Shown in pieces: positions 1 to 64,000 of a stretch of 64,000 nucleotides of DNA. The position numbers and the translations under genes were made by a program. The stretch lies in contig CAUJCX010000028.1 of NCBI GenBank assembly GCA_963169235.1, positions 1 through 64,000 on the forward strand, in the 5' to 3' direction. The notes beneath the pieces are model-generated. The model worked only from the letters and a program-made list of their open reading frames with translations. It made no database searches and was not told where the DNA came from. The DNA comes from Actinomycetota bacterium (lineage in GTDB: Bacteria > Actinomycetota > Thermoleophilia > Miltoncostaeales > Miltoncostaeaceae). Positions within the stretch are counted from its first letter, which is position 1. Each line of letters starts with the position of its first letter.

Positions 1-240
1 GCCGCGGAGGCCCGCGCGAAAGCCGCCGAAGCCCGCGTGCAGGGCTTCGAGGACGCCACCAAGAGCGAGGTGGCCCCGTGGCGGCGCGGACCTACTCCAC
101 CGGGGCCAGCACCACCAGCTGGTTGCCGTCGGGGTCGAAGACGTCCAGCATGCGGGCGCCGCCCATGTCCTGGATGCCGCCCATGCGCACGTCCTGCGAC
201 GTCAGGTGCTGGTGCAGCCCGTCGAGGTCGTCGGTGGTGA
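1..240 (+). CDS. Possible 3' end of an upstream gene (partial)
   Basis: An open frame enters from the left edge. Its first ~25 codons encode an Ala/Glu/Lys/Arg-rich stretch (AAEARAKAAEARVQGF) that looks like the helical tail of a protein. Past about base 80 the frame runs antisense through the VOC gene and ends at a TGA at 238-240, so the real protein may be frameshifted or may simply overlap its convergent neighbour. No function can be assigned from so short a piece, and it may not be coding. Confidence 0.25.
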   Translation, partial: AAEARAKAAEARVQGFEDATKSEVAPWRRGPTPPGPAPPAGCRRGRRRPACGRRPCPGCRPCARPATSGAGAARRGRRW

Positions 241-448
241 ACACGACCGTCGCGCCGCCGCCCTGCGGCTGCACGGCCAGCTCGCCCGACAGCGCGAAGT
301 TGACGCCCCCTCCGGCCGAGAACTCGGCCCAGTCGTTGCCTTCGCGCCTATCCAGCGACAGTCCCAGGATGTCCTGGTAGAAGGCCACCGCCCGGTCCAT
401 GTTGCAGACCTGGTAGAAGACGGTGTCGATGCCGTTCAGTCGGCTCAC
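92..448 (-). CDS. VOC-fold (glyoxalase/bleomycin-resistance-like) protein
   Basis: About 118 residues, the length of a single vicinal-oxygen-chelate domain. The N-terminus 'TVFYQVCNMDRAVAFYQDIL' is the standard first beta-alpha unit, followed by 'FALSGE' and a second module ending 'DPDGNQLVVLAPVE', the usual VOC C-terminal strand with a conserved Glu. VOC proteins are metal-dependent lyases, dioxygenases or drug-binding proteins; the substrate cannot be read from sequence. I chose the GTG at 448 because the family fold begins a few residues later and a GGAG lies about 10 nt upstream. Longer upstream starts add a low-complexity Arg/Pro tail typical of non-coding GC-rich DNA. Confidence 0.85.
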   Translation of the reverse strand: MSRLNGIDTVFYQVCNMDRAVAFYQDILGLSLDRREGNDWAEFSAGGGVNFALSGELAVQPQGGGATVVFTTDDLDGLHQHLTSQDVRMGGIQDMGGARMLDVFDPDGNQLVVLAPVE

Positions 449-571
449 GCGGCGTGGCTCCCGGGGTCGTGATGGAGGGACCGCCAGTGTAGCCGCGGCG
501 CGGCGGGGGTGTTCCCCGGTGGCCCGGGTGCTTGGCACCCGGGCTCCGATGGGAAAAGTACGGGCCGGCGC

Positions 572-1006
572 TTAGAAGGCGGCGGCGGTACGAAGCGCGC
601 CCGGCACCGTGAACCCACCGCTACGGCGGCGGGTGGCGGGGCGTGCGCTCTGGCACAGGGCCGAGCACAGGGTGAGGGCGACGCGGAAACCGCTGTCCTC
701 CTCACTGCCGGTCAGCAAGAGCGTCCCGGAGGGGCGGCCGGCGAGCGTCTGCACCATCCGGCGCGGACGGTCCGCCACGATCACCAGCGGGCGCTCATCG
801 TCGAGCAGCTCGGTGGTGAGGTCGCTCCAGCTGCGGTCCTCGCCGCGGAGATCGAGCATCAGCACGTCTCCGTGCGTGGGCGGCAGGCCGGCCACGGCGG
901 CGGGGTCGAGGCCGACGGACGAGTGTCCGAGGCGCTGGATGGTGTCTTCGAGCTCGGTGCGGGCGGCACCGTCGGGTCCGAGGACGACAACGTCAAGCAG
1001 AGTCAT
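572..1006 (-). CDS. Receiver-domain-like protein (degenerate)
   Basis: 144 residues. The start 'LLDVVVLGPDGAARTELEDTI' resembles the first strand and helix of a CheY-type receiver, and 'GDVLMLDLRG' places an Asp where receivers carry the phospho-acceptor. The acidic pair expected at the end of strand 1 is absent (GPD instead of DDD) and no clear Lys of the strand-5 motif is visible, so phosphorylation is doubtful. The last ~35 residues are Arg/Ser-rich with no recognised domain. No DNA-binding output domain is present. It stands alone, transcribed away from nothing recognisable. It may be a pseudo-receiver or an unrelated Rossmann-like protein. Confidence 0.55.
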   Translation of the reverse strand: MTLLDVVVLGPDGAARTELEDTIQRLGHSSVGLDPAAVAGLPPTHGDVLMLDLRGEDRSWSDLTTELLDDERPLVIVADRPRRMVQTLAGRPSGTLLLTGSEEDSGFRVALTLCSALCQSARPATRRRSGGFTVPGALRTAAAF

Positions 1007-1142
1007 GGTTGGATCCCTTCACGCAACACGTGATCAGGTTGATGAAGCGCACAGAGGCGGCGCTTCGTCCGGACGCGTGTCCCGGAGAGCTGGTGCGTTC
1101 ACGCCGGTACGACGGCGCACCTGTCCCCGGGGAAGGGCGGAC

Positions 1143-2276
1143 CTATCCGGGTCGCTGGAGAACCGGGTCGAAGCCCGGGCAACCTGCTCCGCTTTGTGCG
1201 ATCACCGTGTGCAGGTGAAGGCGCGGGATGCGGGGGGTGAGCGCGGCCATCAGCAGCGCCAGTGGGAACAGCAGCAGTAGAGCGCCACCGGAGTTGTTGG
1301 CGGCACCGGGGAAGACGTAGCCGGCCAGCATCTCGAGGATGCCGGACGAGCCGTGTGAGGAGCCCACGCCGAAGGACGGCGGGACGATCTGGGTGGTGTA
1401 CGTGGCGGCCGGGGCCGGCGGAGCCAGGAGGTCGCTGGCCGTCACCGGCTTCTTCGCGGGTGAGACGGCGCGGCGGTCGGCGCCGGCCGCGGACGTCGCG
1501 GCGTGGCCGCGGAGGTCGAGCGACTGGAACGTGGCCTGGCTGGGCGCAGCCGTGGGGGACGCGGACGCGGCGGCAGGTGCCAGCGCGCGTCGAGTGCCCT
1601 CGGTGAGCGTGGTCACGTGATCGGCGACATCGGCCTGCACCACGACGTCGGGGCCACTGAGGGCACCGGTGTTCACGCGCGTGGTGGTGGCGGCGACGGG
1701 GGGCGCGTCCGCGCTGGACGCGACCGTGACGGCGGCCACGGGTGCGACGTCGGGCTTGTCGGTGACGATCGCGAGGACGGGTGCGCGCGTGTCGGGGCCG
1801 CTGGCGAGCGGCTGCAGCGGAACGGCGTTGGCGCCACCGCCAGGGCCAACCGTCCCAATGGGGGCTGGGGCCGGCGCGGGAGCCGGGGACGGCGTGGGGG
1901 TCTCGACGGGCGCGGGCGTCTCGGGCGGGGGTGCGTAGGCCTCGTCAGCGGCGGGCGGCGGCGCGGTCTCGGGCGGCGTCACAGGCTCCGTCGGGACCGA
2001 CGTCGTGGGCGGCACCACCACCGGGTCGGTGGGGGTCACCACGGGAACCGTCGGCTCGGCCGGGACGGGAGTGCTCTGGGCCGGAGGCGTCGACGTGCCG
2101 GTCGCGGGATCGGCCACGGCCGTGTCGGCTAGTGCGGGGCTGGCGGCCGTCGCGAGCGCGAGGGCGGTCAGGCCGAGGCCGAGGGCGACGCGGCGGCGCA
2201 GAGATGTCAGCAGAGACGTCGAGATGGTGGGACCATATCCTCGGCCGGTGCGTACGTGAAGCCCCCCGGCGGGCAC
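1143..2276 (-). CDS. Exported proline-rich protein with C-terminal membrane segment
   Basis: Begins with a clear Sec signal (basic SLRRRV, then a hydrophobic LGLGLTALALATA core and a PALA cleavage-type site). A ~100-residue Pro/Thr/Val/Ala linker follows, then an Ala/Val/Ser-rich middle and, close to the C-terminus, a hydrophobic stretch (GGALLLLFPLALLMAAL) followed by basic residues. That layout suits a wall-spanning protein anchored by its tail; there is no LPXTG motif. The start is uncertain: GTG at 2276 is the nearest standard start in frame before the signal, but it has no good ribosome-binding site. It is divergent from the mutY-like gene, with a ~97-bp gap that should contain both promoters. 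Function unknown. Confidence 0.7.
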   Translation of the reverse strand: MPAGGLHVRTGRGYGPTISTSLLTSLRRRVALGLGLTALALATAASPALADTAVADPATGTSTPPAQSTPVPAEPTVPVVTPTDPVVVPPTTSVPTEPVTPPETAPPPAADEAYAPPPETPAPVETPTPSPAPAPAPAPIGTVGPGGGANAVPLQPLASGPDTRAPVLAIVTDKPDVAPVAAVTVASSADAPPVAATTTRVNTGALSGPDVVVQADVADHVTTLTEGTRRALAPAAASASPTAAPSQATFQSLDLRGHAATSAAGADRRAVSPAKKPVTASDLLAPPAPAATYTTQIVPPSFGVGSSHGSSGILEMLAGYVFPGAANNSGGALLLLFPLALLMAALTPRIPRLHLHTVIAQSGAGCPGFDPVLQRPG

Positions 2277-2373
2277 GTTGCAGCGATGCTGCGGCGTCGG
2301 GTCGCTCCGATTGCAGGATTCGGCGAAAAACACGCGCGCCGGGTTGTTGCGCACACCGCGCGGGGGGCGTGCC

Positions 2374-3177
2374 ATGCTGCGGTGCGTGCCCGACGCCTCG
2401 CCCGTCCACCTGCTGCTGCAGTGGTTCGATCCCCGCGCCGATCTGCTGCCGTGGCGGGCGACGCGCGACCGGTACGCCGTGCTGGTGGCCGAGACCCAGC
2501 TGCAGGCGACGCCCGTGAGGCGGGTGGTGCCGTACTTCCGCGAGTGGATGCGCCGGTGGCCGGCGGCGTCCGACCTGGCGGCGGCGGATGTGGGCGACGT
2601 GCTGGCCGCGTGGCACGGGCTCGGGTACCCGCGGCGGGCGCGGCGCCTGCACGAGGCCGCCAGGTGGATCAGCCGGCACGGATGGCCCGACGACGACCGC
2701 CTCACCGACCTGCCGGGGGTGGGCCGCTACACCGCGGACGCGATCCGCTGCTTCGCCGACGAGGCCGACGTGATTCCGCGCGACACCAACGTCAACCGCG
2801 TGCTGGCGCGGCGCTTCCCGGGAGGGTGGCCGGGTACGCCGCCGGGTGAGGAGTGGGCGGCGGGACAGGCGCTGATGGACCTGGGGCGCCTGTGGTGCAC
2901 GGCCCGCGACCCGGCGTGCGAGCGTGGTTGCCCGCTGCGCCCGGGGTGCCCGGCGGCCGACGCGGGGACGGTGCGGGAGGTCACCCCGCCGCGGCGACGC
3001 CAGGGGCGGTACGAGGGATCCATGCGTCAGCGGCGCGGGGTGATGATGGGTGCCCTGGCCCGGGATGGCCGCATCGCCCTCGACCGCGACCCGGAGGCCG
3101 GGCGGTCGTTGGTGGACGACGGCCTGGCCGGGGTCCGCGGGCAGTGGCTGGTGAGGGCGGGGGCGGACGGTGGCTGA
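2374..3177 (+). CDS. MutY-like adenine DNA glycosylase without NUDIX domain
   Basis: HhH-GPD glycosylase that should remove adenine paired with 8-oxoguanine. Visible features: catalytic Glu40 in 'AETQLQATPV', the helix-hairpin-helix 'LPGVGRYTADAI', catalytic Asp137 in 'PRDTNVNRVLAR', and a C-terminal Cys cluster 'WCTARDPACERGCPLRPGC'. The Cys spacing is 6-3-5 rather than the 6-2-5 usual for the [4Fe-4S] cluster. At 267 residues it is about 80 shorter than E. coli MutY and lacks most of the C-terminal 8-oxoG-recognition (NUDIX-like) domain; the next gene, overlapping by 8 bases, is a stand-alone NUDIX hydrolase. Start is ATG 2374. Endonuclease III-like specificity is less likely because the key residues match MutY. 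Confidence 0.85.
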   Translation: MLRCVPDASPVHLLLQWFDPRADLLPWRATRDRYAVLVAETQLQATPVRRVVPYFREWMRRWPAASDLAAADVGDVLAAWHGLGYPRRARRLHEAARWISRHGWPDDDRLTDLPGVGRYTADAIRCFADEADVIPRDTNVNRVLARRFPGGWPGTPPGEEWAAGQALMDLGRLWCTARDPACERGCPLRPGCPAADAGTVREVTPPRRRQGRYEGSMRQRRGVMMGALARDGRIALDRDPEAGRSLVDDGLAGVRGQWLVRAGADGG

Positions 3178-3586
3178 CCCCGGCATCGTGGTCGCCGCCG
3201 TCATCGAGCGCGGGGGACGCGTGCTCATCAGCCAACGCCGGCCCGACCGGGGACAGCCCAACCGCTGGGAGTTCCCGGGTGGCAAGCGCGAGGCCGGCGA
3301 GGGCGACCGCGACGCCCTGGCGCGCGAGCTGCGGGAGGAGCTCGGGATCGACCTGGAGGTGGGCGACCGCGTGTGGACGTCGCGCGCGGGCCCGCTGGAG
3401 TTGCGGTTCTATCGCTGCGAGTGGGCGCCGGGCCTGCGGCCGCGCGCGCTGGACGTCGCCCAGTTCCGCTGGGTGCGCCGCGGCGACCTCACCGCGTACA
3501 CGTTCCCGCCCGCCGACCATGGCTTGGTTAAGGCGCTGGCGGCGCGCCGCGATCGCCCCTCGGCGTCGTGGGGTCCTCTACAATGA
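3170..3586 (+). CDS. NUDIX hydrolase, MutT-like (8-oxo-dGTP diphosphatase type)
   Basis: 138 residues with a perfect NUDIX box at about residues 38-61: G-x5-E-x7-REUXEEXGU, seen as 'GGKREAGE' then 'RELREELGI'. The context 'RWEFPGGK' is typical of MutT enzymes that clean 8-oxo-dGTP from the nucleotide pool. Its GTG start overlaps the mutY-like gene by 8 bases, so the two are translationally coupled and form an oxidised-guanine repair pair. In most bacteria a NUDIX-fold domain is fused to MutY instead, so this protein might also assist the truncated glycosylase. That idea is inference. Confidence 0.88.
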   Translation: MADPGIVVAAVIERGGRVLISQRRPDRGQPNRWEFPGGKREAGEGDRDALARELREELGIDLEVGDRVWTSRAGPLELRFYRCEWAPGLRPRALDVAQFRWVRRGDLTAYTFPPADHGLVKALAARRDRPSASWGPLQ

Positions 3587-3610
3587 CCCCTCCACACGGG
3601 AGGCCCACAT

Positions 3611-3790
3611 ATGGCAAAGGCAAAGCGCGACCGACGCACCAGCATTCGTAACCTCGGCGTCGGTGACGACGCGCTTGCCGCGCTGGAGCGGCTGGAAGCC
3701 CTCGAGCAGCAACACCAGGCGTCGCATCCCGTGGCCGACGACCAGCAGGGCGCGAACCCCCGCGAGCGCGACGACGAGAGCCGCGCCTAG
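3611..3790 (+). CDS. Small charged hypothetical protein (59 aa)
   Basis: ATG at 3611 follows a good ribosome-binding site (GGGAGG, 3598-3603). The product starts 'MAKAKRDRRTS', has a likely short amphipathic helix (ALAALERLEALEQQ) and ends in an acidic/basic tail. A TACAAT -10-like box lies at 3579-3584, at the end of the mutT-like gene. The stop codon shares three bases with the stop of the convergent phoU (ctag at 3787-3790). Codon use is normal for the window, supporting a real small gene. No function recognised. Confidence 0.65.
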   Translation: MAKAKRDRRTSIRNLGVGDDALAALERLEALEQQHQASHPVADDQQGANPRERDDESRA

Positions 3791-4473
3791 GCCGAGGTGG
3801 GGGCCTCCTGCGCCTGATGCCGCTGGAAGGGCGTGCCGGTGACCAGGAACCGCACGCGCCCGCCCAGCTCGGCGCCGTTGTTGGCGACGCGCTCGAGGTG
3901 CCGCGCCACCAGAACGGCCGCAGCGCTCCACGCGCGGGTCTCGGGCTCGCCCGCGTGGTTGGACACGGCGTTGAGCACCTGACCCAGCTGCTCGCGCACG
4001 CCGATGGCCTGTGCGCACGCGCGCTCGCCCAGATCGACGTCGCCGCGGGCGATGGCCTGGATGGCGAGCGCCAGCGTGTCGACCGCCTGCGCGCTCATGC
4101 GCCGGATCATCATCTGGATCTGCGGCTGCATGCCCTCGGGGCGCTGGGCCCGGGCGAGGTCGGCGATGGACACCGCCAGGTCGCCCACCCGCTCGAGCGC
4201 GATCACCGCGATGAGCCCCACGTGCAGCAGGCGCTGGTCGGTGGCCACCGGGGCCTCGAGGATCTGGATGCTGAAGATGCGGTGATCGAGGTCGTTGCAC
4301 GTGTCGTCGACGCGCTCGTCGCCGGCGATGACCTGTTCGGCGGCCTCGGCGTCGCAGTCGTCCCAGGCGCTCACCGCCCGCTCGACCTGCGACAGCACGA
4401 TGCTGGCCATCTCGACCATGCCCGACCGCAGGGCCTCGATCTCTTGCTGGAAGTGAAGACGGGTCACCGACAT
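3787..4473 (-). CDS. phoU: PhoU-type phosphate signalling protein
   Basis: 228 residues with the two-repeat, all-helical PhoU layout. The opening 'FQQEIEALRSGMVEMASIVLSQVERA' begins repeat 1, which includes the 'GDERVDD' metal-binding-type motif; 'LALERVGDLAVSIADLA'-like helices recur as 'HLERVANNGAELGGRV' in repeat 2. PhoU modulates the PstSCAB transporter and its sensor kinase so that phosphate uptake stops when phosphate is plentiful. No pst genes lie next to it here; a PstS-like binding protein is 5 kb away. The start (ATG 4473) faces the start of the membrane-protein gene, giving a divergent pair with overlapping start regions. Confidence 0.88.
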   Translation of the reverse strand: MSVTRLHFQQEIEALRSGMVEMASIVLSQVERAVSAWDDCDAEAAEQVIAGDERVDDTCNDLDHRIFSIQILEAPVATDQRLLHVGLIAVIALERVGDLAVSIADLARAQRPEGMQPQIQMMIRRMSAQAVDTLALAIQAIARGDVDLGERACAQAIGVREQLGQVLNAVSNHAGEPETRAWSAAAVLVARHLERVANNGAELGGRVRFLVTGTPFQRHQAQEAPTSA

Positions 4474-5344
4474 GCCGACATATTATGCCGTCGTGCCCGA
4501 TGAAAACCCCTCTCTGGTGACAGGACGCACAATCCCGGCACCGCAACCCCTCGATACTCCGGGGGGTTCACAGGTTTGTCACCAAAGCACGCCCCGCCAC
4601 GCCCCGCCGTGGCTGGCATGGGGAAGCTGCGCCGTGGTGCTGTTCGCCGGCATCGTGGGACTGTGGCTCGACCGCGTGCTGGCGTTCGGCTGGCAGCCCG
4701 TGCTGGGCCTGTGCGCGTGCATCATCTTCGCCGGGCTGTTGTACTTCGCGACGGCCGTCGAGCGCTGTCAGGCCCTCATCGTGGTGGTCGTCGCGACGTT
4801 CTTCGAGGTCGTCGGCTCGATCATGTGGGGCGCGTACATCTACCGGCAGCACAACCTGCCGCTGTTCGTGCCGCCCGGGCACGGCATGGTGTACCTGTTC
4901 GGCCTGCGGCTGACGCAGACGCCCCTGGTGCGTCGCCACGCCGCCACGTTCGCGCGCGCGGCGATGGTGGGGGTGCTGGCGTGGGGCCTCGCCGGCCTGA
5001 CCGTGCTCGGTCGCCTGGACGTGGCCGGGGCCATCGGCGCCGTCATCCTGGCCCTCTTCATCGCCAAGAGCCGGTCGGGCGTCGTCTACGCCGGGGTGTT
5101 CGTCTACGTGGCGTTCCTGGAGGTGTACGGCACCGCGCTGGGCACGTGGTTCTGGCTGCCGGAGGTGCCGGGAATCGCGGTGCCCAACGGCAACCCGCCC
5201 AGCGGGATCGCGGGCGGCTACGTGTTCTTCGACATGGCCGCGCTGGCGCTGACGCCGTTCGCGCTGGCCTGGTGGTCGGTGCTCACGAGAAGAACTCCGC
5301 GCACGCCTGCTCGTGCGGCTGGAGGCTCCGCTCCACCAGCGTGA
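4472..5344 (+). CDS. Multi-pass membrane protein, unknown function
   Basis: About 290 residues with roughly seven hydrophobic segments, starting near residue 48 (LAWGSCAVVLFAGIVGLWLD) and ending near 'ALALTPFALAWW'. Features include the loops 'GAYIYRQHNLPLFVPPGHG' and 'YGTALGTWFWLPEVPG' and a glycine-rich 'GIAGGYVFFDMAAL' before the last helix. I recognise the general look of a conserved actinobacterial integral membrane family but cannot name it. The first ~45 residues are polar and may not be translated: GTGs at 4493 and 4517 are alternative starts. The 3' end overlaps the convergent small gene by 62 bases. Confidence 0.75.
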   Translation: MPTYYAVVPDENPSLVTGRTIPAPQPLDTPGGSQVCHQSTPRHAPPWLAWGSCAVVLFAGIVGLWLDRVLAFGWQPVLGLCACIIFAGLLYFATAVERCQALIVVVVATFFEVVGSIMWGAYIYRQHNLPLFVPPGHGMVYLFGLRLTQTPLVRRHAATFARAAMVGVLAWGLAGLTVLGRLDVAGAIGAVILALFIAKSRSGVVYAGVFVYVAFLEVYGTALGTWFWLPEVPGIAVPNGNPPSGIAGGYVFFDMAALALTPFALAWWSVLTRRTPRTPARAAGGSAPPA

Positions 5345-5522
5345 TCTCGGTGGGCCACGCGGGCGCCGCGTGCCCGGCGTCCTCCGGCGGGGCCGTGACG
5401 ACGGCCTTCCAGCGGTGCGTCGACGTGCGCCAGCCGACCGCCTCGAAGTCCTCCACCAGATCGTGCAAGAGGTCGGGCGGGCCCAGCAGGCGGTAGCTGG
5501 TGGGTGCGGGCGTGGCGGGCAC
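5283..5522 (-). CDS. Small hypothetical protein (79 aa)
   Basis: Reads 'YRLLGPPDLLHDLVEDFEAV', then 'GWRTSTHRWKAVVTAPPED' and 'ERSLQPHEQACAEFFS'. It has mixed polar/hydrophobic composition and G/C-ending codons throughout, unlike the shadow frames around it. GTG at 5522 is the only sensible start. It lies 18 bases from the divergent GTG of the next gene, so the two probably share a promoter region. Its 3' end is antisense to the last 62 bases of the membrane-protein gene. No family recognised. Confidence 0.5.
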   Translation of the reverse strand: MPATPAPTSYRLLGPPDLLHDLVEDFEAVGWRTSTHRWKAVVTAPPEDAGHAAPAWPTEITLVERSLQPHEQACAEFFS

Positions 5523-5525
5523 GGG

Positions 5526-5531
5526 TAGAGT
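5526..5531 (+). promoter_or_regulatory. -10 box (TAGAGT) for the 5541 gene
   Basis: TAGAGT fits the actinobacterial TANNNT -10 pattern and ends 9 nt before the GTG start at 5541. Transcription would begin at or near the start codon, giving a leaderless mRNA. No convincing -35 box is visible. Confidence 0.35.
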
Positions 5532-5540
5532 CTGCCGGGC

Positions 5541-5831
5541 GTGACGGGGATCGTGTCGATTACGGGCGAGGTGAGCCTTCTGTGGCGGGACGTCGACGCC
5601 TACCACGGCGACGTCATCCTGCTGACCCTGGACGCCGACGACCCCCGCGACCAGGACACGTTCGAGCTGAAGGGCGATCTGGCCGCGCGCTTCCCCGACG
5701 GAGCCCTGGACGAGGGCGACCGGGTGCGCATCGAGTGCCGCGGCGACGTGGTCGAGGTGGTCAACCAGGAGACCGGCGAGACGTTCGACGAGCGCGTCTC
5801 GGTGGTGGTCGACGTGCACGTGCTGAGGTGA
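5541..5831 (+). CDS. Small acidic hypothetical protein (96 aa)
   Basis: GTG start. The protein is acidic and beta-rich in appearance: 'VSITGEVSLLWRDVDAYHGD', 'FELKGDLAARFPDGALDEGD', 'RVRIECRGDVVEVVNQETGE', ending 'VVVDVHVLR'. This alternation of short strands and turns suggests a small OB- or barrel-like fold, but no family is recognised. It is followed after ~45 bases by tRNA-Gln. Confidence 0.65.
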   Translation: MTGIVSITGEVSLLWRDVDAYHGDVILLTLDADDPRDQDTFELKGDLAARFPDGALDEGDRVRIECRGDVVEVVNQETGETFDERVSVVVDVHVLR

Positions 5832-5856
5832 GGGCCGGGGGCCGGGTCGCGGCTCC

Positions 5857-5862
5857 TATACT
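5857..5862 (+). promoter_or_regulatory. -10 box of tRNA-Gln
   Basis: TATACT, close to the TATAAT consensus, lies 16 nt upstream of the mature tRNA 5' end. The spacing suits a short 5' leader removed by RNase P. The -35 region is GC-rich and unclear. Confidence 0.5.
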
Positions 5863-5878
5863 TGCCCGCACCGTGCGA

Positions 5879-5949
5879 TGGGGCGTAGCCAAGGGGTAAG
5901 GCAGCGGGTTTTGGTCCCGCCATCGGGGGTTCGAATCCTCCCGCCCCAA
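5879..5949 (+). tRNA. tRNA-Gln (anticodon UUG)
   Basis: The acceptor stem TGGGGCG (5879-5885) pairs with CGCCCCA (5942-5948). The anticodon stem GCGGG/CCCGC encloses the loop TTTTGGT with anticodon TTG. The T arm contains GGTTCGAATCC. The discriminator is A5949 and CCA is not encoded. A tRNA-Gln just upstream of glmU is a known arrangement in actinobacteria. Confidence 0.93.
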
Positions 5950-6324
5950 CTGCCGTCCGCGAGAACGGCTTGGTGATCGGGTTCCCCGGTGCGGCGTCCG
6001 CACAACGGGGGTCCCCTGCGCGCCCGGCGTGACGCGGCTCGCTTGAGGGTTGTCCGGGGCGTCTGACGCTCCCACGCGGCCACCACGGCCGCGCCGACAC
6101 ACCACCCGGAACCCTGCTCGCGCGGGGGTTCCGTCGTGACCACGGCCCATCCGTCGCGGGAAGGTGCCGTCGTGTGCGAGCGGGTCGCCCGGCGCGCGCA
6201 GAACGCCGGCTGGATCGTCGTCCTGCCCCGCGCATGGTTGCCGCGCCGGCCGTGGCGTGGCCGCCACCCGCTCTGCCCGCGCCGCCCGGTGGCACCGGCC
6301 GGGTGTGGGCCTGGCCGCGGCCGT
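5950..6324. other. Intergenic stretch with no supported gene
   Basis: About 375 bases between tRNA-Gln and the putative glmU leader. A weak hairpin (GCCGT/ACGGC, 5952-5969) directly after the tRNA could aid termination. Short open frames here have Arg/Pro/Gly-rich translations typical of chance frames in GC-rich DNA, and I do not support any as a gene. Confidence 0.6.
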
Positions 6325-6526
6325 TAGGATGCGTGCGATGGGCCCGCCCCGTGCGGGCCTGAGCAGCCCGAGGACGGTACTTGCCTTCAGCACCCGACGG
6401 ACGAGCCCCGCGACGGCGCGACGCCGCCGGGACCGCGCACCCGCGGCGCCCGGGCCGGGGCACCCACGGTGAACCGTTTGCGAGTCTGTCCCACCGAGAC
6501 CCGGTCAACGACACGGCGGAGGCGGC
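6325..6526 (+). promoter_or_regulatory. Putative promoter and structured leader of glmU
   Basis: TAGGAT at 6325-6330 fits a -10 box. A transcript starting about 7 nt later would open with a perfect 7-bp hairpin (GGCCCGC, loop CCCGT, GCGGGCC; 6341-6359). A ~165-nt untranslated stretch with further GC-rich stems follows before the glmU ribosome-binding site. It matches no riboswitch I can recognise. It may be a glmU leader or a separate small RNA. Confidence 0.35.
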
Positions 6527-7927
6527 ATGAAGCTGGGCGTGGTGGTGCTGGCGGCCGGCAAGGGCACGCGGATGAAGTCGTCCCGTCCCAAGGTGCTGCA
6601 CCCGTGCGCGGGGAGGCCCATGCTGGGCTGGGTGCTGGAGGCCGTGGCGGCCCCCGAACCCGCCCACATCGTGGTGGTGGTGGGACACGGCGCGGAGGAC
6701 GTCGCCGCCACGCTGCCCGACGGCGTCGCCACCGTGCTGCAGGAGCGGCAGAACGGCACGGGCCACGCCACGCAGATCGGCCTGACCGCGCTGGATCCCG
6801 CGTGTGACCATGTGGTGGTGGCCTGCGGCGACACGCCGCTGGTGCGGCCCGACCTCTTCCGCCGCCTGGTCGACGAGCACGTCGCGGGCGGTCGCGCCGC
6901 CACCATGGTCACGGCAGTGCTGGACGACGCCGGTGCGTACGGCCGGGTGGTGCGCGGCCACGACGGTGGGGTGCACGCCGTGGTGGAGGCCGCCGACGCC
7001 AGCGAGGACGAGCTGGCCCTCACCGAGATCAACGCGGGCATCTTCTGCTTCGCCCGCGCCGAGCTGGAGATGGCGCTGGCGGGGCTGGGCACCGACAACG
7101 CGCAGGGCGAGGTGTACCTGCCCGACGTGCTGCCCGCATGGCCCGGGCGGGTGGGCGCGCTGGTGTCCGACGATCCCGACGTGGTCGCGGGCGTCAACAC
7201 CCGCGTGCAACTGGCCGAGTGCGAGGCGGTGCTGCAGAACCGCCTGCGGCGCGAGCTGATGCTGGCGGGCGTGTCGATGCCCGATCCGTCGCGGGTGTAC
7301 CTGGAGCACGGCGTCACGGTGGGCGAGGACTCCGTGTTGTACCCGGGGGTGCATCTCACCATGGCGACGGCGGTCGGCCGCGACTGCCAGATCGGCCCCG
7401 ACGTGGTGATCGAGGGGTCCACCGTGGGCGACGGGGTCACCATCACGGCCGCCCGCGTGCACTACAGCGAGGTGGCGTCCGGGGCCACGGTGGGGCCGTT
7501 CGCGTACCTGCGGCCCGGCAGCCTCATCGGCCCGGGCGCGAAGGTCGGCACGTACGTGGAGACCAAGAACAGCACGCTGGGGGCGGGGGCGAAGGTGCCG
7601 CACCTGTCGTACATCGGGGACGCCGAGATCGGCGAGGGCACCAACATCGGGGCCGGCAACATCACGGCCAACTACGACGGCTTCCGCAAGCACCGCACCA
7701 CGGTGGGCGCGCGCGTGAAGACGGGCTCCGATTGCGTGCTGGTGGCGCCCGTGACCATCGGCGACGACGCCATGACCGGCGCCGGCAGCATCATCACCGA
7801 CGACGTTCCGGCGGGCGCCCTGGGCATCGCGCGGGCACGCCAGACCAACATCGAAGGGTTCACGGCCAAGGCCACCGCGAAGGCGGCCGAGGCGAAGGCC
7901 AAGGACGACCGGGAGCGCAACGAGTGA
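6527..7927 (+). CDS. glmU: Bifunctional GlmU: GlcNAc-1-P uridyltransferase / GlcN-1-P acetyltransferase
   Basis: 466 residues, the normal length. The N-terminal nucleotidyltransferase has 'LAAGKGTRMKS..PKVLHP' (residues ~9-27) and 'GNGTGHA'-type uridine-binding residues (QNGTGHATQ). From about residue 250 the left-handed beta-helix acetyltransferase shows hexapeptide repeats and the motifs 'GPFAYLRPG', 'VETKNS', 'HLSYIGDAEIG' and 'GAGNITANYDG'. It makes UDP-GlcNAc in the cytoplasm for peptidoglycan and other glycans. The Ala/Lys/Glu-rich tail is typical. ATG 6527 follows a GGAGG-type site. The stop overlaps the prs start (GTGA), so the two are co-translated. Confidence 0.97.
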   Translation: MKLGVVVLAAGKGTRMKSSRPKVLHPCAGRPMLGWVLEAVAAPEPAHIVVVVGHGAEDVAATLPDGVATVLQERQNGTGHATQIGLTALDPACDHVVVACGDTPLVRPDLFRRLVDEHVAGGRAATMVTAVLDDAGAYGRVVRGHDGGVHAVVEAADASEDELALTEINAGIFCFARAELEMALAGLGTDNAQGEVYLPDVLPAWPGRVGALVSDDPDVVAGVNTRVQLAECEAVLQNRLRRELMLAGVSMPDPSRVYLEHGVTVGEDSVLYPGVHLTMATAVGRDCQIGPDVVIEGSTVGDGVTITAARVHYSEVASGATVGPFAYLRPGSLIGPGAKVGTYVETKNSTLGAGAKVPHLSYIGDAEIGEGTNIGAGNITANYDGFRKHRTTVGARVKTGSDCVLVAPVTIGDDAMTGAGSIITDDVPAGALGIARARQTNIEGFTAKATAKAAEAKAKDDRERNE

Positions 7928-8916
7928 CGAGCAGCATCGACCGCGACGACTCCAAGCGCCTGATGGTGTTCTCGGGGCGTTCCAGCCGCCAGCTGGGCGA
8001 GCGCATCGCCTCCAAGCTGGGCATCGAGCTGGGCGACGTGACGCTGAAGACGTTCGCCAACGGCGAGATCTACGTGCGCTTCGAGGAGAGCGTGCGCGGC
8101 GCCGACGTCTTCCTGGTGCAGTCCACGTGCGCGCCGGTGAACGACGCCCTGATGGAGCTGCTCATCATGATCGACGCCGCCAAGCTCGCGTCGGCGCACC
8201 GCATCAACGCGGTGATCCCGTGGTACGGCTACTCGCGGCAGGACAAGAAGTCGGCGCCGCGCGAGCCCATCACCGCCAAGCTGGTGGCCGAGCTGTTGCA
8301 GGCCGCCGGTGTGGACCGCGTGCTGACCATGGACCTGCACGCCGGCCAGGTGCAGGGGTTCTTCACCATCCCCGTCGACCACATGACCGCGATCCCCCTG
8401 CTGATCGACCACTTCCAGGCCAAGCGCGAGGCCGGGGAGATCAACGACATCGTGGTCGTGTCACCCGACGCGGGGCGGGCGAAGCTGGCCAACCACGTGG
8501 CCGAGAAGCTCGGCGCCCGGCTGGCGCTTCTGGCCAAGCAGCGGCCCGAGCACAACCAGGCCGAGATCACGTTCCTGGTGGGCGACGTCGCCGGCCGCGA
8601 CGCCATCATGATCGACGACATGATCGACACCGCCGGCACGCTGGTGGCCGGGGTGCAGACCATCCGCAAGGCCGGCGCCCGGCGCGTCTACTCCGCCGCC
8701 GTGCACGGCCTGTTCTCGGGGCCGGCGTTCGAGCGCCTGCAGGCGTCCGGCCTGGAGGAGGTGGTGGTCACCGACACCATCCCGCTGCCCGACCACGCTC
8801 CGAAGGACCTCATCAAGGTGGTATCCGTGGCGCGGATCCTGGCCGACTCGGTGCACAACGTGTTCTGCGACGAGTCCGTGTCCGAGATCTTCTCGGGGGA
8901 GAACCAGCTCTTCTAG
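7924..8916 (+). CDS. prs: Ribose-phosphate pyrophosphokinase (PRPP synthetase)
   Basis: 330 residues, class I. Makes 5-phosphoribosyl-1-diphosphate from ribose 5-phosphate and ATP for nucleotide, His, Trp and NAD synthesis. Visible motifs: 'FANGEIYVRFEESVRG', 'YSRQDKK' (ATP/flexible region), 'MDLHAGQVQGFF', 'VSPDAGRAKLA', and the PRPP/ribose-phosphate loop 'MIDDMIDTAGTL'. The GTG start overlaps the glmU stop by 4 bases. In many actinobacteria the next gene is L25/pth; here the run is broken and those genes reappear 38 kb downstream. Confidence 0.97.
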   Translation: MTSSIDRDDSKRLMVFSGRSSRQLGERIASKLGIELGDVTLKTFANGEIYVRFEESVRGADVFLVQSTCAPVNDALMELLIMIDAAKLASAHRINAVIPWYGYSRQDKKSAPREPITAKLVAELLQAAGVDRVLTMDLHAGQVQGFFTIPVDHMTAIPLLIDHFQAKREAGEINDIVVVSPDAGRAKLANHVAEKLGARLALLAKQRPEHNQAEITFLVGDVAGRDAIMIDDMIDTAGTLVAGVQTIRKAGARRVYSAAVHGLFSGPAFERLQASGLEEVVVTDTIPLPDHAPKDLIKVVSVARILADSVHNVFCDESVSEIFSGENQLF

Positions 8917-8955
8917 GCGCTCGGGTGTGGCGCGCTGCACCACGAGGAGAACGTC

Positions 8956-9520
8956 ATGAGTCACGCGCCGACCGAGAAGGAGCCGACCTTCGGGGCGCTC
9001 TCTGGCGGACAGCGCCGGCCAGCTGATCGCCTGGCGGGCGGCGAGGGGGCTCGGCGCCGCGATGATGATGCCGGGCACGTTGTCGACCATCACCGCCGCC
9101 TCCCCGCCCCCCGAAGAGATCGCAAGGGGTCTCGACGTGGGCCGGCTTCGCCGCCGCCGGCGCGATCATCGGTTTGCTCGCCGCCGGCCTCCTGCTCCAG
9201 CAGTGGAGTTGGCGTTCGATCTTCGTCACGTCGGCCATCGTCGCGGTCATCGCTGCCGTGGCGGCAGCCCTGTTCTCCCCGAATACCAGGACGAGGAGCA
9301 CGATCGTTCGGACCGCCTCGGGGCCCTGTTCACCGCGATCGCGGTTGGCTCCTTGGTCCACGCGATCATCGAGGGCAGCGAGAAGGGTTGGACCGAACCC
9401 GTCGTCATCGCCGCCATGGTGATCACCGTGCTCGGTCTGGCCGCGTACGCCTTCATGGGCATGCGGTCAGCCGCGCCGCTGCTCGACCCGCGACTGTTCG
9501 GCGACGCGGATTCCGCGCCG
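8956..9520 (+). pseudogene. Decayed MFS (EmrB/QacA-type) drug transporter
   Basis: Three fragments of a 14-TM MFS exporter are readable in changing frames: 'LADSAGQLIAWRAARGLGAA' plus 'MMPGTLSTITAASPPPEE' from 9002; then, one frame over from about 9136, 'WAGFAAAGAIIGLLAAGLLL' with 'WRSIFVTSAIVAVIAAV'; then back in the first frame from about 9326, 'LFTAIAVGSLVHAIIEGSEK' with 'APLLDPRLFGD'. The first three helices and the C-terminal half are missing. Order and spacing fit the family, so this is an inactivated, truncated copy with at least two frameshifts. It marks the left edge of the accessory block after prs. Confidence 0.85.
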
Positions 9521-9735
9521 GGGCGATCACGATCCTGGGGCGCGCCCAGATGGCTGACACGCAGGAGCAACTGTGACGCCGCATCAGCCCTGAAAGACGC
9601 GTCGGACGCAAACCTTCTCCAACGCCTCCGCGGCGTTGCGAGACCCCGCGCTTCTCGACCTTCGGGCAGTTGGACCCGCGGCGGGCCGATGGGATGGTCT
9701 GGGGCACCCCACCCTCCCGGACGAAGGGATCGACC

Positions 9736-10731
9736 ATGAACGTCGGACACACCTGTGCGCTCGTGGCCGCACTGGCCGTGGTGTCGGCCCCCGCGATCGC
9801 GGATGCCAAGACCGTCGAGACCTCGTTCCAGCTTCAGCAGGTGACGCCGAACCACGTCTGGAACGAGACGTCGTTCATGGCCGACGCGTTTCCGGGAGCC
9901 CTGAAGCGCGTGTACCGCTACCGCTACGGCGGCAACACGTTCGTGGGACGGTGGTTCCCGGCGGCCCTGAGCACCGGGGACATCACCCGCGAACTGCAGA
10001 CCCTGGCCAAGGACGCCCGTGGGTACAAGATGCACGGCATCAGGGGCGTCGTCCTCGACCGCGCGCTGACGGCCGCGGAGGCCAAACAGTTCCGGGTCCT
10101 CGTGGACCTCTACCGCGACGCCGACGTGCTCGTGGTGGCCAAGGAGAACCCGGCGTGCACGTCGGGGCTCACGCTGGCCCAGGCGCGGGCGATCGCCACC
10201 GGCGCCGTGACGCAGTGGTCGCAGGTGGGGACGGGCTCGGGGCCCATCCGGGTGCACACGCTGGTGGACGGCTTCGGCGACCAGTCGATCCCGATCATGG
10301 GGACTCGCTGGGTCAAGACCCGCGTCAACTACCCCACGAGCGCGAAGGGATCGTCCGACGCCGGGATCTCGCTCGCGGCGCGCGGCGACACGTCGGTGGC
10401 GTCGCTCACGACGTGGTCGCGGGTGCGACAGTACCGAGGCACCGTGTGCGCGGTGCCGCTCAACGGCGTCGCGGCGGACGACCAGTCGATCTCCGACCTG
10501 AAGTTCCCCGCCGCGTTCCCCGTGCGGTACGTGGTGACGAAGGCGCTGGTGGGCCGCACGGCGGTCGACCGCGGCCACGTGGCCGTGATGCGCCAGGCGA
10601 TGGCGGGGCACCTGCGCTCGGCCCGCCTCAAGGGGATGCTGCGCAGGCAGGGCGTGCTGGTGGTCGGCGACCCCATCACGCCACCGGCGGGCACGCCGCC
10701 TCCGGACAGGGGAGCGCCGCCGGCCTCCTGA
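9736..10731 (+). CDS. Exported PstS-like periplasmic-binding-type protein
   Basis: 331 residues with a Sec signal (MNVGHTCALVAALAVVSAPAIADA) and no lipobox Cys at the cleavage site. The middle has features of phosphate-binding (PBP type 2) proteins: 'LTLAQARAIATGAVTQWSQV', where PstS proteins read 'ls..qlr.IFtGki.nW..vg', and a late 'FPVRYVVTKA'. No permease or ATPase genes adjoin, so it may be an orphan binding or surface protein. The ATG at 9736 follows AAGGGA. The C-terminal ~20 residues are Pro/Gly-rich. Confidence 0.7.
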   Translation: MNVGHTCALVAALAVVSAPAIADAKTVETSFQLQQVTPNHVWNETSFMADAFPGALKRVYRYRYGGNTFVGRWFPAALSTGDITRELQTLAKDARGYKMHGIRGVVLDRALTAAEAKQFRVLVDLYRDADVLVVAKENPACTSGLTLAQARAIATGAVTQWSQVGTGSGPIRVHTLVDGFGDQSIPIMGTRWVKTRVNYPTSAKGSSDAGISLAARGDTSVASLTTWSRVRQYRGTVCAVPLNGVAADDQSISDLKFPAAFPVRYVVTKALVGRTAVDRGHVAVMRQAMAGHLRSARLKGMLRRQGVLVVGDPITPPAGTPPPDRGAPPAS

Positions 10732-10817
10732 GCCCGCGCCAGCAGGCGCTGCCCACCCTGCCGCGTTCCCGGAATGCGTGGTAGGAAGCAGGAACCGCCC
10801 CCGTCGTAGGAGCTCCC

Positions 10818-12947
10818 ATGCGTCGCCCCGCCCTCACCGTTCTCGCGACCATGGTCGCGCTGGGCGCGACGGCCGCGTCCGCCGTCGCGACCCCCACCGG
10901 GTATTCCCCGTGGGAGTGGTCGACGCCCACCCCCAGCGGGCAGGGGCTCTACCGGCTCGCTGTGGTCGGCACCAGCGTGTACGCCGTCGGCCAGGGCGGT
11001 GTGGTGCTGCGCAGCGACGACGGCGGCGCGACGTGGCAGGGCCTGCCCAGCGGCACCGAGAACCCGCTGGAGTGGGTGGCGCCCACGTACGGCGGCGGCG
11101 TGACGCTGGCCGGGACGTGCGACGTGATGCGCTCCACGCCCACCGGCGGCTTCCGTCGCCTGGCGTACACCCCGTGGTGCCAATACCCGTCGGGCTACGT
11201 ACCGCAGGTGGGCATGCCGGCGTCGATCTTCTCCCTTGCGCCGGATGGCGTGAACGGCTTCGTGATGGACCGTATGGGAACCCTGGTCACGACGGCCGAC
11301 GGCGGAGCGACGTTCACGCGCCGCACCAGCGCCGGCGGCCCGACCGACTTCGTGGCACTGACACAGGCCCTCGCGATGGTCGCCGCCAATGGACAGATCC
11401 AGCGCACCACGGACGGGGGCAACACGTGGGCCACGGTGACCGCTCCGCCGCCCGGTACGTTTCTGAACGCGCTCACCAGCAACGGAAACTCGGACTACTA
11501 CGCCGCCGGGCAGGGCGTGGTGATGCGTTCCATCGACAGCGGCGCGACGTGGACGACCGTCAACCCCGGCATCCCACAACCGTTCCGGATCATGAGGATC
11601 GCCTGTCAGGGCGACGTGTGCCTCGGGGTGACGGGCGGCCCGCAGCTCTACCGCATCACGGGCGCGGGGACCTCGACCCAGACGCTGACCCCGTCAAGTT
11701 CGACCATCAGCGACGTGGCGTTCACCAGCGCGACGCGGGCGGTGGCGGTGGCGACCGACGGGTCGGCGGTGATCTCGGACGACGCGGGTGTGACGTGGCG
11801 CCCCGTCGGCTCGTCCCTGCGGGCGTACGGACAGGATCTGACGGTGCCGCCGGTGAGGGCCCGCGGGACGGTCGCCACGTCGGTGTCGCTGTCCCAGGAC
11901 GGTGTCATCCACACCTCGGATGCGGGTGCGTCGTGGGCGCAGGTGCGCATCCCCTCGTCGGCGCGCGCACGGGACGGTCAGTTCGTGAGCGCCGACATCG
12001 GCTTCGTGCTCGACACGTTCGGGGTGGTCTACCGCACCGCCAACGCGGGCGTGTCGTGGCAGGTGTTCCCCGGGCCGCTGGGGTCGACCACGGTCGGGAT
12101 CGTGGCGCGCACGGACCGCCAGGTGTTCCTGTACGGCCGTTCCCGCATCGTGGTGAGCGACGACGGCGGCGCCCGGTTCCGTGACGTGGCGTGGCCCCGA
12201 CGGGGTGCGGGTCGCATCATGAGCCTCGAGAACGTGGGGTCGACGCTGGTGCTGCGCACCGGCCTGCGGGTGTTCACGTCGACCAACGCGGGGCGGACCT
12301 GGCTGCCCATCAGGCTCGCGGGGGTGCAGGGGCGGGTGACGTCGGCGTCGTGCAGCGGACGCTTCGCCTGCTGGGTCACGACGGCCCGGGGCGGCGTGTA
12401 CGTCACCACCAACGGCGGGCGCCGATGGGCCAACGTCTCCGTCGCGGCGGGCGCGTACGCCGGCCGTGGCCGCACCCCGGTGGTGGCCGCCCAGGGCGCG
12501 CGCGGGGCCTACCTCGCCTGGGGCACCGGCTGGGTGGCGCGGACGAAGGACTCAGGTCTCACGTGGGTACCCCAGCGGCTGAGCACCCTGCCGGTCCCGG
12601 CGGTGGCGGCGACGCCGTCGGTGGCGTATGCGGTCGACCAGAGCGGGGCCGTCCTGCGCGCCCTGCCGTCGGCGACGGCGGGAACGCCCACCCGCATCAC
12701 GCTGCGGGTGCGCAAGGGGCCGCGCCCCAACCGGCTGGTGCTCTCGGGCCGCCTCACCGGTGCCCAGGGCGGCGAGACGCTCAGCATCACGTCCACCCGC
12801 GGCGAGCGGTCGTCGGTGACGGTGTCCTCCAACGGGTCGTTCACCATCACGCGCGCGGCGCGGCCGGGCACCGGGTTCGTGGCGCAGTGGGCGGGGGACG
12901 GGGTGCGGCAGGGGGCCGCGACGCCCGTCACGCGCGCCCGCCGCTGA
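10818..12947 (+). CDS. Exported Asp-box (BNR/sialidase-type) beta-propeller protein
   Basis: 709 residues with a signal peptide (VLATMVALGATAASAVA). I count eleven Asp-box-like motifs of the form S/T-x-D/N-x-G-x-T/S-W, for example 'SDDGGATW', 'TTDGGNTW', 'SIDSGATW', 'TSDAGASW', 'TKDSGLTW'. They are spread over residues ~60-580 and imply one or two beta-propellers like those of sialidases and the YCF48 group. After ~residue 620 a beta-sandwich-like tail (ITLRVRKG, LVLSGRLTGAQGGETLSI) resembles an Ig-like module. Sialidase catalytic residues are not evident, so enzymatic activity is unproven. A good AGGAG site precedes the ATG. Confidence 0.8.
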   Translation: MRRPALTVLATMVALGATAASAVATPTGYSPWEWSTPTPSGQGLYRLAVVGTSVYAVGQGGVVLRSDDGGATWQGLPSGTENPLEWVAPTYGGGVTLAGTCDVMRSTPTGGFRRLAYTPWCQYPSGYVPQVGMPASIFSLAPDGVNGFVMDRMGTLVTTADGGATFTRRTSAGGPTDFVALTQALAMVAANGQIQRTTDGGNTWATVTAPPPGTFLNALTSNGNSDYYAAGQGVVMRSIDSGATWTTVNPGIPQPFRIMRIACQGDVCLGVTGGPQLYRITGAGTSTQTLTPSSSTISDVAFTSATRAVAVATDGSAVISDDAGVTWRPVGSSLRAYGQDLTVPPVRARGTVATSVSLSQDGVIHTSDAGASWAQVRIPSSARARDGQFVSADIGFVLDTFGVVYRTANAGVSWQVFPGPLGSTTVGIVARTDRQVFLYGRSRIVVSDDGGARFRDVAWPRRGAGRIMSLENVGSTLVLRTGLRVFTSTNAGRTWLPIRLAGVQGRVTSASCSGRFACWVTTARGGVYVTTNGGRRWANVSVAAGAYAGRGRTPVVAAQGARGAYLAWGTGWVARTKDSGLTWVPQRLSTLPVPAVAATPSVAYAVDQSGAVLRALPSATAGTPTRITLRVRKGPRPNRLVLSGRLTGAQGGETLSITSTRGERSSVTVSSNGSFTITRAARPGTGFVAQWAGDGVRQGAATPVTRARR

Positions 12948-12954
12948 CGCGGCT

Positions 12955-12981
12955 GTGGAACGCGGCCCCGCCGCGTTCCAC
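12955..12981 (+). terminator. Strong hairpin after the Asp-box gene
   Basis: Perfect 11-bp stem GTGGAACGCGG / CCGCGTTCCAC with a 5-nt loop, 7 bases after the stop codon. There is no T-run, as is common for hairpin terminators in very GC-rich genomes. Confidence 0.7.
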
Positions 12982-13009
12982 GCCCACCGCTCGCCCGCTG
13001 CGCGGGTGC

Positions 13010-13015
13010 GATACT
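13010..13015 (+). promoter_or_regulatory. -10 box (GATACT) for the 13023 MFS gene
   Basis: GATACT lies 7 nt before the ATG at 13023, directly after the upstream terminator hairpin. A start site at the ATG would make the mRNA leaderless; no ribosome-binding site is visible in the gap. Confidence 0.4.
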
Positions 13016-13022
13016 CCACTCG

Positions 13023-14231
13023 ATGCGGATACCGGACGTCCTGGTCGACTCGCCGGCGTTCCGCTGGCTGTGGGCCTCCCGGGTGGTGTCGTTCACCGGC
13101 GACGGCGTCGCGAACCTCGCGCTGGTGCTGCTGGCCGCCGACCTCTACGGCCCCCCCGGGGTCAGCATCATGCTGCTGGCGCAGTCGCTGCCGCGCTTCC
13201 TGGGTCCACTGGCCGGGGCCATCGTCGACCGGGTCGAGCAGCGCGGCCTGATGCTGGTGTGCGAGCTGGGCCAGGCGATCCTGGTGGCCACCATCGCGCT
13301 CGCGACGCCGCCGTTTGCGGTCACGCTGGCGCTGGTGGCCGCGATGTCGGCCCTGGTGGCGCTGTTCGCCCCCGCCGGGCGCAGCGCGGTGCCCGCGCTG
13401 GTGGCCCCGGACCAGCGGCTGTCGGCCAACGCCCTGCTGGGCCTGGCGTTCAACCTCGAGGTGGCGCTGGGGGGCCTGCTCGGCGGTGCGCTGGTGGCGG
13501 CGGTGGGGGTGCAGGCCGCCCTTCTGGCCGATGCCGCCAGCTTCGTCGGCTCCGCCCTGCTGCTGTCGCGCGTGCCGCGCCTGCCACCGCAACCCGACGC
13601 CCGCGCCGAGGGGCTGGCGCGCGCCGTGGCCGGCGGCGTGGCGTACGCCCGCCGCGACCCGCTGGTGCGGACGCTGGTGCTGGCCACGGTGGCCCTGGTG
13701 ATGCTGGCGGGCGTCGACAACGTGGCGATCGTGTTCGTGGCCCGCGACGTACTGGGCGGCGGGCCCGGCACGTTCGGGCTGCTGGTGGCGGTGTTCGGGG
13801 CGGGCATGATCGCCGCGTCCGCCGTGCTGGCCCTGCGCCGCGCGAGCGCGGACCCGATGCGCCTGACCGTGGTGGGCTTCGCCGCCACCGGCGCGGGCCT
13901 CGTGATCACCGGGCTGGCGCGCGTGCTGCCCGTAGCGGCCGTGGGCCAGGCGGTGGGCGGCGCCGCCAACGGCATCGAGAACATCGCGGCCGACACGCTG
14001 ATTCAGGAGCGCGTGCCCCGGCACCTGCTGGGCCGCGTGTTCGGCCTGATGAACATGGGGGCGCAGGTGGGCCAGGTGGTGGCGCTGGGGCTGGCCGCGG
14101 GCATGCTGGCGGTGATGGGACCCGGCACCGCGATGCTGGTCGCGGGGGTCGCCACGCTCGGGCTGTCGGTGGTGCTCGCCCTCGTGCTTCGCCGGATGGT
14201 GGTCACCGGCGGGTCGCCGCACCCCCGGTAG
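13023..14231 (+). CDS. MFS transporter
   Basis: 402 residues with about twelve hydrophobic segments. The start 'SPAFRWLWASRVVSFTGDGV' is typical of the MFS_3/enterobactin-exporter-like group, and loop 2-3 carries 'LAGAIVDRVEQRGLM' (the D-R motif between helices 2 and 3). A second-half loop 'GRVFGLMNMGAQVGQV' is also characteristic. Such proteins export drugs, siderophores or metabolites by proton antiport. The substrate is unknown. It appears to be a single-gene unit between a terminator and the convergent DUF1801-like gene. Confidence 0.85.
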   Translation: MRIPDVLVDSPAFRWLWASRVVSFTGDGVANLALVLLAADLYGPPGVSIMLLAQSLPRFLGPLAGAIVDRVEQRGLMLVCELGQAILVATIALATPPFAVTLALVAAMSALVALFAPAGRSAVPALVAPDQRLSANALLGLAFNLEVALGGLLGGALVAAVGVQAALLADAASFVGSALLLSRVPRLPPQPDARAEGLARAVAGGVAYARRDPLVRTLVLATVALVMLAGVDNVAIVFVARDVLGGGPGTFGLLVAVFGAGMIAASAVLALRRASADPMRLTVVGFAATGAGLVITGLARVLPVAAVGQAVGGAANGIENIAADTLIQERVPRHLLGRVFGLMNMGAQVGQVVALGLAAGMLAVMGPGTAMLVAGVATLGLSVVLALVLRRMVVTGGSPHPR

Positions 14232-14263
14232 GACGCTGCGGGGGCGCACCGCCGCGACCGCCG

Positions 14264-14719
14264 TCACCCCATCGCGGCCTTCACCAGGGCGGCGACGCGC
14301 TTCTCCACCGCGGGGGTGAGGGCCACCACAGCGAACGCCGACGGCCACATGTCGCCGTCGTCGAGGGCCGCGGCGTCGCTGAACCCCAGCGTGCAGTAGC
14401 GGGTCGTGAACTTCTTCGACGCCTGGAAGAAGCACAGCACGTCGCCGTCCTTCGCGTACGCCGGCATGCCGTACCAGGTGCGCGGCACCAGGGTGGGGGC
14501 GGCCTCGAGGATCACCTGGTGAAGACGCTCGGCGATGGCGCGATCGCCGTCGTCCATCTCGGCGATCTTCGCCAGCACGTCGGCGGTGCCGTCGGCCTTC
14601 TTACCGCGCTTGCGCGCCGTCTTCACCTCGGCGGCGCGCTCCTTCATGGCGGCCTTCTCCTCGGCGCTGAACCCCTCGGCCTCCGCGTCGCCGTCGGGTG
14701 CGGTGCTCTTGCGTGCCAT
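14264..14719 (-). CDS. DUF1801-type protein
   Basis: 151 residues. The C-terminal two thirds match the small DUF1801/YdhG-like domain: '[20 protein letters not shown]', '[20 protein letters not shown]', '[20 protein letters not shown]', '[12 protein letters not shown]', '[10 protein letters not shown]'. The N-terminal ~60 residues are Lys/Ala/Glu-rich and probably disordered. Members have been proposed to bind iron or small ligands, but the biochemical role is not settled. An AAGGAGG site 7 nt upstream fixes the start at ATG 14719. Confidence 0.8.
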
Positions 14720-14805
14720 GTCGCGCCTCCTTCGTCGGGACGTCCACCATCATCCCGGACGACGCGCGAGACCGCGACAACGTGACACGACAAGGCGCCG
14801 AGAGG

Positions 14806-17370
14806 CTAGACGGGGCCCTCGCCGTCCACGCGGGTGAGGTCGGGGGTGGGCACGCCCGCGGTGATGATGGTGCCGTCGGCGCGGTGGTCGCCCACCACGG
14901 GGTGGAGGCCGCCCAGGCTGGTGCGACGGGGACCCTGACCGTCGAGGGCCACGTCCACCGGGGCGCCGGGCGCGGGCGTCACCGGCTCGCCGCGCACGCT
15001 CACGGTGACGGCCTCGCCGTCCTCCACCGCGAACCGGATGCGGGTCTCCTCCACCGTCACCCGCAGCCGCGTGCCGCGCACCAGGATGGGGAACGTGATG
15101 CCCTCCCAGTCCTCGGGCAGGCGGGGGTCGAACGTGATGTCGCCGTCGTAGTCGCGCATGCCGGCGAACCCGTACACCAGGCTGTTCCACACCCCGCCTG
15201 CGGCCGCGACGTGCACGCCGTCCGTCGCGTTGCGGTGCGCGTCCGCCAGGTCGACGTACAGGCCCTTGTAGAAGTACTCCAGGGCCATCTCGTTGAACCC
15301 CACCTCGGCGGCGATGATGCTCTGCACCACGGCCGACAGGGTGGAGTCGCCCGTCGTGATGGGGTCGTAGTACTCGAAGTCGGCCAGCTTCTCCTGGTCG
15401 GTGAAGCGGTTGCCCTGCAGCAGCAGCGCCAGCACCACGTCCGCCTGCTTCAGCACCTGGAAGCGGTAGATCACCAGCGGGTGGTAGTGCATCAAAAGGG
15501 GCCGGTTCTCGGCCGGCGTGGCGGCCAGGTCCCACAGCTCGCGGTCGAGGAAGTACTCGTCCTGGGGGTGCATGTCGAGCGTGGCGTCGTACGGGATGTG
15601 CATGCGGGCCGCGCAGTCGCGCCACTCCGCCACCTCCTCCGCGGTGACGTCCAGCCGGTCCACCAGCCGCTGGTACGCGCCGGGCTCGTCGCGGCGCATG
15701 TCGTCCAGGGTCGCGGCGGCCTTCTCGAGGTTGAACCGCGCCATCACGTTGGTGAACAGGTTGTTGTTCACCACGGTCGTGTATTCGTCCGGCCCGGTGA
15801 CGCCGTGGATGTGGAACGAGCGCCCGTCCACGGTGAACCGCCAGAAGCCGAGGTCGGCGTACATGCGCGCCGTCTCCACCAGCGTCTCCATGCCCCGCCG
15901 GTACAGGAAGTCGCGGTCGCCGGTGACCTCCACGTACTTCATCAGCGCGTACACGATGTCGGCATCGATGTGGTACTGCGCCGTGCCGGCCGCGTAGTAG
16001 GCCGACGCCTCCTCGCCGTTGATGGTGCGCCACGGGAACAGGGCGCCCCGCTGCGACAGCTCGGTGGCGCGCTCGCGGGCGGGCTCCAGCAGGTTGACGC
16101 GGAACGACAGGGCGTTGCGGGCCATGGTGGGGTTGGTGAACGTGAGGAACGGCATCACGTAGATCTCGGAGTCCCAGAAGTAGTGGCCCTCGTAGCCCGA
16201 GCCCGTCACCCCCTTCGCCGCGATGCCCATCTGGTCGGCGCGCGCCGCGGCCTGGGCCACCTGGTAGATGGCCCACCGCACGGCTTGCTGCGTGGCGGGG
16301 CGCCCGGCCACCACCACGTCGCTGGACGTCCAGAACGACGCCAGCCACTGGCGCTGGGCCTCCTCGATCTGCGCGAAGCCCACGTCGCGCACGCGGTCGA
16401 GGGTGCGGCGGCAACGGTCGAACAGCTCGCGCACCGGCACGCTGCGTGACGTGTGGTACGCCACGGCCTTGGTGATGCGGATGGGAACCCCGGGCTCGGC
16501 GATGACGCGGTACACCTTCTTGCCCAGGTCGTCCTCGATGCCCACCAACTCCTCGTACTCGTTGGTGGTGTGGATGGCGTGGTCGGCACCCACGGCCAGC
16601 GTCATGCCCGAGTCGGCGCAGCGGTACCCCATCAGCATGCGCCGCTCGTTGTGCCAGCGGCCGCGCGGCTGCAGCACGCGGCGGTCGAACCGGCTGGAAC
16701 GCCGCGGGTCGGCCATCGCCGGCGGCCGCACGTCGGTGCCGTTGCCGTCCTTGCCCTGGCCGTTGCCGTTGCCGTTGCCGCCGTTCGCGCGGACGTTGTA
16801 CTCGTTGCCGCCGTCCTGCCGGTTGATGATCTGCGACGACACCACCACCGGGGCCCTGCCGCTGAGCATGGTGATCTCGAGGGTCATCAGCGCCAGGTGC
16901 CGCTCGGTGAACGACACCATGCGCGTCGAGCGCACCCGCAGCCGCTTGCCGGAGGGCGTCAGCCAGATGAGGTCGCGTCGCAGCACGCCCTCGCGGAAGT
17001 CGAGGCGGCGCTCGTACTCCTCCAGGTCGGCCACCGGGATGGCCAGCGGCTCGTCGTCGACGTACAGCTTCATCACCTTCGTGTCGGGCACGTTCACGAT
17101 GGTCTGGCCGGTGCGGGCGAAGCCGTACGCCTCCTCGGCGTGGTTGATGGGCCACGTCTCGTGGAAGCCGTTGATGTACGTACCGTGGTCGACGGACGGG
17201 CGACCCTCCTCGGGGTTGCCGCGCATGCCCAGGTAGCCGTTGCCCACAGCGAACAGGGTCTCGGCGACGCCGATGTCGCGCTCGGCCACGCCGGTCTCGA
17301 CCAGGGCCCACTCGTCGACGGGGTACGTGGTGCGGTCGACCGGATCCCGGTCGGCGTCGCTGCGGCTCAC
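14806..17370 (-). CDS. Glycoside hydrolase family 65 disaccharide phosphorylase
   Basis: About 854 residues in the GH65 layout: N-terminal beta-sandwich ('LFAVGNGYLGMRGNPEEG', 'YINGFHETWPI'), a linker, an (alpha/alpha)6 barrel ('SGYEGHYFWDSEIYVMPFL', 'WRTINGEEASAYYAAGTAQY') and a C-terminal beta domain. The general acid is Glu529 in 'HGVTGPDEYT'. GH65 phosphorylases split maltose, trehalose, kojibiose or nigerose with phosphate, giving beta-glucose 1-phosphate and glucose. The adjacent beta-phosphoglucomutase fits that product; the sugar itself cannot be told by eye. Residues ~181-212 hold an unusual Asn/Gly-rich insert. GTG 17370 overlaps the mutase stop (GTGA) and has a GGAGGGG site. Confidence 0.92.
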   Translation of the reverse strand: MSRSDADRDPVDRTTYPVDEWALVETGVAERDIGVAETLFAVGNGYLGMRGNPEEGRPSVDHGTYINGFHETWPINHAEEAYGFARTGQTIVNVPDTKVMKLYVDDEPLAIPVADLEEYERRLDFREGVLRRDLIWLTPSGKRLRVRSTRMVSFTERHLALMTLEITMLSGRAPVVVSSQIINRQDGGNEYNVRANGGNGNGNGQGKDGNGTDVRPPAMADPRRSSRFDRRVLQPRGRWHNERRMLMGYRCADSGMTLAVGADHAIHTTNEYEELVGIEDDLGKKVYRVIAEPGVPIRITKAVAYHTSRSVPVRELFDRCRRTLDRVRDVGFAQIEEAQRQWLASFWTSSDVVVAGRPATQQAVRWAIYQVAQAAARADQMGIAAKGVTGSGYEGHYFWDSEIYVMPFLTFTNPTMARNALSFRVNLLEPARERATELSQRGALFPWRTINGEEASAYYAAGTAQYHIDADIVYALMKYVEVTGDRDFLYRRGMETLVETARMYADLGFWRFTVDGRSFHIHGVTGPDEYTTVVNNNLFTNVMARFNLEKAAATLDDMRRDEPGAYQRLVDRLDVTAEEVAEWRDCAARMHIPYDATLDMHPQDEYFLDRELWDLAATPAENRPLLMHYHPLVIYRFQVLKQADVVLALLLQGNRFTDQEKLADFEYYDPITTGDSTLSAVVQSIIAAEVGFNEMALEYFYKGLYVDLADAHRNATDGVHVAAAGGVWNSLVYGFAGMRDYDGDITFDPRLPEDWEGITFPILVRGTRLRVTVEETRIRFAVEDGEAVTVSVRGEPVTPAPGAPVDVALDGQGPRRTSLGGLHPVVGDHRADGTIITAGVPTPDLTRVDGEGPV

Positions 17371-18092
17371 CTGCGCCCCTCCTCGATGAGTTCGGCCAGG
17401 TCGGTCACCACGCGGTCGGCGCCTGCGGCGCGCAGCGCGTCGGTGCCCACGCCGCGGTCGACGCCGATGACGCGCCCGAAGGCGCCGGTGCGTCCCGCCG
17501 CGACCCCCGACACCGCATCCTCGAACACCACGGCCCGTGCGGGCGCGACGCCCAGCTGCGTCGCCGCGTACAGGAACGTGTCGGGCGCGGGCTTGCCGGG
17601 CAGGTCGTGGTCGCGGGCCACCAGCCCGTCGACGATCACCCGGAACCGGTCGTCGATGGCGGCCCGGGCCAGCACCGACGCGGCGTTGCGCGACGACGAC
17701 ACGATCGCCATGGGAATCCCCAGGCCCACGAGGTGGTCGACCAGGGCGCGCGAGCCCGGGTAGGGGGCGATGCCGTCGCGCACCAGCACGTCGTTGAACG
17801 CCTGGTTCTTGCGGTTTCCCAGGCCGCACACGGTGCGCGCGTCGGGCGGGTCGTCGGGGGTGCCCTCGGGCAGCGTGATGCCCCGGGAGGCCAGCACGGC
17901 GCGCACGCCGTCGTAGCGGGGGCGGCCGTCGACGTCGCGGTAGTAGTCGGCGTCGCTGTAGTCGGCGGGCTTGCCCTCGGCGTGCAGGAAGTCGTTGAAC
18001 ACCTGCGACCACGCGGCCATGTGCACCTCGGCCGTGGGCGTGATGACGCCGTCCAGGTCGAACAGGGCGGCGTCGAAGTCGGTCCACTTCAT
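17367..18092 (-). CDS. pgmB: Beta-phosphoglucomutase (HAD family)
   Basis: 241 residues, HAD subfamily IA. Nucleophile Asp12 and acid/base Asp14 lie in 'ALFDLDGVITPTAEVH'; motif II is 'MAIVSSSRNA', motif III Lys is in 'LPGKPAPDTFLYAA', and the acidic motif is 'VVFEDAVSGVAAG'. 'GNRKNQAF' in the cap is typical of beta-PGM and related HAD proteins fused to or beside GH65 enzymes. It converts beta-glucose 1-phosphate to glucose 6-phosphate, feeding glycolysis. Overlap of 4 bases with the downstream phosphorylase shows an operon. Confidence 0.92.
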   Translation of the reverse strand: MKWTDFDAALFDLDGVITPTAEVHMAAWSQVFNDFLHAEGKPADYSDADYYRDVDGRPRYDGVRAVLASRGITLPEGTPDDPPDARTVCGLGNRKNQAFNDVLVRDGIAPYPGSRALVDHLVGLGIPMAIVSSSRNAASVLARAAIDDRFRVIVDGLVARDHDLPGKPAPDTFLYAATQLGVAPARAVVFEDAVSGVAAGRTGAFGRVIGVDRGVGTDALRAAGADRVVTDLAELIEEGRR

Positions 18093-18150
18093 GCGGGGAT
18101 GGTAGAAGGCCCGGCGGGGGAGGGTATCGCCGGGCGCGTTCCGTGCAGGG

Positions 18151-19250
18151 TTACCGCTTGGCGGTCCGGGGCTTGGTGGGTTTGGGTGGGTGGAGGCTGG
18201 CGGTGCCGCCGCCGCCCAGGCGTCCGATGGAGGGGTGTCCCCAGCAGGTGACGCGGTCGCGGGTGCGTAGCACGCACCAGGGGGCGGCCTCGCGGATATC
18301 GGTCATCTTCATGACGGGTGCGGGCGGGGGGGTGCCCCAGCACTGAAGGCGGGACGCGGGGGTGACGCCGCAGCCGCCGGGGCGCTCGGCGTCGAACGCG
18401 AACCGGCGGACGTCGGGCAGTGTCCCGTCCTCGGCGGGTGGTGGTTCGATGGACCGGATGTAGCCGTTGTTTCCCCAGCACATCACCTGGCTGGTGCGCA
18501 GCAGAGCGCAGACCCTCCAGAACTGTACCTGTACCTCGCGCACCCCGGTGAGGCCGGGTACCTGGCGGGGTGTGGAGTCGGACTGGCGCAGGCCGTCGCC
18601 GAGCGTGCCCCAGCGGCCCTCGCCCCAGCAGTACACGGTTTCGTCCCGCATCACGGCGCACGCGGCGTGCTGACCGACCGACACACCGCTGGCGGGGCCG
18701 GGCAACGGGATGGTCTGCGGCGCGTCCGGGGGCGGGCCCGGGCCGTCGCTGCCCACGTACATGGGGCCGGTCGGCAGGCCCCAGCACTTCACCTGCCCGT
18801 CGATCTGGGCGACGCACGTGTTGTGGCTACCCGCGCTCACCATCCGCGCGGGGCCAAGGCCCGCGACGAACGCCGGGCCGGGGGGAGACGACCCCGGTTT
18901 ATCCCGTTCGGGTGAGACCGCGCCAAACCGGTTGTCACCCCAGCAGATGACTCGTCCGGCGGCCACGATCGCGCAGGCGTGGAGAGTGCCCACCGCCACA
19001 GACCGCGCACTCCGCACCGAGGGGACGACGATGGGCGTCGTCGAGGTGGGCTGGGCTCCGTACATGCCGAATCCCCAGCACGCCACTCGGCCATCGTCAC
19101 GCACGGCGCACCCCGCCGGGCGCTCCCCGTTCCAGCCCCCGGTCGACACACGGGCGGGCGTGGAGCTGCTGGCGGCGGCGTGGCCGGCGAGGCCACGCAC
19201 ACAGCTCCAGAAACGGCGACCACCCACCGAATGCCCGATGTCGTCAGCAT
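18151..19250 (-). CDS. Exported RCC1-repeat protein, apparent frameshift near the N-terminus
   Basis: The main frame carries seven RCC1-type blade ends with a C-W-G signature: 'GRVACWGFG', 'GRVICWGDN', 'GQVKCWGLP', 'ETVYCWGEG', 'SQVMCWGNN', 'SRLQCWGTP', 'DRVTCWGHP'. This predicts a seven-bladed propeller with paired cysteines, as in secreted bacterial RCC1 proteins. The natural start is ATG 19250, 9 bases after the upstream gene, and it encodes a good signal peptide (IRWVVAVSGAVCVASPA), but in another frame. The switch would fall between about 19130 and 19200. Without a frameshift, translation could start at GTG 19149 but would lack the signal. Function unknown. Confidence 0.75.
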
Positions 19251-19259
19251 GAACCGAAC

Positions 19260-20276
19260 CTAACCCACCGGTGGCTCGTAGCCGGGGGCCGGAAGTCGTG
19301 GTCCGGTTTGCATGGTGTAAGAGTAGTGGTCCCACGCGTTTCGGAACCACAGGTCCCAGTAGTCGAACGCGAGCCCCATGGGCCCCCGTACTCCCAGGCC
19401 CCACGAGCCAGGGCCGAGGTCGTTGCGTTCGGCGATGGCGATCCACCCCTTGTCGGCGTGCCGGCGCAGCGTGTGGAAGATGCGGTCGAGGAACCGCTCG
19501 TTGTTGGCCGAGCTGGCCGCGTTGAGGTAGCGGCGCGACATGCCGATGATCGGGTGGATGATCGTGGGCGACCCGCTGTAGTTCGCCGCCTTGTAGCGCA
19601 TCAGCCAGTCCAGGCGGTACGTCGCCGGCTGATTGGGCACGGGATCGCGGTTCTCGCTGCCCCAGATGAACTGGTACAGCCACTCGTCGCGGGTGGCGAC
19701 CGACGTGGACGACGCGCTGCAGTAGCTGTACTGCGACCCGGCGTACTTGTCGCTCGCGGGTGCTTCGCTGTCCCTCACCTTGCGAAAGTGCGGGTACAAC
19801 TCCACCGCGATGCGACCGCCGGAGGCCATCAGCTGGTTCAGGGGGTAGATGCCCGCCTGGTAGTCGACCAGCGGCCCGTTGGTGAGGTAGCAGCCCCAGC
19901 GGTACGCGTGGCTCGCCCCGTGGTTGGTGCCCATGAGCCACGCGGCGTTGGTGACCAGGAACGACGAGTTGAGCCGGGCCCCATCGCTGTACGTCAGCTC
20001 GTCCCACATCACCACCGCGGGACCCCCGGGCGCGCCCGGGGGGTCGCCCAGCGCGGCGATGGTTTCGCTCACCAACTGGTTGGGGTCCTTCAGGGCTCCG
20101 GTGCCTTCCCAGCATGAGATGCGCTGGCACCAGTAACCCTCCGGCACGCCGTTCGGTGAGGTCGTGTCGGGTCCGCGGGTGTTGACGAAGTGGCTCCTGT
20201 GCTGGCCGGGAGCCACCGGGGCGGTCATGTCGACCCAGGCGGCAGGGCTCTGCATCAGGCACGTGGTCATGCTCAC
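19260..20276 (-). CDS. Unknown protein, middle gene of the Tat/RCC1 operon
   Basis: 338 residues, rich in Trp, Tyr and Asn, with no obvious signal peptide or membrane segment. Stretches include 'GYWCQRISCWEGTG' (paired Cys), 'VVMWDELTYSDGARLNSSF', 'YPHFRKVRDSEAP', 'RLDWLMRYKAANYSGSPTII' and 'WGLGVRGPMGLAFDYWDLWF'. The aromatic-rich, acidic-residue-containing text resembles a carbohydrate-active or TIM-barrel-like protein, but I recognise no family. The GTG at 20276 overlaps the upstream Tat-signal gene by 4 bases; the RCC1 gene starts 9 bases downstream. It may leave the cell with a partner or act in the cytoplasm. Confidence 0.7.
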   Translation of the reverse strand: MSMTTCLMQSPAAWVDMTAPVAPGQHRSHFVNTRGPDTTSPNGVPEGYWCQRISCWEGTGALKDPNQLVSETIAALGDPPGAPGGPAVVMWDELTYSDGARLNSSFLVTNAAWLMGTNHGASHAYRWGCYLTNGPLVDYQAGIYPLNQLMASGGRIAVELYPHFRKVRDSEAPASDKYAGSQYSYCSASSTSVATRDEWLYQFIWGSENRDPVPNQPATYRLDWLMRYKAANYSGSPTIIHPIIGMSRRYLNAASSANNERFLDRIFHTLRRHADKGWIAIAERNDLGPGSWGLGVRGPMGLAFDYWDLWFRNAWDHYSYTMQTGPRLPAPGYEPPVG

Positions 20277-20842
20277 CGTGAGGCCTCCTCGTCAAGATGG
20301 TCGCGATCCTCTGCTTCCGCGAGCATGCACTCCACGTCGAACACGTCGGTGCCGCGAAACGTGCCGTACGCCTGCACCGTCATGCCGGCCAGAGGGGTCA
20401 CCGCGGCGTCGCGACGCAGGATGTTGAGCCGGACGACGCCGACGCGGCGCCCCAGCGAGCTGTCCCTCACCGCGACCCGTCCCTGCCCGTCGGCGGTGCC
20501 CACGATGCTGTCGTAACCCTCCGGGGGAGGCATCGCGCCGCCGGGGCGGAACGCGGGCGGCTCGGGCAGCCGATAGAGGAACGGGTGCTTGGCATCCTGC
20601 ACCATTCGCGGCGTGAACAGCGCCACGTCGCCTTCCATGCGCGGCGCCACCGGCCACTTCGGCGCCCCCGAGAGGGTCTGGCCGACGCCGGGCAGCGGGT
20701 CCAAGGCCTCCGGGGTCGCCGCGGCCGCGGCCCGCCCGGGGCGGCCGACCAAGTAGCTGGCCGCGAGGCCAGACCCAGCGGCCATCAGCATCTGGCGGCG
20801 GGTGGATCGCACGTCGCCGGGAGGGACAACGTCGTGAGACAT
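20273..20842 (-). CDS. Tat-exported hypothetical protein
   Basis: 189 residues. The N-terminus has a twin-arginine signal: 'STRRQMLMAAGSGLAASYLV' followed by an Ala-rich cleavage region (GRAAAAA). The rest is a small soluble domain with 'MEGDVALFTPRMVQDAKHPF', 'FRPGGAMPPPEGYDSIVGTA', 'VVRLNILRRDAAVTPLAG' and an acidic tail. No family recognised. Tat export suggests folding or cofactor insertion before export. It is the first gene of a three-gene operon, with a 31-bp palindrome 37 bases upstream of its ATG. Confidence 0.75.
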   Translation of the reverse strand: MSHDVVPPGDVRSTRRQMLMAAGSGLAASYLVGRPGRAAAAATPEALDPLPGVGQTLSGAPKWPVAPRMEGDVALFTPRMVQDAKHPFLYRLPEPPAFRPGGAMPPPEGYDSIVGTADGQGRVAVRDSSLGRRVGVVRLNILRRDAAVTPLAGMTVQAYGTFRGTDVFDVECMLAEAEDRDHLDEEASR

Positions 20843-20878
20843 CAGCAGGACACCTTTCCGCCAGCGCGCACGGTGGTG

Positions 20879-20909
20879 TCACTGGTTTGCACATGATGCA
20901 AGCCAGTGA
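20879..20909. promoter_or_regulatory. 31-bp palindrome upstream of the Tat/RCC1 operon
   Basis: Left arm TCACTGGTTTGCA (20879-20891), 5-nt centre CATGA, right arm TGCAAGCCAGTGA (20897-20909); 12 of 13 positions are complementary. It is 37 bases upstream of the operon's first ATG and 133 bases past the end of the MFS gene. Size and position suit an operator for a dimeric repressor. It could instead form a hairpin in the 5' UTR, but it lacks a T-run. No regulator gene adjoins. Confidence 0.7.
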
Positions 20910-21041
20910 TCAACGCGTCGCGCCAATCAAGATAAACGCACTACGAATGTGAGGGGAATGTTAGGGGGGGGGCGCGAGCCCGTGTCAAGGGGCAGGCGTC
21001 GCTGCCATGCGCACCGCCTCACCTCGGGCGGAGGGACCGGT

Positions 21042-22247
21042 TCAGGCCGTGACGGTGGCAGGCGTACGGTCGTCGCCGGGCGCGTCGCCGCACGCCCAGG
21101 TGGCGGCCAGGGCCAGCGCCGCCGCCACCGTGCACACCCAGAACGCGTTGGCCCCGCCGTGCGCGTCGGCCACGACGCCCGCGAAGTACGTGCCGGGGGC
21201 CAAACCGGCGCTGATGCCGGTGCTGATGAGGCCCATGGCCTCGGTGAGGCGCCCGCCGGGCGTGTGCTCCTGCACCAGCGAGAACAGGGCGATCAGCGTG
21301 GGGGCGATGGCCATGCCGGTCGCGAACATCGCGGCGCCCAGCATCCACAGGCCCGTCACCAGCGGCACGCCGACGAAGCCCACGGTCAAGAGGCCCACGC
21401 CTCCCCGCAGGCGCCGGGGCAGGCTGAGGCGCCACACACGCCCCCCGGCCACGACGCCCGCCAGCAGGCTCCCCACCGACAGCACCGCCAGGATCGCCCC
21501 GGACGCGGCCTTGCGACCGGCGTCCTCGGCGAACGCAACGGTGGCCACTTCCATGGCCCCGAACATGCCGCCCATGCACGTGGCCACGACCGCCAGCGGC
21601 ACCAGCCGCCCCCACGGCATGCGGGCGACGTCCCTGCGGTGCCCGCGCGCGGCGACGGGGGGTTGGGTGCCGCGCTGTGCCGCCAGGGCCAGCGGTCCCA
21701 GCGAGCCGACCGCCATGGTCACCAGCAGACCCAGCTCGGGGAAGGCCAGCGTGGAGAGGAACGTCACCAGCGCCGGGCCCACGACGAACACCACCTCGTC
21801 GGCCACCGACTCGGCCGCGTACGCGGTGTGCAGCTTCACCGGGTCGTCCACGAGCGCGCTCCAGCGCGCCCGCACCATCGCCCCCACCTGGGGCAGGGCG
21901 GCGCCGGCCACGACGGCCAGCGCGTGGGGCGCCGGGCTGGGCCACCCCCGGCTGACGGACACCACCAGGAGGCCCGTGGTGAACCCGAACACGACGGCGT
22001 CCACCGACAGCACGCGCGCCTGCCCGAACCGGTCGGCCAGCCGCCCGTGGGGAAGGGCCGCCGCCGCGTTGCCGATGACGTAGGCCGCCGAGATCTGGCC
22101 CGCGAGCGCGTACGAGCCGTGCAGGGCGCTCACCAGCAGCACGATGCCGAGCGTCATCATCGACAGCGGCAGCCGGGCGACGATGCCGGTGCTCCACATC
22201 AGCCGGGTGCCACGGTGTGCGAACACCCGCCGATACGAGGAGATCAT
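21042..22247 (-). CDS. MFS transporter
   Basis: About 401 residues, twelve predicted helices. The start 'MISSYRRVFAHRGTRLMWST' is typical of a group of actinobacterial MFS permeases. The helix 2-3 loop 'LPHGRLADRFGQARVL' carries the G-x-L-a-D-R-x-G-r signature. Later 'MFGAMEVATVAFAEDAG' and 'LVQEHTPGGRLTEAMG' are characteristic of putative exporters. I prefer ATG 22247 over the upstream start at 22337, which would add an Arg-rich tail before helix 1. Substrate unknown. It lies upstream of the Tat/RCC1 operon on the same strand but 199 bases apart with a palindrome between. Confidence 0.85.
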   Translation of the reverse strand: MISSYRRVFAHRGTRLMWSTGIVARLPLSMMTLGIVLLVSALHGSYALAGQISAAYVIGNAAAALPHGRLADRFGQARVLSVDAVVFGFTTGLLVVSVSRGWPSPAPHALAVVAGAALPQVGAMVRARWSALVDDPVKLHTAYAAESVADEVVFVVGPALVTFLSTLAFPELGLLVTMAVGSLGPLALAAQRGTQPPVAARGHRRDVARMPWGRLVPLAVVATCMGGMFGAMEVATVAFAEDAGRKAASGAILAVLSVGSLLAGVVAGGRVWRLSLPRRLRGGVGLLTVGFVGVPLVTGLWMLGAAMFATGMAIAPTLIALFSLVQEHTPGGRLTEAMGLISTGISAGLAPGTYFAGVVADAHGGANAFWVCTVAAALALAATWACGDAPGDDRTPATVTA

Positions 22248-22355
22248 CCGGACGATTGTAGGTGCTGCCGCCCGCTCGGCGGGTACGCGCGTACGCTTGC
22301 GCCGTCGCCGCGGCCGGAGCACGCTCGCCGAAAGCACCCCGAGCCGAGGTTCCCG

Positions 22356-23315
22356 ATGCGCGTGAAACGTTCCCTCCTACGTTCCGGTATCGCGATGCTG
22401 GCGGTGGTCACGCCGGCCCTGGGGCAGACGACGCCCACCGGTACGACGCCGGACGGGGTCGAGGCTCCCTTCTCGGTCTCGGTGCACGTGGACGTCGCGC
22501 GCGATCGCGAGGTCACCATCAGCGTGACCGGTGGGATGCAGCCGTGGGCCGACGACCCGGGCATCTGGCGCGAGACGTCGCGCAGCGAAGGGGCCGTGGC
22601 CGTCTCGATCGACCGCCACACCGAACCGTGCCCCGCCGACATCGAGGACCTTCCGGACGAAGGCTGGTGGCTGACGCAGTCCGGCGACACCATGTGGGAG
22701 GACGTGCTCGAGGTTGGCGCCATGGAGTGGACGGGGTCCTTCACGCCGGGTCTCGCGGCCGAGGGGCACTTCCGGGTGTGTGCCTACCTGTGGGCCGACC
22801 TCGCCACCGTTTACGACGACGACGCCGACGAGGTTCTGCCAGGGGACGAGTACACCGCGGTCGGCGCGGGAGGCTACGACGTCACCTCCGCCTCAGGCGC
22901 GCTCCCGACCTCGCGGGTGGTGGGCCTGCTGTTGCACTCACGCACCATCCCCGGCGACGCGAAACGCGCGATTCGCGCGGCCTACCGCCACCAGGGAGGA
23001 CGCCGGCTGTGGAATCGCGCCGTCGACGTCACCGGGGAGGGGAACATCGACAACGTCGTGTACACCATGGCCGGCCGCAGCGGGCAGACCCGGGCGTACT
23101 ACATCGTCACGCGGGACGGCGGTGCCGCGCGCGTCGTCGCCGGCCTCGCCCGTGCGCGCGGGGTGTGGATCCACGCGGACGACGGCACGTTCACCGAGGA
23201 GATGCCGTGGCCACGGCGACCCGGCTACACATCGGTGCGCAGGTTCCGGTGGGACGGCATGCGGTTCCACCAGGCGGGGGTCCGCCGCATCGCCCTGAAC
23301 CAAGATGGTCACTGA
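22356..23315 (+). CDS. Exported hypothetical protein
   Basis: 319 residues with a Sec signal (RSLLRSGIAMLAVVTPALG). The N-terminal half contains a strand-rich module ('FSVSVHVDVARDREVTISVT', 'RVCAYLWADLATVY') that looks Ig-like. The C-terminal part ('NIDNVVYTMAGRSGQTRAYY', 'VRRFRWDGMRFHQAGVRR') ends in a basic strand pair. An acidic loop rich in Asp (DDDADEVLPGDE) might bind cations. No family recognised. The start at ATG 22356 follows GAGG. It diverges from the MFS gene, and the diguanylate cyclase follows downstream. Confidence 0.65.
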   Translation: MRVKRSLLRSGIAMLAVVTPALGQTTPTGTTPDGVEAPFSVSVHVDVARDREVTISVTGGMQPWADDPGIWRETSRSEGAVAVSIDRHTEPCPADIEDLPDEGWWLTQSGDTMWEDVLEVGAMEWTGSFTPGLAAEGHFRVCAYLWADLATVYDDDADEVLPGDEYTAVGAGGYDVTSASGALPTSRVVGLLLHSRTIPGDAKRAIRAAYRHQGGRRLWNRAVDVTGEGNIDNVVYTMAGRSGQTRAYYIVTRDGGAARVVAGLARARGVWIHADDGTFTEEMPWPRRPGYTSVRRFRWDGMRFHQAGVRRIALNQDGH

Positions 23316-23437
23316 CGGAGCCGGCGCAGGGGCCCGGTGACCTCACGCGGCGCGGTCGATCTGCCGACATCAATGACGCAGGCTCCACCCCGCACAGTCT
23401 CACCGCCACCGGCGACGGAAAGGCGTTTCACCGCCCC

Positions 23438-24628
23438 ATGCAGGTCACCAGCGTCATCGTCGCGGTGCTCGCCGCGCACCTTCTGTGCTTCGGGGGGCTC
23501 GCGTTCCTGATGGGACGGAAGCTGCCGCAGGTGCGCGGTACCCGCGAGATCGGCTGGTGCACCACCATGCTGAGCGCCTCGTTCGTGCTGCAACTGGTGG
23601 GAGAGCGCCCCGACTGGAGCGTCCTGGGCGTCGTCAACCACACGATGTCGACCCTCGCGCCCGTGCTGCTGTGGGTGGGCGTGCGCCTGATGCTGGCCGA
23701 GCGGGCCCCCTCATGGTGGATGCTCGCGCAGGGCGCCGTGGCCTACACCGGGGCCCAGATCGCCGCGCACGTGCTGTTCGGCCCCGCGGCCCGGTTCGTG
23801 CTGCTGTCGGCCTGCGCCTCGGCGATCCTCGCCGTGTTCACCGTGACGATCTGGCGCAGCTCGTGCCGGTACCCGTACGGCCACCTGCGCATGCCGCTGC
23901 GCGTGATGGCCGTGATCTGCGCCGGCTTCGGGGTTCAGCACGTACTCAAGATGACCCTCGTGCTGCGCGACGGGCTGCCGGCGCTGGACGGGTCGCGCCC
24001 CGCGCAGATGGTGTTCTACGGCTACCTGTCGGTGATGGCCGTGGTGCTGGCCCCGCTGCTCACGTGGATGGTGTTCATCCGCCTCACGCGCGAGCTGGAG
24101 GTGGCCGTCGTGCACGATCCGCTGACCGGCGTGCTGAACCGCCGCGGCATGATGCGGCGCCTGTCCGAGCACCTGGCGCAGCGCTCCGCCCCCGGGGTGG
24201 CGCTGCTGCTGGTGGACATCGATCACTTCAAGGCCGTCAACGACGCCCACGGCCACGCCGCGGGTGACGAGGTGCTGTGCCGCGTGGCGCAGGCGTTGCG
24301 CGCGCACGTGCGGGAGGGCGATTTCGTGGCCCGCACCGGCGGGGAGGAGTTCATCGTCGGCTGCCTCGACCCCGAGGCGGACGCGGCCCCCGCGCTGGCC
24401 GAGCGGCTGCGCGCGGCCGTGGCCGCCATCCGCATGCCGCTGCACGACGACGAGCCCGGCACCGAGACGGTGTCGTGCACCGTCAGCATCGGAGTGTCGC
24501 CGGTGTTCCGGCACGAGGACGGCTTCGACATGGCGTTCCACGACGCCGACCAGGCGATGTACGCCGCCAAGGGCGGGGGCCGCGACCGCGTGGTCGTGGC
24601 GCCCCAGACCCGGGCCGAGGCGGCCTGA
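23438..24628 (+). CDS. Membrane diguanylate cyclase (GGDEF family)
   Basis: 396 residues. The first ~215 form about seven hydrophobic helices, then a GGDEF domain begins at 'HDPLTGVLNRRGMMRRL'. Mg/GTP residues are seen in 'LVDIDHFKAVND', and the active-site loop is GGEEF, a functional variant. Five residues before it is 'REGD', matching the RxxD inhibitory I-site, so product feedback is likely. 'MYAAKGGGRDRV' closes the domain. It makes cyclic di-GMP from two GTP at the membrane, usually favouring sessile life and inhibiting flagella, which are encoded in this window. The sensory membrane part is of unknown ligand. Confidence 0.93.
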   Translation: MQVTSVIVAVLAAHLLCFGGLAFLMGRKLPQVRGTREIGWCTTMLSASFVLQLVGERPDWSVLGVVNHTMSTLAPVLLWVGVRLMLAERAPSWWMLAQGAVAYTGAQIAAHVLFGPAARFVLLSACASAILAVFTVTIWRSSCRYPYGHLRMPLRVMAVICAGFGVQHVLKMTLVLRDGLPALDGSRPAQMVFYGYLSVMAVVLAPLLTWMVFIRLTRELEVAVVHDPLTGVLNRRGMMRRLSEHLAQRSAPGVALLLVDIDHFKAVNDAHGHAAGDEVLCRVAQALRAHVREGDFVARTGGEEFIVGCLDPEADAAPALAERLRAAVAAIRMPLHDDEPGTETVSCTVSIGVSPVFRHEDGFDMAFHDADQAMYAAKGGGRDRVVVAPQTRAEAA

Positions 24629-24629
24629 C

Positions 24630-25280
24630 CTAGTCGCCGGCGAGGCCCCGGCGCGCCGCCCAGTGGGCCAGCTCGTGCCGGCTCGACAGCTGCAGCTTGC
24701 GCAGCACCGACGACACGTGGGTCTCGACGGTGCGGGGTGAGATCTGCAGCTGGAGCGCGGCCTGCTTGTACGCGTAGCCGCGCGCGATCAGGCGCAGCAC
24801 GTCGCGTTCGCGCGGCGTCAGCTGCTCCACCTCGGGGTCGACCGCGCCCACCGGCGCCCGGCCCGAGAACGCGTTCAGCACGAACCCCGCCAGGCGCGGG
24901 CTGAACACCGGCTCGCCGCCCCGCACGGCCACCACGGCGGCCGCCAGGTCGGCGGTGCTGATGGACTTCTCCACGTACCCCCGGGCCCCGGCGCGGATGA
25001 TGGCGATGACGTCCTCGGGCGCGTCCGACACCGTGAGGGCCAGGAAGCACTGCGCCGGCCGCCGGGCCAGCACCTGCTCGAGCACCTCAAGGCCGCCGCC
25101 CCCGGGCATGTGCACGTCCAGCAGCACCACGTCCGGCGCCGCGTCCAGCACGGTCTGGATGGCGGTGGGCACGTCGCCGGCCTCTCCCACCACGTCCACC
25201 AGGCCGTCGAGCTCGGCGCGCACGCCCGCCCGGAAGAGGGCGTGGTCGTCCACCAGCACGACGCGGGGAAGGGGCGTCAC
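24630..25280 (-). CDS. NarL/LuxR-family response regulator
   Basis: 216 residues. The receiver has acidic pocket 'VDDH' (Asp11, Asp12), phospho-acceptor Asp55 in 'VVLLDVHMPG' and Lys in 'YVEKSIS'. The C-terminal helix-turn-helix is 'LTPRERDVLRLIARGYAYKQ' through 'ISPRTVETHVSSVLRKL'. It is the last gene of a five-gene minus-strand operon and its GTG overlaps the stop of the degenerate kinase by 4 bases. It is the only regulator in the operon, so it is the likely target of the intact kinase two genes upstream. Confidence 0.93.
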   Translation of the reverse strand: MTPLPRVVLVDDHALFRAGVRAELDGLVDVVGEAGDVPTAIQTVLDAAPDVVLLDVHMPGGGGLEVLEQVLARRPAQCFLALTVSDAPEDVIAIIRAGARGYVEKSISTADLAAAVVAVRGGEPVFSPRLAGFVLNAFSGRAPVGAVDPEVEQLTPRERDVLRLIARGYAYKQAALQLQISPRTVETHVSSVLRKLQLSSRHELAHWAARRGLAGD

Positions 25281-26035
25281 GGGGCGGTCCGCCGGGGCAC
25301 GCTCATCATCACCTCGGTGCCGCTGCGCGTGGACGCCACCACCACTTCACCGCCGGCGCCCTCGACGCGGGCCCTCACGCGGTCGAGCGCGTCCCGGCGC
25401 TCGGCCGGCGCGTCGCCGGGGGCAAACCCGGGGCCGGCGTCGCTGACCCACACGGTCACCTCGTCGTCGTCGCATTCGGCCTGCACCTGCACGCGGGGCC
25501 CGGCGTGGCGGGCGGCGTCGGTGATCGCGTCGCGGACGGCGTCCAGGAGGACGGGCGGGGCGGGCTCCGTCACGGCCTCGTCGAGCGCCGTCACGTCGAC
25601 CGTGACGCCGGGATGCGCGCGCTCCACGTCGCGGGCGACGTGCGTCAGCGCGGCCAGCAGCTCCTCGTCCGCGGATGGCGCGCCCCGCAGGGTCGCCTCC
25701 TGGCGTGCGGCCAGCGCGGCCACCGCGGCCGGGTCGTCGGCGTGCGCGCGGATCTGCTCCAGCGCGTGCAGCATGGACTCGCGCGCGGCGGCGTCCGCGG
25801 GGTGACCCTGATGGTCGGCCCGCGCGGCCAGCGTGGCCCGCCGCCACCCGCGCGACCCGTCGGCGAGGGCGGCGATCACGAGCGCCAGCGTGATGAGCGC
25901 CAGCACCGCCACCACCGGCAGCGCGGCGCCCGACGTGCCCAGCGCCATCGCACCGAGCACGGTCACCACCCCGGCGGCGCCCGCGACGAGGGGCAGGCGC
26001 GACCGCCACCCGGGCCATGAGGTGAGCGCGATCAT
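25277..26035 (-). CDS. Degenerate histidine kinase (pseudokinase), sensor operon copy B
   Basis: 252 residues: two N-terminal membrane helices, then a HisKA_3-like helical region and a HATPase domain. Aligned by eye with the intact paralogue 27289-28515, the phospho-acceptor motif 'HLHDSVLQTLALI' is here 'AAARESMLHALEQI': the His is Arg85 and the next Asp is Glu. The N-box 'EAMLNAARHAG' has become 'DAITDAARHAG', losing the Asn that coordinates Mg-ATP. 'DAGPGF' (G1) is kept. It should neither bind ATP normally nor autophosphorylate, yet it is intact and tightly overlapped with both neighbours. It may scaffold or inhibit the real kinase or regulator. Confidence 0.88.
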   Translation of the reverse strand: MIALTSWPGWRSRLPLVAGAAGVVTVLGAMALGTSGAALPVVAVLALITLALVIAALADGSRGWRRATLAARADHQGHPADAAARESMLHALEQIRAHADDPAAVAALAARQEATLRGAPSADEELLAALTHVARDVERAHPGVTVDVTALDEAVTEPAPPVLLDAVRDAITDAARHAGPRVQVQAECDDDEVTVWVSDAGPGFAPGDAPAERRDALDRVRARVEGAGGEVVVASTRSGTEVMMSVPRRTAP

Positions 26036-27231
26036 CCGGGGTCGTCCACCGTCAAGGGGGCGGCGGGCCGCAGCGTGCCGTCCGGGAGCTCGGTGTTCCA
26101 CTCGGAGGCGCCCACGCCGTTCACCCACAGCACGCGCCTGCCGCCACCGAGGTCGACGTCCTGCCGCGTCCAGTACGTGGCCCTCACCGAGGGCGGTGCA
26201 CACGGCCCCGCCGCCGATTGCGCGACGGCACGTTGCCACGGCACGATGCCCTTCAACCACCGCGCCCAGCGCCCGGGCGTGCCGTCGCGCACCTGCGCGG
26301 CGGTCCACGGCTGCATCCACCGGTCTCCTGGCGACACCTCGCTGGGCGGCGGGTTGGGCGGGACGAGCTCCCACGGCCACGCGGTGGCGAAGGGCTGGCC
26401 CCGTCCCTGGTCGTCGAACGTGCTCGTGCTCAGCCACCCGTTGACGGGACCGAGCCTGTCGGGGAAGTCGCGCACCACCACGGTGCCGGGTGACGCGACG
26501 TCCAGCGTCAGGTCCACCGCGTCCGCGCCGACGGCACGCCGCGTGACCACGGTCTGGCTGGCGGAGCCCGGGTGAATGCGCCCGAACAGCACCAGGGCGA
26601 CGCCATCGGCCGTCCCCGAGAGCTCCCGTGAGAAGAAGTCGATGACGGGGAATCCCGCGGCGTCCGACCCGGGCTGCAGCGACACGGCCCGCAACGCCTC
26701 TGACGTAAGCCGCCCGGGGTGGGGCAGCCTGGTGTACCGCACGGTCACGTTGATGCACCGGTCCTGGGGCAGCGCCACCACGACGTGGCCGGTGTCGCTG
26801 CGCGCCGACAGCGAGATGGTCGCCCCGCGCGGCAGCTGCGCTGTGCGCAGGTCGATCAGCAGCGGGCCCAGCCCCCGGCGGTACGACGGCGCCAGGTCGG
26901 CCACCGACGCGGGCACCACGATCTGCGCCCCGGTGGATCCAGGGGCGATGCGCACCGGATCGGTGTGGGCGAGCGCCGCCGGGACGCAGGCCGCGCACAC
27001 CATCACCGCGACCGGCAGCGCCCTGCGCCGCCAGAGCGTCGCGGCGACCGCCAGCGCCAGGACGGCGGCGACGGGCACCACCCAGACCAGGCCGAACACC
27101 GACGCCAGCACGCCCAGCTCGGCCGCCGCCAGCGCCGCCACCACGGTGACCGCCACGCGCACGACGAGCCCCGCCCGGCTGAGCGGCGACCGGACCGGGG
27201 GTGATGCTGGCGAGGGCGAGGGCATCGTCAC
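26032..27231 (-). CDS. Membrane protein with LiaF-like domain, sensor operon copy B
   Basis: 399 residues. Three or so N-terminal hydrophobic helices (residues ~25-110) lead into a beta-rich region 'SYRRGLGPLLIDLRTAQLPR' through 'VVVALPQDRCINVTVRY'. That region resembles the C-terminal domain of LiaF/VraT-type proteins ('G.g.l.lDLr....p....i.v..g.G.v.V.vP'). The last ~200 residues are of no known type. It is a paralogue of the 388-residue protein at 28512 (same order, many shared blocks such as 'LASVFG', 'VVVRDFP', 'TVVTRR'). LiaF proteins restrain envelope-stress kinases. The stop overlaps the pseudokinase start (ATGA). Confidence 0.75.
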   Translation of the reverse strand: MTMPSPSPASPPVRSPLSRAGLVVRVAVTVVAALAAAELGVLASVFGLVWVVPVAAVLALAVAATLWRRRALPVAVMVCAACVPAALAHTDPVRIAPGSTGAQIVVPASVADLAPSYRRGLGPLLIDLRTAQLPRGATISLSARSDTGHVVVALPQDRCINVTVRYTRLPHPGRLTSEALRAVSLQPGSDAAGFPVIDFFSRELSGTADGVALVLFGRIHPGSASQTVVTRRAVGADAVDLTLDVASPGTVVVRDFPDRLGPVNGWLSTSTFDDQGRGQPFATAWPWELVPPNPPPSEVSPGDRWMQPWTAAQVRDGTPGRWARWLKGIVPWQRAVAQSAAGPCAPPSVRATYWTRQDVDLGGGRRVLWVNGVGASEWNTELPDGTLRPAAPLTVDDPG

Positions 27232-27288
27232 CTGACGCGCGGACGTGGACCTGGCCGAAGCGTACCGGGGGCGCGGCGCCGCCCGGCG

Positions 27289-28515
27289 TCACGGCGTCGT
27301 CCGCTTCGGCACCCGCAGCATCACCTCGGTGCCCGCCTCGGTGGAGTCGATCACGGCCTCGCCGCCCACGCCGTCCATGCGCCCGACGATGGCGTCGCGC
27401 ACCCCCCGGCGCTCGGGCGGCACGTCGTCCAGGCGGAAGCCGGGGCCCGTGTCGCGCACGAACACGGTCACCACGCCCTCGTCCTCGCACTCGGCGTACA
27501 CCCGCACCCGCGGGCCCGCGTGGCGGGCCGCGTTCAGCATCGCCTCGCGGGCCGCCTCCACGGTGACGACCAGCGCCTCGGTGAGCGGCACGTCGCCCAC
27601 GGTGACCACGTCGACGGCCGCGCCGGCGTGGGCCTCCTCCACCTCCCGGGCCGCCCGCTTCAGCGCGGCGGCCAGCGTGCCGGCGTCGGCGCCGGGCCGG
27701 TCACGCCCGGCCAGCCAGTCGCGCAGGTCGTGTTCCTGGCGCCGGGCCAGCTGCGTCACGGCGGCGGGGTCGTCGGCCCGGCGCTGGATCAGCGCCAGCG
27801 TCTGCAGCACCGAGTCGTGCAGGTGGGCGGCGACCTCCTGCGGCCCCCGGGCCACCGGCGCGGACGCCTGCGTGTGCGGAGCGCGCCGGCGCACCACCCA
27901 CAGCGTCACCAGCGCCGCGGGCACCACGGTGACGAGCCCCATCAGCACCAGCCCGGCCAGCACCGTGAGCGGCTGCGCGAACGCGAGCCGCCGCAACACC
28001 AGCGCGGACGCCAGCACGATCAGCGCCAGCCCCGCGAGCGCCGGGCCCAGCACCCGCAGCGCCTGGTCGGCGTCCCGCCCGGTGGTGCCCGCCGCCATCG
28101 CCTGCCACGGCGTGAGGTTCTCGTCCCGGGGCTGCGTGACGCGCCCGAGCGTCAGTCCCACCAGCACGCCGCCCGCCACCATCAGCGCCGCGGGCACGAT
28201 CAGCGGGCCCAGGGAGAGGCCGCCCAAGAGCCACGCCAGCAGCGCCACGTTCACCAGGCCCAGGGCCACCAGGCCGACGACGCCCGCGCCGACCTCGGCG
28301 CGCAGGCGCGCCATGCGGCGGGCCAGCTCGGCGCCCAGGAGGCCCAGCGCGGCGAGGCCCAGCACGCCGACGACCAGCGGGGTGATGCGCGACGGGCCCA
28401 TCAGGATGGCGATACCCAGCGTCGCCACCGCGGTGGCACCGGCGGCCAGGGGCAGGTACGCCAGGCGGTGGGTCGCGCGCACGGCGACGGGTTCCGCGGT
28501 GTTGTGGGCGGTCAT
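27289..28515 (-). CDS. Membrane sensor histidine kinase (intact), sensor operon copy A
   Basis: About 408 residues. The N-terminal ~200 form six or so hydrophobic helices. The HisKA_3 motif 'VAAHLHDSVLQTLALIQRRA' carries the phospho-acceptor His233, followed by 'ARRQEHDLRDWLAG'. The HATPase domain has an N-box 'EAMLNAARHAG', G1 'RDTGPGF' and a G2-like 'GRMDGVGGEA'. This is the actinobacterial PspC/LiaS-like kinase group that works with NarL-type regulators in envelope-stress sensing. ATG 28515 overlaps the stop of the upstream LiaF-like gene. No regulator is paired directly with it, so signalling to the regulator at 24630 is likely. Confidence 0.9.
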   Translation of the reverse strand: MTAHNTAEPVAVRATHRLAYLPLAAGATAVATLGIAILMGPSRITPLVVGVLGLAALGLLGAELARRMARLRAEVGAGVVGLVALGLVNVALLAWLLGGLSLGPLIVPAALMVAGGVLVGLTLGRVTQPRDENLTPWQAMAAGTTGRDADQALRVLGPALAGLALIVLASALVLRRLAFAQPLTVLAGLVLMGLVTVVPAALVTLWVVRRRAPHTQASAPVARGPQEVAAHLHDSVLQTLALIQRRADDPAAVTQLARRQEHDLRDWLAGRDRPGADAGTLAAALKRAAREVEEAHAGAAVDVVTVGDVPLTEALVVTVEAAREAMLNAARHAGPRVRVYAECEDEGVVTVFVRDTGPGFRLDDVPPERRGVRDAIVGRMDGVGGEAVIDSTEAGTEVMLRVPKRTTP

Positions 28516-29678
28516 CGCGTCACCGCCGGTCCCATGGGCGCGGACGGGGCCAGCGCGCCGTTGGCGTCCCACCGGTGCCACCGCACGGTGCCCTGCCCGT
28601 TCACGCTCAGAAGCCGCGACGAATCACCGGCGGGCACCTGGACGGACGCCCAGTAGCCGGCGCGGACCGTGGGGGTGGCGCACGTGCCCGCCGCGCGGCG
28701 GGCCTGGGCGCGCAGCTCGGGCACCACTCGGCGCAGCCACGCGTCCCAGCGCTGCGGCAGTCCCCGGCGTCGCTCGGCCGCCGTCCACTCGGCCGACCAC
28801 GCGTCGCGCAGGCGCATCGCCCCGGGCGCGGGGGTCGCGTTGATGCCCTGCGGCCATGCCGAGCCGCCGGTGCCCGGCTCCCAGCTCTCGCCCAGTGGGC
28901 CGATGCCGGCGGGGAAGTCGCGCACCACGACGGCCGCGGGCGACGCCACGTCGAGCGTCAGCCGCACCGCGCGCGGGTCGGTGGTGCGTCGCGTGACCAC
29001 CGTGGTGGACGGCGAGCCCGGCGTGATGCGGCCGAACATCGCCAGGCCGGGACCCATCACCTGCGTCGCCGGGGCCAGCTCGAACCACCGCATCAGCGCG
29101 ACGCTGCCGTCGGGCGGCGCCCACGGCAGCGACGCGGCGCGCAGCGCCCGCGACGTGAGGGGCCCGGGTGCGGGCAGCGCCCGGTAGCGCACGGTGACGT
29201 CGACGCAGCGGTCGCGCGGCAGCGCCACCACCACGCGGTCGGTGTCGCTGCGGGCCGACAGCGTGATCTCCCGGCCGGGCGGCAGGTCGGCGCGGCGCAG
29301 GTCGATCAGCAGGGGGCCGACGCCCTGGCGGTACGAGGCCTCAAGCTCGTCGGCCGCCAGCGGCTGCACGATGCGGATGCCCTGAAGGCTCGGCGCGATG
29401 CGCGCGGGGTCGTCCTGGGCCATGGCGGTGGGGAGGCACGCGGCGCACGCCACCGCGGCTACCGGCAGGGCGCCCCGGCGCCACACCGTGGCGGCCGCCA
29501 CCACGGCCACGAGGGCCGCCAGCAGCACCGCCCAGGCGGCTCCGAACACCGACGCCAGAAGGCCGATCTCGGCGGCCACCAGCGCCGCCGCGGCGGTGGC
29601 GGCCACGCGCCAGGCGACCCCGGCGATGCCGTGCGCGAGGGGGCGGCGCGGGGATGGGGGAGGAGGAGTCGTTGTCAT
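28512..29678 (-). CDS. Membrane protein with LiaF-like domain, sensor operon copy A
   Basis: 388 residues, first gene of the sensor operon. N-terminal helices ('LVAAEIGLLASVFGAAWAVL', 'GALPVAAVACAACLP') precede the LiaF-like beta domain ('SYRQGVGPLLIDLRRADLPP', 'RVVVALPRDRCVDVTVRY') and a Trp-rich C-terminal region unique to this pair. It is a clear paralogue of the protein at 26032-27231. A role as the sensor or restraint partner of the kinase encoded next is inferred from the Lia system. No good ribosome-binding site precedes ATG 29678, so translation may be leaderless. Confidence 0.75.
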   Translation of the reverse strand: MTTTPPPPSPRRPLAHGIAGVAWRVAATAAAALVAAEIGLLASVFGAAWAVLLAALVAVVAAATVWRRGALPVAAVACAACLPTAMAQDDPARIAPSLQGIRIVQPLAADELEASYRQGVGPLLIDLRRADLPPGREITLSARSDTDRVVVALPRDRCVDVTVRYRALPAPGPLTSRALRAASLPWAPPDGSVALMRWFELAPATQVMGPGLAMFGRITPGSPSTTVVTRRTTDPRAVRLTLDVASPAAVVVRDFPAGIGPLGESWEPGTGGSAWPQGINATPAPGAMRLRDAWSAEWTAAERRRGLPQRWDAWLRRVVPELRAQARRAAGTCATPTVRAGYWASVQVPAGDSSRLLSVNGQGTVRWHRWDANGALAPSAPMGPAVTR

Positions 29679-30322
29679 GCGGTCAGCATCCCGGCGACCG
29701 GGGGCCCCACGGTATCGGGACCTGCCCGGGGCCGACGTCAGGGATCACCCGGAGGCGGCTCGGTTCGGAAGCCTTGAGAGCGGCCACGGCACCACGATGG
29801 AACTTCATCGTGATTCAGCATTTCGCGTGGCCTGCCCCCCGCACTGCAGGTTGTCTGCGCATCGTCCGGGAAGGCCACGATGGCGGCCTCGGTCGTGGTG
29901 CTCGCCGGAGCCGGTGAGGTGTCCTTTCGTGAGAGCGCACGCAGGCCGACGCAGGGCGCGACACCCACGACACCGTCGTGCCGACGGCAACGAGGACGCC
30001 GCGACGCACCGCGGTGGTCAGCGCGGCTCAAGGGGGAGACCACATGCCGCTGCCGGGCGACGGCGGAGCCCCGCCAGCGCTCTTGGTCGTGCGGCAACCG
30101 TCGGTGGGCGCGACGACGGTGGTTGACAGGAGGCAGGCCACGGTAGGCTGCCCTTCCCCGAGGTCGTCCACCCGACGGGCTCCGGGTCATGGTGCAGCGC
30201 TGGCGGACACAGACCGACTCGATGACTGGCGACATGAACAACACGAGTGCGGGGAGTCGCCGAGCGACGCGTATGTCGCCGCACTACCGGCTGTCATCCC
30301 GCCCTGACCTCGGGCGCCGGTG
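29679..30322. other. Intergenic stretch with a short inverted repeat
   Basis: About 640 bases between the divergent sensor operon and the DUF6980-like pair. Short frames exist but none has convincing coding character, and a decayed gene cannot be excluded. A perfect inverted repeat CACGATG / CATCGTG with a 6-nt spacer (29793-29812) lies 115 bases upstream of the sensor operon start and could be a regulator site. Confidence 0.5.
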
Positions 30323-31060
30323 ATGGACGGGGTCTTTGCCGTTGGGTTCGCCGCGTTCGCCCGCTCCGAGGGGCCGGTGAATGCGTTGAACGAGGCGCTC
30401 GCGTCGGACGGGTTCTGGGACCGCGACGACGTACGCAAGGCCCATGTGGGAGCGGCGAGCGGCGGCTGGTACATGCTCAGCTGGCAGTTGCCCTGCGTGC
30501 CCTCGTGGCAGGACGTCGCAGTGGACCAGATGGAGACCCTTGCCCGCCATCCGCGGGACCCCACCGTCGTTCTCAGGCTCCGGATCGGCATGAACGCGCG
30601 GCCTATGGGCAACGAGGCTTCCTTCGGGGGAGACCTCGTCTCACGCCTCGGCGCGATCGGGGGGTGTCTGAACGTCGACGCCTACGACGCCGACGACGCC
30701 GACGAGGTCAGCGCGGATCCGCCCACCGCCGGCGCGACCACGCACCCGACGACGTGGCGCTGTTGCGGTGAGCTTGTGAGGCAGGTCGCGGACGAGGCCA
30801 GTCCCATCGGCTACTCACCCGTCTTCCGTGAGTGGTTCTACCCTCACAACAAGCATTCGCAGCAGTGCTTGCGTCACTGTCCATTTTGCGGGGCGAGGCT
30901 GCCCGAGAGTCTGCGCGGCGCCTACTTCGACCGGCTGGATGAACTCGGGTACGAAGCCGAGGCATACTGGGAGGACCGCGTCCCCGAGGAGTTGAAGTCG
31001 GACGCGTGGTGGCGCGACGACCTGACACCCAGGGGAGACGGGCCCGATGATCAGCGTTGA
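30323..31060 (+). CDS. Two-part protein with C-terminal DUF6980-like zinc-binding domain
   Basis: 245 residues. The first ~130 ('FAVGFAAFARSEGPVNALNE', 'WYMLSWQLPCVPSWQDVAVD') form an unrecognised domain. A spacer rich in Asp leads to the C-terminal 'TTWRCCGELVRQVADEAS', 'YSPVFREWFYP' and 'HCPFCGARLPESLRGAYFD'. That CC...CxxC pattern with 'LP.SLR' matches the small zinc-ribbon-like DUF6980 group. The start is ATG 30323; a GTG directly before it is equally possible. It overlaps the next gene, which carries the same domain, by 14 bases. Members occur near toxin/immunity loci in some genomes, but no function is established. Confidence 0.7.
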   Translation: MDGVFAVGFAAFARSEGPVNALNEALASDGFWDRDDVRKAHVGAASGGWYMLSWQLPCVPSWQDVAVDQMETLARHPRDPTVVLRLRIGMNARPMGNEASFGGDLVSRLGAIGGCLNVDAYDADDADEVSADPPTAGATTHPTTWRCCGELVRQVADEASPIGYSPVFREWFYPHNKHSQQCLRHCPFCGARLPESLRGAYFDRLDELGYEAEAYWEDRVPEELKSDAWWRDDLTPRGDGPDDQR

Positions 31061-31397
31061 CACCCGGGACGATGCGGACACTCAGTGGGCGATGTGTTGC
31101 CTCGATTTTCGACGTGACATCCTCGACCGCGCCTCGCCCGTCACGGTGTTCCCCCACTTCCGCGAGGTAGGTCTCTTCTACTCCCTCACGGGCTTCTTGC
31201 CGTTCCGGTTCTGCCCGTACTGCGCGACCGAGTTTCCGCCCAGCCTGCGCGAGGAGTACATCGAAGCCACCACCGAGTGGGGCAGCCCGCGTTCGTTCAT
31301 GGTGCCTGAGAGCTGGGGGCCGCCGTACGACTCAGGCGAATGGTGGCGGACGGGGAAGACTCCGAAGGACTACGGGTACGAGGAGACTGCGACCTGA
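31047..31397 (+). CDS. DUF6980-like small zinc-binding protein
   Basis: 116 residues. 'WAMCCLDFRRDILDRAS', 'VFPHFREVGLFYS' and 'FRFCPYCATEFPPSLREEYI' reproduce the CC / FRE / CPxC / LR signature of the C-terminal half of the preceding protein, so this is a paralogue reduced to the core domain. The four Cys probably bind one zinc. The start ATG 31047 lies inside the end of the upstream gene, so the pair is co-translated. No toxin or nuclease gene is seen alongside. Base use is slightly less GC-rich than the surroundings, hinting at acquisition. Confidence 0.7.
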   Translation: MISVDTRDDADTQWAMCCLDFRRDILDRASPVTVFPHFREVGLFYSLTGFLPFRFCPYCATEFPPSLREEYIEATTEWGSPRSFMVPESWGPPYDSGEWWRTGKTPKDYGYEETAT

Positions 31398-31639
31398 GAC
31401 AGGCTCGCCCCGCCCGTCAGCGTGTGACGTCGGCTGCCAGAACACGAGGCGACGCACCTGGTCTGACGCGGCGGGAAAGTGCTTCCTCTCGTGAAGCGAG
31501 GCCCGAACGGGGCGAGCGGGCATGACGCGGGAAACGGTGGCGGGGATCTCTTCCGAGAAGGCCAACGAGCTTCCGCGCCCGTGCGATGGCCTCGCCGATG
31601 CGGCATCCTGTAGCGCGTCGGAAGCGGAGGGGGCGGCGC

Positions 31640-33268
31640 GTGCGTGACATCGACTACATCATCGTGGGGGGAGGCACCGCCGGGTGCATCCTGGCCTCGC
31701 GGCTCACCGAGTCGGGGCGCCACCGCGTGCTGCTGCTCGAGACCGGCGGCGAGCCCCGCAGCCCGTTCATCCGCGTCCCCGCGGGCTTCGGCAACCTCCT
31801 GCGTAACCGCAACTACAACTGGGCGTACGAGTCGGAGCCGCACCCGGACACCCGCGACCGGCGGATTCCCATCCCGTCGGGACGCGGCCTCGGCGGGTCG
31901 GGCCTCATCAACGGCATGGTGTACGTGCGCGGCCAGGCCGAGGACTACGACGGCTGGGCGGCCAAGGGCGCCGACGGCTGGGCGTGGGACGACGTCGAGC
32001 CGTGGTTCCGCCGCGTGGAGGACTACGACGGCCCGGTCGCCGGGCCCGGGCCCGGGCGCGGGCGGGGCGGGCCGTTCCACCTCACCCAGGTGCGCGAGCG
32101 GTTCCCCATCGCCGACGCGTTCCTGGAGGCCGCCGCGCAGGACGGCGCCCGCATCAACGAGGACTACAACCTGCACCAGGACGGGTACGGCTACTACCAG
32201 GTCAACCAGTACCGCGGGAAGCGCTGGAGCCCGTACGAGGCGTGGCTGAAGGAGGCCCGCACGCGCCCCAACCTGGAGGTGTGGACCGGCGCCCACGCCC
32301 TGGGGCTGACGTTCGACGGCACCCGCTGCACCGGCGTGCGGGTGGAGCGCGACGGGCGCGAGCTGGCCATGACGGCGCGGCGCGAGGTGATCGTGGCGGC
32401 CGGCTCGTTCCGCTCCCCCCAGCTTCTGGAGGTGTCGGGCATCGGTTCGCCGGACGTGCTCGGCGCCATCGGCGTGCCCGTGCGGCACGCCCTGCCCGGC
32501 GTCGGCGAGAACTACCACGACCACTACGCCATCCGCATGAACTGGCGCCTGCACGGCGTGCGCAGCCTCAACGAATGCACCCGCGGGCCGCGGCTGTGGG
32601 CCGCCGTGGTGCAGTACTTCACCCGCCACACCGGCATCCTCACCCTGGGGCCCGCCCTGTGCCACGGGTTCGTCACCGCCGGCGCCGGCTCGGCCCGGCC
32701 CGACACGCAGTTCTTGTTCATGCACGCCAGCTACGCCAACGCCGCCCGCCGCGAGCTGGACCGCCTGCCGGGCATGACCATCGGCATCATCCAGCAGCGG
32801 CCCGCGTCGGCCGGCCACGTGCACGCCACATCGCCCGACACCCGCACGCGGCCCGCCATCCAGCCGCGGTTCCTGAGCGCCGAGGAGGACCGCGAGACGC
32901 TGGTGTCGGCCATGCGCATCGCCCGGCGCGTGGTGGGGCAGCCGGCGCTTGAGCCGTACGTCGTGACCGAGATGAACCCGGGGCCGGACGCGGCCGACGA
33001 CGAGGGCCTTCTGGACTTCGCCCGCGACACGGGCCAGACGCTGTACCACCCGTGCGGCACGTGCCGCATCGGCGGCGACGGCGACCCGGGTGCGGTGGTC
33101 GACCCCCGGCTGCGCGTGCGTGGCCTGGACGGCCTGCGGGTGATCGACGCGTCGGTGTTCCCGGCGATCACGTCGGGCAACATCCACGCCCCGGTGATCA
33201 TGGTGGCCGAACGCGGCGCCGACATGGTGCTGGCCGACGCGGAGAGTGGCGCCCCGCCCCGCGCGTGA
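31640..33268 (+). CDS. GMC-family FAD oxidoreductase (choline/alcohol dehydrogenase type)
   Basis: 542 residues. FAD-binding 'YIIVGGGTAGCILASRL' starts at residue ~5, and the GMC signature 1 is 'GRGLGGSGLINGMVYVRG'. Signature 2 is 'VIVAAGSFRSPQLLEVSGIG'. The C-terminal active-site region contains 'LYHPCGTCRIG', with the catalytic His expected there, and 'DASVFPAITSGNIHAPVIMV'. These enzymes oxidise choline, alcohols or sugars. No betaine-aldehyde dehydrogenase adjoins, so choline is not implied. GTG 31640 follows GGAGG; an upstream ATG adds only an Arg-rich leader. Confidence 0.92.
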   Translation: MRDIDYIIVGGGTAGCILASRLTESGRHRVLLLETGGEPRSPFIRVPAGFGNLLRNRNYNWAYESEPHPDTRDRRIPIPSGRGLGGSGLINGMVYVRGQAEDYDGWAAKGADGWAWDDVEPWFRRVEDYDGPVAGPGPGRGRGGPFHLTQVRERFPIADAFLEAAAQDGARINEDYNLHQDGYGYYQVNQYRGKRWSPYEAWLKEARTRPNLEVWTGAHALGLTFDGTRCTGVRVERDGRELAMTARREVIVAAGSFRSPQLLEVSGIGSPDVLGAIGVPVRHALPGVGENYHDHYAIRMNWRLHGVRSLNECTRGPRLWAAVVQYFTRHTGILTLGPALCHGFVTAGAGSARPDTQFLFMHASYANAARRELDRLPGMTIGIIQQRPASAGHVHATSPDTRTRPAIQPRFLSAEEDRETLVSAMRIARRVVGQPALEPYVVTEMNPGPDAADDEGLLDFARDTGQTLYHPCGTCRIGGDGDPGAVVDPRLRVRGLDGLRVIDASVFPAITSGNIHAPVIMVAERGADMVLADAESGAPPRA

Positions 33269-33375
33269 TGCCACCGGGGGCGACGTCGCGGAACGTGTCG
33301 CGGCCGGAGAAGCCGTGCGGGGCACGCGGGGATGCGGTCCCCTGGGCCCGCGCCCATCGACCCGTTGACGTGCCC

Positions 33376-33406
33376 CGCGTGCCCGGCCCTTGTGACCGGG
33401 CACGCG
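33376..33406. terminator. Bidirectional hairpin terminator
   Basis: Perfect 11-bp stem CGCGTGCCCGG / CCGGGCACGCG with a 9-nt loop, placed between the convergent GMC oxidoreductase and glycine-rich protein genes. No T-run in either direction. Confidence 0.75.
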
Positions 33407-33417
33407 GCGTCGTGCGA

Positions 33418-35070
33418 TCAGCCGGTGACGGCGACCCGCCGCACGGCCCGCGGGGCGGTGGCGCGGGCGGCGCGCACCTTCTGGCGGACGACGGCCTTCC
33501 TGGCGCGCACGCCCACGGCGCGCACCGTGGCGTACACGGTCACCGTCGCCGTGTTGGCGCGGGGAGACGTGCGCAGCACCAGCGCCCGGCTGGTCGTGAC
33601 GCCCGCGGGGAGGGTCTTGGTCGACCAGCACACGCGACCGTTGCTCACATGCCCGCCGTGCGCGTTGACGACCACGGCACCCGCGGGGACCTGGGCGCAT
33701 GCGGTGACGCCGTTCGCGTCCGAGCCACCCGTGTTGGCGATGCGCAGCGCCACCGTCACCAGCCCGCCGGGTGCGACCGGAGCCGACGAGGACACGATCG
33801 TCACGGCCAGTGATGCGGGCTTCGACGTCGACACGATCGGCGCGGGGGCCGGGGTGGTGGTGGCCGGGGAGGGGTTTGTGGCCGCAGCCGGGGAGGGAGC
33901 AGGAGTCGTGGGCTCCGGGTCCGCGGGCGGCGCGGGCGGCTCGGGGGCCTTCACGGTGTACGTGATCTTGGCGGTCCCCTTCTGCCCGTCGGCCGTGGTG
34001 GCCGTGACGGTGTAGGTGAACGTGCCGGCCGCGCTGGTGTTCAGCACCCCGGACCCGTTGGTGCTGGTGCCATCGGTGCACGACGTGATGGCCTCACCCG
34101 CCGACGTGCACGCGAACTTTGCGGTGGCGGTGGCACCCTGGATGTAGCTGGCGCTCGCCCCGGGGCTCTGAATGGTGGCGACCGGCCCGGGGGTGATGGT
34201 CACCTGGCCGGGCGTCGCGGTGGAGGTGGAGGTACCGGACACACCGCGGGTTGACGTCGCGATGGACGTGTTCGTCGCCGCCGGGTCCACGTAGCTCGAC
34301 CCGCCGCCGCCGCCCCAGCCGTACTGCGCGCCGGAGTTGCCCCCGCCGCCGCCACCACCGAAGTACCCGCCTCCGCCTCCTCCGCCCCCGAAGTAGCAGC
34401 GCCCGCCCTTTCCGCCCGTGCCACCGGTGCCGGCGGTGGGCGCCGCGGCGCAGGACCCGGCGTTCGCTCCGGCGGTCCCCGCTGCGGTCGTCGTCGCGCC
34501 GCCGCCGCCGGCGCCTCCTCCGCCTCCGCCGGTCTTGCCCGTCTGGGCCGTCGCGCCGGCGTTGCCGCCATTCTGGCCGGGGGTCGAGCAGCCGTCACGC
34601 CCGCCGCTTCCGCCGCCCCCGCCCGCGACCAGCAGCCGCGTCGACGGATCGGCGGTCGCCGTGCGGACGTCGCTCGCGCCGCCGCCGCCCGCCCCACCCC
34701 AGCTCGAGGTGGACTCCGAGCCGCCACCGCCGTTGTAGCCCCCCGCCGAACTCGCCGCGCCGTAGTTGCCGCCGCCGCCGACCAGGACGTACAGCGCCTG
34801 GCCGGGGGTGACCGTCAGCGTCCCCGAGACCTCTGCGCCGCGCCCGCCGGGACACCACGCGGCGCCGTTCTCGAACCCCATGCCGCCCTGCGCCCCGTGG
34901 GCCGTCACCCGCACGCTGGTGACGTCGGCCGGGACGGTGTAGGTCTGGGCCCCTCCGGTGAAGTTGAGCGTCGTCGACGCGGCAGACGCCAGCGACGGGA
35001 CCAGGAAGGCTCCGCAGGCCATCACGGCGCAGGCGCGCCAGGCGGGTGCGCGACGGAGTTGGTGGGGCAT
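33418..35070 (-). CDS. Exported glycine-rich surface protein
   Basis: 550 residues. A Sec signal (ACAVMACGAFLVPSLASA) is followed by a glycine-rich domain of a recognised type: 'QTYTVPADVTSVRVTAHGAQ', then long G-runs with 'YFGGGGGGGGYFGGGGGGG' and 'GGGGSSYV'. Next come a short Ig-like repeat (SASYIQGATATAKFACTSAG), a Pro/Ala/Thr linker and a DUF11-like adhesin module ('VTIVSSSAPVAPGGLVTVAL', 'VCWSTKTLPAGV'), ending in a basic Arg/Ala tail. It is probably a wall-associated or adhesive protein. AAGGAG precedes ATG 35070. No anchor motif is seen; the basic tail may bind the wall. Confidence 0.8.
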   Translation of the reverse strand: MPHQLRRAPAWRACAVMACGAFLVPSLASAASTTLNFTGGAQTYTVPADVTSVRVTAHGAQGGMGFENGAAWCPGGRGAEVSGTLTVTPGQALYVLVGGGGNYGAASSAGGYNGGGGSESTSSWGGAGGGGASDVRTATADPSTRLLVAGGGGGSGGRDGCSTPGQNGGNAGATAQTGKTGGGGGGAGGGGATTTAAGTAGANAGSCAAAPTAGTGGTGGKGGRCYFGGGGGGGGYFGGGGGGGNSGAQYGWGGGGGSSYVDPAATNTSIATSTRGVSGTSTSTATPGQVTITPGPVATIQSPGASASYIQGATATAKFACTSAGEAITSCTDGTSTNGSGVLNTSAAGTFTYTVTATTADGQKGTAKITYTVKAPEPPAPPADPEPTTPAPSPAAATNPSPATTTPAPAPIVSTSKPASLAVTIVSSSAPVAPGGLVTVALRIANTGGSDANGVTACAQVPAGAVVVNAHGGHVSNGRVCWSTKTLPAGVTTSRALVLRTSPRANTATVTVYATVRAVGVRARKAVVRQKVRAARATAPRAVRRVAVTG

Positions 35071-35311
35071 GGCCGTGTCTCCTTGCGGGCGTGGGGTGTC
35101 TCCCCACAACGGCGACCACATCGGCCCGGTGGGGGCTTCTGTGGCGAGCGAATGAACACGTGGCGGGTTGCGGGGCGCGCGGATCGCGGTGCCCTGCGGG
35201 TGTGTCGGCGACGTGGCACGGTGCTCTGAGCTTCGGGCACGACCAAGCCGCCGATTCTTGCCGAACCGCACCGCTCGGGCGGCCGGTCGTAGGGCGCGAG
35301 AACGGCGTCCA

Positions 35312-35376
35312 CATGCGGAAAGTACGGGGTCCGCATGGGGCGGGTGCCGGTCCCCACGGCACGGGCACCGGTACCC
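35312..35376 (-). terminator. Two hairpins after the molybdopterin oxidoreductase
   Basis: Just past the stop at 35385 there is an imperfect hairpin (GGGTGCCGGT 35342-35351 with ACCGGTACCC 35367-35376, one mismatch). A second perfect repeat follows, CATGCGG / CCGCATG (35312-35337, 12-nt spacer). One or both may terminate the upstream gene; the second could be an operator for the glycine-rich protein gene 240 bases further on. The rest of 35071-35384 shows no gene. Confidence 0.45.
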
Positions 35377-35384
35377 GGCCGACG

Positions 35385-37745
35385 CTAGGCCGTGGGCGGC
35401 TCCACCGGCCGCGACGCCGTCAGCGTGGGTGCCGGTGCCGGCCCGTCACCGGCGCGCACCCGGCGCACCGAGACGGCCGCCACCTTGAACTCCGGCTGGT
35501 GGGAGATGGGGTCCCACGCCGTGAGGGTGAGCTCGTTGGCCGCGGTCAGCGCATGGCCACCGTAGTGCCATGGGGCGAACACCACGCCGGGGCGGATGTA
35601 CGAGATGCGGGCCGGGGCCTCGATGCGGCCGCGCCGGGACGCGACCTCGACGATGTCGCCCTCGCGCACCCCCAGCGCGCCGGCGTCGTGCGCGGACAGT
35701 TCCACCCACATCGCCGGGGCGGCGTCCTGCAGTTGGGGCGCGCGTTTGGTCTTGGTGCGGGTGTGCCAGTGGTACACCGTCCGTCCCGTGGTGAGGCGCA
35801 ACGGGTACTCGGCGTCGGGCGTCTCGTACGCCGGCTCGAACGGCGCGCCCTTGAGGATCGCCCGGCCGTCGGCGCCCAGGGCGACGTATTCGTCACGGCC
35901 GAGGGCCTTCGCGGTCGCAAGGTCGTGGCCGTACGTCTCGCAGAAGTCCGCGTCGGTCGCGAAGCGCCCGTCGGCGTACAGGCGCTCGGTGCCGTCGGGG
36001 GCGGCGGCGGTGACGGGCCACTGGATGCCGCCGCGCGCGTCGAGCGCCTCGTACGTGAGCGCCGAGTAATCGCACAGGTGCCCGGCGCTGCACGCCTTCC
36101 ACGCCGCGAACGCGTCGCGGGGGGTCGACCAGCCCGGCAGCGCGTTGCCGTCGCGGTCGTGCAGGCCGAGCCGGCGGGCGTAGTCGACCCAGATGTCCAG
36201 GTCGCCGCGGGCCTGGCCGGGCGGGTCGACGGCCTGCTGTTGCAGGTGCACGGTGCGGTCGACGTTCGTGAACGTGCCGGTCTTCTCGGCCCACAGGGCG
36301 GCGGGCAGCACCACGTCGGCCAGGTCGGTGGTCTCGGTGCGGTAGCCGTCGCTCGCCACCACGAAGCACTGGTCACCGCCCAGCAGCGACCGGATGCGCT
36401 GGGTGTCGGGCATCGACACGGCCGGGTTGGTGCCCGCGATCCACAGGAACCCCACCGACCCCATCTCGACCAGCCGCATGATCTCCATGGCGGGGGTGGG
36501 ACCCGCCTTGTGCGGGATCGTGTCGATGTCGACGTTCCACAGGTCGGCCAGCTCCCGCACGTGATCGGGGTTGGCCCAGTTGCGGAAGCCTGGGAGCGCG
36601 GCGCCGCAGCCGGCCTCGCGGTTGTTCTCGGCCGACGGCTGGCCGTTCATCTGCAGGATCCCCGCCCCGGGGCGGCCCAGCATGCCGCGCAAGAGGTGCA
36701 GGTTGTTCACCGCGCACGACGCGGACGTCGCCTGGTGCGACTGGTAGAAGCCCATCGAGCACGTCGACACCACCCGGTCGCTGGTGGCGAACACGTCGGC
36801 GGCCCGGCGGATGTCGTCGGCGGGCACCGCGCAGATCTCGGCCGCCCATTCCGGCGTGGTGCCGGCGGTCAGCCGCTCCAGGTCGGCGAACCCGATGGTG
36901 TGGGCGTCCACGTACGCGCGGTCCACCGCTCCGCGGGCGATCAGCTCGTGGGTGAGCGCGTTCATCAAGGCCAGGTTGGTGCCGTTGAGGATCGGCAGGT
37001 GCACGGTGGCGCGCTCGGCCACCCTGGTGCGGCGGGGGTCGACGCACACCAGCCGCGGGGGCTCCGGCCCGTCCAGCCGGTCGAGCATGCGTGCCCACAG
37101 CACGCTCTGCGTCTCGGCGACGTTGTGGCCGTACAGGAAGATCGCGTCGCACGAGTCGACGTCGGCGTACGAGCCGGGCTGCCCGTCCGAGCCGAAGCTC
37201 TCCTGGAACGCGACGGACGCGGTGGCGGTGCACAGGCGGGTGTTGCCGTCCATGTGGGGCGTCCCGATGCCGGCCTTCCCGATGACGGCCAGCGTGTAGT
37301 ACTCCTCGATGGTCAGCTGCCCCGACGTGTAGAACGCGTGCGAGTGCGGGCCGCGCTCGTGAAGGAGGGCGCGGGAGCGGGCGACGATCGCCGACATGGC
37401 GGTGTCCCAGTCGGTCTCCACCAGGCGCCCGTCGCGGCGGATGAGCGGGGTGGTGAGCCGGTCGTGCTGCTGGCCCTGCCACCCGTACAGGCCCTTCGGC
37501 CCCAGCCGCCCGTGGTTGACGCGGTCGTCGGCGCGGCCGCGCATGCCCACCATCGCGCCGCCGGCCACGGTCACCTCCAGGCCACAGCCGTTGCTGCACA
37601 GAAGGCACGCGCCCCGCACCCAGCGCTCCACGTCGGCCTCGGTGACGCCGTCCACCAGGTGCTGGTCCACCCGCGTGGGCCACCCGCTGCCCGGCGCGTG
37701 CGGGGTGCGCGCGCCCCAGATGTCGGTGATCCGCTCGGTCGCCAT
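35385..37745 (-). CDS. Molybdopterin oxidoreductase, assimilatory nitrate reductase-like
   Basis: 786 residues, DMSO-reductase superfamily. The N-terminal Fe-S motif is 'CLLCSNGCGLEV'; the fourth cysteine, expected in 'G.LCxKG', is Gly here ('NHGRLGPKGLYGW'). I have seen that 3-Cys form in a related actinobacterial subgroup. The Mo ligand is probably Cys in 'GNTRLCTATA'. 'DSCDAIFLYGHNVAETQ', 'GFYQSHQATS' and the C-terminal cap 'PLRLTTGRTVYHWHTRTKTK' follow. The text is close to NarB/NasC nitrate reductases and formate dehydrogenase alpha chains. Its position after gltB-gltD on the same strand supports nitrogen assimilation. There is no Tat signal, so it is cytoplasmic. Confidence 0.85.
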   Translation of the reverse strand: MATERITDIWGARTPHAPGSGWPTRVDQHLVDGVTEADVERWVRGACLLCSNGCGLEVTVAGGAMVGMRGRADDRVNHGRLGPKGLYGWQGQQHDRLTTPLIRRDGRLVETDWDTAMSAIVARSRALLHERGPHSHAFYTSGQLTIEEYYTLAVIGKAGIGTPHMDGNTRLCTATASVAFQESFGSDGQPGSYADVDSCDAIFLYGHNVAETQSVLWARMLDRLDGPEPPRLVCVDPRRTRVAERATVHLPILNGTNLALMNALTHELIARGAVDRAYVDAHTIGFADLERLTAGTTPEWAAEICAVPADDIRRAADVFATSDRVVSTCSMGFYQSHQATSASCAVNNLHLLRGMLGRPGAGILQMNGQPSAENNREAGCGAALPGFRNWANPDHVRELADLWNVDIDTIPHKAGPTPAMEIMRLVEMGSVGFLWIAGTNPAVSMPDTQRIRSLLGGDQCFVVASDGYRTETTDLADVVLPAALWAEKTGTFTNVDRTVHLQQQAVDPPGQARGDLDIWVDYARRLGLHDRDGNALPGWSTPRDAFAAWKACSAGHLCDYSALTYEALDARGGIQWPVTAAAPDGTERLYADGRFATDADFCETYGHDLATAKALGRDEYVALGADGRAILKGAPFEPAYETPDAEYPLRLTTGRTVYHWHTRTKTKRAPQLQDAAPAMWVELSAHDAGALGVREGDIVEVASRRGRIEAPARISYIRPGVVFAPWHYGGHALTAANELTLTAWDPISHQPEFKVAAVSVRRVRAGDGPAPAPTLTASRPVEPPTA

Positions 37746-37953
37746 CCCCGGTCCCTTCCGCTGCCTGATGCTTGCCTACCTCCGTCGCTGGGCGGCGTCA
37801 AGACCGGCGGTGAGACGAGCGGCGCCCTCCCGGTGGGGATCATCGGGCTCCGCATGGACGGCGTGCGGGTGGGGCCTGCGCGTCCGCAGCGCGGGGACGT
37901 CACGCGTGTCTGGTCGACGGGCGCGCCCGGCACACCGCCGGACGCCCCGTCGA

Positions 37954-39417
<1,464 letters not shown>

Positions 39418-39437
39418 GTGCCGGCGTCCTCTCTCTC

Positions 39438-43979
<4,542 letters not shown>

Positions 43980-44187
43980 CGCGAAACCCCTGCGGCGGAT
44001 GAGCCGCGGCCCGGATCGAGGGTGAAGAGCACTACCGGTATGCGGCGCGTTGGCGCGGATCGCGCGACGGGTGCGGTGAGGGCCGCCCCGGCCCGCGCGT
44101 CGAGCGGGCGGACACCATAGGCGACGCGAGCCTCGCGCGCCTTGCAAACCGGAGGATTCTACCGCGCGCGGGTGCGATCAGGGGTAT

Positions 44188-44228
44188 CCCGCGGGCCGGA
44201 CATCCGCACCGGATGTTCGACCCGCGGG
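44188..44228 (-). terminator. 41-nt nested palindrome after the 44255 gene
   Basis: CCCGCGGG (44188-44195) pairs with CCCGCGGG (44221-44228), and inside it ACATCCG (44200-44206) pairs with CGGATGT (44210-44216) around a CAC loop. It lies 26 bases after the stop of the minus-strand exported protein and about 200 bases upstream of gltB. A terminator is the likeliest reading; a gltB operator is possible. The remaining ~200 bases before gltB show no gene. Confidence 0.6.
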
Positions 44229-44254
44229 TGTTTGCGCCGGCGCTCGGGGAGTGA

Positions 44255-45313
44255 TCAGTGCCGGGAGAGCCGCCACCGTGCCGAGGACGGGGGGAGTCCC
44301 CGCCGCGTTGCCGTGGCGGTGAATGCCACCGTTGCCGCCGGGCGGCGCAGGCGCAATGTCACCGTGGTGACGCCTCGCCCCGCCGCGATCACGGCCGGCC
44401 GGGCGACGTCGCGGCCCGACAGCACCACGCGGGCGCCGTGGGAGGCCACCCGCACCCTCAGCCTCGGCCCCGCCTTCCCGCGGGTGATGAACGTGGCGCC
44501 CCGCAACTCGGGCACGGGGCTGCGCCGCGCCGCGGGCGGCCCGGCGTGCACGAACCCGGCCTCGGCCTCGACGGCCGGGTCGTTCCACACCAGGAACGCG
44601 CTGGCCCGGTACGCGGCGGCTTCGCGGGTCAGCGGCGTGCCGTCCGGGCCTTGCACCTCGACGTAGTACCCCTCCACCGTCGCCGGCCGGGGGAACATCT
44701 CGGCCACCAGCGCAGACCGCTGCGTCAGCAGCGCGCGGTCGGCGGCGACCAGCGTCACCACGGGGTTGTCGGTGATGCCCGTGAAGAACGCGATGGACTT
44801 CACCGTGAAGCCGCGGCGCGCGGCCACGTCGGTGATGCGCTGGGCGACGACGTCGCGTGCGGGGGTGCCGAACACCTGGTGCGCGGCGGCGCCCCCGGTG
44901 TTGAGCGTGATGCCGGGGTCGAGCACCGCGCCGCCCGGAAGCGCGAAGCGCACGGACGAGATCCCCACGCCGCTCGTGGCCGTGGGCCCCGCGGTGGTGA
45001 GGTCGCCGAACGCCCCCAGCACCGTGGCCGCCTGCCACGTCGGCAACAGGTCGGACCCCGCGCCGAACGCGGTCTTGCGCATGGTCACCACGACCCCGGG
45101 CGTCGCGGACGGGGCGCCGGTGAGGGCGAGCGCCGCAAGCGGGGTGCCGGCCGCCCGGGACGTCAGCGCCGTGACGGCCGCGTCGCGCGAGACCGCCACG
45201 GGGTGGTCATCGACGGCCGGGGCATACGGTGTGGGCCCCGCCGCAGCGGCCAGGGTCGCCGCGCCGACCAGCGGGAGTGCCGCCACGACAACGGCGGTCT
45301 TCGTGGGAGACAT
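44255..45313 (-). CDS. Exported hypothetical protein
   Basis: 352 residues with a signal peptide (TAVVVAALPLVGAATLAAAA). The N-terminal part contains 'VAVSRDAAVTALTSRAAGTP', a pattern like secreted proteins with a PepSY-like helix, then 'GFTVKSIAFFTGITDNPVVT' and 'YYVEVQGPDGTPLTREAAAY' followed by 'FLVWNDP'. The C-terminal ~80 residues are strand-rich and basic ('LRVRVASHGARVVLSGRDVA', 'VTLRLRRPAATVAFTATATR'), resembling the Ig-like tails of other exported proteins in this window. No enzyme motif recognised. Followed by a 41-nt hairpin. Confidence 0.65.
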   Translation of the reverse strand: MSPTKTAVVVAALPLVGAATLAAAAGPTPYAPAVDDHPVAVSRDAAVTALTSRAAGTPLAALALTGAPSATPGVVVTMRKTAFGAGSDLLPTWQAATVLGAFGDLTTAGPTATSGVGISSVRFALPGGAVLDPGITLNTGGAAAHQVFGTPARDVVAQRITDVAARRGFTVKSIAFFTGITDNPVVTLVAADRALLTQRSALVAEMFPRPATVEGYYVEVQGPDGTPLTREAAAYRASAFLVWNDPAVEAEAGFVHAGPPAARRSPVPELRGATFITRGKAGPRLRVRVASHGARVVLSGRDVARPAVIAAGRGVTTVTLRLRRPAATVAFTATATRRGLPPSSARWRLSRH

Positions 45314-45785
45314 CGCAGTGCGCTCCGTTCTGTGGCCCTGCGCGGCCGCGCAGGGCCGGCTCGAATGCGCCGTCGCACCGGCGCCACCCCGACGATGCGC
45401 GCGCCTTGGACCCGCTGTCAAGGGCCCGGTACACGCGTCACGTGGGGCGCCGTCCCCTCCTGCGCGGGCGGCCACGGACCGGCCGGGACCGCGGTGGTGC
45501 CGAGGGTGGGCGCCACAGGCCGGCCGGTGGCGGCATATCACCCGACGTTTTTCGAGCGTTTCCGCCCGCATTTCTCCACGCCGACGCAGGGACTTCGCGG
45601 TGCGGATGCCGCGGAGCGTTACCCACCCGAACGGCTATTGCGCCGGGGTGGCGTGCTGGTGCAAGCTACCCCGCGGCCTCGGCAGGATTCGGCGGAGCCG
45701 CCGGAACGGTCACTCGGGGGACGCACCGCACGGCATCCCGCGCCGATGACGTGACCGCACATATACGCAAAGGGAGACCCCCCCC
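45314..45785. other. Divergent promoter region, no supported gene
   Basis: 472 bases between two divergently transcribed exported-protein genes. Around 45530-45580 the DNA is locally richer in A/T (ATATCACC, GTTTTTCGAG), and a CATATACG stretch lies ~20 bases before the 45786 start, a possible -10 region. The open frames here have no coding character. Confidence 0.5.
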
Positions 45786-46583
45786 GTGACCAAGTTCCCC
45801 GTGCTGACGGCGTCCGGCGCCGTGCTGCTCGGCCTCGTGTCGGCCACCACTGCGCTTGCCCAGACGCCCTCGACCCCCGCGCCGGGTGCGCGCGCCGCCT
45901 GCGTCGGCGGCGACTTCGCCGGCATCTGGCAGCGGGGCGACGGCTCCACCGTGACCTACACCCAGACGGGTCGCAAGGTCCTGGCCACCACGTCCAACAA
46001 CCAGTCGGCCGAGCTCATCGTGACGGGCGCGTCGGCCCAGGGCACGTACACGCTCAGCAGCGGCACCAAGGGCAAGTTCTCGCACACCATCTCCCCGGAC
46101 CTGCTGCGGCTCGAGACCGAGGTGATCCAGCCCGACGGCACCAAGTCGCCGTCCACGTGGACGTTCAAGAGCTGCGACCCGCAGACCGTCTCGAACCCGG
46201 TGGGCGCCAACCTGCGTCTGGTCATCCCGGCGCCGCAGATGGCGCAGGCGGGCCCCACGTCCGCCGTGGCCCCCGGCATCATCTCCATCGGGTCGCTCGC
46301 GACGTCACGGTGCGTGCTGGTGAAGGTGTCGGCCACCGAGCCGTCGCGGGTGCTGGCCACCATCTTCAGCGGCAAGCGCAGCAAGCGCCTGTTCGGCCAG
46401 AAGCTGGTGGTATTCACCTCGCCGGGGTCGCGGCGCACGTGCATCCCGGTGCCGAAGAACGCGAAGACCATCAACCTGCGCACGTCGCTGGGCTTCGCGC
46501 TGGGCTACTCCAAGGGTGCCCGTCCGAACCCGAAGGCCAAGCCCAACCCGCCCGCGGTGAAGCAGATCAAGCTCGTCCCCTGA
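45786..46583 (+). CDS. Exported hypothetical protein
   Basis: 265 residues with a Sec signal (VLTASGAVLLGLVSATTALA). After a Pro/Ala linker, 'CVGGDFAGIWQRGDGSTVTY' through 'TFKSC' form a Cys-bounded beta-rich domain that looks like a lipocalin or jelly-roll. The second half ('ISIGSLATSRCVLVKVSATE', 'RRTCIPVPKNAKTINLRTSL') is another strand-rich module with paired Cys and a very basic, Pro-rich tail. GTG 45786 is supported by AAGGGAGA. Function unknown; probably a wall or surface protein. Confidence 0.65.
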   Translation: MTKFPVLTASGAVLLGLVSATTALAQTPSTPAPGARAACVGGDFAGIWQRGDGSTVTYTQTGRKVLATTSNNQSAELIVTGASAQGTYTLSSGTKGKFSHTISPDLLRLETEVIQPDGTKSPSTWTFKSCDPQTVSNPVGANLRLVIPAPQMAQAGPTSAVAPGIISIGSLATSRCVLVKVSATEPSRVLATIFSGKRSKRLFGQKLVVFTSPGSRRTCIPVPKNAKTINLRTSLGFALGYSKGARPNPKAKPNPPAVKQIKLVP

Positions 46584-46655
46584 GGTCGCGGGGCCGGAGC
46601 CGGCATCCGCGACCCCACCGTCGTGTGCCCGGCTCCCGTCCGCCTGAGCGTCCCG

Positions 46656-46686
46656 CCCGCGCCGGAGATCACGTCCCCGGCGCGGG
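46656..46686. terminator. Bidirectional hairpin terminator
   Basis: Perfect 10-bp stem CCCGCGCCGG / CCGGCGCGGG with an 11-nt loop, midway between convergent exported-protein genes. Confidence 0.7.
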
Positions 46687-46706
46687 TGCGGCGCGCGACA
46701 CCGGCC

Positions 46707-47189
46707 TCAGCGGCAGTGCACCCATCCGCTGCGGAACGCCGCCCGCCGGGGCGTCCACCACTGACCGGCCCACAGTGAGTAGTCCATCCCTCCCTGCCAC
46801 ATCACGCACTTTCCGCGTGCGTACAGGTACACGGGACCCGCGTAGTACTGGAAGTCACCGGCGTCGTTCGCCGTGTTGGCCGCCGACGCGGGGCGCGTCA
46901 TCAGCGTGACGTACGTGTGGGTCTTCTTCTTCAGCCGGAACCGCTTCAGGGGCACGGCGCAGTTCTTGCCCGTGGCGCGGCTGTAGAGCAGCACCGACTC
47001 GGCCACCGTGATGGTCTTGCCGGTGGTGAGCAGCGTGTCGCGCATGGGGTGCCGGTCGATGACCGTGTACCCGGACCCGCAGAGCCCCTGTGCCGTGTAG
47101 GGGTTGGCCTCGGACGCCTGGGCGACGCCGGGCAGGGCGGCGGCGCAGAGGGCGCCGACGGCCGTGGCGAACATCGTTGATCGTCTCAT
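46707..47189 (-). CDS. Exported protein resembling spore-associated protein A
   Basis: 160 residues with a signal peptide (MFATAVGALCAAALPGVAQA). The mature part 'NPYTAQGLCGSGYTVIDRHP', 'LLYSRATGKNCAVPLKRF', 'GDFQYYAGPVYLYARGKCVM' and 'GWVHCR' matches the pattern of small actinobacterial secreted proteins called spore-associated protein A, with four conserved Cys. Their molecular role is not known. ATG 47189 has a weak GGGTAGG upstream. The name reflects similarity only and does not imply sporulation. Confidence 0.65.
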   Translation of the reverse strand: MRRSTMFATAVGALCAAALPGVAQASEANPYTAQGLCGSGYTVIDRHPMRDTLLTTGKTITVAESVLLYSRATGKNCAVPLKRFRLKKKTHTYVTLMTRPASAANTANDAGDFQYYAGPVYLYARGKCVMWQGGMDYSLWAGQWWTPRRAAFRSGWVHCR

Positions 47190-47283
47190 GCGGTGATGCC
47201 TACCCGAGCCCTCCTCCCATGGCACGCCGCGGTGGTCCCCCAGCACGTGTGGCGCCCCGGTCCCGACGGACACCGTGACCCGC

Positions 47284-47289
47284 TATGAT
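47284..47289 (+). promoter_or_regulatory. -10 box (TATGAT) upstream of L25
   Basis: TATGAT lies 56 bases before the L25 start, leaving a leader of about 50 nt that ends in an AAGGA ribosome-binding site. No clear -35. It would drive L25 and possibly pth and mfd. Confidence 0.4.
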
Positions 47290-47345
47290 GTCCAGCCGGT
47301 TCGACTCGACCCGCCCCAGCACGCGACGCCAAGGAACACGGACAC

Positions 47346-47639
47346 ATGGCACGAGCTTCCCTCACCGCTGAAACCCGCACGCCCGGAGGCGACGGCGCCG
47401 CCGGACGCCTGCGCCGCGAGGGCAAGGTGCCGGGCATCGTGTACGACAAGCCGGGCGCCGCGATCCCGTTCCAGGTGTCCGCGCACGAGCTGACGCTGGC
47501 GCTCAACCAGGGCAAGGGCCGCGAGAACGGTGTCGACCTGGCCATCGACGGCGCCGCCCCCATCGCGGTCGAGATGGTCGACTGGCAGCGCGACCCCGTG
47601 CGGGGAGACATCCTGCACGTGGACTTCAAGCCGGTCTGA
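47346..47639 (+). CDS. rplY: Ribosomal protein L25, short form
   Basis: 97 residues. 'TAETRTPGGDGAAGRLRREG', 'KVPGIVYDK', 'VSAHELTLALNQGKGRENGV' and 'QRDPVRGDILHVDFKPV' cover the 5S rRNA-binding beta-barrel of L25. Actinobacterial L25 normally has an extra ~100-residue CTC/TL5 domain; here the protein stops right after 'HVDF'. The downstream sequence does not continue the domain in any frame, so this looks like a true short form. It precedes pth, as is usual. Confidence 0.9.
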   Translation: MARASLTAETRTPGGDGAAGRLRREGKVPGIVYDKPGAAIPFQVSAHELTLALNQGKGRENGVDLAIDGAAPIAVEMVDWQRDPVRGDILHVDFKPV

Positions 47640-47743
47640 CGCCGCCCCGGTTCACACGCCAGGCCCGCCTCGCGCTGGGGTTCCACCCCCGAGGTGACCG
47701 CGGCGAGGCCGGCGAACCCGGTGACGGCGCCCGCATCCGCCTG

Positions 47744-48409
47744 GTGGTGGGCCTCGGCAACCCCGGCACCCGCTACGCCACCACGCGCCACAACGCGGGG
47801 CAGCGGGTGGTGGAGGAGCTGGCCCGGCGGCTCGACGCCGGCAAGCCCGCGTCGCGCTTCAAGGCCCACTACTGGGAATGCCGGGGACCCGCCGGCAAGG
47901 TGTCGCTGCTGGTGCCCACCACGTTCATGAACGACTCGGGGCGCTCGGTGGGGCCCGCCGCCGGCTCGCTGCACGCCGCGCCCGTGCAGGTGCTGGTGAT
48001 CCACGACGAGATCGACATCCCGTTCGGCGACGTGCGCGGCAAGGTGGGCGGCGGCCACGGCGGCCACAACGGCCTGCGCTCCATCATCGGCGCCCTCGGC
48101 TCGCGCGAGTTCGCGCGCATCCGGGTGGGCGTCGGCCGCCAGACCGACGACTTCCGCGGCGACGAGGCCGCGTGGGTGCTGGCCAACCACTCCGAGCCCC
48201 CCGCCGACGTCACCGCGCTGCTCGACCGCGCCGCCGACATGGCCGAGCTGGCCCTGGCCGAGGGCATCGACGCGGCCATCGCCCGCTTCCACGCCGGCCC
48301 CCCCGGCCTGCACGCCCGCGAGCGCGCCGCCCGCCGCGCCGAGCCCGCCGGCGACGCCGGCCAGCCCGATGCGCCCACCGCCACGGAGGGGGACGCCGAT
48401 GGCGCGTGA
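47744..48409 (+). CDS. pth: Peptidyl-tRNA hydrolase
   Basis: About 221 residues. Motifs of bacterial Pth: 'VGLGNPGTRYATTRHNAG' with catalytic His in 'RHNAG', 'PTTFMNDSGRSV', 'VIHDEIDIPFGDVRGKVGG' with catalytic Asp, and 'GHNGLRSIIGALGS'. It recycles tRNA from prematurely released peptidyl-tRNA. The first strand usually starts 3-4 residues earlier; the only standard start in frame is GTG 47744 (or 47747), which trims it, so a CTG or ATC start just upstream is possible. The C-terminal ~35 residues are a polar extension, and the 3' end overlaps mfd by 11 bases. Confidence 0.93.
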   Translation: MVGLGNPGTRYATTRHNAGQRVVEELARRLDAGKPASRFKAHYWECRGPAGKVSLLVPTTFMNDSGRSVGPAAGSLHAAPVQVLVIHDEIDIPFGDVRGKVGGGHGGHNGLRSIIGALGSREFARIRVGVGRQTDDFRGDEAAWVLANHSEPPADVTALLDRAADMAELALAEGIDAAIARFHAGPPGLHARERAARRAEPAGDAGQPDAPTATEGDADGA

Positions 48410-51400
48410 CGCAGGCATCGACCGCGACGCCCTCATCCTGGGGGTCGGCGAGGTCGCCGCCGCGGTGGACGGCCTCGACGCCTCCACCCGCGGGCGTAGC
48501 GTCCGCGTCGCCCGGCCCGGGTGGACGTGGCTGGTGGCGGCCCTCGCCCGCGCGGGCGACCGCTCGCTGCTGGTGGTGGTACCCGAGGACGAGGAGGCCC
48601 GCGATCGGGCCGCCGACCTCGAGGCGGTGCTGGGCGTCAACGCCGTGGGACTGTGGCCGTCGCGGGGCACCGCCGCCGCCGGCGCGGTGGGCCCGTCGCC
48701 CCACCTGGTGGGCCTGCGCGCCCGCGCCGTGGCGATGCTGGGCACGCCCGGCCGGGTGGTGGTCGCCGGCGTCCCCGCGCTCGACGAGCGCATCGCGCCG
48801 CCGTCCGCCTGGGGCGATCCGTTCGCCGTCGAGGCGGGGCAGCAGATCGAGGTGGAGGAGGTGGTCGACCGGCTCGCCGCCCTCGGCTACGAGCGCACCG
48901 AGCAGGTGGAGGAACGCGGCGAGATGGCCGTGCGCGGCGGCCTGGTGGACGTGTACCCGTCCACGGCGCGCATGCCCGTGCGCCTGGAGTTCTTCGGCGA
49001 CGAGGTGGAGTCGGTGCGGGCGTTCTCGCCGTTCACGCAGCGCACCATCCGCTCGCTCGAGCGCATGCTGGCGTGGCCCGCCCGCGAGCCCGACGACGCG
49101 GGCCCCGCCGTCGACCCGCTGGAGCTGGGCGCCCTGGGCGACGTGGTGGTGGTGCGGTGCGCGCCCGCCGAGATGCCGGCCGCCGCCAAGGCCGCCCGCG
49201 AGCGGTTCGAGGACGAGGCCGCCGCGGGCCTTCTGAGCGAACCCGACGCCCTCGTCAGCCGCCTGGACGACATCGCGGCGCTCGACCTGCTGCCGCCGGC
49301 AGGCCAGGCGCGCCCCGCGTTCGACGCGCTGGAGCCCCGCTTCGCGGTGCGCGGCCAGTCGGAGGCCGAGTCCGAGATGGCCCGCCTGGCCCGCAACGGC
49401 CAGCGCGTCGTGGTGATGTTCGAGCGCCGCGGAGAGATGGAGCGGGCGCTGGCGCGGATGCAGCGGGTCACGCCCGTCGCCGTCGCCCCCGGAGAGTTGC
49501 CGCCCGCGGGCCAGGTGGGCTTCACCACCCTGGGGGCGCGATCGGGCCTCCTCTCGCCGTCGCTCGGCCTCGCGCTCATCCCCGAGGCCGCCATCCTGCG
49601 CCGCCGCCGCCCCGCCGCCGAGCGCGGCCTGGTGGTGGGCAAGCGGCTGGCGTCGTTCATGGACCTGCGCATCGGCGACCACGTGGTGCACGAAGACCAC
49701 GGCATCGGCCGCCTGACCGGGTTCGAGACGCGCACGGTCGCCAACATCACCCGCGACTACCTGGCGCTGCAGTTCGGCGGCGGCGACCGCCTGTACGTGC
49801 CGCACGACCAGCTCGACAAGGTCACGCGCTACGTCGGCGCCGACGGCAGCGAACCCACGCTGTCGAAGCTCGGGGGCAAGGCCTGGGACCGCATGAAGGC
49901 GCGCGCCCGGGCCGCGGTGCGCGAGATGGCGGGCGAGCTGATCGCGCTGTACGAGCAGCGCCAGCGCGTGGAGGGCCACGCCTTCCCCCCCAACGACGAG
50001 CTGATGGCCGACCTCGAGCGGCGCTTCGCCCACATCGAGACGCCCGACCAGCAGCGCGCCATCGACGCGGTGTACGACGACATGGAGCGCCCCCGCCCCA
50101 TGGACCGGCTGGTGTGCGGCGACGTGGGCTTCGGCAAGACCGAGATCGCCGTGCGCGCCGCGTTCAAGTCGGCGGTGGGGGGCAAGCAGGTGATGGTGCT
50201 GGCGCCCACCACCATCCTGGCGCAGCAGCACCTGGCGACGTTCCGCGAGCGCTACCAGGACCTGCCGGTGACGCTCGACATGGTCAACCGGTTCCGCTCG
50301 CCCGCCGAGGTGCGCGAGGTGCTGCAGCGCTTCCGCGACGGCAAGCTCGACATCCTCATCGGCACGCACCGCCTGTTGTCGATGGACGTGCAGCCCAAGG
50401 ACCTGGGCCTGGTGATCGTCGACGAGGAGCAGCGCTTCGGCGTGGCGCAGAAGGAGGCGCTGCGGCAACTGAAGGTGAAGGTGGACGTGCTGGCCATGAG
50501 CGCCACGCCCATCCCCCGCACGCTGCAGATCTCGCTGTCGGGCCTGCGCGACATCAGCGTCATCGAGACCCCGCCGCGCGGGCGCCGCCCCATCGCGACG
50601 CACGTCGGCGAGTTCGACGACCAGATGGTGATCGAGGCCCTGCAACGCGAGCACGAACGCGGCGGGCAGAGCTTCTACCTGCACAACCGGGTCGAGACCA
50701 TCGCGGACGCCGCCGAGCGGGTGCGGGCGCTGGCGCCCGAGCTGCGGGTGCTGACGGCCCACGGGCAGATGCACGAGCACCAGCTCGAGGACGTGATGCT
50801 GTCGTTCATCCGCGGCGAGGCCGACGTGCTGGTGGCCACCAGCATCATCGAGTCGGGCCTCGACATCCCCCAGGCCAACACGCTGATCGTCGACCGCGCC
50901 GAGATGCTGGGGCTGTCGCAGCTGTACCAGATCCGCGGGCGGGTGGGGCGCTCCAGCGTAACCGCCCACGCGTACCTGTTGTACCCCGACGAGGGCGCGC
51001 TCACCCGCGAGGCGTCCGCCCGCCTGCGCGCACTGGCCGACTACACCGAGCTGGGGTCGGGCCTGCGCATCGCCATGCGCGACCTCGAGATCCGCGGCGC
51101 CGGCAACCTCTTGGGCGACGAGCAGTCGGGGCACGTGGCCGCGGTCGGCTTCGAGCTGTACATCGAGATGCTGCAGGAGGCCGTGGCGCTGGGCCAGGGG
51201 CAGATCGTGCCCGAGCGCGAGGTGCGGGTCGAGATCCCCGCGTCCGCGTACATCCCGGCCGACTACGTGCCGTTCGAGGCCGCCAAGATCGAGCTGCACC
51301 GGCGCATCTGCCTTGCCCGCGACGCCGAGTCGGTCACCACGCTGGGCGAGGAGATCGCCGACCGCTTCGGGCCGCTGCCGGGGCCGGTGGCGGCGCTGGT

Positions 51401-51671
51401 GACCGTGCAGCGCATCCGCGTGCTGCTGCGGCAGCTCGGCGCGGCGTCGGTGGCCGTGCGCGGCGGACGCCTCGTCACCGGGCCCGTCCAGCTCACCAGC
51501 GCATCGCTGAAGGCCCTCCGCGAGCAGGTTCCGCGGGCCATGTACCAGTCCAGCGACCAGACGATCAGCGCGCCGGCTCCCACCGCCTCCGCCGACCGCC
51601 TGGACGCCGCCGTCGAGCTGCTGACGGGGATCCTGGACGTGACGGCCCCGCCGGTCGCCGCGGACGCATGA
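48399..51671 (+). CDS. mfd: Transcription-repair coupling factor Mfd
   Basis: 1090 residues. An N-terminal UvrB-like region precedes the RNA-polymerase-interacting domain 'GDHVVHEDHGIGRLTGFETR', then two RecG-like helicase domains: Walker A 'VCGDVGFGKTEIAVRAAFKS', 'LAPTTILAQQH', DExx box as 'VIVDEEQRFG', 'MSATPIPRTL', 'TSIIESGLDIPQANTLI' and 'LYQIRGRVGRS'. The TRG motif and C-terminal D7 domain follow. It releases stalled RNA polymerase at DNA lesions and recruits UvrA. ATG 48399 has a strong GGAGGGGG site and lies inside the end of pth. Gene order pth-mfd-mazG-eno is typical. Confidence 0.97.
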   Translation: MARDAGIDRDALILGVGEVAAAVDGLDASTRGRSVRVARPGWTWLVAALARAGDRSLLVVVPEDEEARDRAADLEAVLGVNAVGLWPSRGTAAAGAVGPSPHLVGLRARAVAMLGTPGRVVVAGVPALDERIAPPSAWGDPFAVEAGQQIEVEEVVDRLAALGYERTEQVEERGEMAVRGGLVDVYPSTARMPVRLEFFGDEVESVRAFSPFTQRTIRSLERMLAWPAREPDDAGPAVDPLELGALGDVVVVRCAPAEMPAAAKAARERFEDEAAAGLLSEPDALVSRLDDIAALDLLPPAGQARPAFDALEPRFAVRGQSEAESEMARLARNGQRVVVMFERRGEMERALARMQRVTPVAVAPGELPPAGQVGFTTLGARSGLLSPSLGLALIPEAAILRRRRPAAERGLVVGKRLASFMDLRIGDHVVHEDHGIGRLTGFETRTVANITRDYLALQFGGGDRLYVPHDQLDKVTRYVGADGSEPTLSKLGGKAWDRMKARARAAVREMAGELIALYEQRQRVEGHAFPPNDELMADLERRFAHIETPDQQRAIDAVYDDMERPRPMDRLVCGDVGFGKTEIAVRAAFKSAVGGKQVMVLAPTTILAQQHLATFRERYQDLPVTLDMVNRFRSPAEVREVLQRFRDGKLDILIGTHRLLSMDVQPKDLGLVIVDEEQRFGVAQKEALRQLKVKVDVLAMSATPIPRTLQISLSGLRDISVIETPPRGRRPIATHVGEFDDQMVIEALQREHERGGQSFYLHNRVETIADAAERVRALAPELRVLTAHGQMHEHQLEDVMLSFIRGEADVLVATSIIESGLDIPQANTLIVDRAEMLGLSQLYQIRGRVGRSSVTAHAYLLYPDEGALTREASARLRALADYTELGSGLRIAMRDLEIRGAGNLLGDEQSGHVAAVGFELYIEMLQEAVALGQGQIVPEREVRVEIPASAYIPADYVPFEAAKIELHRRICLARDAESVTTLGEEIADRFGPLPGPVAALVTVQRIRVLLRQLGAASVAVRGGRLVTGPVQLTSASLKALREQVPRAMYQSSDQTISAPAPTASADRLDAAVELLTGILDVTAPPVAADA

Positions 51672-51775
51672 CGCAGCGGCGGTTCGCGGGCTATACGCCC
51701 GGGGAGTAGGCCCCGGGGCGGGGCCGGGCGCATGATCGCCCCGCGTCCCCCCCGCAACCCCCGGGAGTCACGACC

Positions 51776-52411
51776 ATGTCACTCCGCAAAGCCGCCGTCC
51801 CGGCCGCGATCTGCGTCGCCGGCGCCGTCGCGCTCGCGTCCGCCCAGACCACGCCCGCCCCGGCGGACCCGCCCGCTCGCTGCTACTACACCATGGGCGC
51901 GCCGTACATCCGGCACGACGTCGTCAACGACTACGTCCGCGTCACGATCCACTTCAAGTGCGACAACCCGACGATCGTGGACGCCATGAGGATGGGTGGC
52001 GACCTGCGGTTCAAGGCGAAGGGGGGCTTCCGGTACGTGGACACGCACGATGCCCACCGGGACAAGACGCGCAAGGACGTGGTGTTCCCGGATCGCGTGA
52101 ACCTGACGCTCGAGGCCTGGTGCAAGACCGATAAGCCCACGGCGTGGCGTGCGAACAGCCACATGGCGCGAACGCAGTGGCACAGCACGATCGAGACGTC
52201 GTCCCCGATGCTGACGACCGATTGGGCGGTGAAAGTGCAGTTCGGCCCGACCCGGACGCTGCCGTGCGGACCCGGCGACCAGAAGTCCCACGGGCGCCGG
52301 CCCTCGACGCCGCCCGACACGACCAACGCGCCGGGACCGGGCCCCTCGCTCCCCGCCCCGGCGCCGCCCAGCGCGGGCGGTAAGTCGGGCGTGCCGATCG
52401 CCGGCAGCTGA
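51776..52411 (+). CDS. Exported hypothetical protein
   Basis: 211 residues with a Sec signal (VPAAICVAGAVALASA). The mature domain begins 'CYYTMGAPYIRHDVVNDYVR' and contains 'FKCDNPTIVDAMRMGGDLRF', 'VNLTLEAWCKTDKPTAWRAN' and a closing 'VKVQFGPTRTLPCG'. Four Cys suggest disulfides in a small beta fold. The last ~55 residues are Pro/Ser/Gly-rich. No family recognised. It sits between mfd and the foldase gene, interrupting the usual order, and ends with a strong terminator. Confidence 0.65.
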   Translation: MSLRKAAVPAAICVAGAVALASAQTTPAPADPPARCYYTMGAPYIRHDVVNDYVRVTIHFKCDNPTIVDAMRMGGDLRFKAKGGFRYVDTHDAHRDKTRKDVVFPDRVNLTLEAWCKTDKPTAWRANSHMARTQWHSTIETSSPMLTTDWAVKVQFGPTRTLPCGPGDQKSHGRRPSTPPDTTNAPGPGPSLPAPAPPSAGGKSGVPIAGS

Positions 52412-52418
52412 CGGCGCG

Positions 52419-52447
52419 CCGGCGGGGCGGCGGTGCCGCCCCGCCGG
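52419..52447 (+). terminator. Strong hairpin terminator
   Basis: Perfect 13-bp stem CCGGCGGGGCGGC / GCCGCCCCGCCGG with a 3-nt loop, 8 bases after the stop of the exported protein gene. It separates that gene from the foldase operon. Confidence 0.75.
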
Positions 52448-52577
52448 GGGTTCATCGCGTGCGCGGCGCCCATGTGGCCCGCACGCCGGGGACGGCCGCG
52501 CGGCGCCCCCTTCGCCGCGTCGCGCCGAAACCGCGCGGCGGGAGGCAGTGGGGCCAACTGCTACGATCGCCCGCGTC

Positions 52578-53654
52578 ATGACTCAAAAACCGCATATCCA
52601 TTGGGCTCGCCGGTCGCTGCGCCTCGTCGCGGCCGGGTCCGCCGTCGCCGCCATCGCCGTCGGCGCGGCCGCCTGCAACGACAGTTCGGGGTCGTCTCTG
52701 CCCGAGGGCGTCGCCGCCCGCGTGGGCGACACCCCCATCACTTTCACGCAGCTCAACCGCGTGATGACGCAGAGCGCGGCCACCGCCAAGGCGCAGGGGC
52801 AGACGTTCCCCGCGACCGGCAGCACCGAATACAAGGACGCACAGCGACAGGCGCTTCAGACGCTGGTCAACGTGCAGGTCGTCCGCTCCGAGGCCAAGGT
52901 GTGCGGTTCCCCGTGCGCGGTCACGCCGAAGGATGTCGACAAAGAGCTCGACAGCATCGTGAAGGCCCAGATCCAGGGCAAGCAGGCCGAGCTCACCAAG
53001 TTCCTGAAGTCCCGGCAGCTCAGCATGGCCGAGGCGCGCGACCAGGTGCGGGCCAGCCTGCAGCAGAGCAAGATCCGCGAGCACGTCACCCGCGGCGTGC
53101 GCTTCAACGACGCCGACGCCCGCAAGTACTACCTGGCCAACACCGCGTCGTTCCGCGTCCCCGCCGAGCGCGTCGCGTCGCACATCCTGGTGAAGACCAA
53201 GGCCGAGGCCGACAAGCTGTACGCCGAGGCCACGCCCGCGAACTTCGCGGAGCTGGCCAAGAAACACTCGCAGGACCCGGGCTCGAAGGGCACCGGCGGG
53301 TCGCTGGGCCCCATCCAGAAGGGCGCCCTGGTGCCCGAGTTCGAGAAGGTCGCGTTCGCGCTGCCGCAGGGGCAGATCTCGAAGCCGGTCAAGACGCAGT
53401 TCGGCTACCACCTGATCCTCATCACGAAGATCACCAAGCCGCGCACCATCCCGTTCGCCGAGGCGAAGAAGCAGATCGTCTCGCAGCAGCTCCAGACCGA
53501 GCGTCAGACCACGTTCCAGACCTGGGTCGACAAGACGCTGAAGAAGTGGAAGGACCGCACGGTGTACGCCAACAAGGACCTTGAGCCGGTCGAGACGCCG
53601 GCCGCCCAGCCGGGCGCCGACGGGCAGCCGCAGCCGCAGCCCGCGACCCCGTGA
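52578..53654 (+). CDS. Lipoprotein peptidyl-prolyl isomerase, SurA/PrsA-like
   Basis: 358 residues. A lipoprotein signal ends at the lipobox 'VGAAAC', so it is anchored outside the membrane. An N-terminal SurA-like helical chaperone domain (GVAARVGDTPITFTQLNRVM) precedes a parvulin domain at ~residues 190-290: 'ASHILVKTKAEADKLYAEA', 'FAELAKKHSQDPGSKGTGGS', 'FGYHLILI'. The C-terminal tail is Pro/Gln-rich. It helps fold exported proteins. ATG 52578 has a TACGAT -10-like box (52562-52567) only 10 nt upstream. The stop overlaps the mazG start (GTGA). Confidence 0.93.
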   Translation: MTQKPHIHWARRSLRLVAAGSAVAAIAVGAAACNDSSGSSLPEGVAARVGDTPITFTQLNRVMTQSAATAKAQGQTFPATGSTEYKDAQRQALQTLVNVQVVRSEAKVCGSPCAVTPKDVDKELDSIVKAQIQGKQAELTKFLKSRQLSMAEARDQVRASLQQSKIREHVTRGVRFNDADARKYYLANTASFRVPAERVASHILVKTKAEADKLYAEATPANFAELAKKHSQDPGSKGTGGSLGPIQKGALVPEFEKVAFALPQGQISKPVKTQFGYHLILITKITKPRTIPFAEAKKQIVSQQLQTERQTTFQTWVDKTLKKWKDRTVYANKDLEPVETPAAQPGADGQPQPQPATP

Positions 53655-54676
53655 TCACCGTCGTCGGACTCGGGCCCGGTGATGCGGGCTCGGTTCCGGC
53701 GGCAGCGCTCGCGGCGCTGGCGGGCGTGGAGACCATCCACTGCCCGCCGCTCGACGACGCGGTGGCGGCGCTCCTTGCCCCCGCTGCGACGGTGCCGCTG
53801 GGCGACGTGGCGCACCTGCCGCCCGACGCCGTGGTGGCGGCCCCCGACCCGGAGGCGCTGCGCGTGGCACGCGCCGTGCCGCAGGCCGCGACCGTGCCCG
53901 ACCGGCCCGTGCTGCGGCAGCGCGCCATCGGGGCGCGGGTGGCGCACCTGGCCGCCGTCGGCCTGCATCTGCGGGCCGAGTGCCCGTGGGACCGCGAGCA
54001 GACGGCCGCGTCCATCGTGCCCCACACCATCGAGGAGGCGTACGAGGTGGCCGACGCGATCGCGGGCGGCGACCCCGCCAAGCAACGCGACGAGCTGGGC
54101 GACCTGCTGTTCCAGGCCGTGTTCCTCAGCCAGTTGCTGGAGGAGACCGGTGACGGAGACCTGGGCGACGTGGCCCACGGGCAGACCACCAAGCTCATCT
54201 CCCGCCACCCGCACGTGTACGGCGACGCCCGGGCGCGCGAGGCCTCCGAGGTGGTCGACGTGTGGGAGCGCCGCAAGCGCGAGGAACGCGCCGACCAGGG
54301 CGTCTTCCACGATCTGCCCGACGGGTTGCCGTCGCTGGCGTTCGCCACCAAGGCCCAGAAGCGGGCCGCCGCCGTGGGCTTCGTGTTCGGCGGCGCCGCC
54401 GACGCCATCGCCCGCCTGCGCGACGAGGTGGCCGAACTGGAGGCCGATCCCGGTGGCGCCGAGCTGGGCGACGTGCTCTTCGCCGCCGTGGCCGTCGCGC
54501 CCCACGTGGGGGCCGACCCCGACCTGGCGCTGCGGGCCACCACGCGCACGTTCCGGGCCCGGGTGCAGGCGGCCGCCGACCTGGCCCAGCGCCACGGCGA
54601 GAGCTTCGAGGCACTCGACCCGGACCGGCAGCTGGAGTGGTACGCCCGGGCCCGGCGCGAGCCCGGCGTGCCGTGA
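53651..54676 (+). CDS. mazG: MazG nucleotide pyrophosphohydrolase with relict methylase N-terminus
   Basis: 341 residues. The C-terminal ~250 are MazG: 'LRAECPWDREQTAASIVPH', Mg-binding 'EEAYEVADAI' and 'RDELGDLLFQAVFLSQLLEE', 'HPHVYGD', then a second, degenerate repeat. MazG hydrolyses NTPs and ppGpp-like nucleotides. The N-terminus opens with 'MITVVGLGPGDAGSVPAAAL', the signature of the tetrapyrrole methylase half of YabN-type fusions, but only about 85 residues remain instead of ~200 and the later SAM-binding motifs are missing. It overlaps the foldase gene by 4 bases. In this cluster mazG normally precedes eno. Confidence 0.9.
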   Translation: MITVVGLGPGDAGSVPAAALAALAGVETIHCPPLDDAVAALLAPAATVPLGDVAHLPPDAVVAAPDPEALRVARAVPQAATVPDRPVLRQRAIGARVAHLAAVGLHLRAECPWDREQTAASIVPHTIEEAYEVADAIAGGDPAKQRDELGDLLFQAVFLSQLLEETGDGDLGDVAHGQTTKLISRHPHVYGDARAREASEVVDVWERRKREERADQGVFHDLPDGLPSLAFATKAQKRAAAVGFVFGGAADAIARLRDEVAELEADPGGAELGDVLFAAVAVAPHVGADPDLALRATTRTFRARVQAAADLAQRHGESFEALDPDRQLEWYARARREPGVP

Positions 54677-54710
54677 CGCACGGCGGCGACCTACCGGCGG
54701 TCGCCAAGGG

Positions 54711-54738
54711 CAAAGGTCGGAGGCCGATCGGCCGATAA
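54711..54738 (+). promoter_or_regulatory. Sigma-28-like promoter upstream of the 54747 kinase-like gene
   Basis: The -10 element GCCGATAA (54731-54738) is a perfect match to the FliA consensus. CAAAG at 54711-54715 is a near match to the -35 TAAAG, with spacing one base longer than ideal. The preceding bases repeat the core CCGATCGGCCGATA also found at the flgF promoter. Initiation about 7 nt downstream would be at the GTG start codon (54747), giving a leaderless transcript. Confidence 0.55.
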
Positions 54739-54746
54739 TCCAAGAC

Positions 54747-55472
54747 GTGTCGTACCACGCCTCCCACACCCCTGCACCCGGCGACGGGGAGCTCCTGGCG
54801 CTCGCCAGCGAGGAGCTGCGCGGCCCGCTGACCAGCGTGTCCGGCTTCTTGCAGCTACTCATCGACGGTGAGGCGGGCGACCTGACGCCCGGCCAGTCGC
54901 GCGTGGCCGAGATCGCGGCCCGCAACGCCGACAAGATGGCGCGCATGATCGACGACCTCATCGTGATCGCGCAGGTGCGCACCACGGGCCTGGCGCCCGA
55001 GCGCACGCCGGTGGACGTGGTGGACGTGGTGCGTGAGCGGGTGTACGCCGTCAGCGCCGACCTGCAGGCCCGTCGGGCCGCGGTGAGCCTCAGCTCGGAC
55101 CCCTGCCCGCCCATCACGGCCGACGCGCCGTCGGTGGTGCAGATGGTCGACCAGATGCTGCGCGGCGCGCTGACGTTCGTGCCCATCAACGGCCGCATCG
55201 ACGTCGGCGTGCACGCCACGTCGGACGGCGTCACGGTGGAGGTGGGCGACAACGGGGGCGAGCTCGACCAGAGCGACGTGCCCGACGTGTTCACGGGCCT
55301 GTCGGCCCTGGCGCCCAAGAGCCCCCGCGCGCTGGTGGGCAGCCGCATGGGGCTCCAGTTGGTGCGCGAGGTGGCCCGCGCCCACGGCGGTGACGCCGAG
55401 GTCGAGACGGGCGACGGCCGCACCGTGGTGCGCGTGACGCTGGCGACGGGGGAGACCGGCGCGACGCGGTGA
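54747..55472 (+). CDS. Degenerate histidine kinase-like protein
   Basis: 241 residues with no membrane segment. The HisKA-like helix reads 'LLALASEELRGPLTSVSGFL', where active kinases have S-H-E-L-R-x-P: the phospho-acceptor His is Glu22. The rest of the helix pair is well kept ('ARNADKMARMIDDLIVIAQV'). In the HATPase domain the N-box Asn is Gly ('QMLRGALTFVP'), while G1 'VGDNGGELD' and a G2-like 'GSRMGLQLVREVARAHGGDA' remain. It probably cannot autophosphorylate; it may bind a partner kinase or regulator. It lies between mazG and eno but appears to have its own sigma-28-type promoter, which suggests a motility-linked role. Confidence 0.85.
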   Translation: MSYHASHTPAPGDGELLALASEELRGPLTSVSGFLQLLIDGEAGDLTPGQSRVAEIAARNADKMARMIDDLIVIAQVRTTGLAPERTPVDVVDVVRERVYAVSADLQARRAAVSLSSDPCPPITADAPSVVQMVDQMLRGALTFVPINGRIDVGVHATSDGVTVEVGDNGGELDQSDVPDVFTGLSALAPKSPRALVGSRMGLQLVREVARAHGGDAEVETGDGRTVVRVTLATGETGATR

Positions 55473-55505
55473 CGGCCGTTCCCGGTCGGGGCCGCGGGGT
55501 CCGGG

Positions 55506-56825
<1,320 letters not shown>

Positions 56826-56871
56826 TGGCGTGGGAGGGGATCGACGGGAGGCGCGGGCAGGAGGTGGGGTG

Positions 56872-57223
56872 GTGAGCGCGTATCCAACGAGGACACGGTT
56901 CACCGCCACCGCGCCGTCCGGGGATCCTCACGCCGTCACCACGCCACATCGCCACCGCCGGGATCGTCACCGCGATCCTCGCGGGCTACATCGCGCCGGT
57001 CCACGACCTGCTGAGCCACCGGCAGGAGCTCGTGCGCGAGCAGCAGACGCTGGAGGCCATGAAGCAGCAGCGGCGCAGCCTTCAGGGGCAGCTGCGGGCG
57101 CTTCAGCGCGACGACGTCATCGAGCGGCGGGCGCGGGCCCTGGGCGCCGCGAAGCCCGGCGAACGCATCTTCATCGTGGAGGAGCCCGCCCGTGACGGCT
57201 CCGCCACATCGCCCCCGGGATGA
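56872..57223 (+). CDS. DivIC/FtsB-like septum protein, apparently frameshifted
   Basis: The readable part gives one membrane helix (HIATAGIVTAILAGYIAPV), then a coiled coil ('LLSHRQELVREQQTLEAMKQ', 'QRRSLQGQLRALQRDD'), 'VIERRARALGAAKPGE' and 'IFIVEE', the standard FtsB/DivIC layout of the divisome. That frame has a TGA at 56873 and no start codon before the membrane helix. A strong ribosome-binding site (GGAGG at 56860-56864) and GTG 56872 open another frame that would join it by a one-base shift between about 56900 and 56950. Either a sequence error or a real lesion is possible. Starting at GTG 57032 would lose the membrane anchor. Confidence 0.7.
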
Positions 57224-57668
57224 CGCCCGCGACGTCGCCGCGCTGATCGGGCGCGAGCCGTTCACCCGCTTCAAGGTGGCGGTGCGCTGCCCCCACGGCG
57301 GACCCGCCGTGGTCGAGAACGACCCCATCGACCTGCACGGACGCCCGTTCCCCACGCGCTACTGGCTGGCGTGCCGCGCGCTTCACGAGGCCGTCAGCCG
57401 CATCGAGTCCACCGGGGCCATCCGCGAGCTCGACGCCGACGCGGTGATGACCCCGCACGTGGAGGCCGCGAACCGCCATCACGCGCGGCTGCACGACGGT
57501 GCCCGCATCGCGGGGTCGGGCGACCCCCGGCGCGCGAAGTGCCTGCACGCCCACGTGGCGTTCGGCCTGGCCACCGGCGGCGGGCCGGTGCTGGAGTGGA
57601 TCGGCCGCCGCGCCGACCTCACGTGGCCCGCGACGTGCTGCCTCGACCGCGTGGGCGACGGCGCGTGA
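57192..57668 (+). CDS. DUF501 family protein
   Basis: 158 residues. The pattern 'VAALIGREPFTRFKVAVRCP', 'GGPAVVENDP', 'FPTRYWLACRALHEAVSRIE', 'GAIRELDADA' and 'GDPRRAKCLHAHVAFGLATG' is the DUF501 family, found after eno and divIC in most actinobacteria. The biochemical role is unknown; conserved Cys and His residues might bind metal. GTG 57192 overlaps the DivIC gene by 32 bases. An exopolyphosphatase usually follows; here two small genes do instead. Confidence 0.9.
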   Translation: MTAPPHRPRDDARDVAALIGREPFTRFKVAVRCPHGGPAVVENDPIDLHGRPFPTRYWLACRALHEAVSRIESTGAIRELDADAVMTPHVEAANRHHARLHDGARIAGSGDPRRAKCLHAHVAFGLATGGGPVLEWIGRRADLTWPATCCLDRVGDGA

Positions 57669-57988
57669 CGTCGGACGCCGAGACCGCGGCGGCCCGCTTC
57701 CAGTGGGACGACGGCCTGCGCCGCCTGGAGGCGTTGGCGGGCGACGGCGCGGGCCCGGCGCGTGAGCGCGTGGCCGCCGCGTGTGCCGACGAGCTGCGAC
57801 GCCGCCTGGGCATGACGTTCTCCACCCGCGACCTGGCGGCGCTCTACCCGGCGGCCGCCGACTGGTTTCTGCCGCTGGCGGTGGAGCTGGCGCCCGCGCA
57901 CCCGCAGGCGTGGGAGCCGAGCGTGGTGCTCGACGCGGCGTTCGCCCGCTTCCGCATGCAGGCGGGCGACGCCCACGGGGGCGGCTGA
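57665..57988 (+). CDS. Small helical hypothetical protein (107 aa)
   Basis: The GTG start overlaps DUF501 by 4 bases and the stop overlaps the next start by one base (TGATG), so the gene sits inside an operon. The product is mostly helical in appearance: 'AARFQWDDGLRRLEALAGDG', 'ARERVAAACADELRRRLGMT', 'DLAALYPAAADWFLPLAVEL', 'DAAFARFRMQAGDA'. No known domain. I recognise it only as a likely conserved neighbour of DUF501. Confidence 0.7.
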   Translation: MTSDAETAAARFQWDDGLRRLEALAGDGAGPARERVAAACADELRRRLGMTFSTRDLAALYPAAADWFLPLAVELAPAHPQAWEPSVVLDAAFARFRMQAGDAHGGG

Positions 57989-58200
57989 TGGCCGCGCGCG
58001 ACCCGGAGGCGCCGCCCGCGCGCGCCCGCCCGCCGCGCCGTCGGCGGCGCAAGCTGACCTTGGGCGCGGCCCTGGTGCTGGCGGCGGTGGCACTGGTGGC
58101 GGGCGTGCTCGTGGGGATGGGAATGGGCGGCGGCGGCGACGGGCGCGTCACCACGATGGAGCGCACCGTGAACGTGGTGCCGGTGACCCCCGGGCGCTAG
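57988..58200 (+). CDS. Small single-pass membrane protein (70 aa)
   Basis: ATG 57988 overlaps the previous stop. A basic N-terminus (PPRRRRRKLT) precedes one strong membrane helix (LGAALVLAAVALVAGVLVGMGMG) and a short external tail ending 'NVVPVTPGR'. By the positive-inside rule the N-terminus is cytoplasmic. Function unknown; it closes the eno-DivIC-DUF501 run. Confidence 0.7.
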   Translation: MAARDPEAPPARARPPRRRRRKLTLGAALVLAAVALVAGVLVGMGMGGGGDGRVTTMERTVNVVPVTPGR

Positions 58201-58263
58201 CGATAGCCGGTGATGAGGTGTCGACACGCGGCTGGCGCAGGCCCTGATCGCGGGTCTTGGGGT

Positions 58264-58498
58264 CGGGGAATCGCCTGGCCTGTCGATAAGTCAGCGTACG
58301 TGCACATGCAGTCGGGCGCGGCGGCGGGCATGGACGATTGGAACACCCTCAATCCCGGACCTCCTGATCGCAGCCACCGCAGAAAAGGCCGGCCTCACCG
58401 TTCTGGCCGTGGACAAGGACTTCGACCTCATCGCCGAGATCACCGGGCAGCCAGTGGAGACGTTGCGCCTTTCGGAGCCCCACGGGCTGCCCGAGTAG
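58264..58498 (+). pseudogene. Relict of a VapC-type PIN toxin
   Basis: The N-terminal piece '[20 protein letters not shown]' (58282 onward) matches the first PIN motif, including the first catalytic Asp. About 20 bases later, in a different frame, '[20 protein letters not shown]' and '[18 protein letters not shown]' give the C-terminal PIN motifs with later acidic residues, ending at TAG 58498. Some 60-70 central residues are gone, with a junction near 58340-58350. The start codon appears lost (ATC) and no VapB antitoxin is recognisable. It is a clear internal-deletion pseudogene. Confidence 0.85.
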
Positions 58499-58584
58499 GC
58501 CGTGCCCTCCCGCCCACAAGGACTCCCTGCGGCGGCGCGTCACGCCGGTGTGAAGGCATGGGACCTGTCGCCACCCACCGGTTC

Positions 58585-58872
58585 CTACGGGCGGTGGCGG
58601 CTCCAGCCGCGCGGCCCCACGCGCCGCCAGCGGTAGCAGGAGCGACGTGGTGGGCGGCGCGCGTCGGCCGTTCCGGAAGCGTGTACGAGGCGGGCCGTGG
58701 CCCGTTCGATCTCATCCGACAGCCGTCCGGCCTGCGCTCGGCTTACGACCCACACCGCGCCTGTGCTGCACTCGGGGCACCAGACCACGACCTCGACGTC
58801 ACCCCGGGGGTCGGTCGGCCAATACCAGTCCTCGACCTGTAGCAGGCCTCCTGAGCAGCACTCACAACGCAT
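58585..58872 (-). CDS. Small zinc-ribbon-like protein
   Basis: 95 residues from ATG 58872. It begins 'MRCECCSGGLLQVEDWYW' and has 'VVVWCPECSTGAVWVVSRAQ', a C-x-C-C ... C-P-x-C arrangement that probably binds zinc. It then has a helix 'AGRLSDEIERATARLV' and a basic tail. Codon use is a little more relaxed than in core genes, in keeping with the adjacent vapC relic and possible acquisition. An upstream start would add an Arg-rich region unlike protein. Function unknown. Confidence 0.55.
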   Translation of the reverse strand: MRCECCSGGLLQVEDWYWPTDPRGDVEVVVWCPECSTGAVWVVSRAQAGRLSDEIERATARLVHASGTADARRPPRRSCYRWRRVGPRGWSRHRP

Positions 58873-59193
58873 CACCGGGCATACGTCGGCTTCCCGGGGA
58901 CGGCCTTGAGCCCCGACATGGGCGGGATGCCCTGGTGGGCCATGTGCACGCGGCGTCGGCCCTCGTGCCGAAGCGCCCCGCAAGGATCTGGGCGGCCGGG
59001 CTTCGAACCGGGATACGCGGCGCATCTCGCGCTGCGCATCCCTGTTCGATAGGGGCTCCGCGCAACTCACGATGCACGCCGAGCGACCGCGACGTCTCCG
59101 CAGGCGGATCACCCGGACCACACGCGATCCGAGCCACCCGGTCCCGAAAGAACAACCTCAACCCACCGAGCCCATCAGCGCACTCACGGGGAG
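58873..59193. other. Intergenic stretch, no supported gene
   Basis: 321 bases between the zinc-ribbon gene and the 59194 gene. A CCGGGCTTCGAACCGGG motif at 58996-59012 looks like a tRNA T arm at first glance, but no tRNA can be folded around it. Nothing else stands out. Confidence 0.5.
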
Positions 59194-60264
59194 TCAACCC
59201 CCGGGCGAGTGCTCCGACGGGGCGCCGTCGCGGTGGCGCGGCAGCCCAGCGGTCCACATCGCAAGGAGGATGGGGGAGTCGGTCTCGCCCCGGTCGATCA
59301 GCGCGTGGATCTGCGGCAGGGCCTCCCGGCGCAGGTACACGTGCCGTTGCCCCACGCTGGGCTTCTCGCCCAAGAGGCCCGCGCGCACGAGGGCCTCGCC
59401 CACCATGGTGGCGTCGCGGCGCTGGTCGGCGGCCACGCCGCGGTACAGGTGGTCGTCGGCGGTGTGGTACCCGGAGCCCACCTTGCCCATGCGCAAGAGG
59501 CGCCGCAGCAGGCGCCGGGCGTGGCGCCGCCGGGGGCACGGATCGTTGTCCGGGCCGGTCGGCGGGTCCTCGTCGACCGGCGCGTCGTCCGCCACGCCGC
59601 CGCCCACGCCCCACCCGCGCAGCGTGTGCCGGAGCGCCGGGGTGTCGCGCACCGAACGCGGGGGCTGGCCGTGCTGCACCAGCGCCAGCACCACGTCCCA
59701 CGGGTGGCCGCCCAGCGCGGCGGCCAGGGTGCTGATCGCGTCCCTGCCCGCCGCGACGGGCTCGAGCGGCACCTCGCGAGGCACGCCGAGGTCGGCGGGC
59801 GCGAGGGGCTGGACGTCGGTGAGCCCGGCGCGCTCGTCGCGCTCGCCCAGCGCGATCTGCACCAGCTCGGGGTCGTCGTACGCACCGGGCAGCTCCAGCG
59901 CCACGAGACCGTGCCAGTCGAGGATGCGAATGCCCTCCGCGACGGCCTCCGCGTCGACGGCGGCCAGCATCGCGCCGATGACCACGTCCACCGGTGCCTG
60001 CGGCGAGTAGTCGGCGGCGTGCCGGGCCAGCACGGGCAACAGCCACACCGCGTCACCGGCGGGGTTGCGCGTGGTCCACACCCACAGCGTGTGGCCGCGG
60101 TCGAACACCGTGCGGGCGCACTCGTGCAGGCACATGGCGACGGCCTCGTCGCGGTCGCCGCGCATCCACGCGGCCAGCCCGGACGCGACGTCGCCGGCGG
60201 GGCGCTGCAGATCAGCGAGGGAGACGCTGGTGGCCGCGGGACGGCCTGGCGACGAGGAACCCAC
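59194..60264 (-). CDS. Hypothetical cytoplasmic protein
   Basis: About 356 residues with no signal or membrane segment. The text is Ala/Asp/Arg-rich with 'GDRDEAVAMCLHECARTVFD', 'NPAGDAVWLLPVLARHAADY', 'ALAAALGGHPWDVVLALVQH' and a basic segment 'PRRRHARRLLRRLLRMGKVG' followed by 'ATMVGEALVRAGLLGEKPSV', 'QRHVYLRREALPQIHALIDR'. The last part resembles a winged-helix-like module. I recognise no family. GTG 60264 is preferred because codon use deteriorates upstream; ATG 60324 is the alternative. Divergent from the 60336 gene. Confidence 0.65.
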   Translation of the reverse strand: MGSSSPGRPAATSVSLADLQRPAGDVASGLAAWMRGDRDEAVAMCLHECARTVFDRGHTLWVWTTRNPAGDAVWLLPVLARHAADYSPQAPVDVVIGAMLAAVDAEAVAEGIRILDWHGLVALELPGAYDDPELVQIALGERDERAGLTDVQPLAPADLGVPREVPLEPVAAGRDAISTLAAALGGHPWDVVLALVQHGQPPRSVRDTPALRHTLRGWGVGGGVADDAPVDEDPPTGPDNDPCPRRRHARRLLRRLLRMGKVGSGYHTADDHLYRGVAADQRRDATMVGEALVRAGLLGEKPSVGQRHVYLRREALPQIHALIDRGETDSPILLAMWTAGLPRHRDGAPSEHSPGG

Positions 60265-60335
60265 CCGTCGATGGTAGTCGAATGATGCCTTCGGCGAGGG
60301 TTGCGCGCGCGGCACGGTCGGCATAGCGTCGCGCC

Positions 60336-60797
60336 ATGAATGCCATCCGCACCGCCGCCCTCCTCGCCGCCGCCGCGCTCGCGTCCGCGGCGTCCGCCTC
60401 CGCCCAGATCGTGCACTTCACCAGCCCCAGCCGAAACCTCGACTGCATGATGTTCCTCGACGAGAACGGCCGTCCCGGGGTGTCGTGCGACGCCGAGCGC
60501 GCCACGTGGGCGCGGCCGAAGGCGAAGCCCCACGACTGCCCCCTGGAGTGGGTGGCCGCCAACGTCACCCTCGAGAAGGGGCGCGTGAGCGTGGGCTCGT
60601 GCCGCGGCGACATCGGCCCGCTGTGCCTGCCGCCGTCCGCACACGAGTCGAACCCGTGCCGGGTGCTGGCCTACGGCCGCAGCGCCAGGCTGAAGACCCT
60701 GCGGTGCACGTCCACCCGCCTGGGCGTGACGTGCCGGCTGCGCAACGGCGCCGGTGTCGGCTTCCGCATCGCCCGGGAGGGCTACCGCCGGTTCTGA
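60336..60797 (+). CDS. Exported DUF6636-like protein
   Basis: 153 residues with a Sec signal (ALLAAAALASAASASA). The mature part starts 'FTSPSRNLDCMMFLDENGRP', continues 'GVSCDAERATWARPKAKPHD' and 'CPLEWVAANVTLE', and ends 'TSTRLGVTCRLRNGAGVGFR', with eight Cys forming probable disulfides. The 'F.SPS.N..C.....V.C' opening is that of DUF6636, a secreted actinobacterial family of unknown function. It converges on the flagellar gene block with 7 bases between stops. Confidence 0.75.
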   Translation: MNAIRTAALLAAAALASAASASAQIVHFTSPSRNLDCMMFLDENGRPGVSCDAERATWARPKAKPHDCPLEWVAANVTLEKGRVSVGSCRGDIGPLCLPPSAHESNPCRVLAYGRSARLKTLRCTSTRLGVTCRLRNGAGVGFRIAREGYRRF

Positions 60798-60804
60798 GGC
60801 GGCG

Positions 60805-61089
60805 TCAGCGCGAGTAGCCGCCGTTGGCCCGGTAGGCCCAGGCGAACACCTCGGCGATCACCGCGTACAGCTCCACCGGGATGGTCTGCATCAGGTCGAG
60901 CGCGCCCAGCGCCGCGACGAGGTCGGGATCCTCGCGGATGGGGATGCCGTTCTCCCGGGCGGTCTCGAGGATGCGGTCGGCCACCGACCCCGAGCCCGTC
61001 GCGGTGACGTACGGGGCGTGGCCCTCCACCTGGTCGTACTTCAGGGCGACGGCGCGGGGGGCGTCGCGTTGATGCTTCGGGGGGGTCAC
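60805..61089 (-). CDS. Stand-alone FlhB C-terminal-domain protein
   Basis: 94 residues. 'RAVALKYDQVEGHAPYVTAT', 'SVADRILETARENGIPIRED' and 'PDLVAALGALDLMQTIPVEL' with 'YAVIAEVFAWAYR' match the cytoplasmic switch domain of FlhB/EscU. The self-cleaving NPTH motif, which should lie just before 'RAVALKYD', is absent. Such FlhX-like proteins occur next to fliK in some bacteria and may influence export switching from rod/hook to filament. GTG start overlaps the fliK stop by 4 bases. Confidence 0.85.
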   Translation of the reverse strand: MTPPKHQRDAPRAVALKYDQVEGHAPYVTATGSGSVADRILETARENGIPIREDPDLVAALGALDLMQTIPVELYAVIAEVFAWAYRANGGYSR

Positions 61090-62612
61090 GCGGAGACGTT
61101 GAGTCCGGACGCGGGCGGCGGCGGGATGATGCCTGGGGCTTCGTGCGGCGCCATGCGGTCGACGCGCACGTGCGGTTGCCTCTGACCCGGCAGCGCCCGG
61201 GCCAGGCCGTCGGCCAGGTCGTGGGCCTGGCTGGTGAGGTACTCGCGCACGGGGGCCGACGCGGAGCGCACGGCGGCGTCCACCCCGTCGGCGCCCAGCG
61301 ACGCCTCGATCACCAGCGGCCCCAGCTTGCTCATGTTGAGCACGAACGCGACCTTGGTGCCGCCACCGCCGCGGTGCTCCCCGTCGGCGTCGCGGTCGGC
61401 GTTCACGTGCACCTCGGCGGTCTGCCCGCCGGGCAGCGGCATCTGCAGGTACGCGCTCTGCTGCGACGGGTCCTGGTTGAGCGCCTGCCCCACCAGCGGC
61501 TGGGCGGCGATGGCGTCGCCCGCCCGCTCGGCCATCGCGCGCGTGTGCACGCCCATGTCGGGCGACTGCGCCACCTGGGCCAGCAGCGTGCGCACGCTGG
61601 ATTCGTCGGGAGCCTGCCCCGTCGCCAGGCGCGCCTCGAGGCCGTGGCCCATGCGGGCGACGGCGTCACGCAGCCGCGCGTGATCGCCGCTGATCGTCGC
61701 CTCGGCGATCTCCCGTACCAGCTGCGTCAGCTGGGCCATCGCCGCGTCACCGGGACGGGACGCGGTCGCCGGGGTCGCCGACGGCGCGGCCGCGGGGGCA
61801 CCCGTCGACGCGGACGTAGCGGACGCGGACGCGGGGGCCGCGGTGCGGGTCGCGACGGCCGCGCCGTCCGGGTCGGCCGTCGCGGCCACCTCGTCGGCGG
61901 CCGCGGCGGCGGCGGCGGAGGCGGCGGCCGTCGCACCCGGGGCCGGAGCGCCGCCCGCAGGCGGGGCCGTGGCGGCGACGGGAACGCCGGGTGCGGCGGG
62001 GGCGGCGGAGGCGGGGGGCGCGCCCCCGGGGGCGGTGATGATCGCCAGCATGCGTCCCAGCGGGGGGCCCTCGCTCAGCGTGGCCATCCCCGCCACGGCC
62101 GCCGGCGTCGTGGGCAGCCCGGCGGCGGCCAGCCGCGCGAACGCGGCGGCCTGGGCGGGCGTCGACACCCCGGCCTGGGCGGCGCGGGCGGCCATCGCCG
62201 CGCGCTGCAGGGCCGCCTGGGCCCCGTCGCCGTCGATGTCGGTCATCCCCATCTGGGACAGCGCGTTGAACAGGGCCTGCGCGGTCTGCGGCGCCAGGCC
62301 CCCGGGCCGCGCACCCGCCTGGCCCGTGGCGGGCCCGTCGCCGTCGGCCCCCACGATCTGGAACGCGACGCGCTGCTCGTCGAGGTTCTGCACGGCCATG
62401 CGCACGGTCTGGCCCGGCTCCAGCGCCAGGTCGGTGGATGCGATCAGCCGCTGGCCCGCCACGGCCAGCTCCACCTGCCCACCGTCTTTGGAGACGACGC
62501 GGGCCGCCAGCACCTGGCCCTCCACCACCGGCAGCACGGGCCGCAGCACGTCGGAGCCACCCTGGACGGGGGCCGACGGGGGCGGCGGTGCGGCGATGGG
62601 GTTGGTGCTCAC
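61086..62612 (-). CDS. fliK: Flagellar hook-length control protein FliK-like
   Basis: 508 residues. The N-terminal region 'GQVLAARVVSKDGGQVELAV' followed by 'LEPGQTVRMAVQNL' is a beta domain common in FliK-like proteins. The middle is a ~130-residue Ala/Pro-rich ruler-like segment. The C-terminal domain 'AYLQMPLPGGQTAEVHVNAD', 'KVAFVLNMSKLGPLVIEASL', 'DLADGLARALPGQ' corresponds to Flg_hook, which interacts with FlhB. Its partner FlhB-C-like gene overlaps downstream. GTG 62612 directly follows a sigma-28-like -10 element, suggesting leaderless expression. Confidence 0.85.
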   Translation of the reverse strand: MSTNPIAAPPPPSAPVQGGSDVLRPVLPVVEGQVLAARVVSKDGGQVELAVAGQRLIASTDLALEPGQTVRMAVQNLDEQRVAFQIVGADGDGPATGQAGARPGGLAPQTAQALFNALSQMGMTDIDGDGAQAALQRAAMAARAAQAGVSTPAQAAAFARLAAAGLPTTPAAVAGMATLSEGPPLGRMLAIITAPGGAPPASAAPAAPGVPVAATAPPAGGAPAPGATAAASAAAAAAADEVAATADPDGAAVATRTAAPASASATSASTGAPAAAPSATPATASRPGDAAMAQLTQLVREIAEATISGDHARLRDAVARMGHGLEARLATGQAPDESSVRTLLAQVAQSPDMGVHTRAMAERAGDAIAAQPLVGQALNQDPSQQSAYLQMPLPGGQTAEVHVNADRDADGEHRGGGGTKVAFVLNMSKLGPLVIEASLGADGVDAAVRSASAPVREYLTSQAHDLADGLARALPGQRQPHVRVDRMAPHEAPGIIPPPPASGLNVSA

Positions 62613-62619
62613 CCCATAG

Positions 62620-62647
62620 TGATCGGCCGCGGGCCCCCCGTTCTTCA
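62620..62647 (-). promoter_or_regulatory. Sigma-28-like promoter upstream of fliK
   Basis: Reading the minus strand, TGAAG starts at 62647 and GCCGATCA at 62627-62620: one mismatch in the -10 and one in the -35 compared with the FliA consensus, with 16-nt spacing. Initiation would be close to the GTG at 62612. It is weaker than the divergent flgF promoter. Confidence 0.4.
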
Positions 62648-62730
62648 CCCCGCGGGCGGGTCCGCCCGCGTACGCGCGAGGGGGACACGCCCGGCGGTGC
62701 GTTTTTCTCACTCCATCGTGGTCCGGGGGT

Positions 62731-62757
62731 TAAGTCGCGGGCCCGATCGGCCGATAT
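62731..62757 (+). promoter_or_regulatory. Sigma-28 (FliA)-type promoter for flgF
   Basis: TAAG at 62731 and GCCGATAT at 62750-62757, separated by exactly 15 nt, match the FliA pattern (TAAA-N15-GCCGATAA) in both boxes. It lies 39 bases upstream of the flgF start. The leader of about 32 nt contains a GGAAGAAG ribosome-binding site. Confidence 0.75.
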
Positions 62758-62795
62758 GGGCTTCGAACGGATTCCCCACGGACGGAAGAAGTGCA

Positions 62796-63527
62796 TTGCT
62801 GAGAGGGATCTACATCGCCGGCAGCGGGATGCTTGCCGAGAGCACACGGCAGGAGGTCGTGGCCCAGAACCTGGCCAACGCCCTCACCTCCGGTTACAAG
62901 CGCACGGATGCCGCGACGCAACCGTTTCAAACGTTCCTCCTGAGGAACATGGCCATGCCGGGCCAACCCGAGATCGGGTCCATGAACATGGGCTCGGAGG
63001 TCTCGCGGCTGGACATCGTGTCCACGCAGGGTCCCCTGCGCAGCACGAGCAACCAGCTGGACCTCGCCCTGGTGGGCGACGGCTACTTCGCCGTCAACGC
63101 CCCCGGCGGCACGCGCTTCACGCGCGATGGTGCCTTCACGATCGACCAGACCGGCACGCTCGTCACCAAGGAAGGTTTCGTGGTGCGCGGACAGAACGGT
63201 CCGATCAAGGCGAACGGCACCGAGCCGATCGGCATCTCGCAGGACGGGGTGGTAACGCAGGGCAGCCGGACGCTGGGACGCCTGCAGATCACCGCGCTCG
63301 ATCCCCAAAGCTTGACCAAGGAAGGCGCCAGCCTGATGACCGGCACGCCGCGTGGCACCGCCACTGCGACCGTGCGTCAGGGCTTCCTGGAAGGAAGCAC
63401 GGTCAACCCCGTCTCGGAGATGGTCGAGCTCATCCGCGTGATGCGCTCTTTCGAGGCGAACCAGAAGTCGGTCCAGGCTCAGGATGAGACCTTGGGCCAG
63501 GCAATCTCAAAGGTGGGAGTGGTCTAG
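62796..63527 (+). CDS. flgF: Flagellar basal-body rod protein, FlgF/FlgG type
   Basis: 243 residues. Start TTG 62796, supported by GGAAGAAG and by the family N-terminus 'LRGIYIAGSGMLAESTRQEV', 'VAQNLANALTSGYKRTDAAT'. The central D1 domain has 'LDLALVGDGYFAVNAPGGTR', 'FTRDGAFTIDQTGTLVT', and the C-terminus 'GFLEGSTVNPVSEMVELIRV', 'MRSFEANQKSVQAQDETLGQ' forms the second rod helix. Presence of two FlgG-like genes in a row suggests this is flgF (proximal rod) and the next flgG. Assignment between F and G is by order. GC content is lower than the average of the window. Confidence 0.88.
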   Translation: MLRGIYIAGSGMLAESTRQEVVAQNLANALTSGYKRTDAATQPFQTFLLRNMAMPGQPEIGSMNMGSEVSRLDIVSTQGPLRSTSNQLDLALVGDGYFAVNAPGGTRFTRDGAFTIDQTGTLVTKEGFVVRGQNGPIKANGTEPIGISQDGVVTQGSRTLGRLQITALDPQSLTKEGASLMTGTPRGTATATVRQGFLEGSTVNPVSEMVELIRVMRSFEANQKSVQAQDETLGQAISKVGVV

Positions 63528-63559
63528 GCACGCTGACGTAACACACATCGCACCGCACG

Positions 63560-63590
63560 AAGCTGGACCGCCCGAATGGCGGAAGCTTTT
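63560..63590 (+). terminator. Terminator-like hairpin between flgF and flgG
   Basis: AAGCT...CCGCC (63560-63572) pairs with GGCGG...AGCTT (63578-63588) around a CGAAT loop and ends in TTTT, the only T-tailed hairpin noticed in the window. A second repeat GGACACC / GGTGTCC lies at 63591-63616. It may uncouple flgG expression from flgF. Confidence 0.55.
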
Positions 63591-63686
63591 GGACACCCGA
63601 CGGATTGACGGTGTCCCGGCCACGCGAAGTCGGCTTGTCTGCCCACTCTTTCGGACCCAAGCGAAGGAACGAAGGGGCTTAGGTAG

Positions 63687-64000
63687 ATGATTGACGCTTT
63701 GTACTCGTCCGCGACGGGGATGCTCTCGCAGCAGACCTCGATGGACGTGATTGCTAACAACCTCTCCAACGCCACCACGGTCGGCTACAAGCGCGACCGC
63801 ATGGACCAGAGCGATCTGGCATACATGCCGTTCCGCCTGCCCTCTGGCAAGGATGGCCAGCTGGGTCTGGGGTCGGCCCCCGGTCGAGTTGACAAGGAGA
63901 TGGGGCAGGGCGTGTTCCAGGAGACTGGCCGCCCGTTCGACATCGCGGTTCAGGGCGAGGGGTACTTCCAGGTCACGAGGGCCAACGGGACCCTCGCCTA
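63687..64000 (+). CDS. flgG: Flagellar rod protein FlgG-like (5' part, cut by window end)
   Basis: The first 104 residues are visible from ATG 63687: 'MIDALYSSATGMLSQQTSMD', 'VIANNLSNATTVGYKRDRMD', then 'VFQETGRPFDIAVQGEGYFQ', the standard FlgG start. FlgG builds the distal rod. The frame remains open at the window edge. A weak site (AGG) precedes the ATG, and 159 bases with hairpins separate it from flgF. Confidence 0.88.
   Translation, partial: MIDALYSSATGMLSQQTSMDVIANNLSNATTVGYKRDRMDQSDLAYMPFRLPSGKDGQLGLGSAPGRVDKEMGQGVFQETGRPFDIAVQGEGYFQVTRANGTLA

Follow-up and report, generated by a model that had tools for sequence, protein, structure and literature searches.

What might a histidine kinase homologue do that has lost its phosphorylatable histidine, lies between the housekeeping genes mazG and eno, and carries a sigma28-like promoter set directly against its start codon? 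The gene lies in the window, by which we mean the whole 64,000-nucleotide stretch of DNA that was analysed, from the 2.94-Mb genome of the uncultured actinobacterium under study (G000). Our preferred reading, with a probability of roughly 0.5, is that it belongs to a family of pseudokinases that would be made from leaderless transcripts as an output of a WhiG-type sigma factor and would act by docking a response regulator.

53651-54676, + strand: mazG, upstream neighbour, in conserved synteny
54747-55472, + strand: pseudo-histidine-kinase with DHp and CA domains (Pfam, AF2 model, structural match)
55545-56825, + strand: eno, downstream neighbour, in conserved synteny

A histidine kinase fold without its catalytic residues

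The reading frame from GTG 54747 to the stop at 55472 encodes 241 amino acids. The first-pass annotation had described a HisKA helix pair and an ATPase fold, and both are borne out: HisKA (E=3.4e-11, beginning at about residue 14) and HATPase_c (E=2.7e-13) exceed their Pfam cut-offs, and a fairly confident AF2 model made from seven orthologues (pLDDT 80.5, pTM 0.80) exhibits an intact DHp helical pair and a CA domain with the Bergerat fold, which structural matching also recognises. The 241 residues include neither a sensor domain nor a transmembrane helix.

When 399 Thermoleophilia genomes are searched with the family profile, seven members match strongly (347-368 bits, against 174 for the runner-up), and a contig-level profile scan detected no further orthologue, its three strong matches being those of G001, G006 and G013. 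The seven belong to a single family and are spread over three of its genera, g1 (G000, G001), g6 (G006, G015) and g2 (G013, G020, G023), and group together in the tree with support of 100/99. The order mazG-pseudokinase-eno is found wherever the contig permits a view, a contig end removing one neighbour in G006 and G023, and in G015 about 0.7 kb separates the pseudokinase from eno. Because mazG is directly beside eno, with no kinase between, in six other members of the same family (G002, G004, G005, G009, G011, G018), the pseudokinase gene is probably an insertion. At the same locus G003 (genus g3) encodes a longer protein that joins the seven orthologues with support of 99/94 on a long branch, and this is perhaps the ancestral, sensor-bearing form. 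In G003 (L287, G003:C68) the frame opens on the reversed strand with GTG 3358, and its long N-terminus, matched in length by no other copy, appears by eye to hold a sensor-like region as well as membrane helices.

54810-54812, + strand: codon of Glu22, the phospho-acceptor position; E or D in 7/7 orthologues
55164-55166, + strand: codon of Gly140, the N-box Asn position; Asn in 0/7 orthologues

Glu22 and the glycine that replaces the N-box asparagine had both been named in the first-pass annotation and are both seen in the sequence. The H-box reads SEELRGPL (S-E22-E23-L-R-G-P-L), with Glu in place of His; the second glycine of the G1 box is replaced by glutamate (D-N-G-G-E), and a glycine of the G2 box by an arginine (G-S-R-M-G-L) that is invariant among the seven orthologues. 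The phospho-acceptor position is Glu in six of the seven, Asp in G020 and Arg in the G003 copy, so that none of the eight proteins has the histidine, and none of the seven orthologues has intact G1 and G2 boxes or the N-box Asn. The phosphorylatable His is kept by 125 of 129 other kinases compared, a set from which three duplicate orthologue copies and G003 had been removed, and the N-box Asn is present in all other kinases compared (about 130). With no histidine in any orthologue at the mazG-eno locus, the claim of a pseudokinase stands, and we regard this assignment as practically certain. The protein is predicted from these replacements to be unable to autophosphorylate, and ATP binding in the usual mode is very probably absent; given these predicted losses, its most likely role would be binding. 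The Asp of G020 and the Arg of G003 at this position make a phosphomimetic role for Glu22 a disfavoured reading. The H-box SEELR also occurs in two Melainabacteria/Obscuribacterales kinases (L092, L137) that keep their ATP-binding motifs, in which the change of His to Glu is independent.

Could the gene simply be a decaying kinase without function? The many lost motifs and the absence of the gene from most relatives would fit such a fate, but the gene is intact in seven genomes of three genera, its promoter is kept, and its pairwise dN/dS (0.28-0.41) lies close to the 0.18-0.42 obtained for mazG over the same pairs. The gene is under purifying selection, and decay is an exceedingly improbable explanation.

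A conserved promoter set against the start codon

54711-54715, + strand: -35 element CAAAG (TAAAG in the consensus), with 15 nt between it and the -10 box; AAG in 7/7 orthologous loci
54731-54738, + strand: -10 element GCCGATAA, sigma28/WhiG-type; GCCGATA in 7/7 orthologous loci
54747-54749, + strand: GTG start codon, the expected 5' end of a leaderless transcript; the only in-frame start before the H-box

The -10 8-mer is separated from GTG 54747 by a gap of 8 nt, and with one mismatch to TAAA-N16-GCCGATAA this is the top site of the genome at N16 spacing. In all seven orthologous loci AAG-N14/15-GCCGATA stands upstream of an in-frame GTG, the 8-mer ending 8 nt before it in G000, G001, G006 and G015 and 7 nt before it in G013, G020 and G023. 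When matches to TAAAG/GCCGATAA are counted out of 13, with the box placed 7-8 nt upstream of a start, the seven loci score 12, 11, 11, 11, 10, 10 and 11, and random DNA of 66-70% GC reaches at least 10 with a probability of about 1e-4. The window has 4,984 start-codon triplets, of which just two exceed 10: the pseudokinase GTG, which is best (12/13), and the start of fliK (11/13). The G003 copy scores 7, keeping CCCGATAG alone at a distance of 7 nt from its GTG. From the end of mazG (54676) to the H-box, GTG 54747 is the single ATG, GTG or TTG start, and no Shine-Dalgarno sequence was found at the usual distance before it.

The proposal of a sigma28 promoter driving a leaderless transcript has therefore gained good computational support, with the box present in 7/7 loci at 7-8 nt from the GTG. 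The same motif marks che, flg and fli genes, and a FliA/WhiG sigma is encoded in the genome. The promoter is very probably of the sigma28/WhiG type, and transcription of the pseudokinase would depend on that sigma. The lack of another start and of a Shine-Dalgarno sequence, together with the constant spacing, leads us to predict from geometry, with good though somewhat lower confidence, that the transcript is leaderless. Read-through from mazG may be a further source of transcription. Could the same letters instead be an ordinary housekeeping -10 in leaderless placement? In G000, GATAAT lies 7 nt before the GTG, like leaderless promoters of the TANNNT type. However, the part conserved in the seven genomes includes the AAG and its N14/15 spacing, and the T of GATAAT is lost elsewhere (GATATC, GATACA, GATAGA, GATAAC). 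Because the conserved letters are GCCGATA, we consider a housekeeping promoter highly improbable.

The WhiG-type sigma factor and its apparent regulon

The FliA/WhiG-type sigma is encoded at G000:C8:2949-3626 and is the sole match above the cut-off in the genome (281 bits versus 189.6); sigmas of this type occur in most Thermoleophilia genomes, with or without flagella. Allowing at most two mismatches, TAAA-N15-GCCGATAA has 22 sites in the genome and its reversed-pattern control none, and at N16 spacing there are 36 sites versus three, counts that are indicative because the reversed control differs in codon-level composition. Directly behind N15 sites in G000 are cheA, cheW, cheR, cheY, flhB, flgF/G and rpoD. 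The stricter HAAG-N14/15-GCCGATA occurs 5-11 times per genome across eight genomes, versus 0-2 in controls, and precedes flagellin (G001), fliD (G006), prepilin (G000) and rpoD (G000, G006, G015), and in genus g2 a gene resembling pilT (G023) and another for a GGDEF-EAL protein (G013), both named by eye. The placement of the box directly on the start is seen again at fliK, cheR and pilT. In Rubrobacter, WhiG is reported to act through the same consensus on genes for type IV pili and DGC/PDE enzymes (PMC8325347), and c-di-GMP and type IV pilus genes likewise seem to belong to the regulon of the WhiG-type sigma here.

Several further sites were observed. At the pilT-like gene (L311, G023:C4:21253-21277, - strand), in a genome without flagellar genes, GCCGATAC ends 7 nt before the ATG. 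A perfect TAAA-N15-GCCGATAA (L162, G000:C15:58699-58725, - strand) lies about 100 nt upstream of an rpoD-like gene with a Sigma70_r1_1 domain, similar sites precede rpoD in G015 (L298) and G006 (L299), and a further such site is at G001:C50:6955; the housekeeping sigma gene may be driven by the WhiG-type sigma. A g2 gene whose product begins MAHYARTTPP is repeatedly found behind a sigma28-like site (L294 in G020, L296 in G023, L310 in G013), and secreted FG-GAP, RCC1-like and lyase-like repeat proteins, recognised by eye, are encoded behind such sites in G000 (L175, L176 and L170, on C39 and C35).

Is the pseudokinase tied to the flagellum?

61086-62612, - strand: fliK-like gene for flagellar hook-length control (PF02120, E=1.7e-6, slightly below the cut-off)
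62730-62757, + strand: sigma28-like promoter of flgF/flgG
62796-63527, + strand: flgF/flgG-like rod protein, first gene of a flagellar cluster leaving the window (PF06429, PF22692, PF00460)

The first-pass annotation had placed the gene outside any flagellar cluster, which is correct for its immediate housekeeping neighbours but not for the window, where fliK and flgF/G are also found. The flagellar cluster starts about 4 kb downstream of eno and includes more matches to PF06429 (FlgEFG-type) on the contig (C28:64299, 66909), and eno is near flagellar genes in G015, G006, G012 and G019 too. The sigma28-like box of fliK (62647-62620, - strand) ends 7 nt before its GTG, so fliK is apparently another leaderless sigma28 transcript. 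A box 7-9 nt before the fliK start codon was noted in four genomes (window 62647-62610, - strand; L070, L071, L072). The 376-residue open reading frame between eno and fliK (59194-60324, - strand) has no Pfam match.

These surroundings, which in G015 also share a contig with the gene, the sigma28 box itself and its occurrence before cheA, cheW, cheR and cheY all favour the earlier suggestion that the pseudokinase serves specifically as decoy or adaptor for a kinase of chemotaxis or the flagellum. That suggestion fares poorly in genus g2: flagellin, a PF06429 protein and CheA were all not found in four g2 genomes, yet G013, G020 and G023 retain both the gene and its promoter. CheA was likewise not found in G001 and G003, single absences that are weak because both genomes are incomplete; the agreement of four g2 genomes over three markers is stronger. 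Since g2 keeps the pseudokinase and its promoter without them, no chemotaxis or flagellar kinase is required as the partner, and a decoy dedicated to one is unlikely. The pseudokinase is likely not flagellum-specific, and its association seems instead to be with the WhiG-type sigma and its wider regulon.

A proposed mode of action

How might a protein with these losses still work? Across the seven orthologues, conservation is 0.66 in DHp helix 1, 0.47 in DHp helix 2, 0.32 in the ATP lid and 0.72 in the C-terminal helix after the G2 box. R25 and P27, at +3 and +5 from the phospho-acceptor position, are invariant. In DivL the position of R25 is taken by R553, which lies on the docking surface and whose replacement by Ala disrupts binding of DivK~P; in vitro, DivL displayed neither kinase nor phosphatase activity (PMC4211667). 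Structural matches of the AF2 model include HK853-RR468 complexes and DivL (4q20_B, TM 0.73, rmsd 3.1). Active HisKA domains normally have R25 and P27 as well, so that descent would account for their retention, which only hints at docking, but together with helix-1 conservation and the DivL R553 parallel they favour receiver docking without catalysis.

In the model that we propose, the FliA/WhiG-type sigma would transcribe the pseudokinase as a leaderless mRNA, so that the protein would be made in step with the programme for motility, type IV pili and c-di-GMP. The DHp dimer, with a receiver-docking face on its first helix, would then capture a response regulator and, for as long as the sigma is active, alter the traffic through it. 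We would put receiver docking on an even footing with all other modes together, kinase heterodimers included. A bolder version, in which a family of soluble, doubly dead histidine kinases, itself a fixed output of the WhiG-type sigma with almost the same promoter-to-start geometry in every genus, sequesters a response regulator, thereby feeds back on the motility, pilus and c-di-GMP decision and has outlived the flagellum in lineages that lack one, is tentative and less likely than not. Receiver docking does not explain the conserved C-terminal helix or the invariant Cys-Pro pair near the start of the CA domain (C120-P121, window 55104-55109, 7/7 orthologues).

The same helices could serve another purpose, forming mixed dimers with an active histidine kinase in a dominant-negative or scaffolding manner, as in RetS. 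The DHp helices are intact in the AF2 model, RetS is among the structural and profile matches, and a potential partner exists in the paralogue G000:C35:265915 (36% identity), which is near in the tree, although the joining fork is weak (67/76). Against this, DHp helix 2, which contributes one half of the bundle in the dimer, shows weaker conservation than helix 1, and inspection of the pseudokinase locus revealed no coupled kinase. No cognate regulator was recognised by eye among the open reading frames beside the paralogue. We view mixed dimers as a minority possibility. The C-terminal helix, the best-conserved part of the protein, the HATPase_c fold and membership in the apparent regulon of the WhiG-type sigma would also fit an anti-sigma-like or feedback regulator acting through its Bergerat-fold domain on that sigma or its anti-sigma. 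Anti-sigmas of the SpoIIAB/RsbW type have no DHp domain and require their ATP-binding motifs; the pseudokinase, in contrast, has a DHp domain and broken motifs, which makes this quite improbable.

Comparison with known systems

The pseudokinase is reminiscent of Caulobacter DivL (PMC4211667), which also combines a non-His phospho-acceptor position with the DHp and CA fold, a conserved patch on the docking face and an Arg at +3, and which is also tied to a lifestyle switch. However, DivL has Tyr at this position (rarely Ala in its family) and keeps its N, G1, F and G2 boxes, whereas the pseudokinase has Glu or Asp and broken ATP motifs; DivL has N-terminal PAS domains and the pseudokinase no sensor region; and the two belong to different phyla, the sigma28-type promoter being peculiar to the pseudokinase. 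It would be DivL-like in working mode but lies outside the DivL family. The kinase region of RetS (6dk7/6dk8) is likewise of the HisKA type and a structural match to the AF2 model. RetS acts by interaction with another kinase and is a large membrane hybrid protein, unlike the soluble, 241-residue pseudokinase. A pseudokinase version of ChrS in Corynebacterium glutamicum provides another kinase-dead histidine kinase in an actinobacterium, but ChrS is part of a known heme-responsive two-component system (PMC9491836).

The nearest parallel for the promoter is the WhiG regulon of Rubrobacter (PMC8325347), which shares the TAAA/GCCGATAA promoters, the type IV pilus and DGC/PDE genes and the same early actinobacterial branch. 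It differs in that its main text mentions no histidine kinase, and in that the box here also stands on flagellar, chemotaxis and rpoD genes. The pseudokinase offers a clean case in which a histidine kinase is catalytically dead and the one evident form of control is a sigma28-family promoter against the start codon, a pair conserved in flagellated and non-flagellated genera alike. It adds to the likely WhiG regulon of an actinobacterial class that branched early, and it hints that leaderless transcripts are a recurring feature there.
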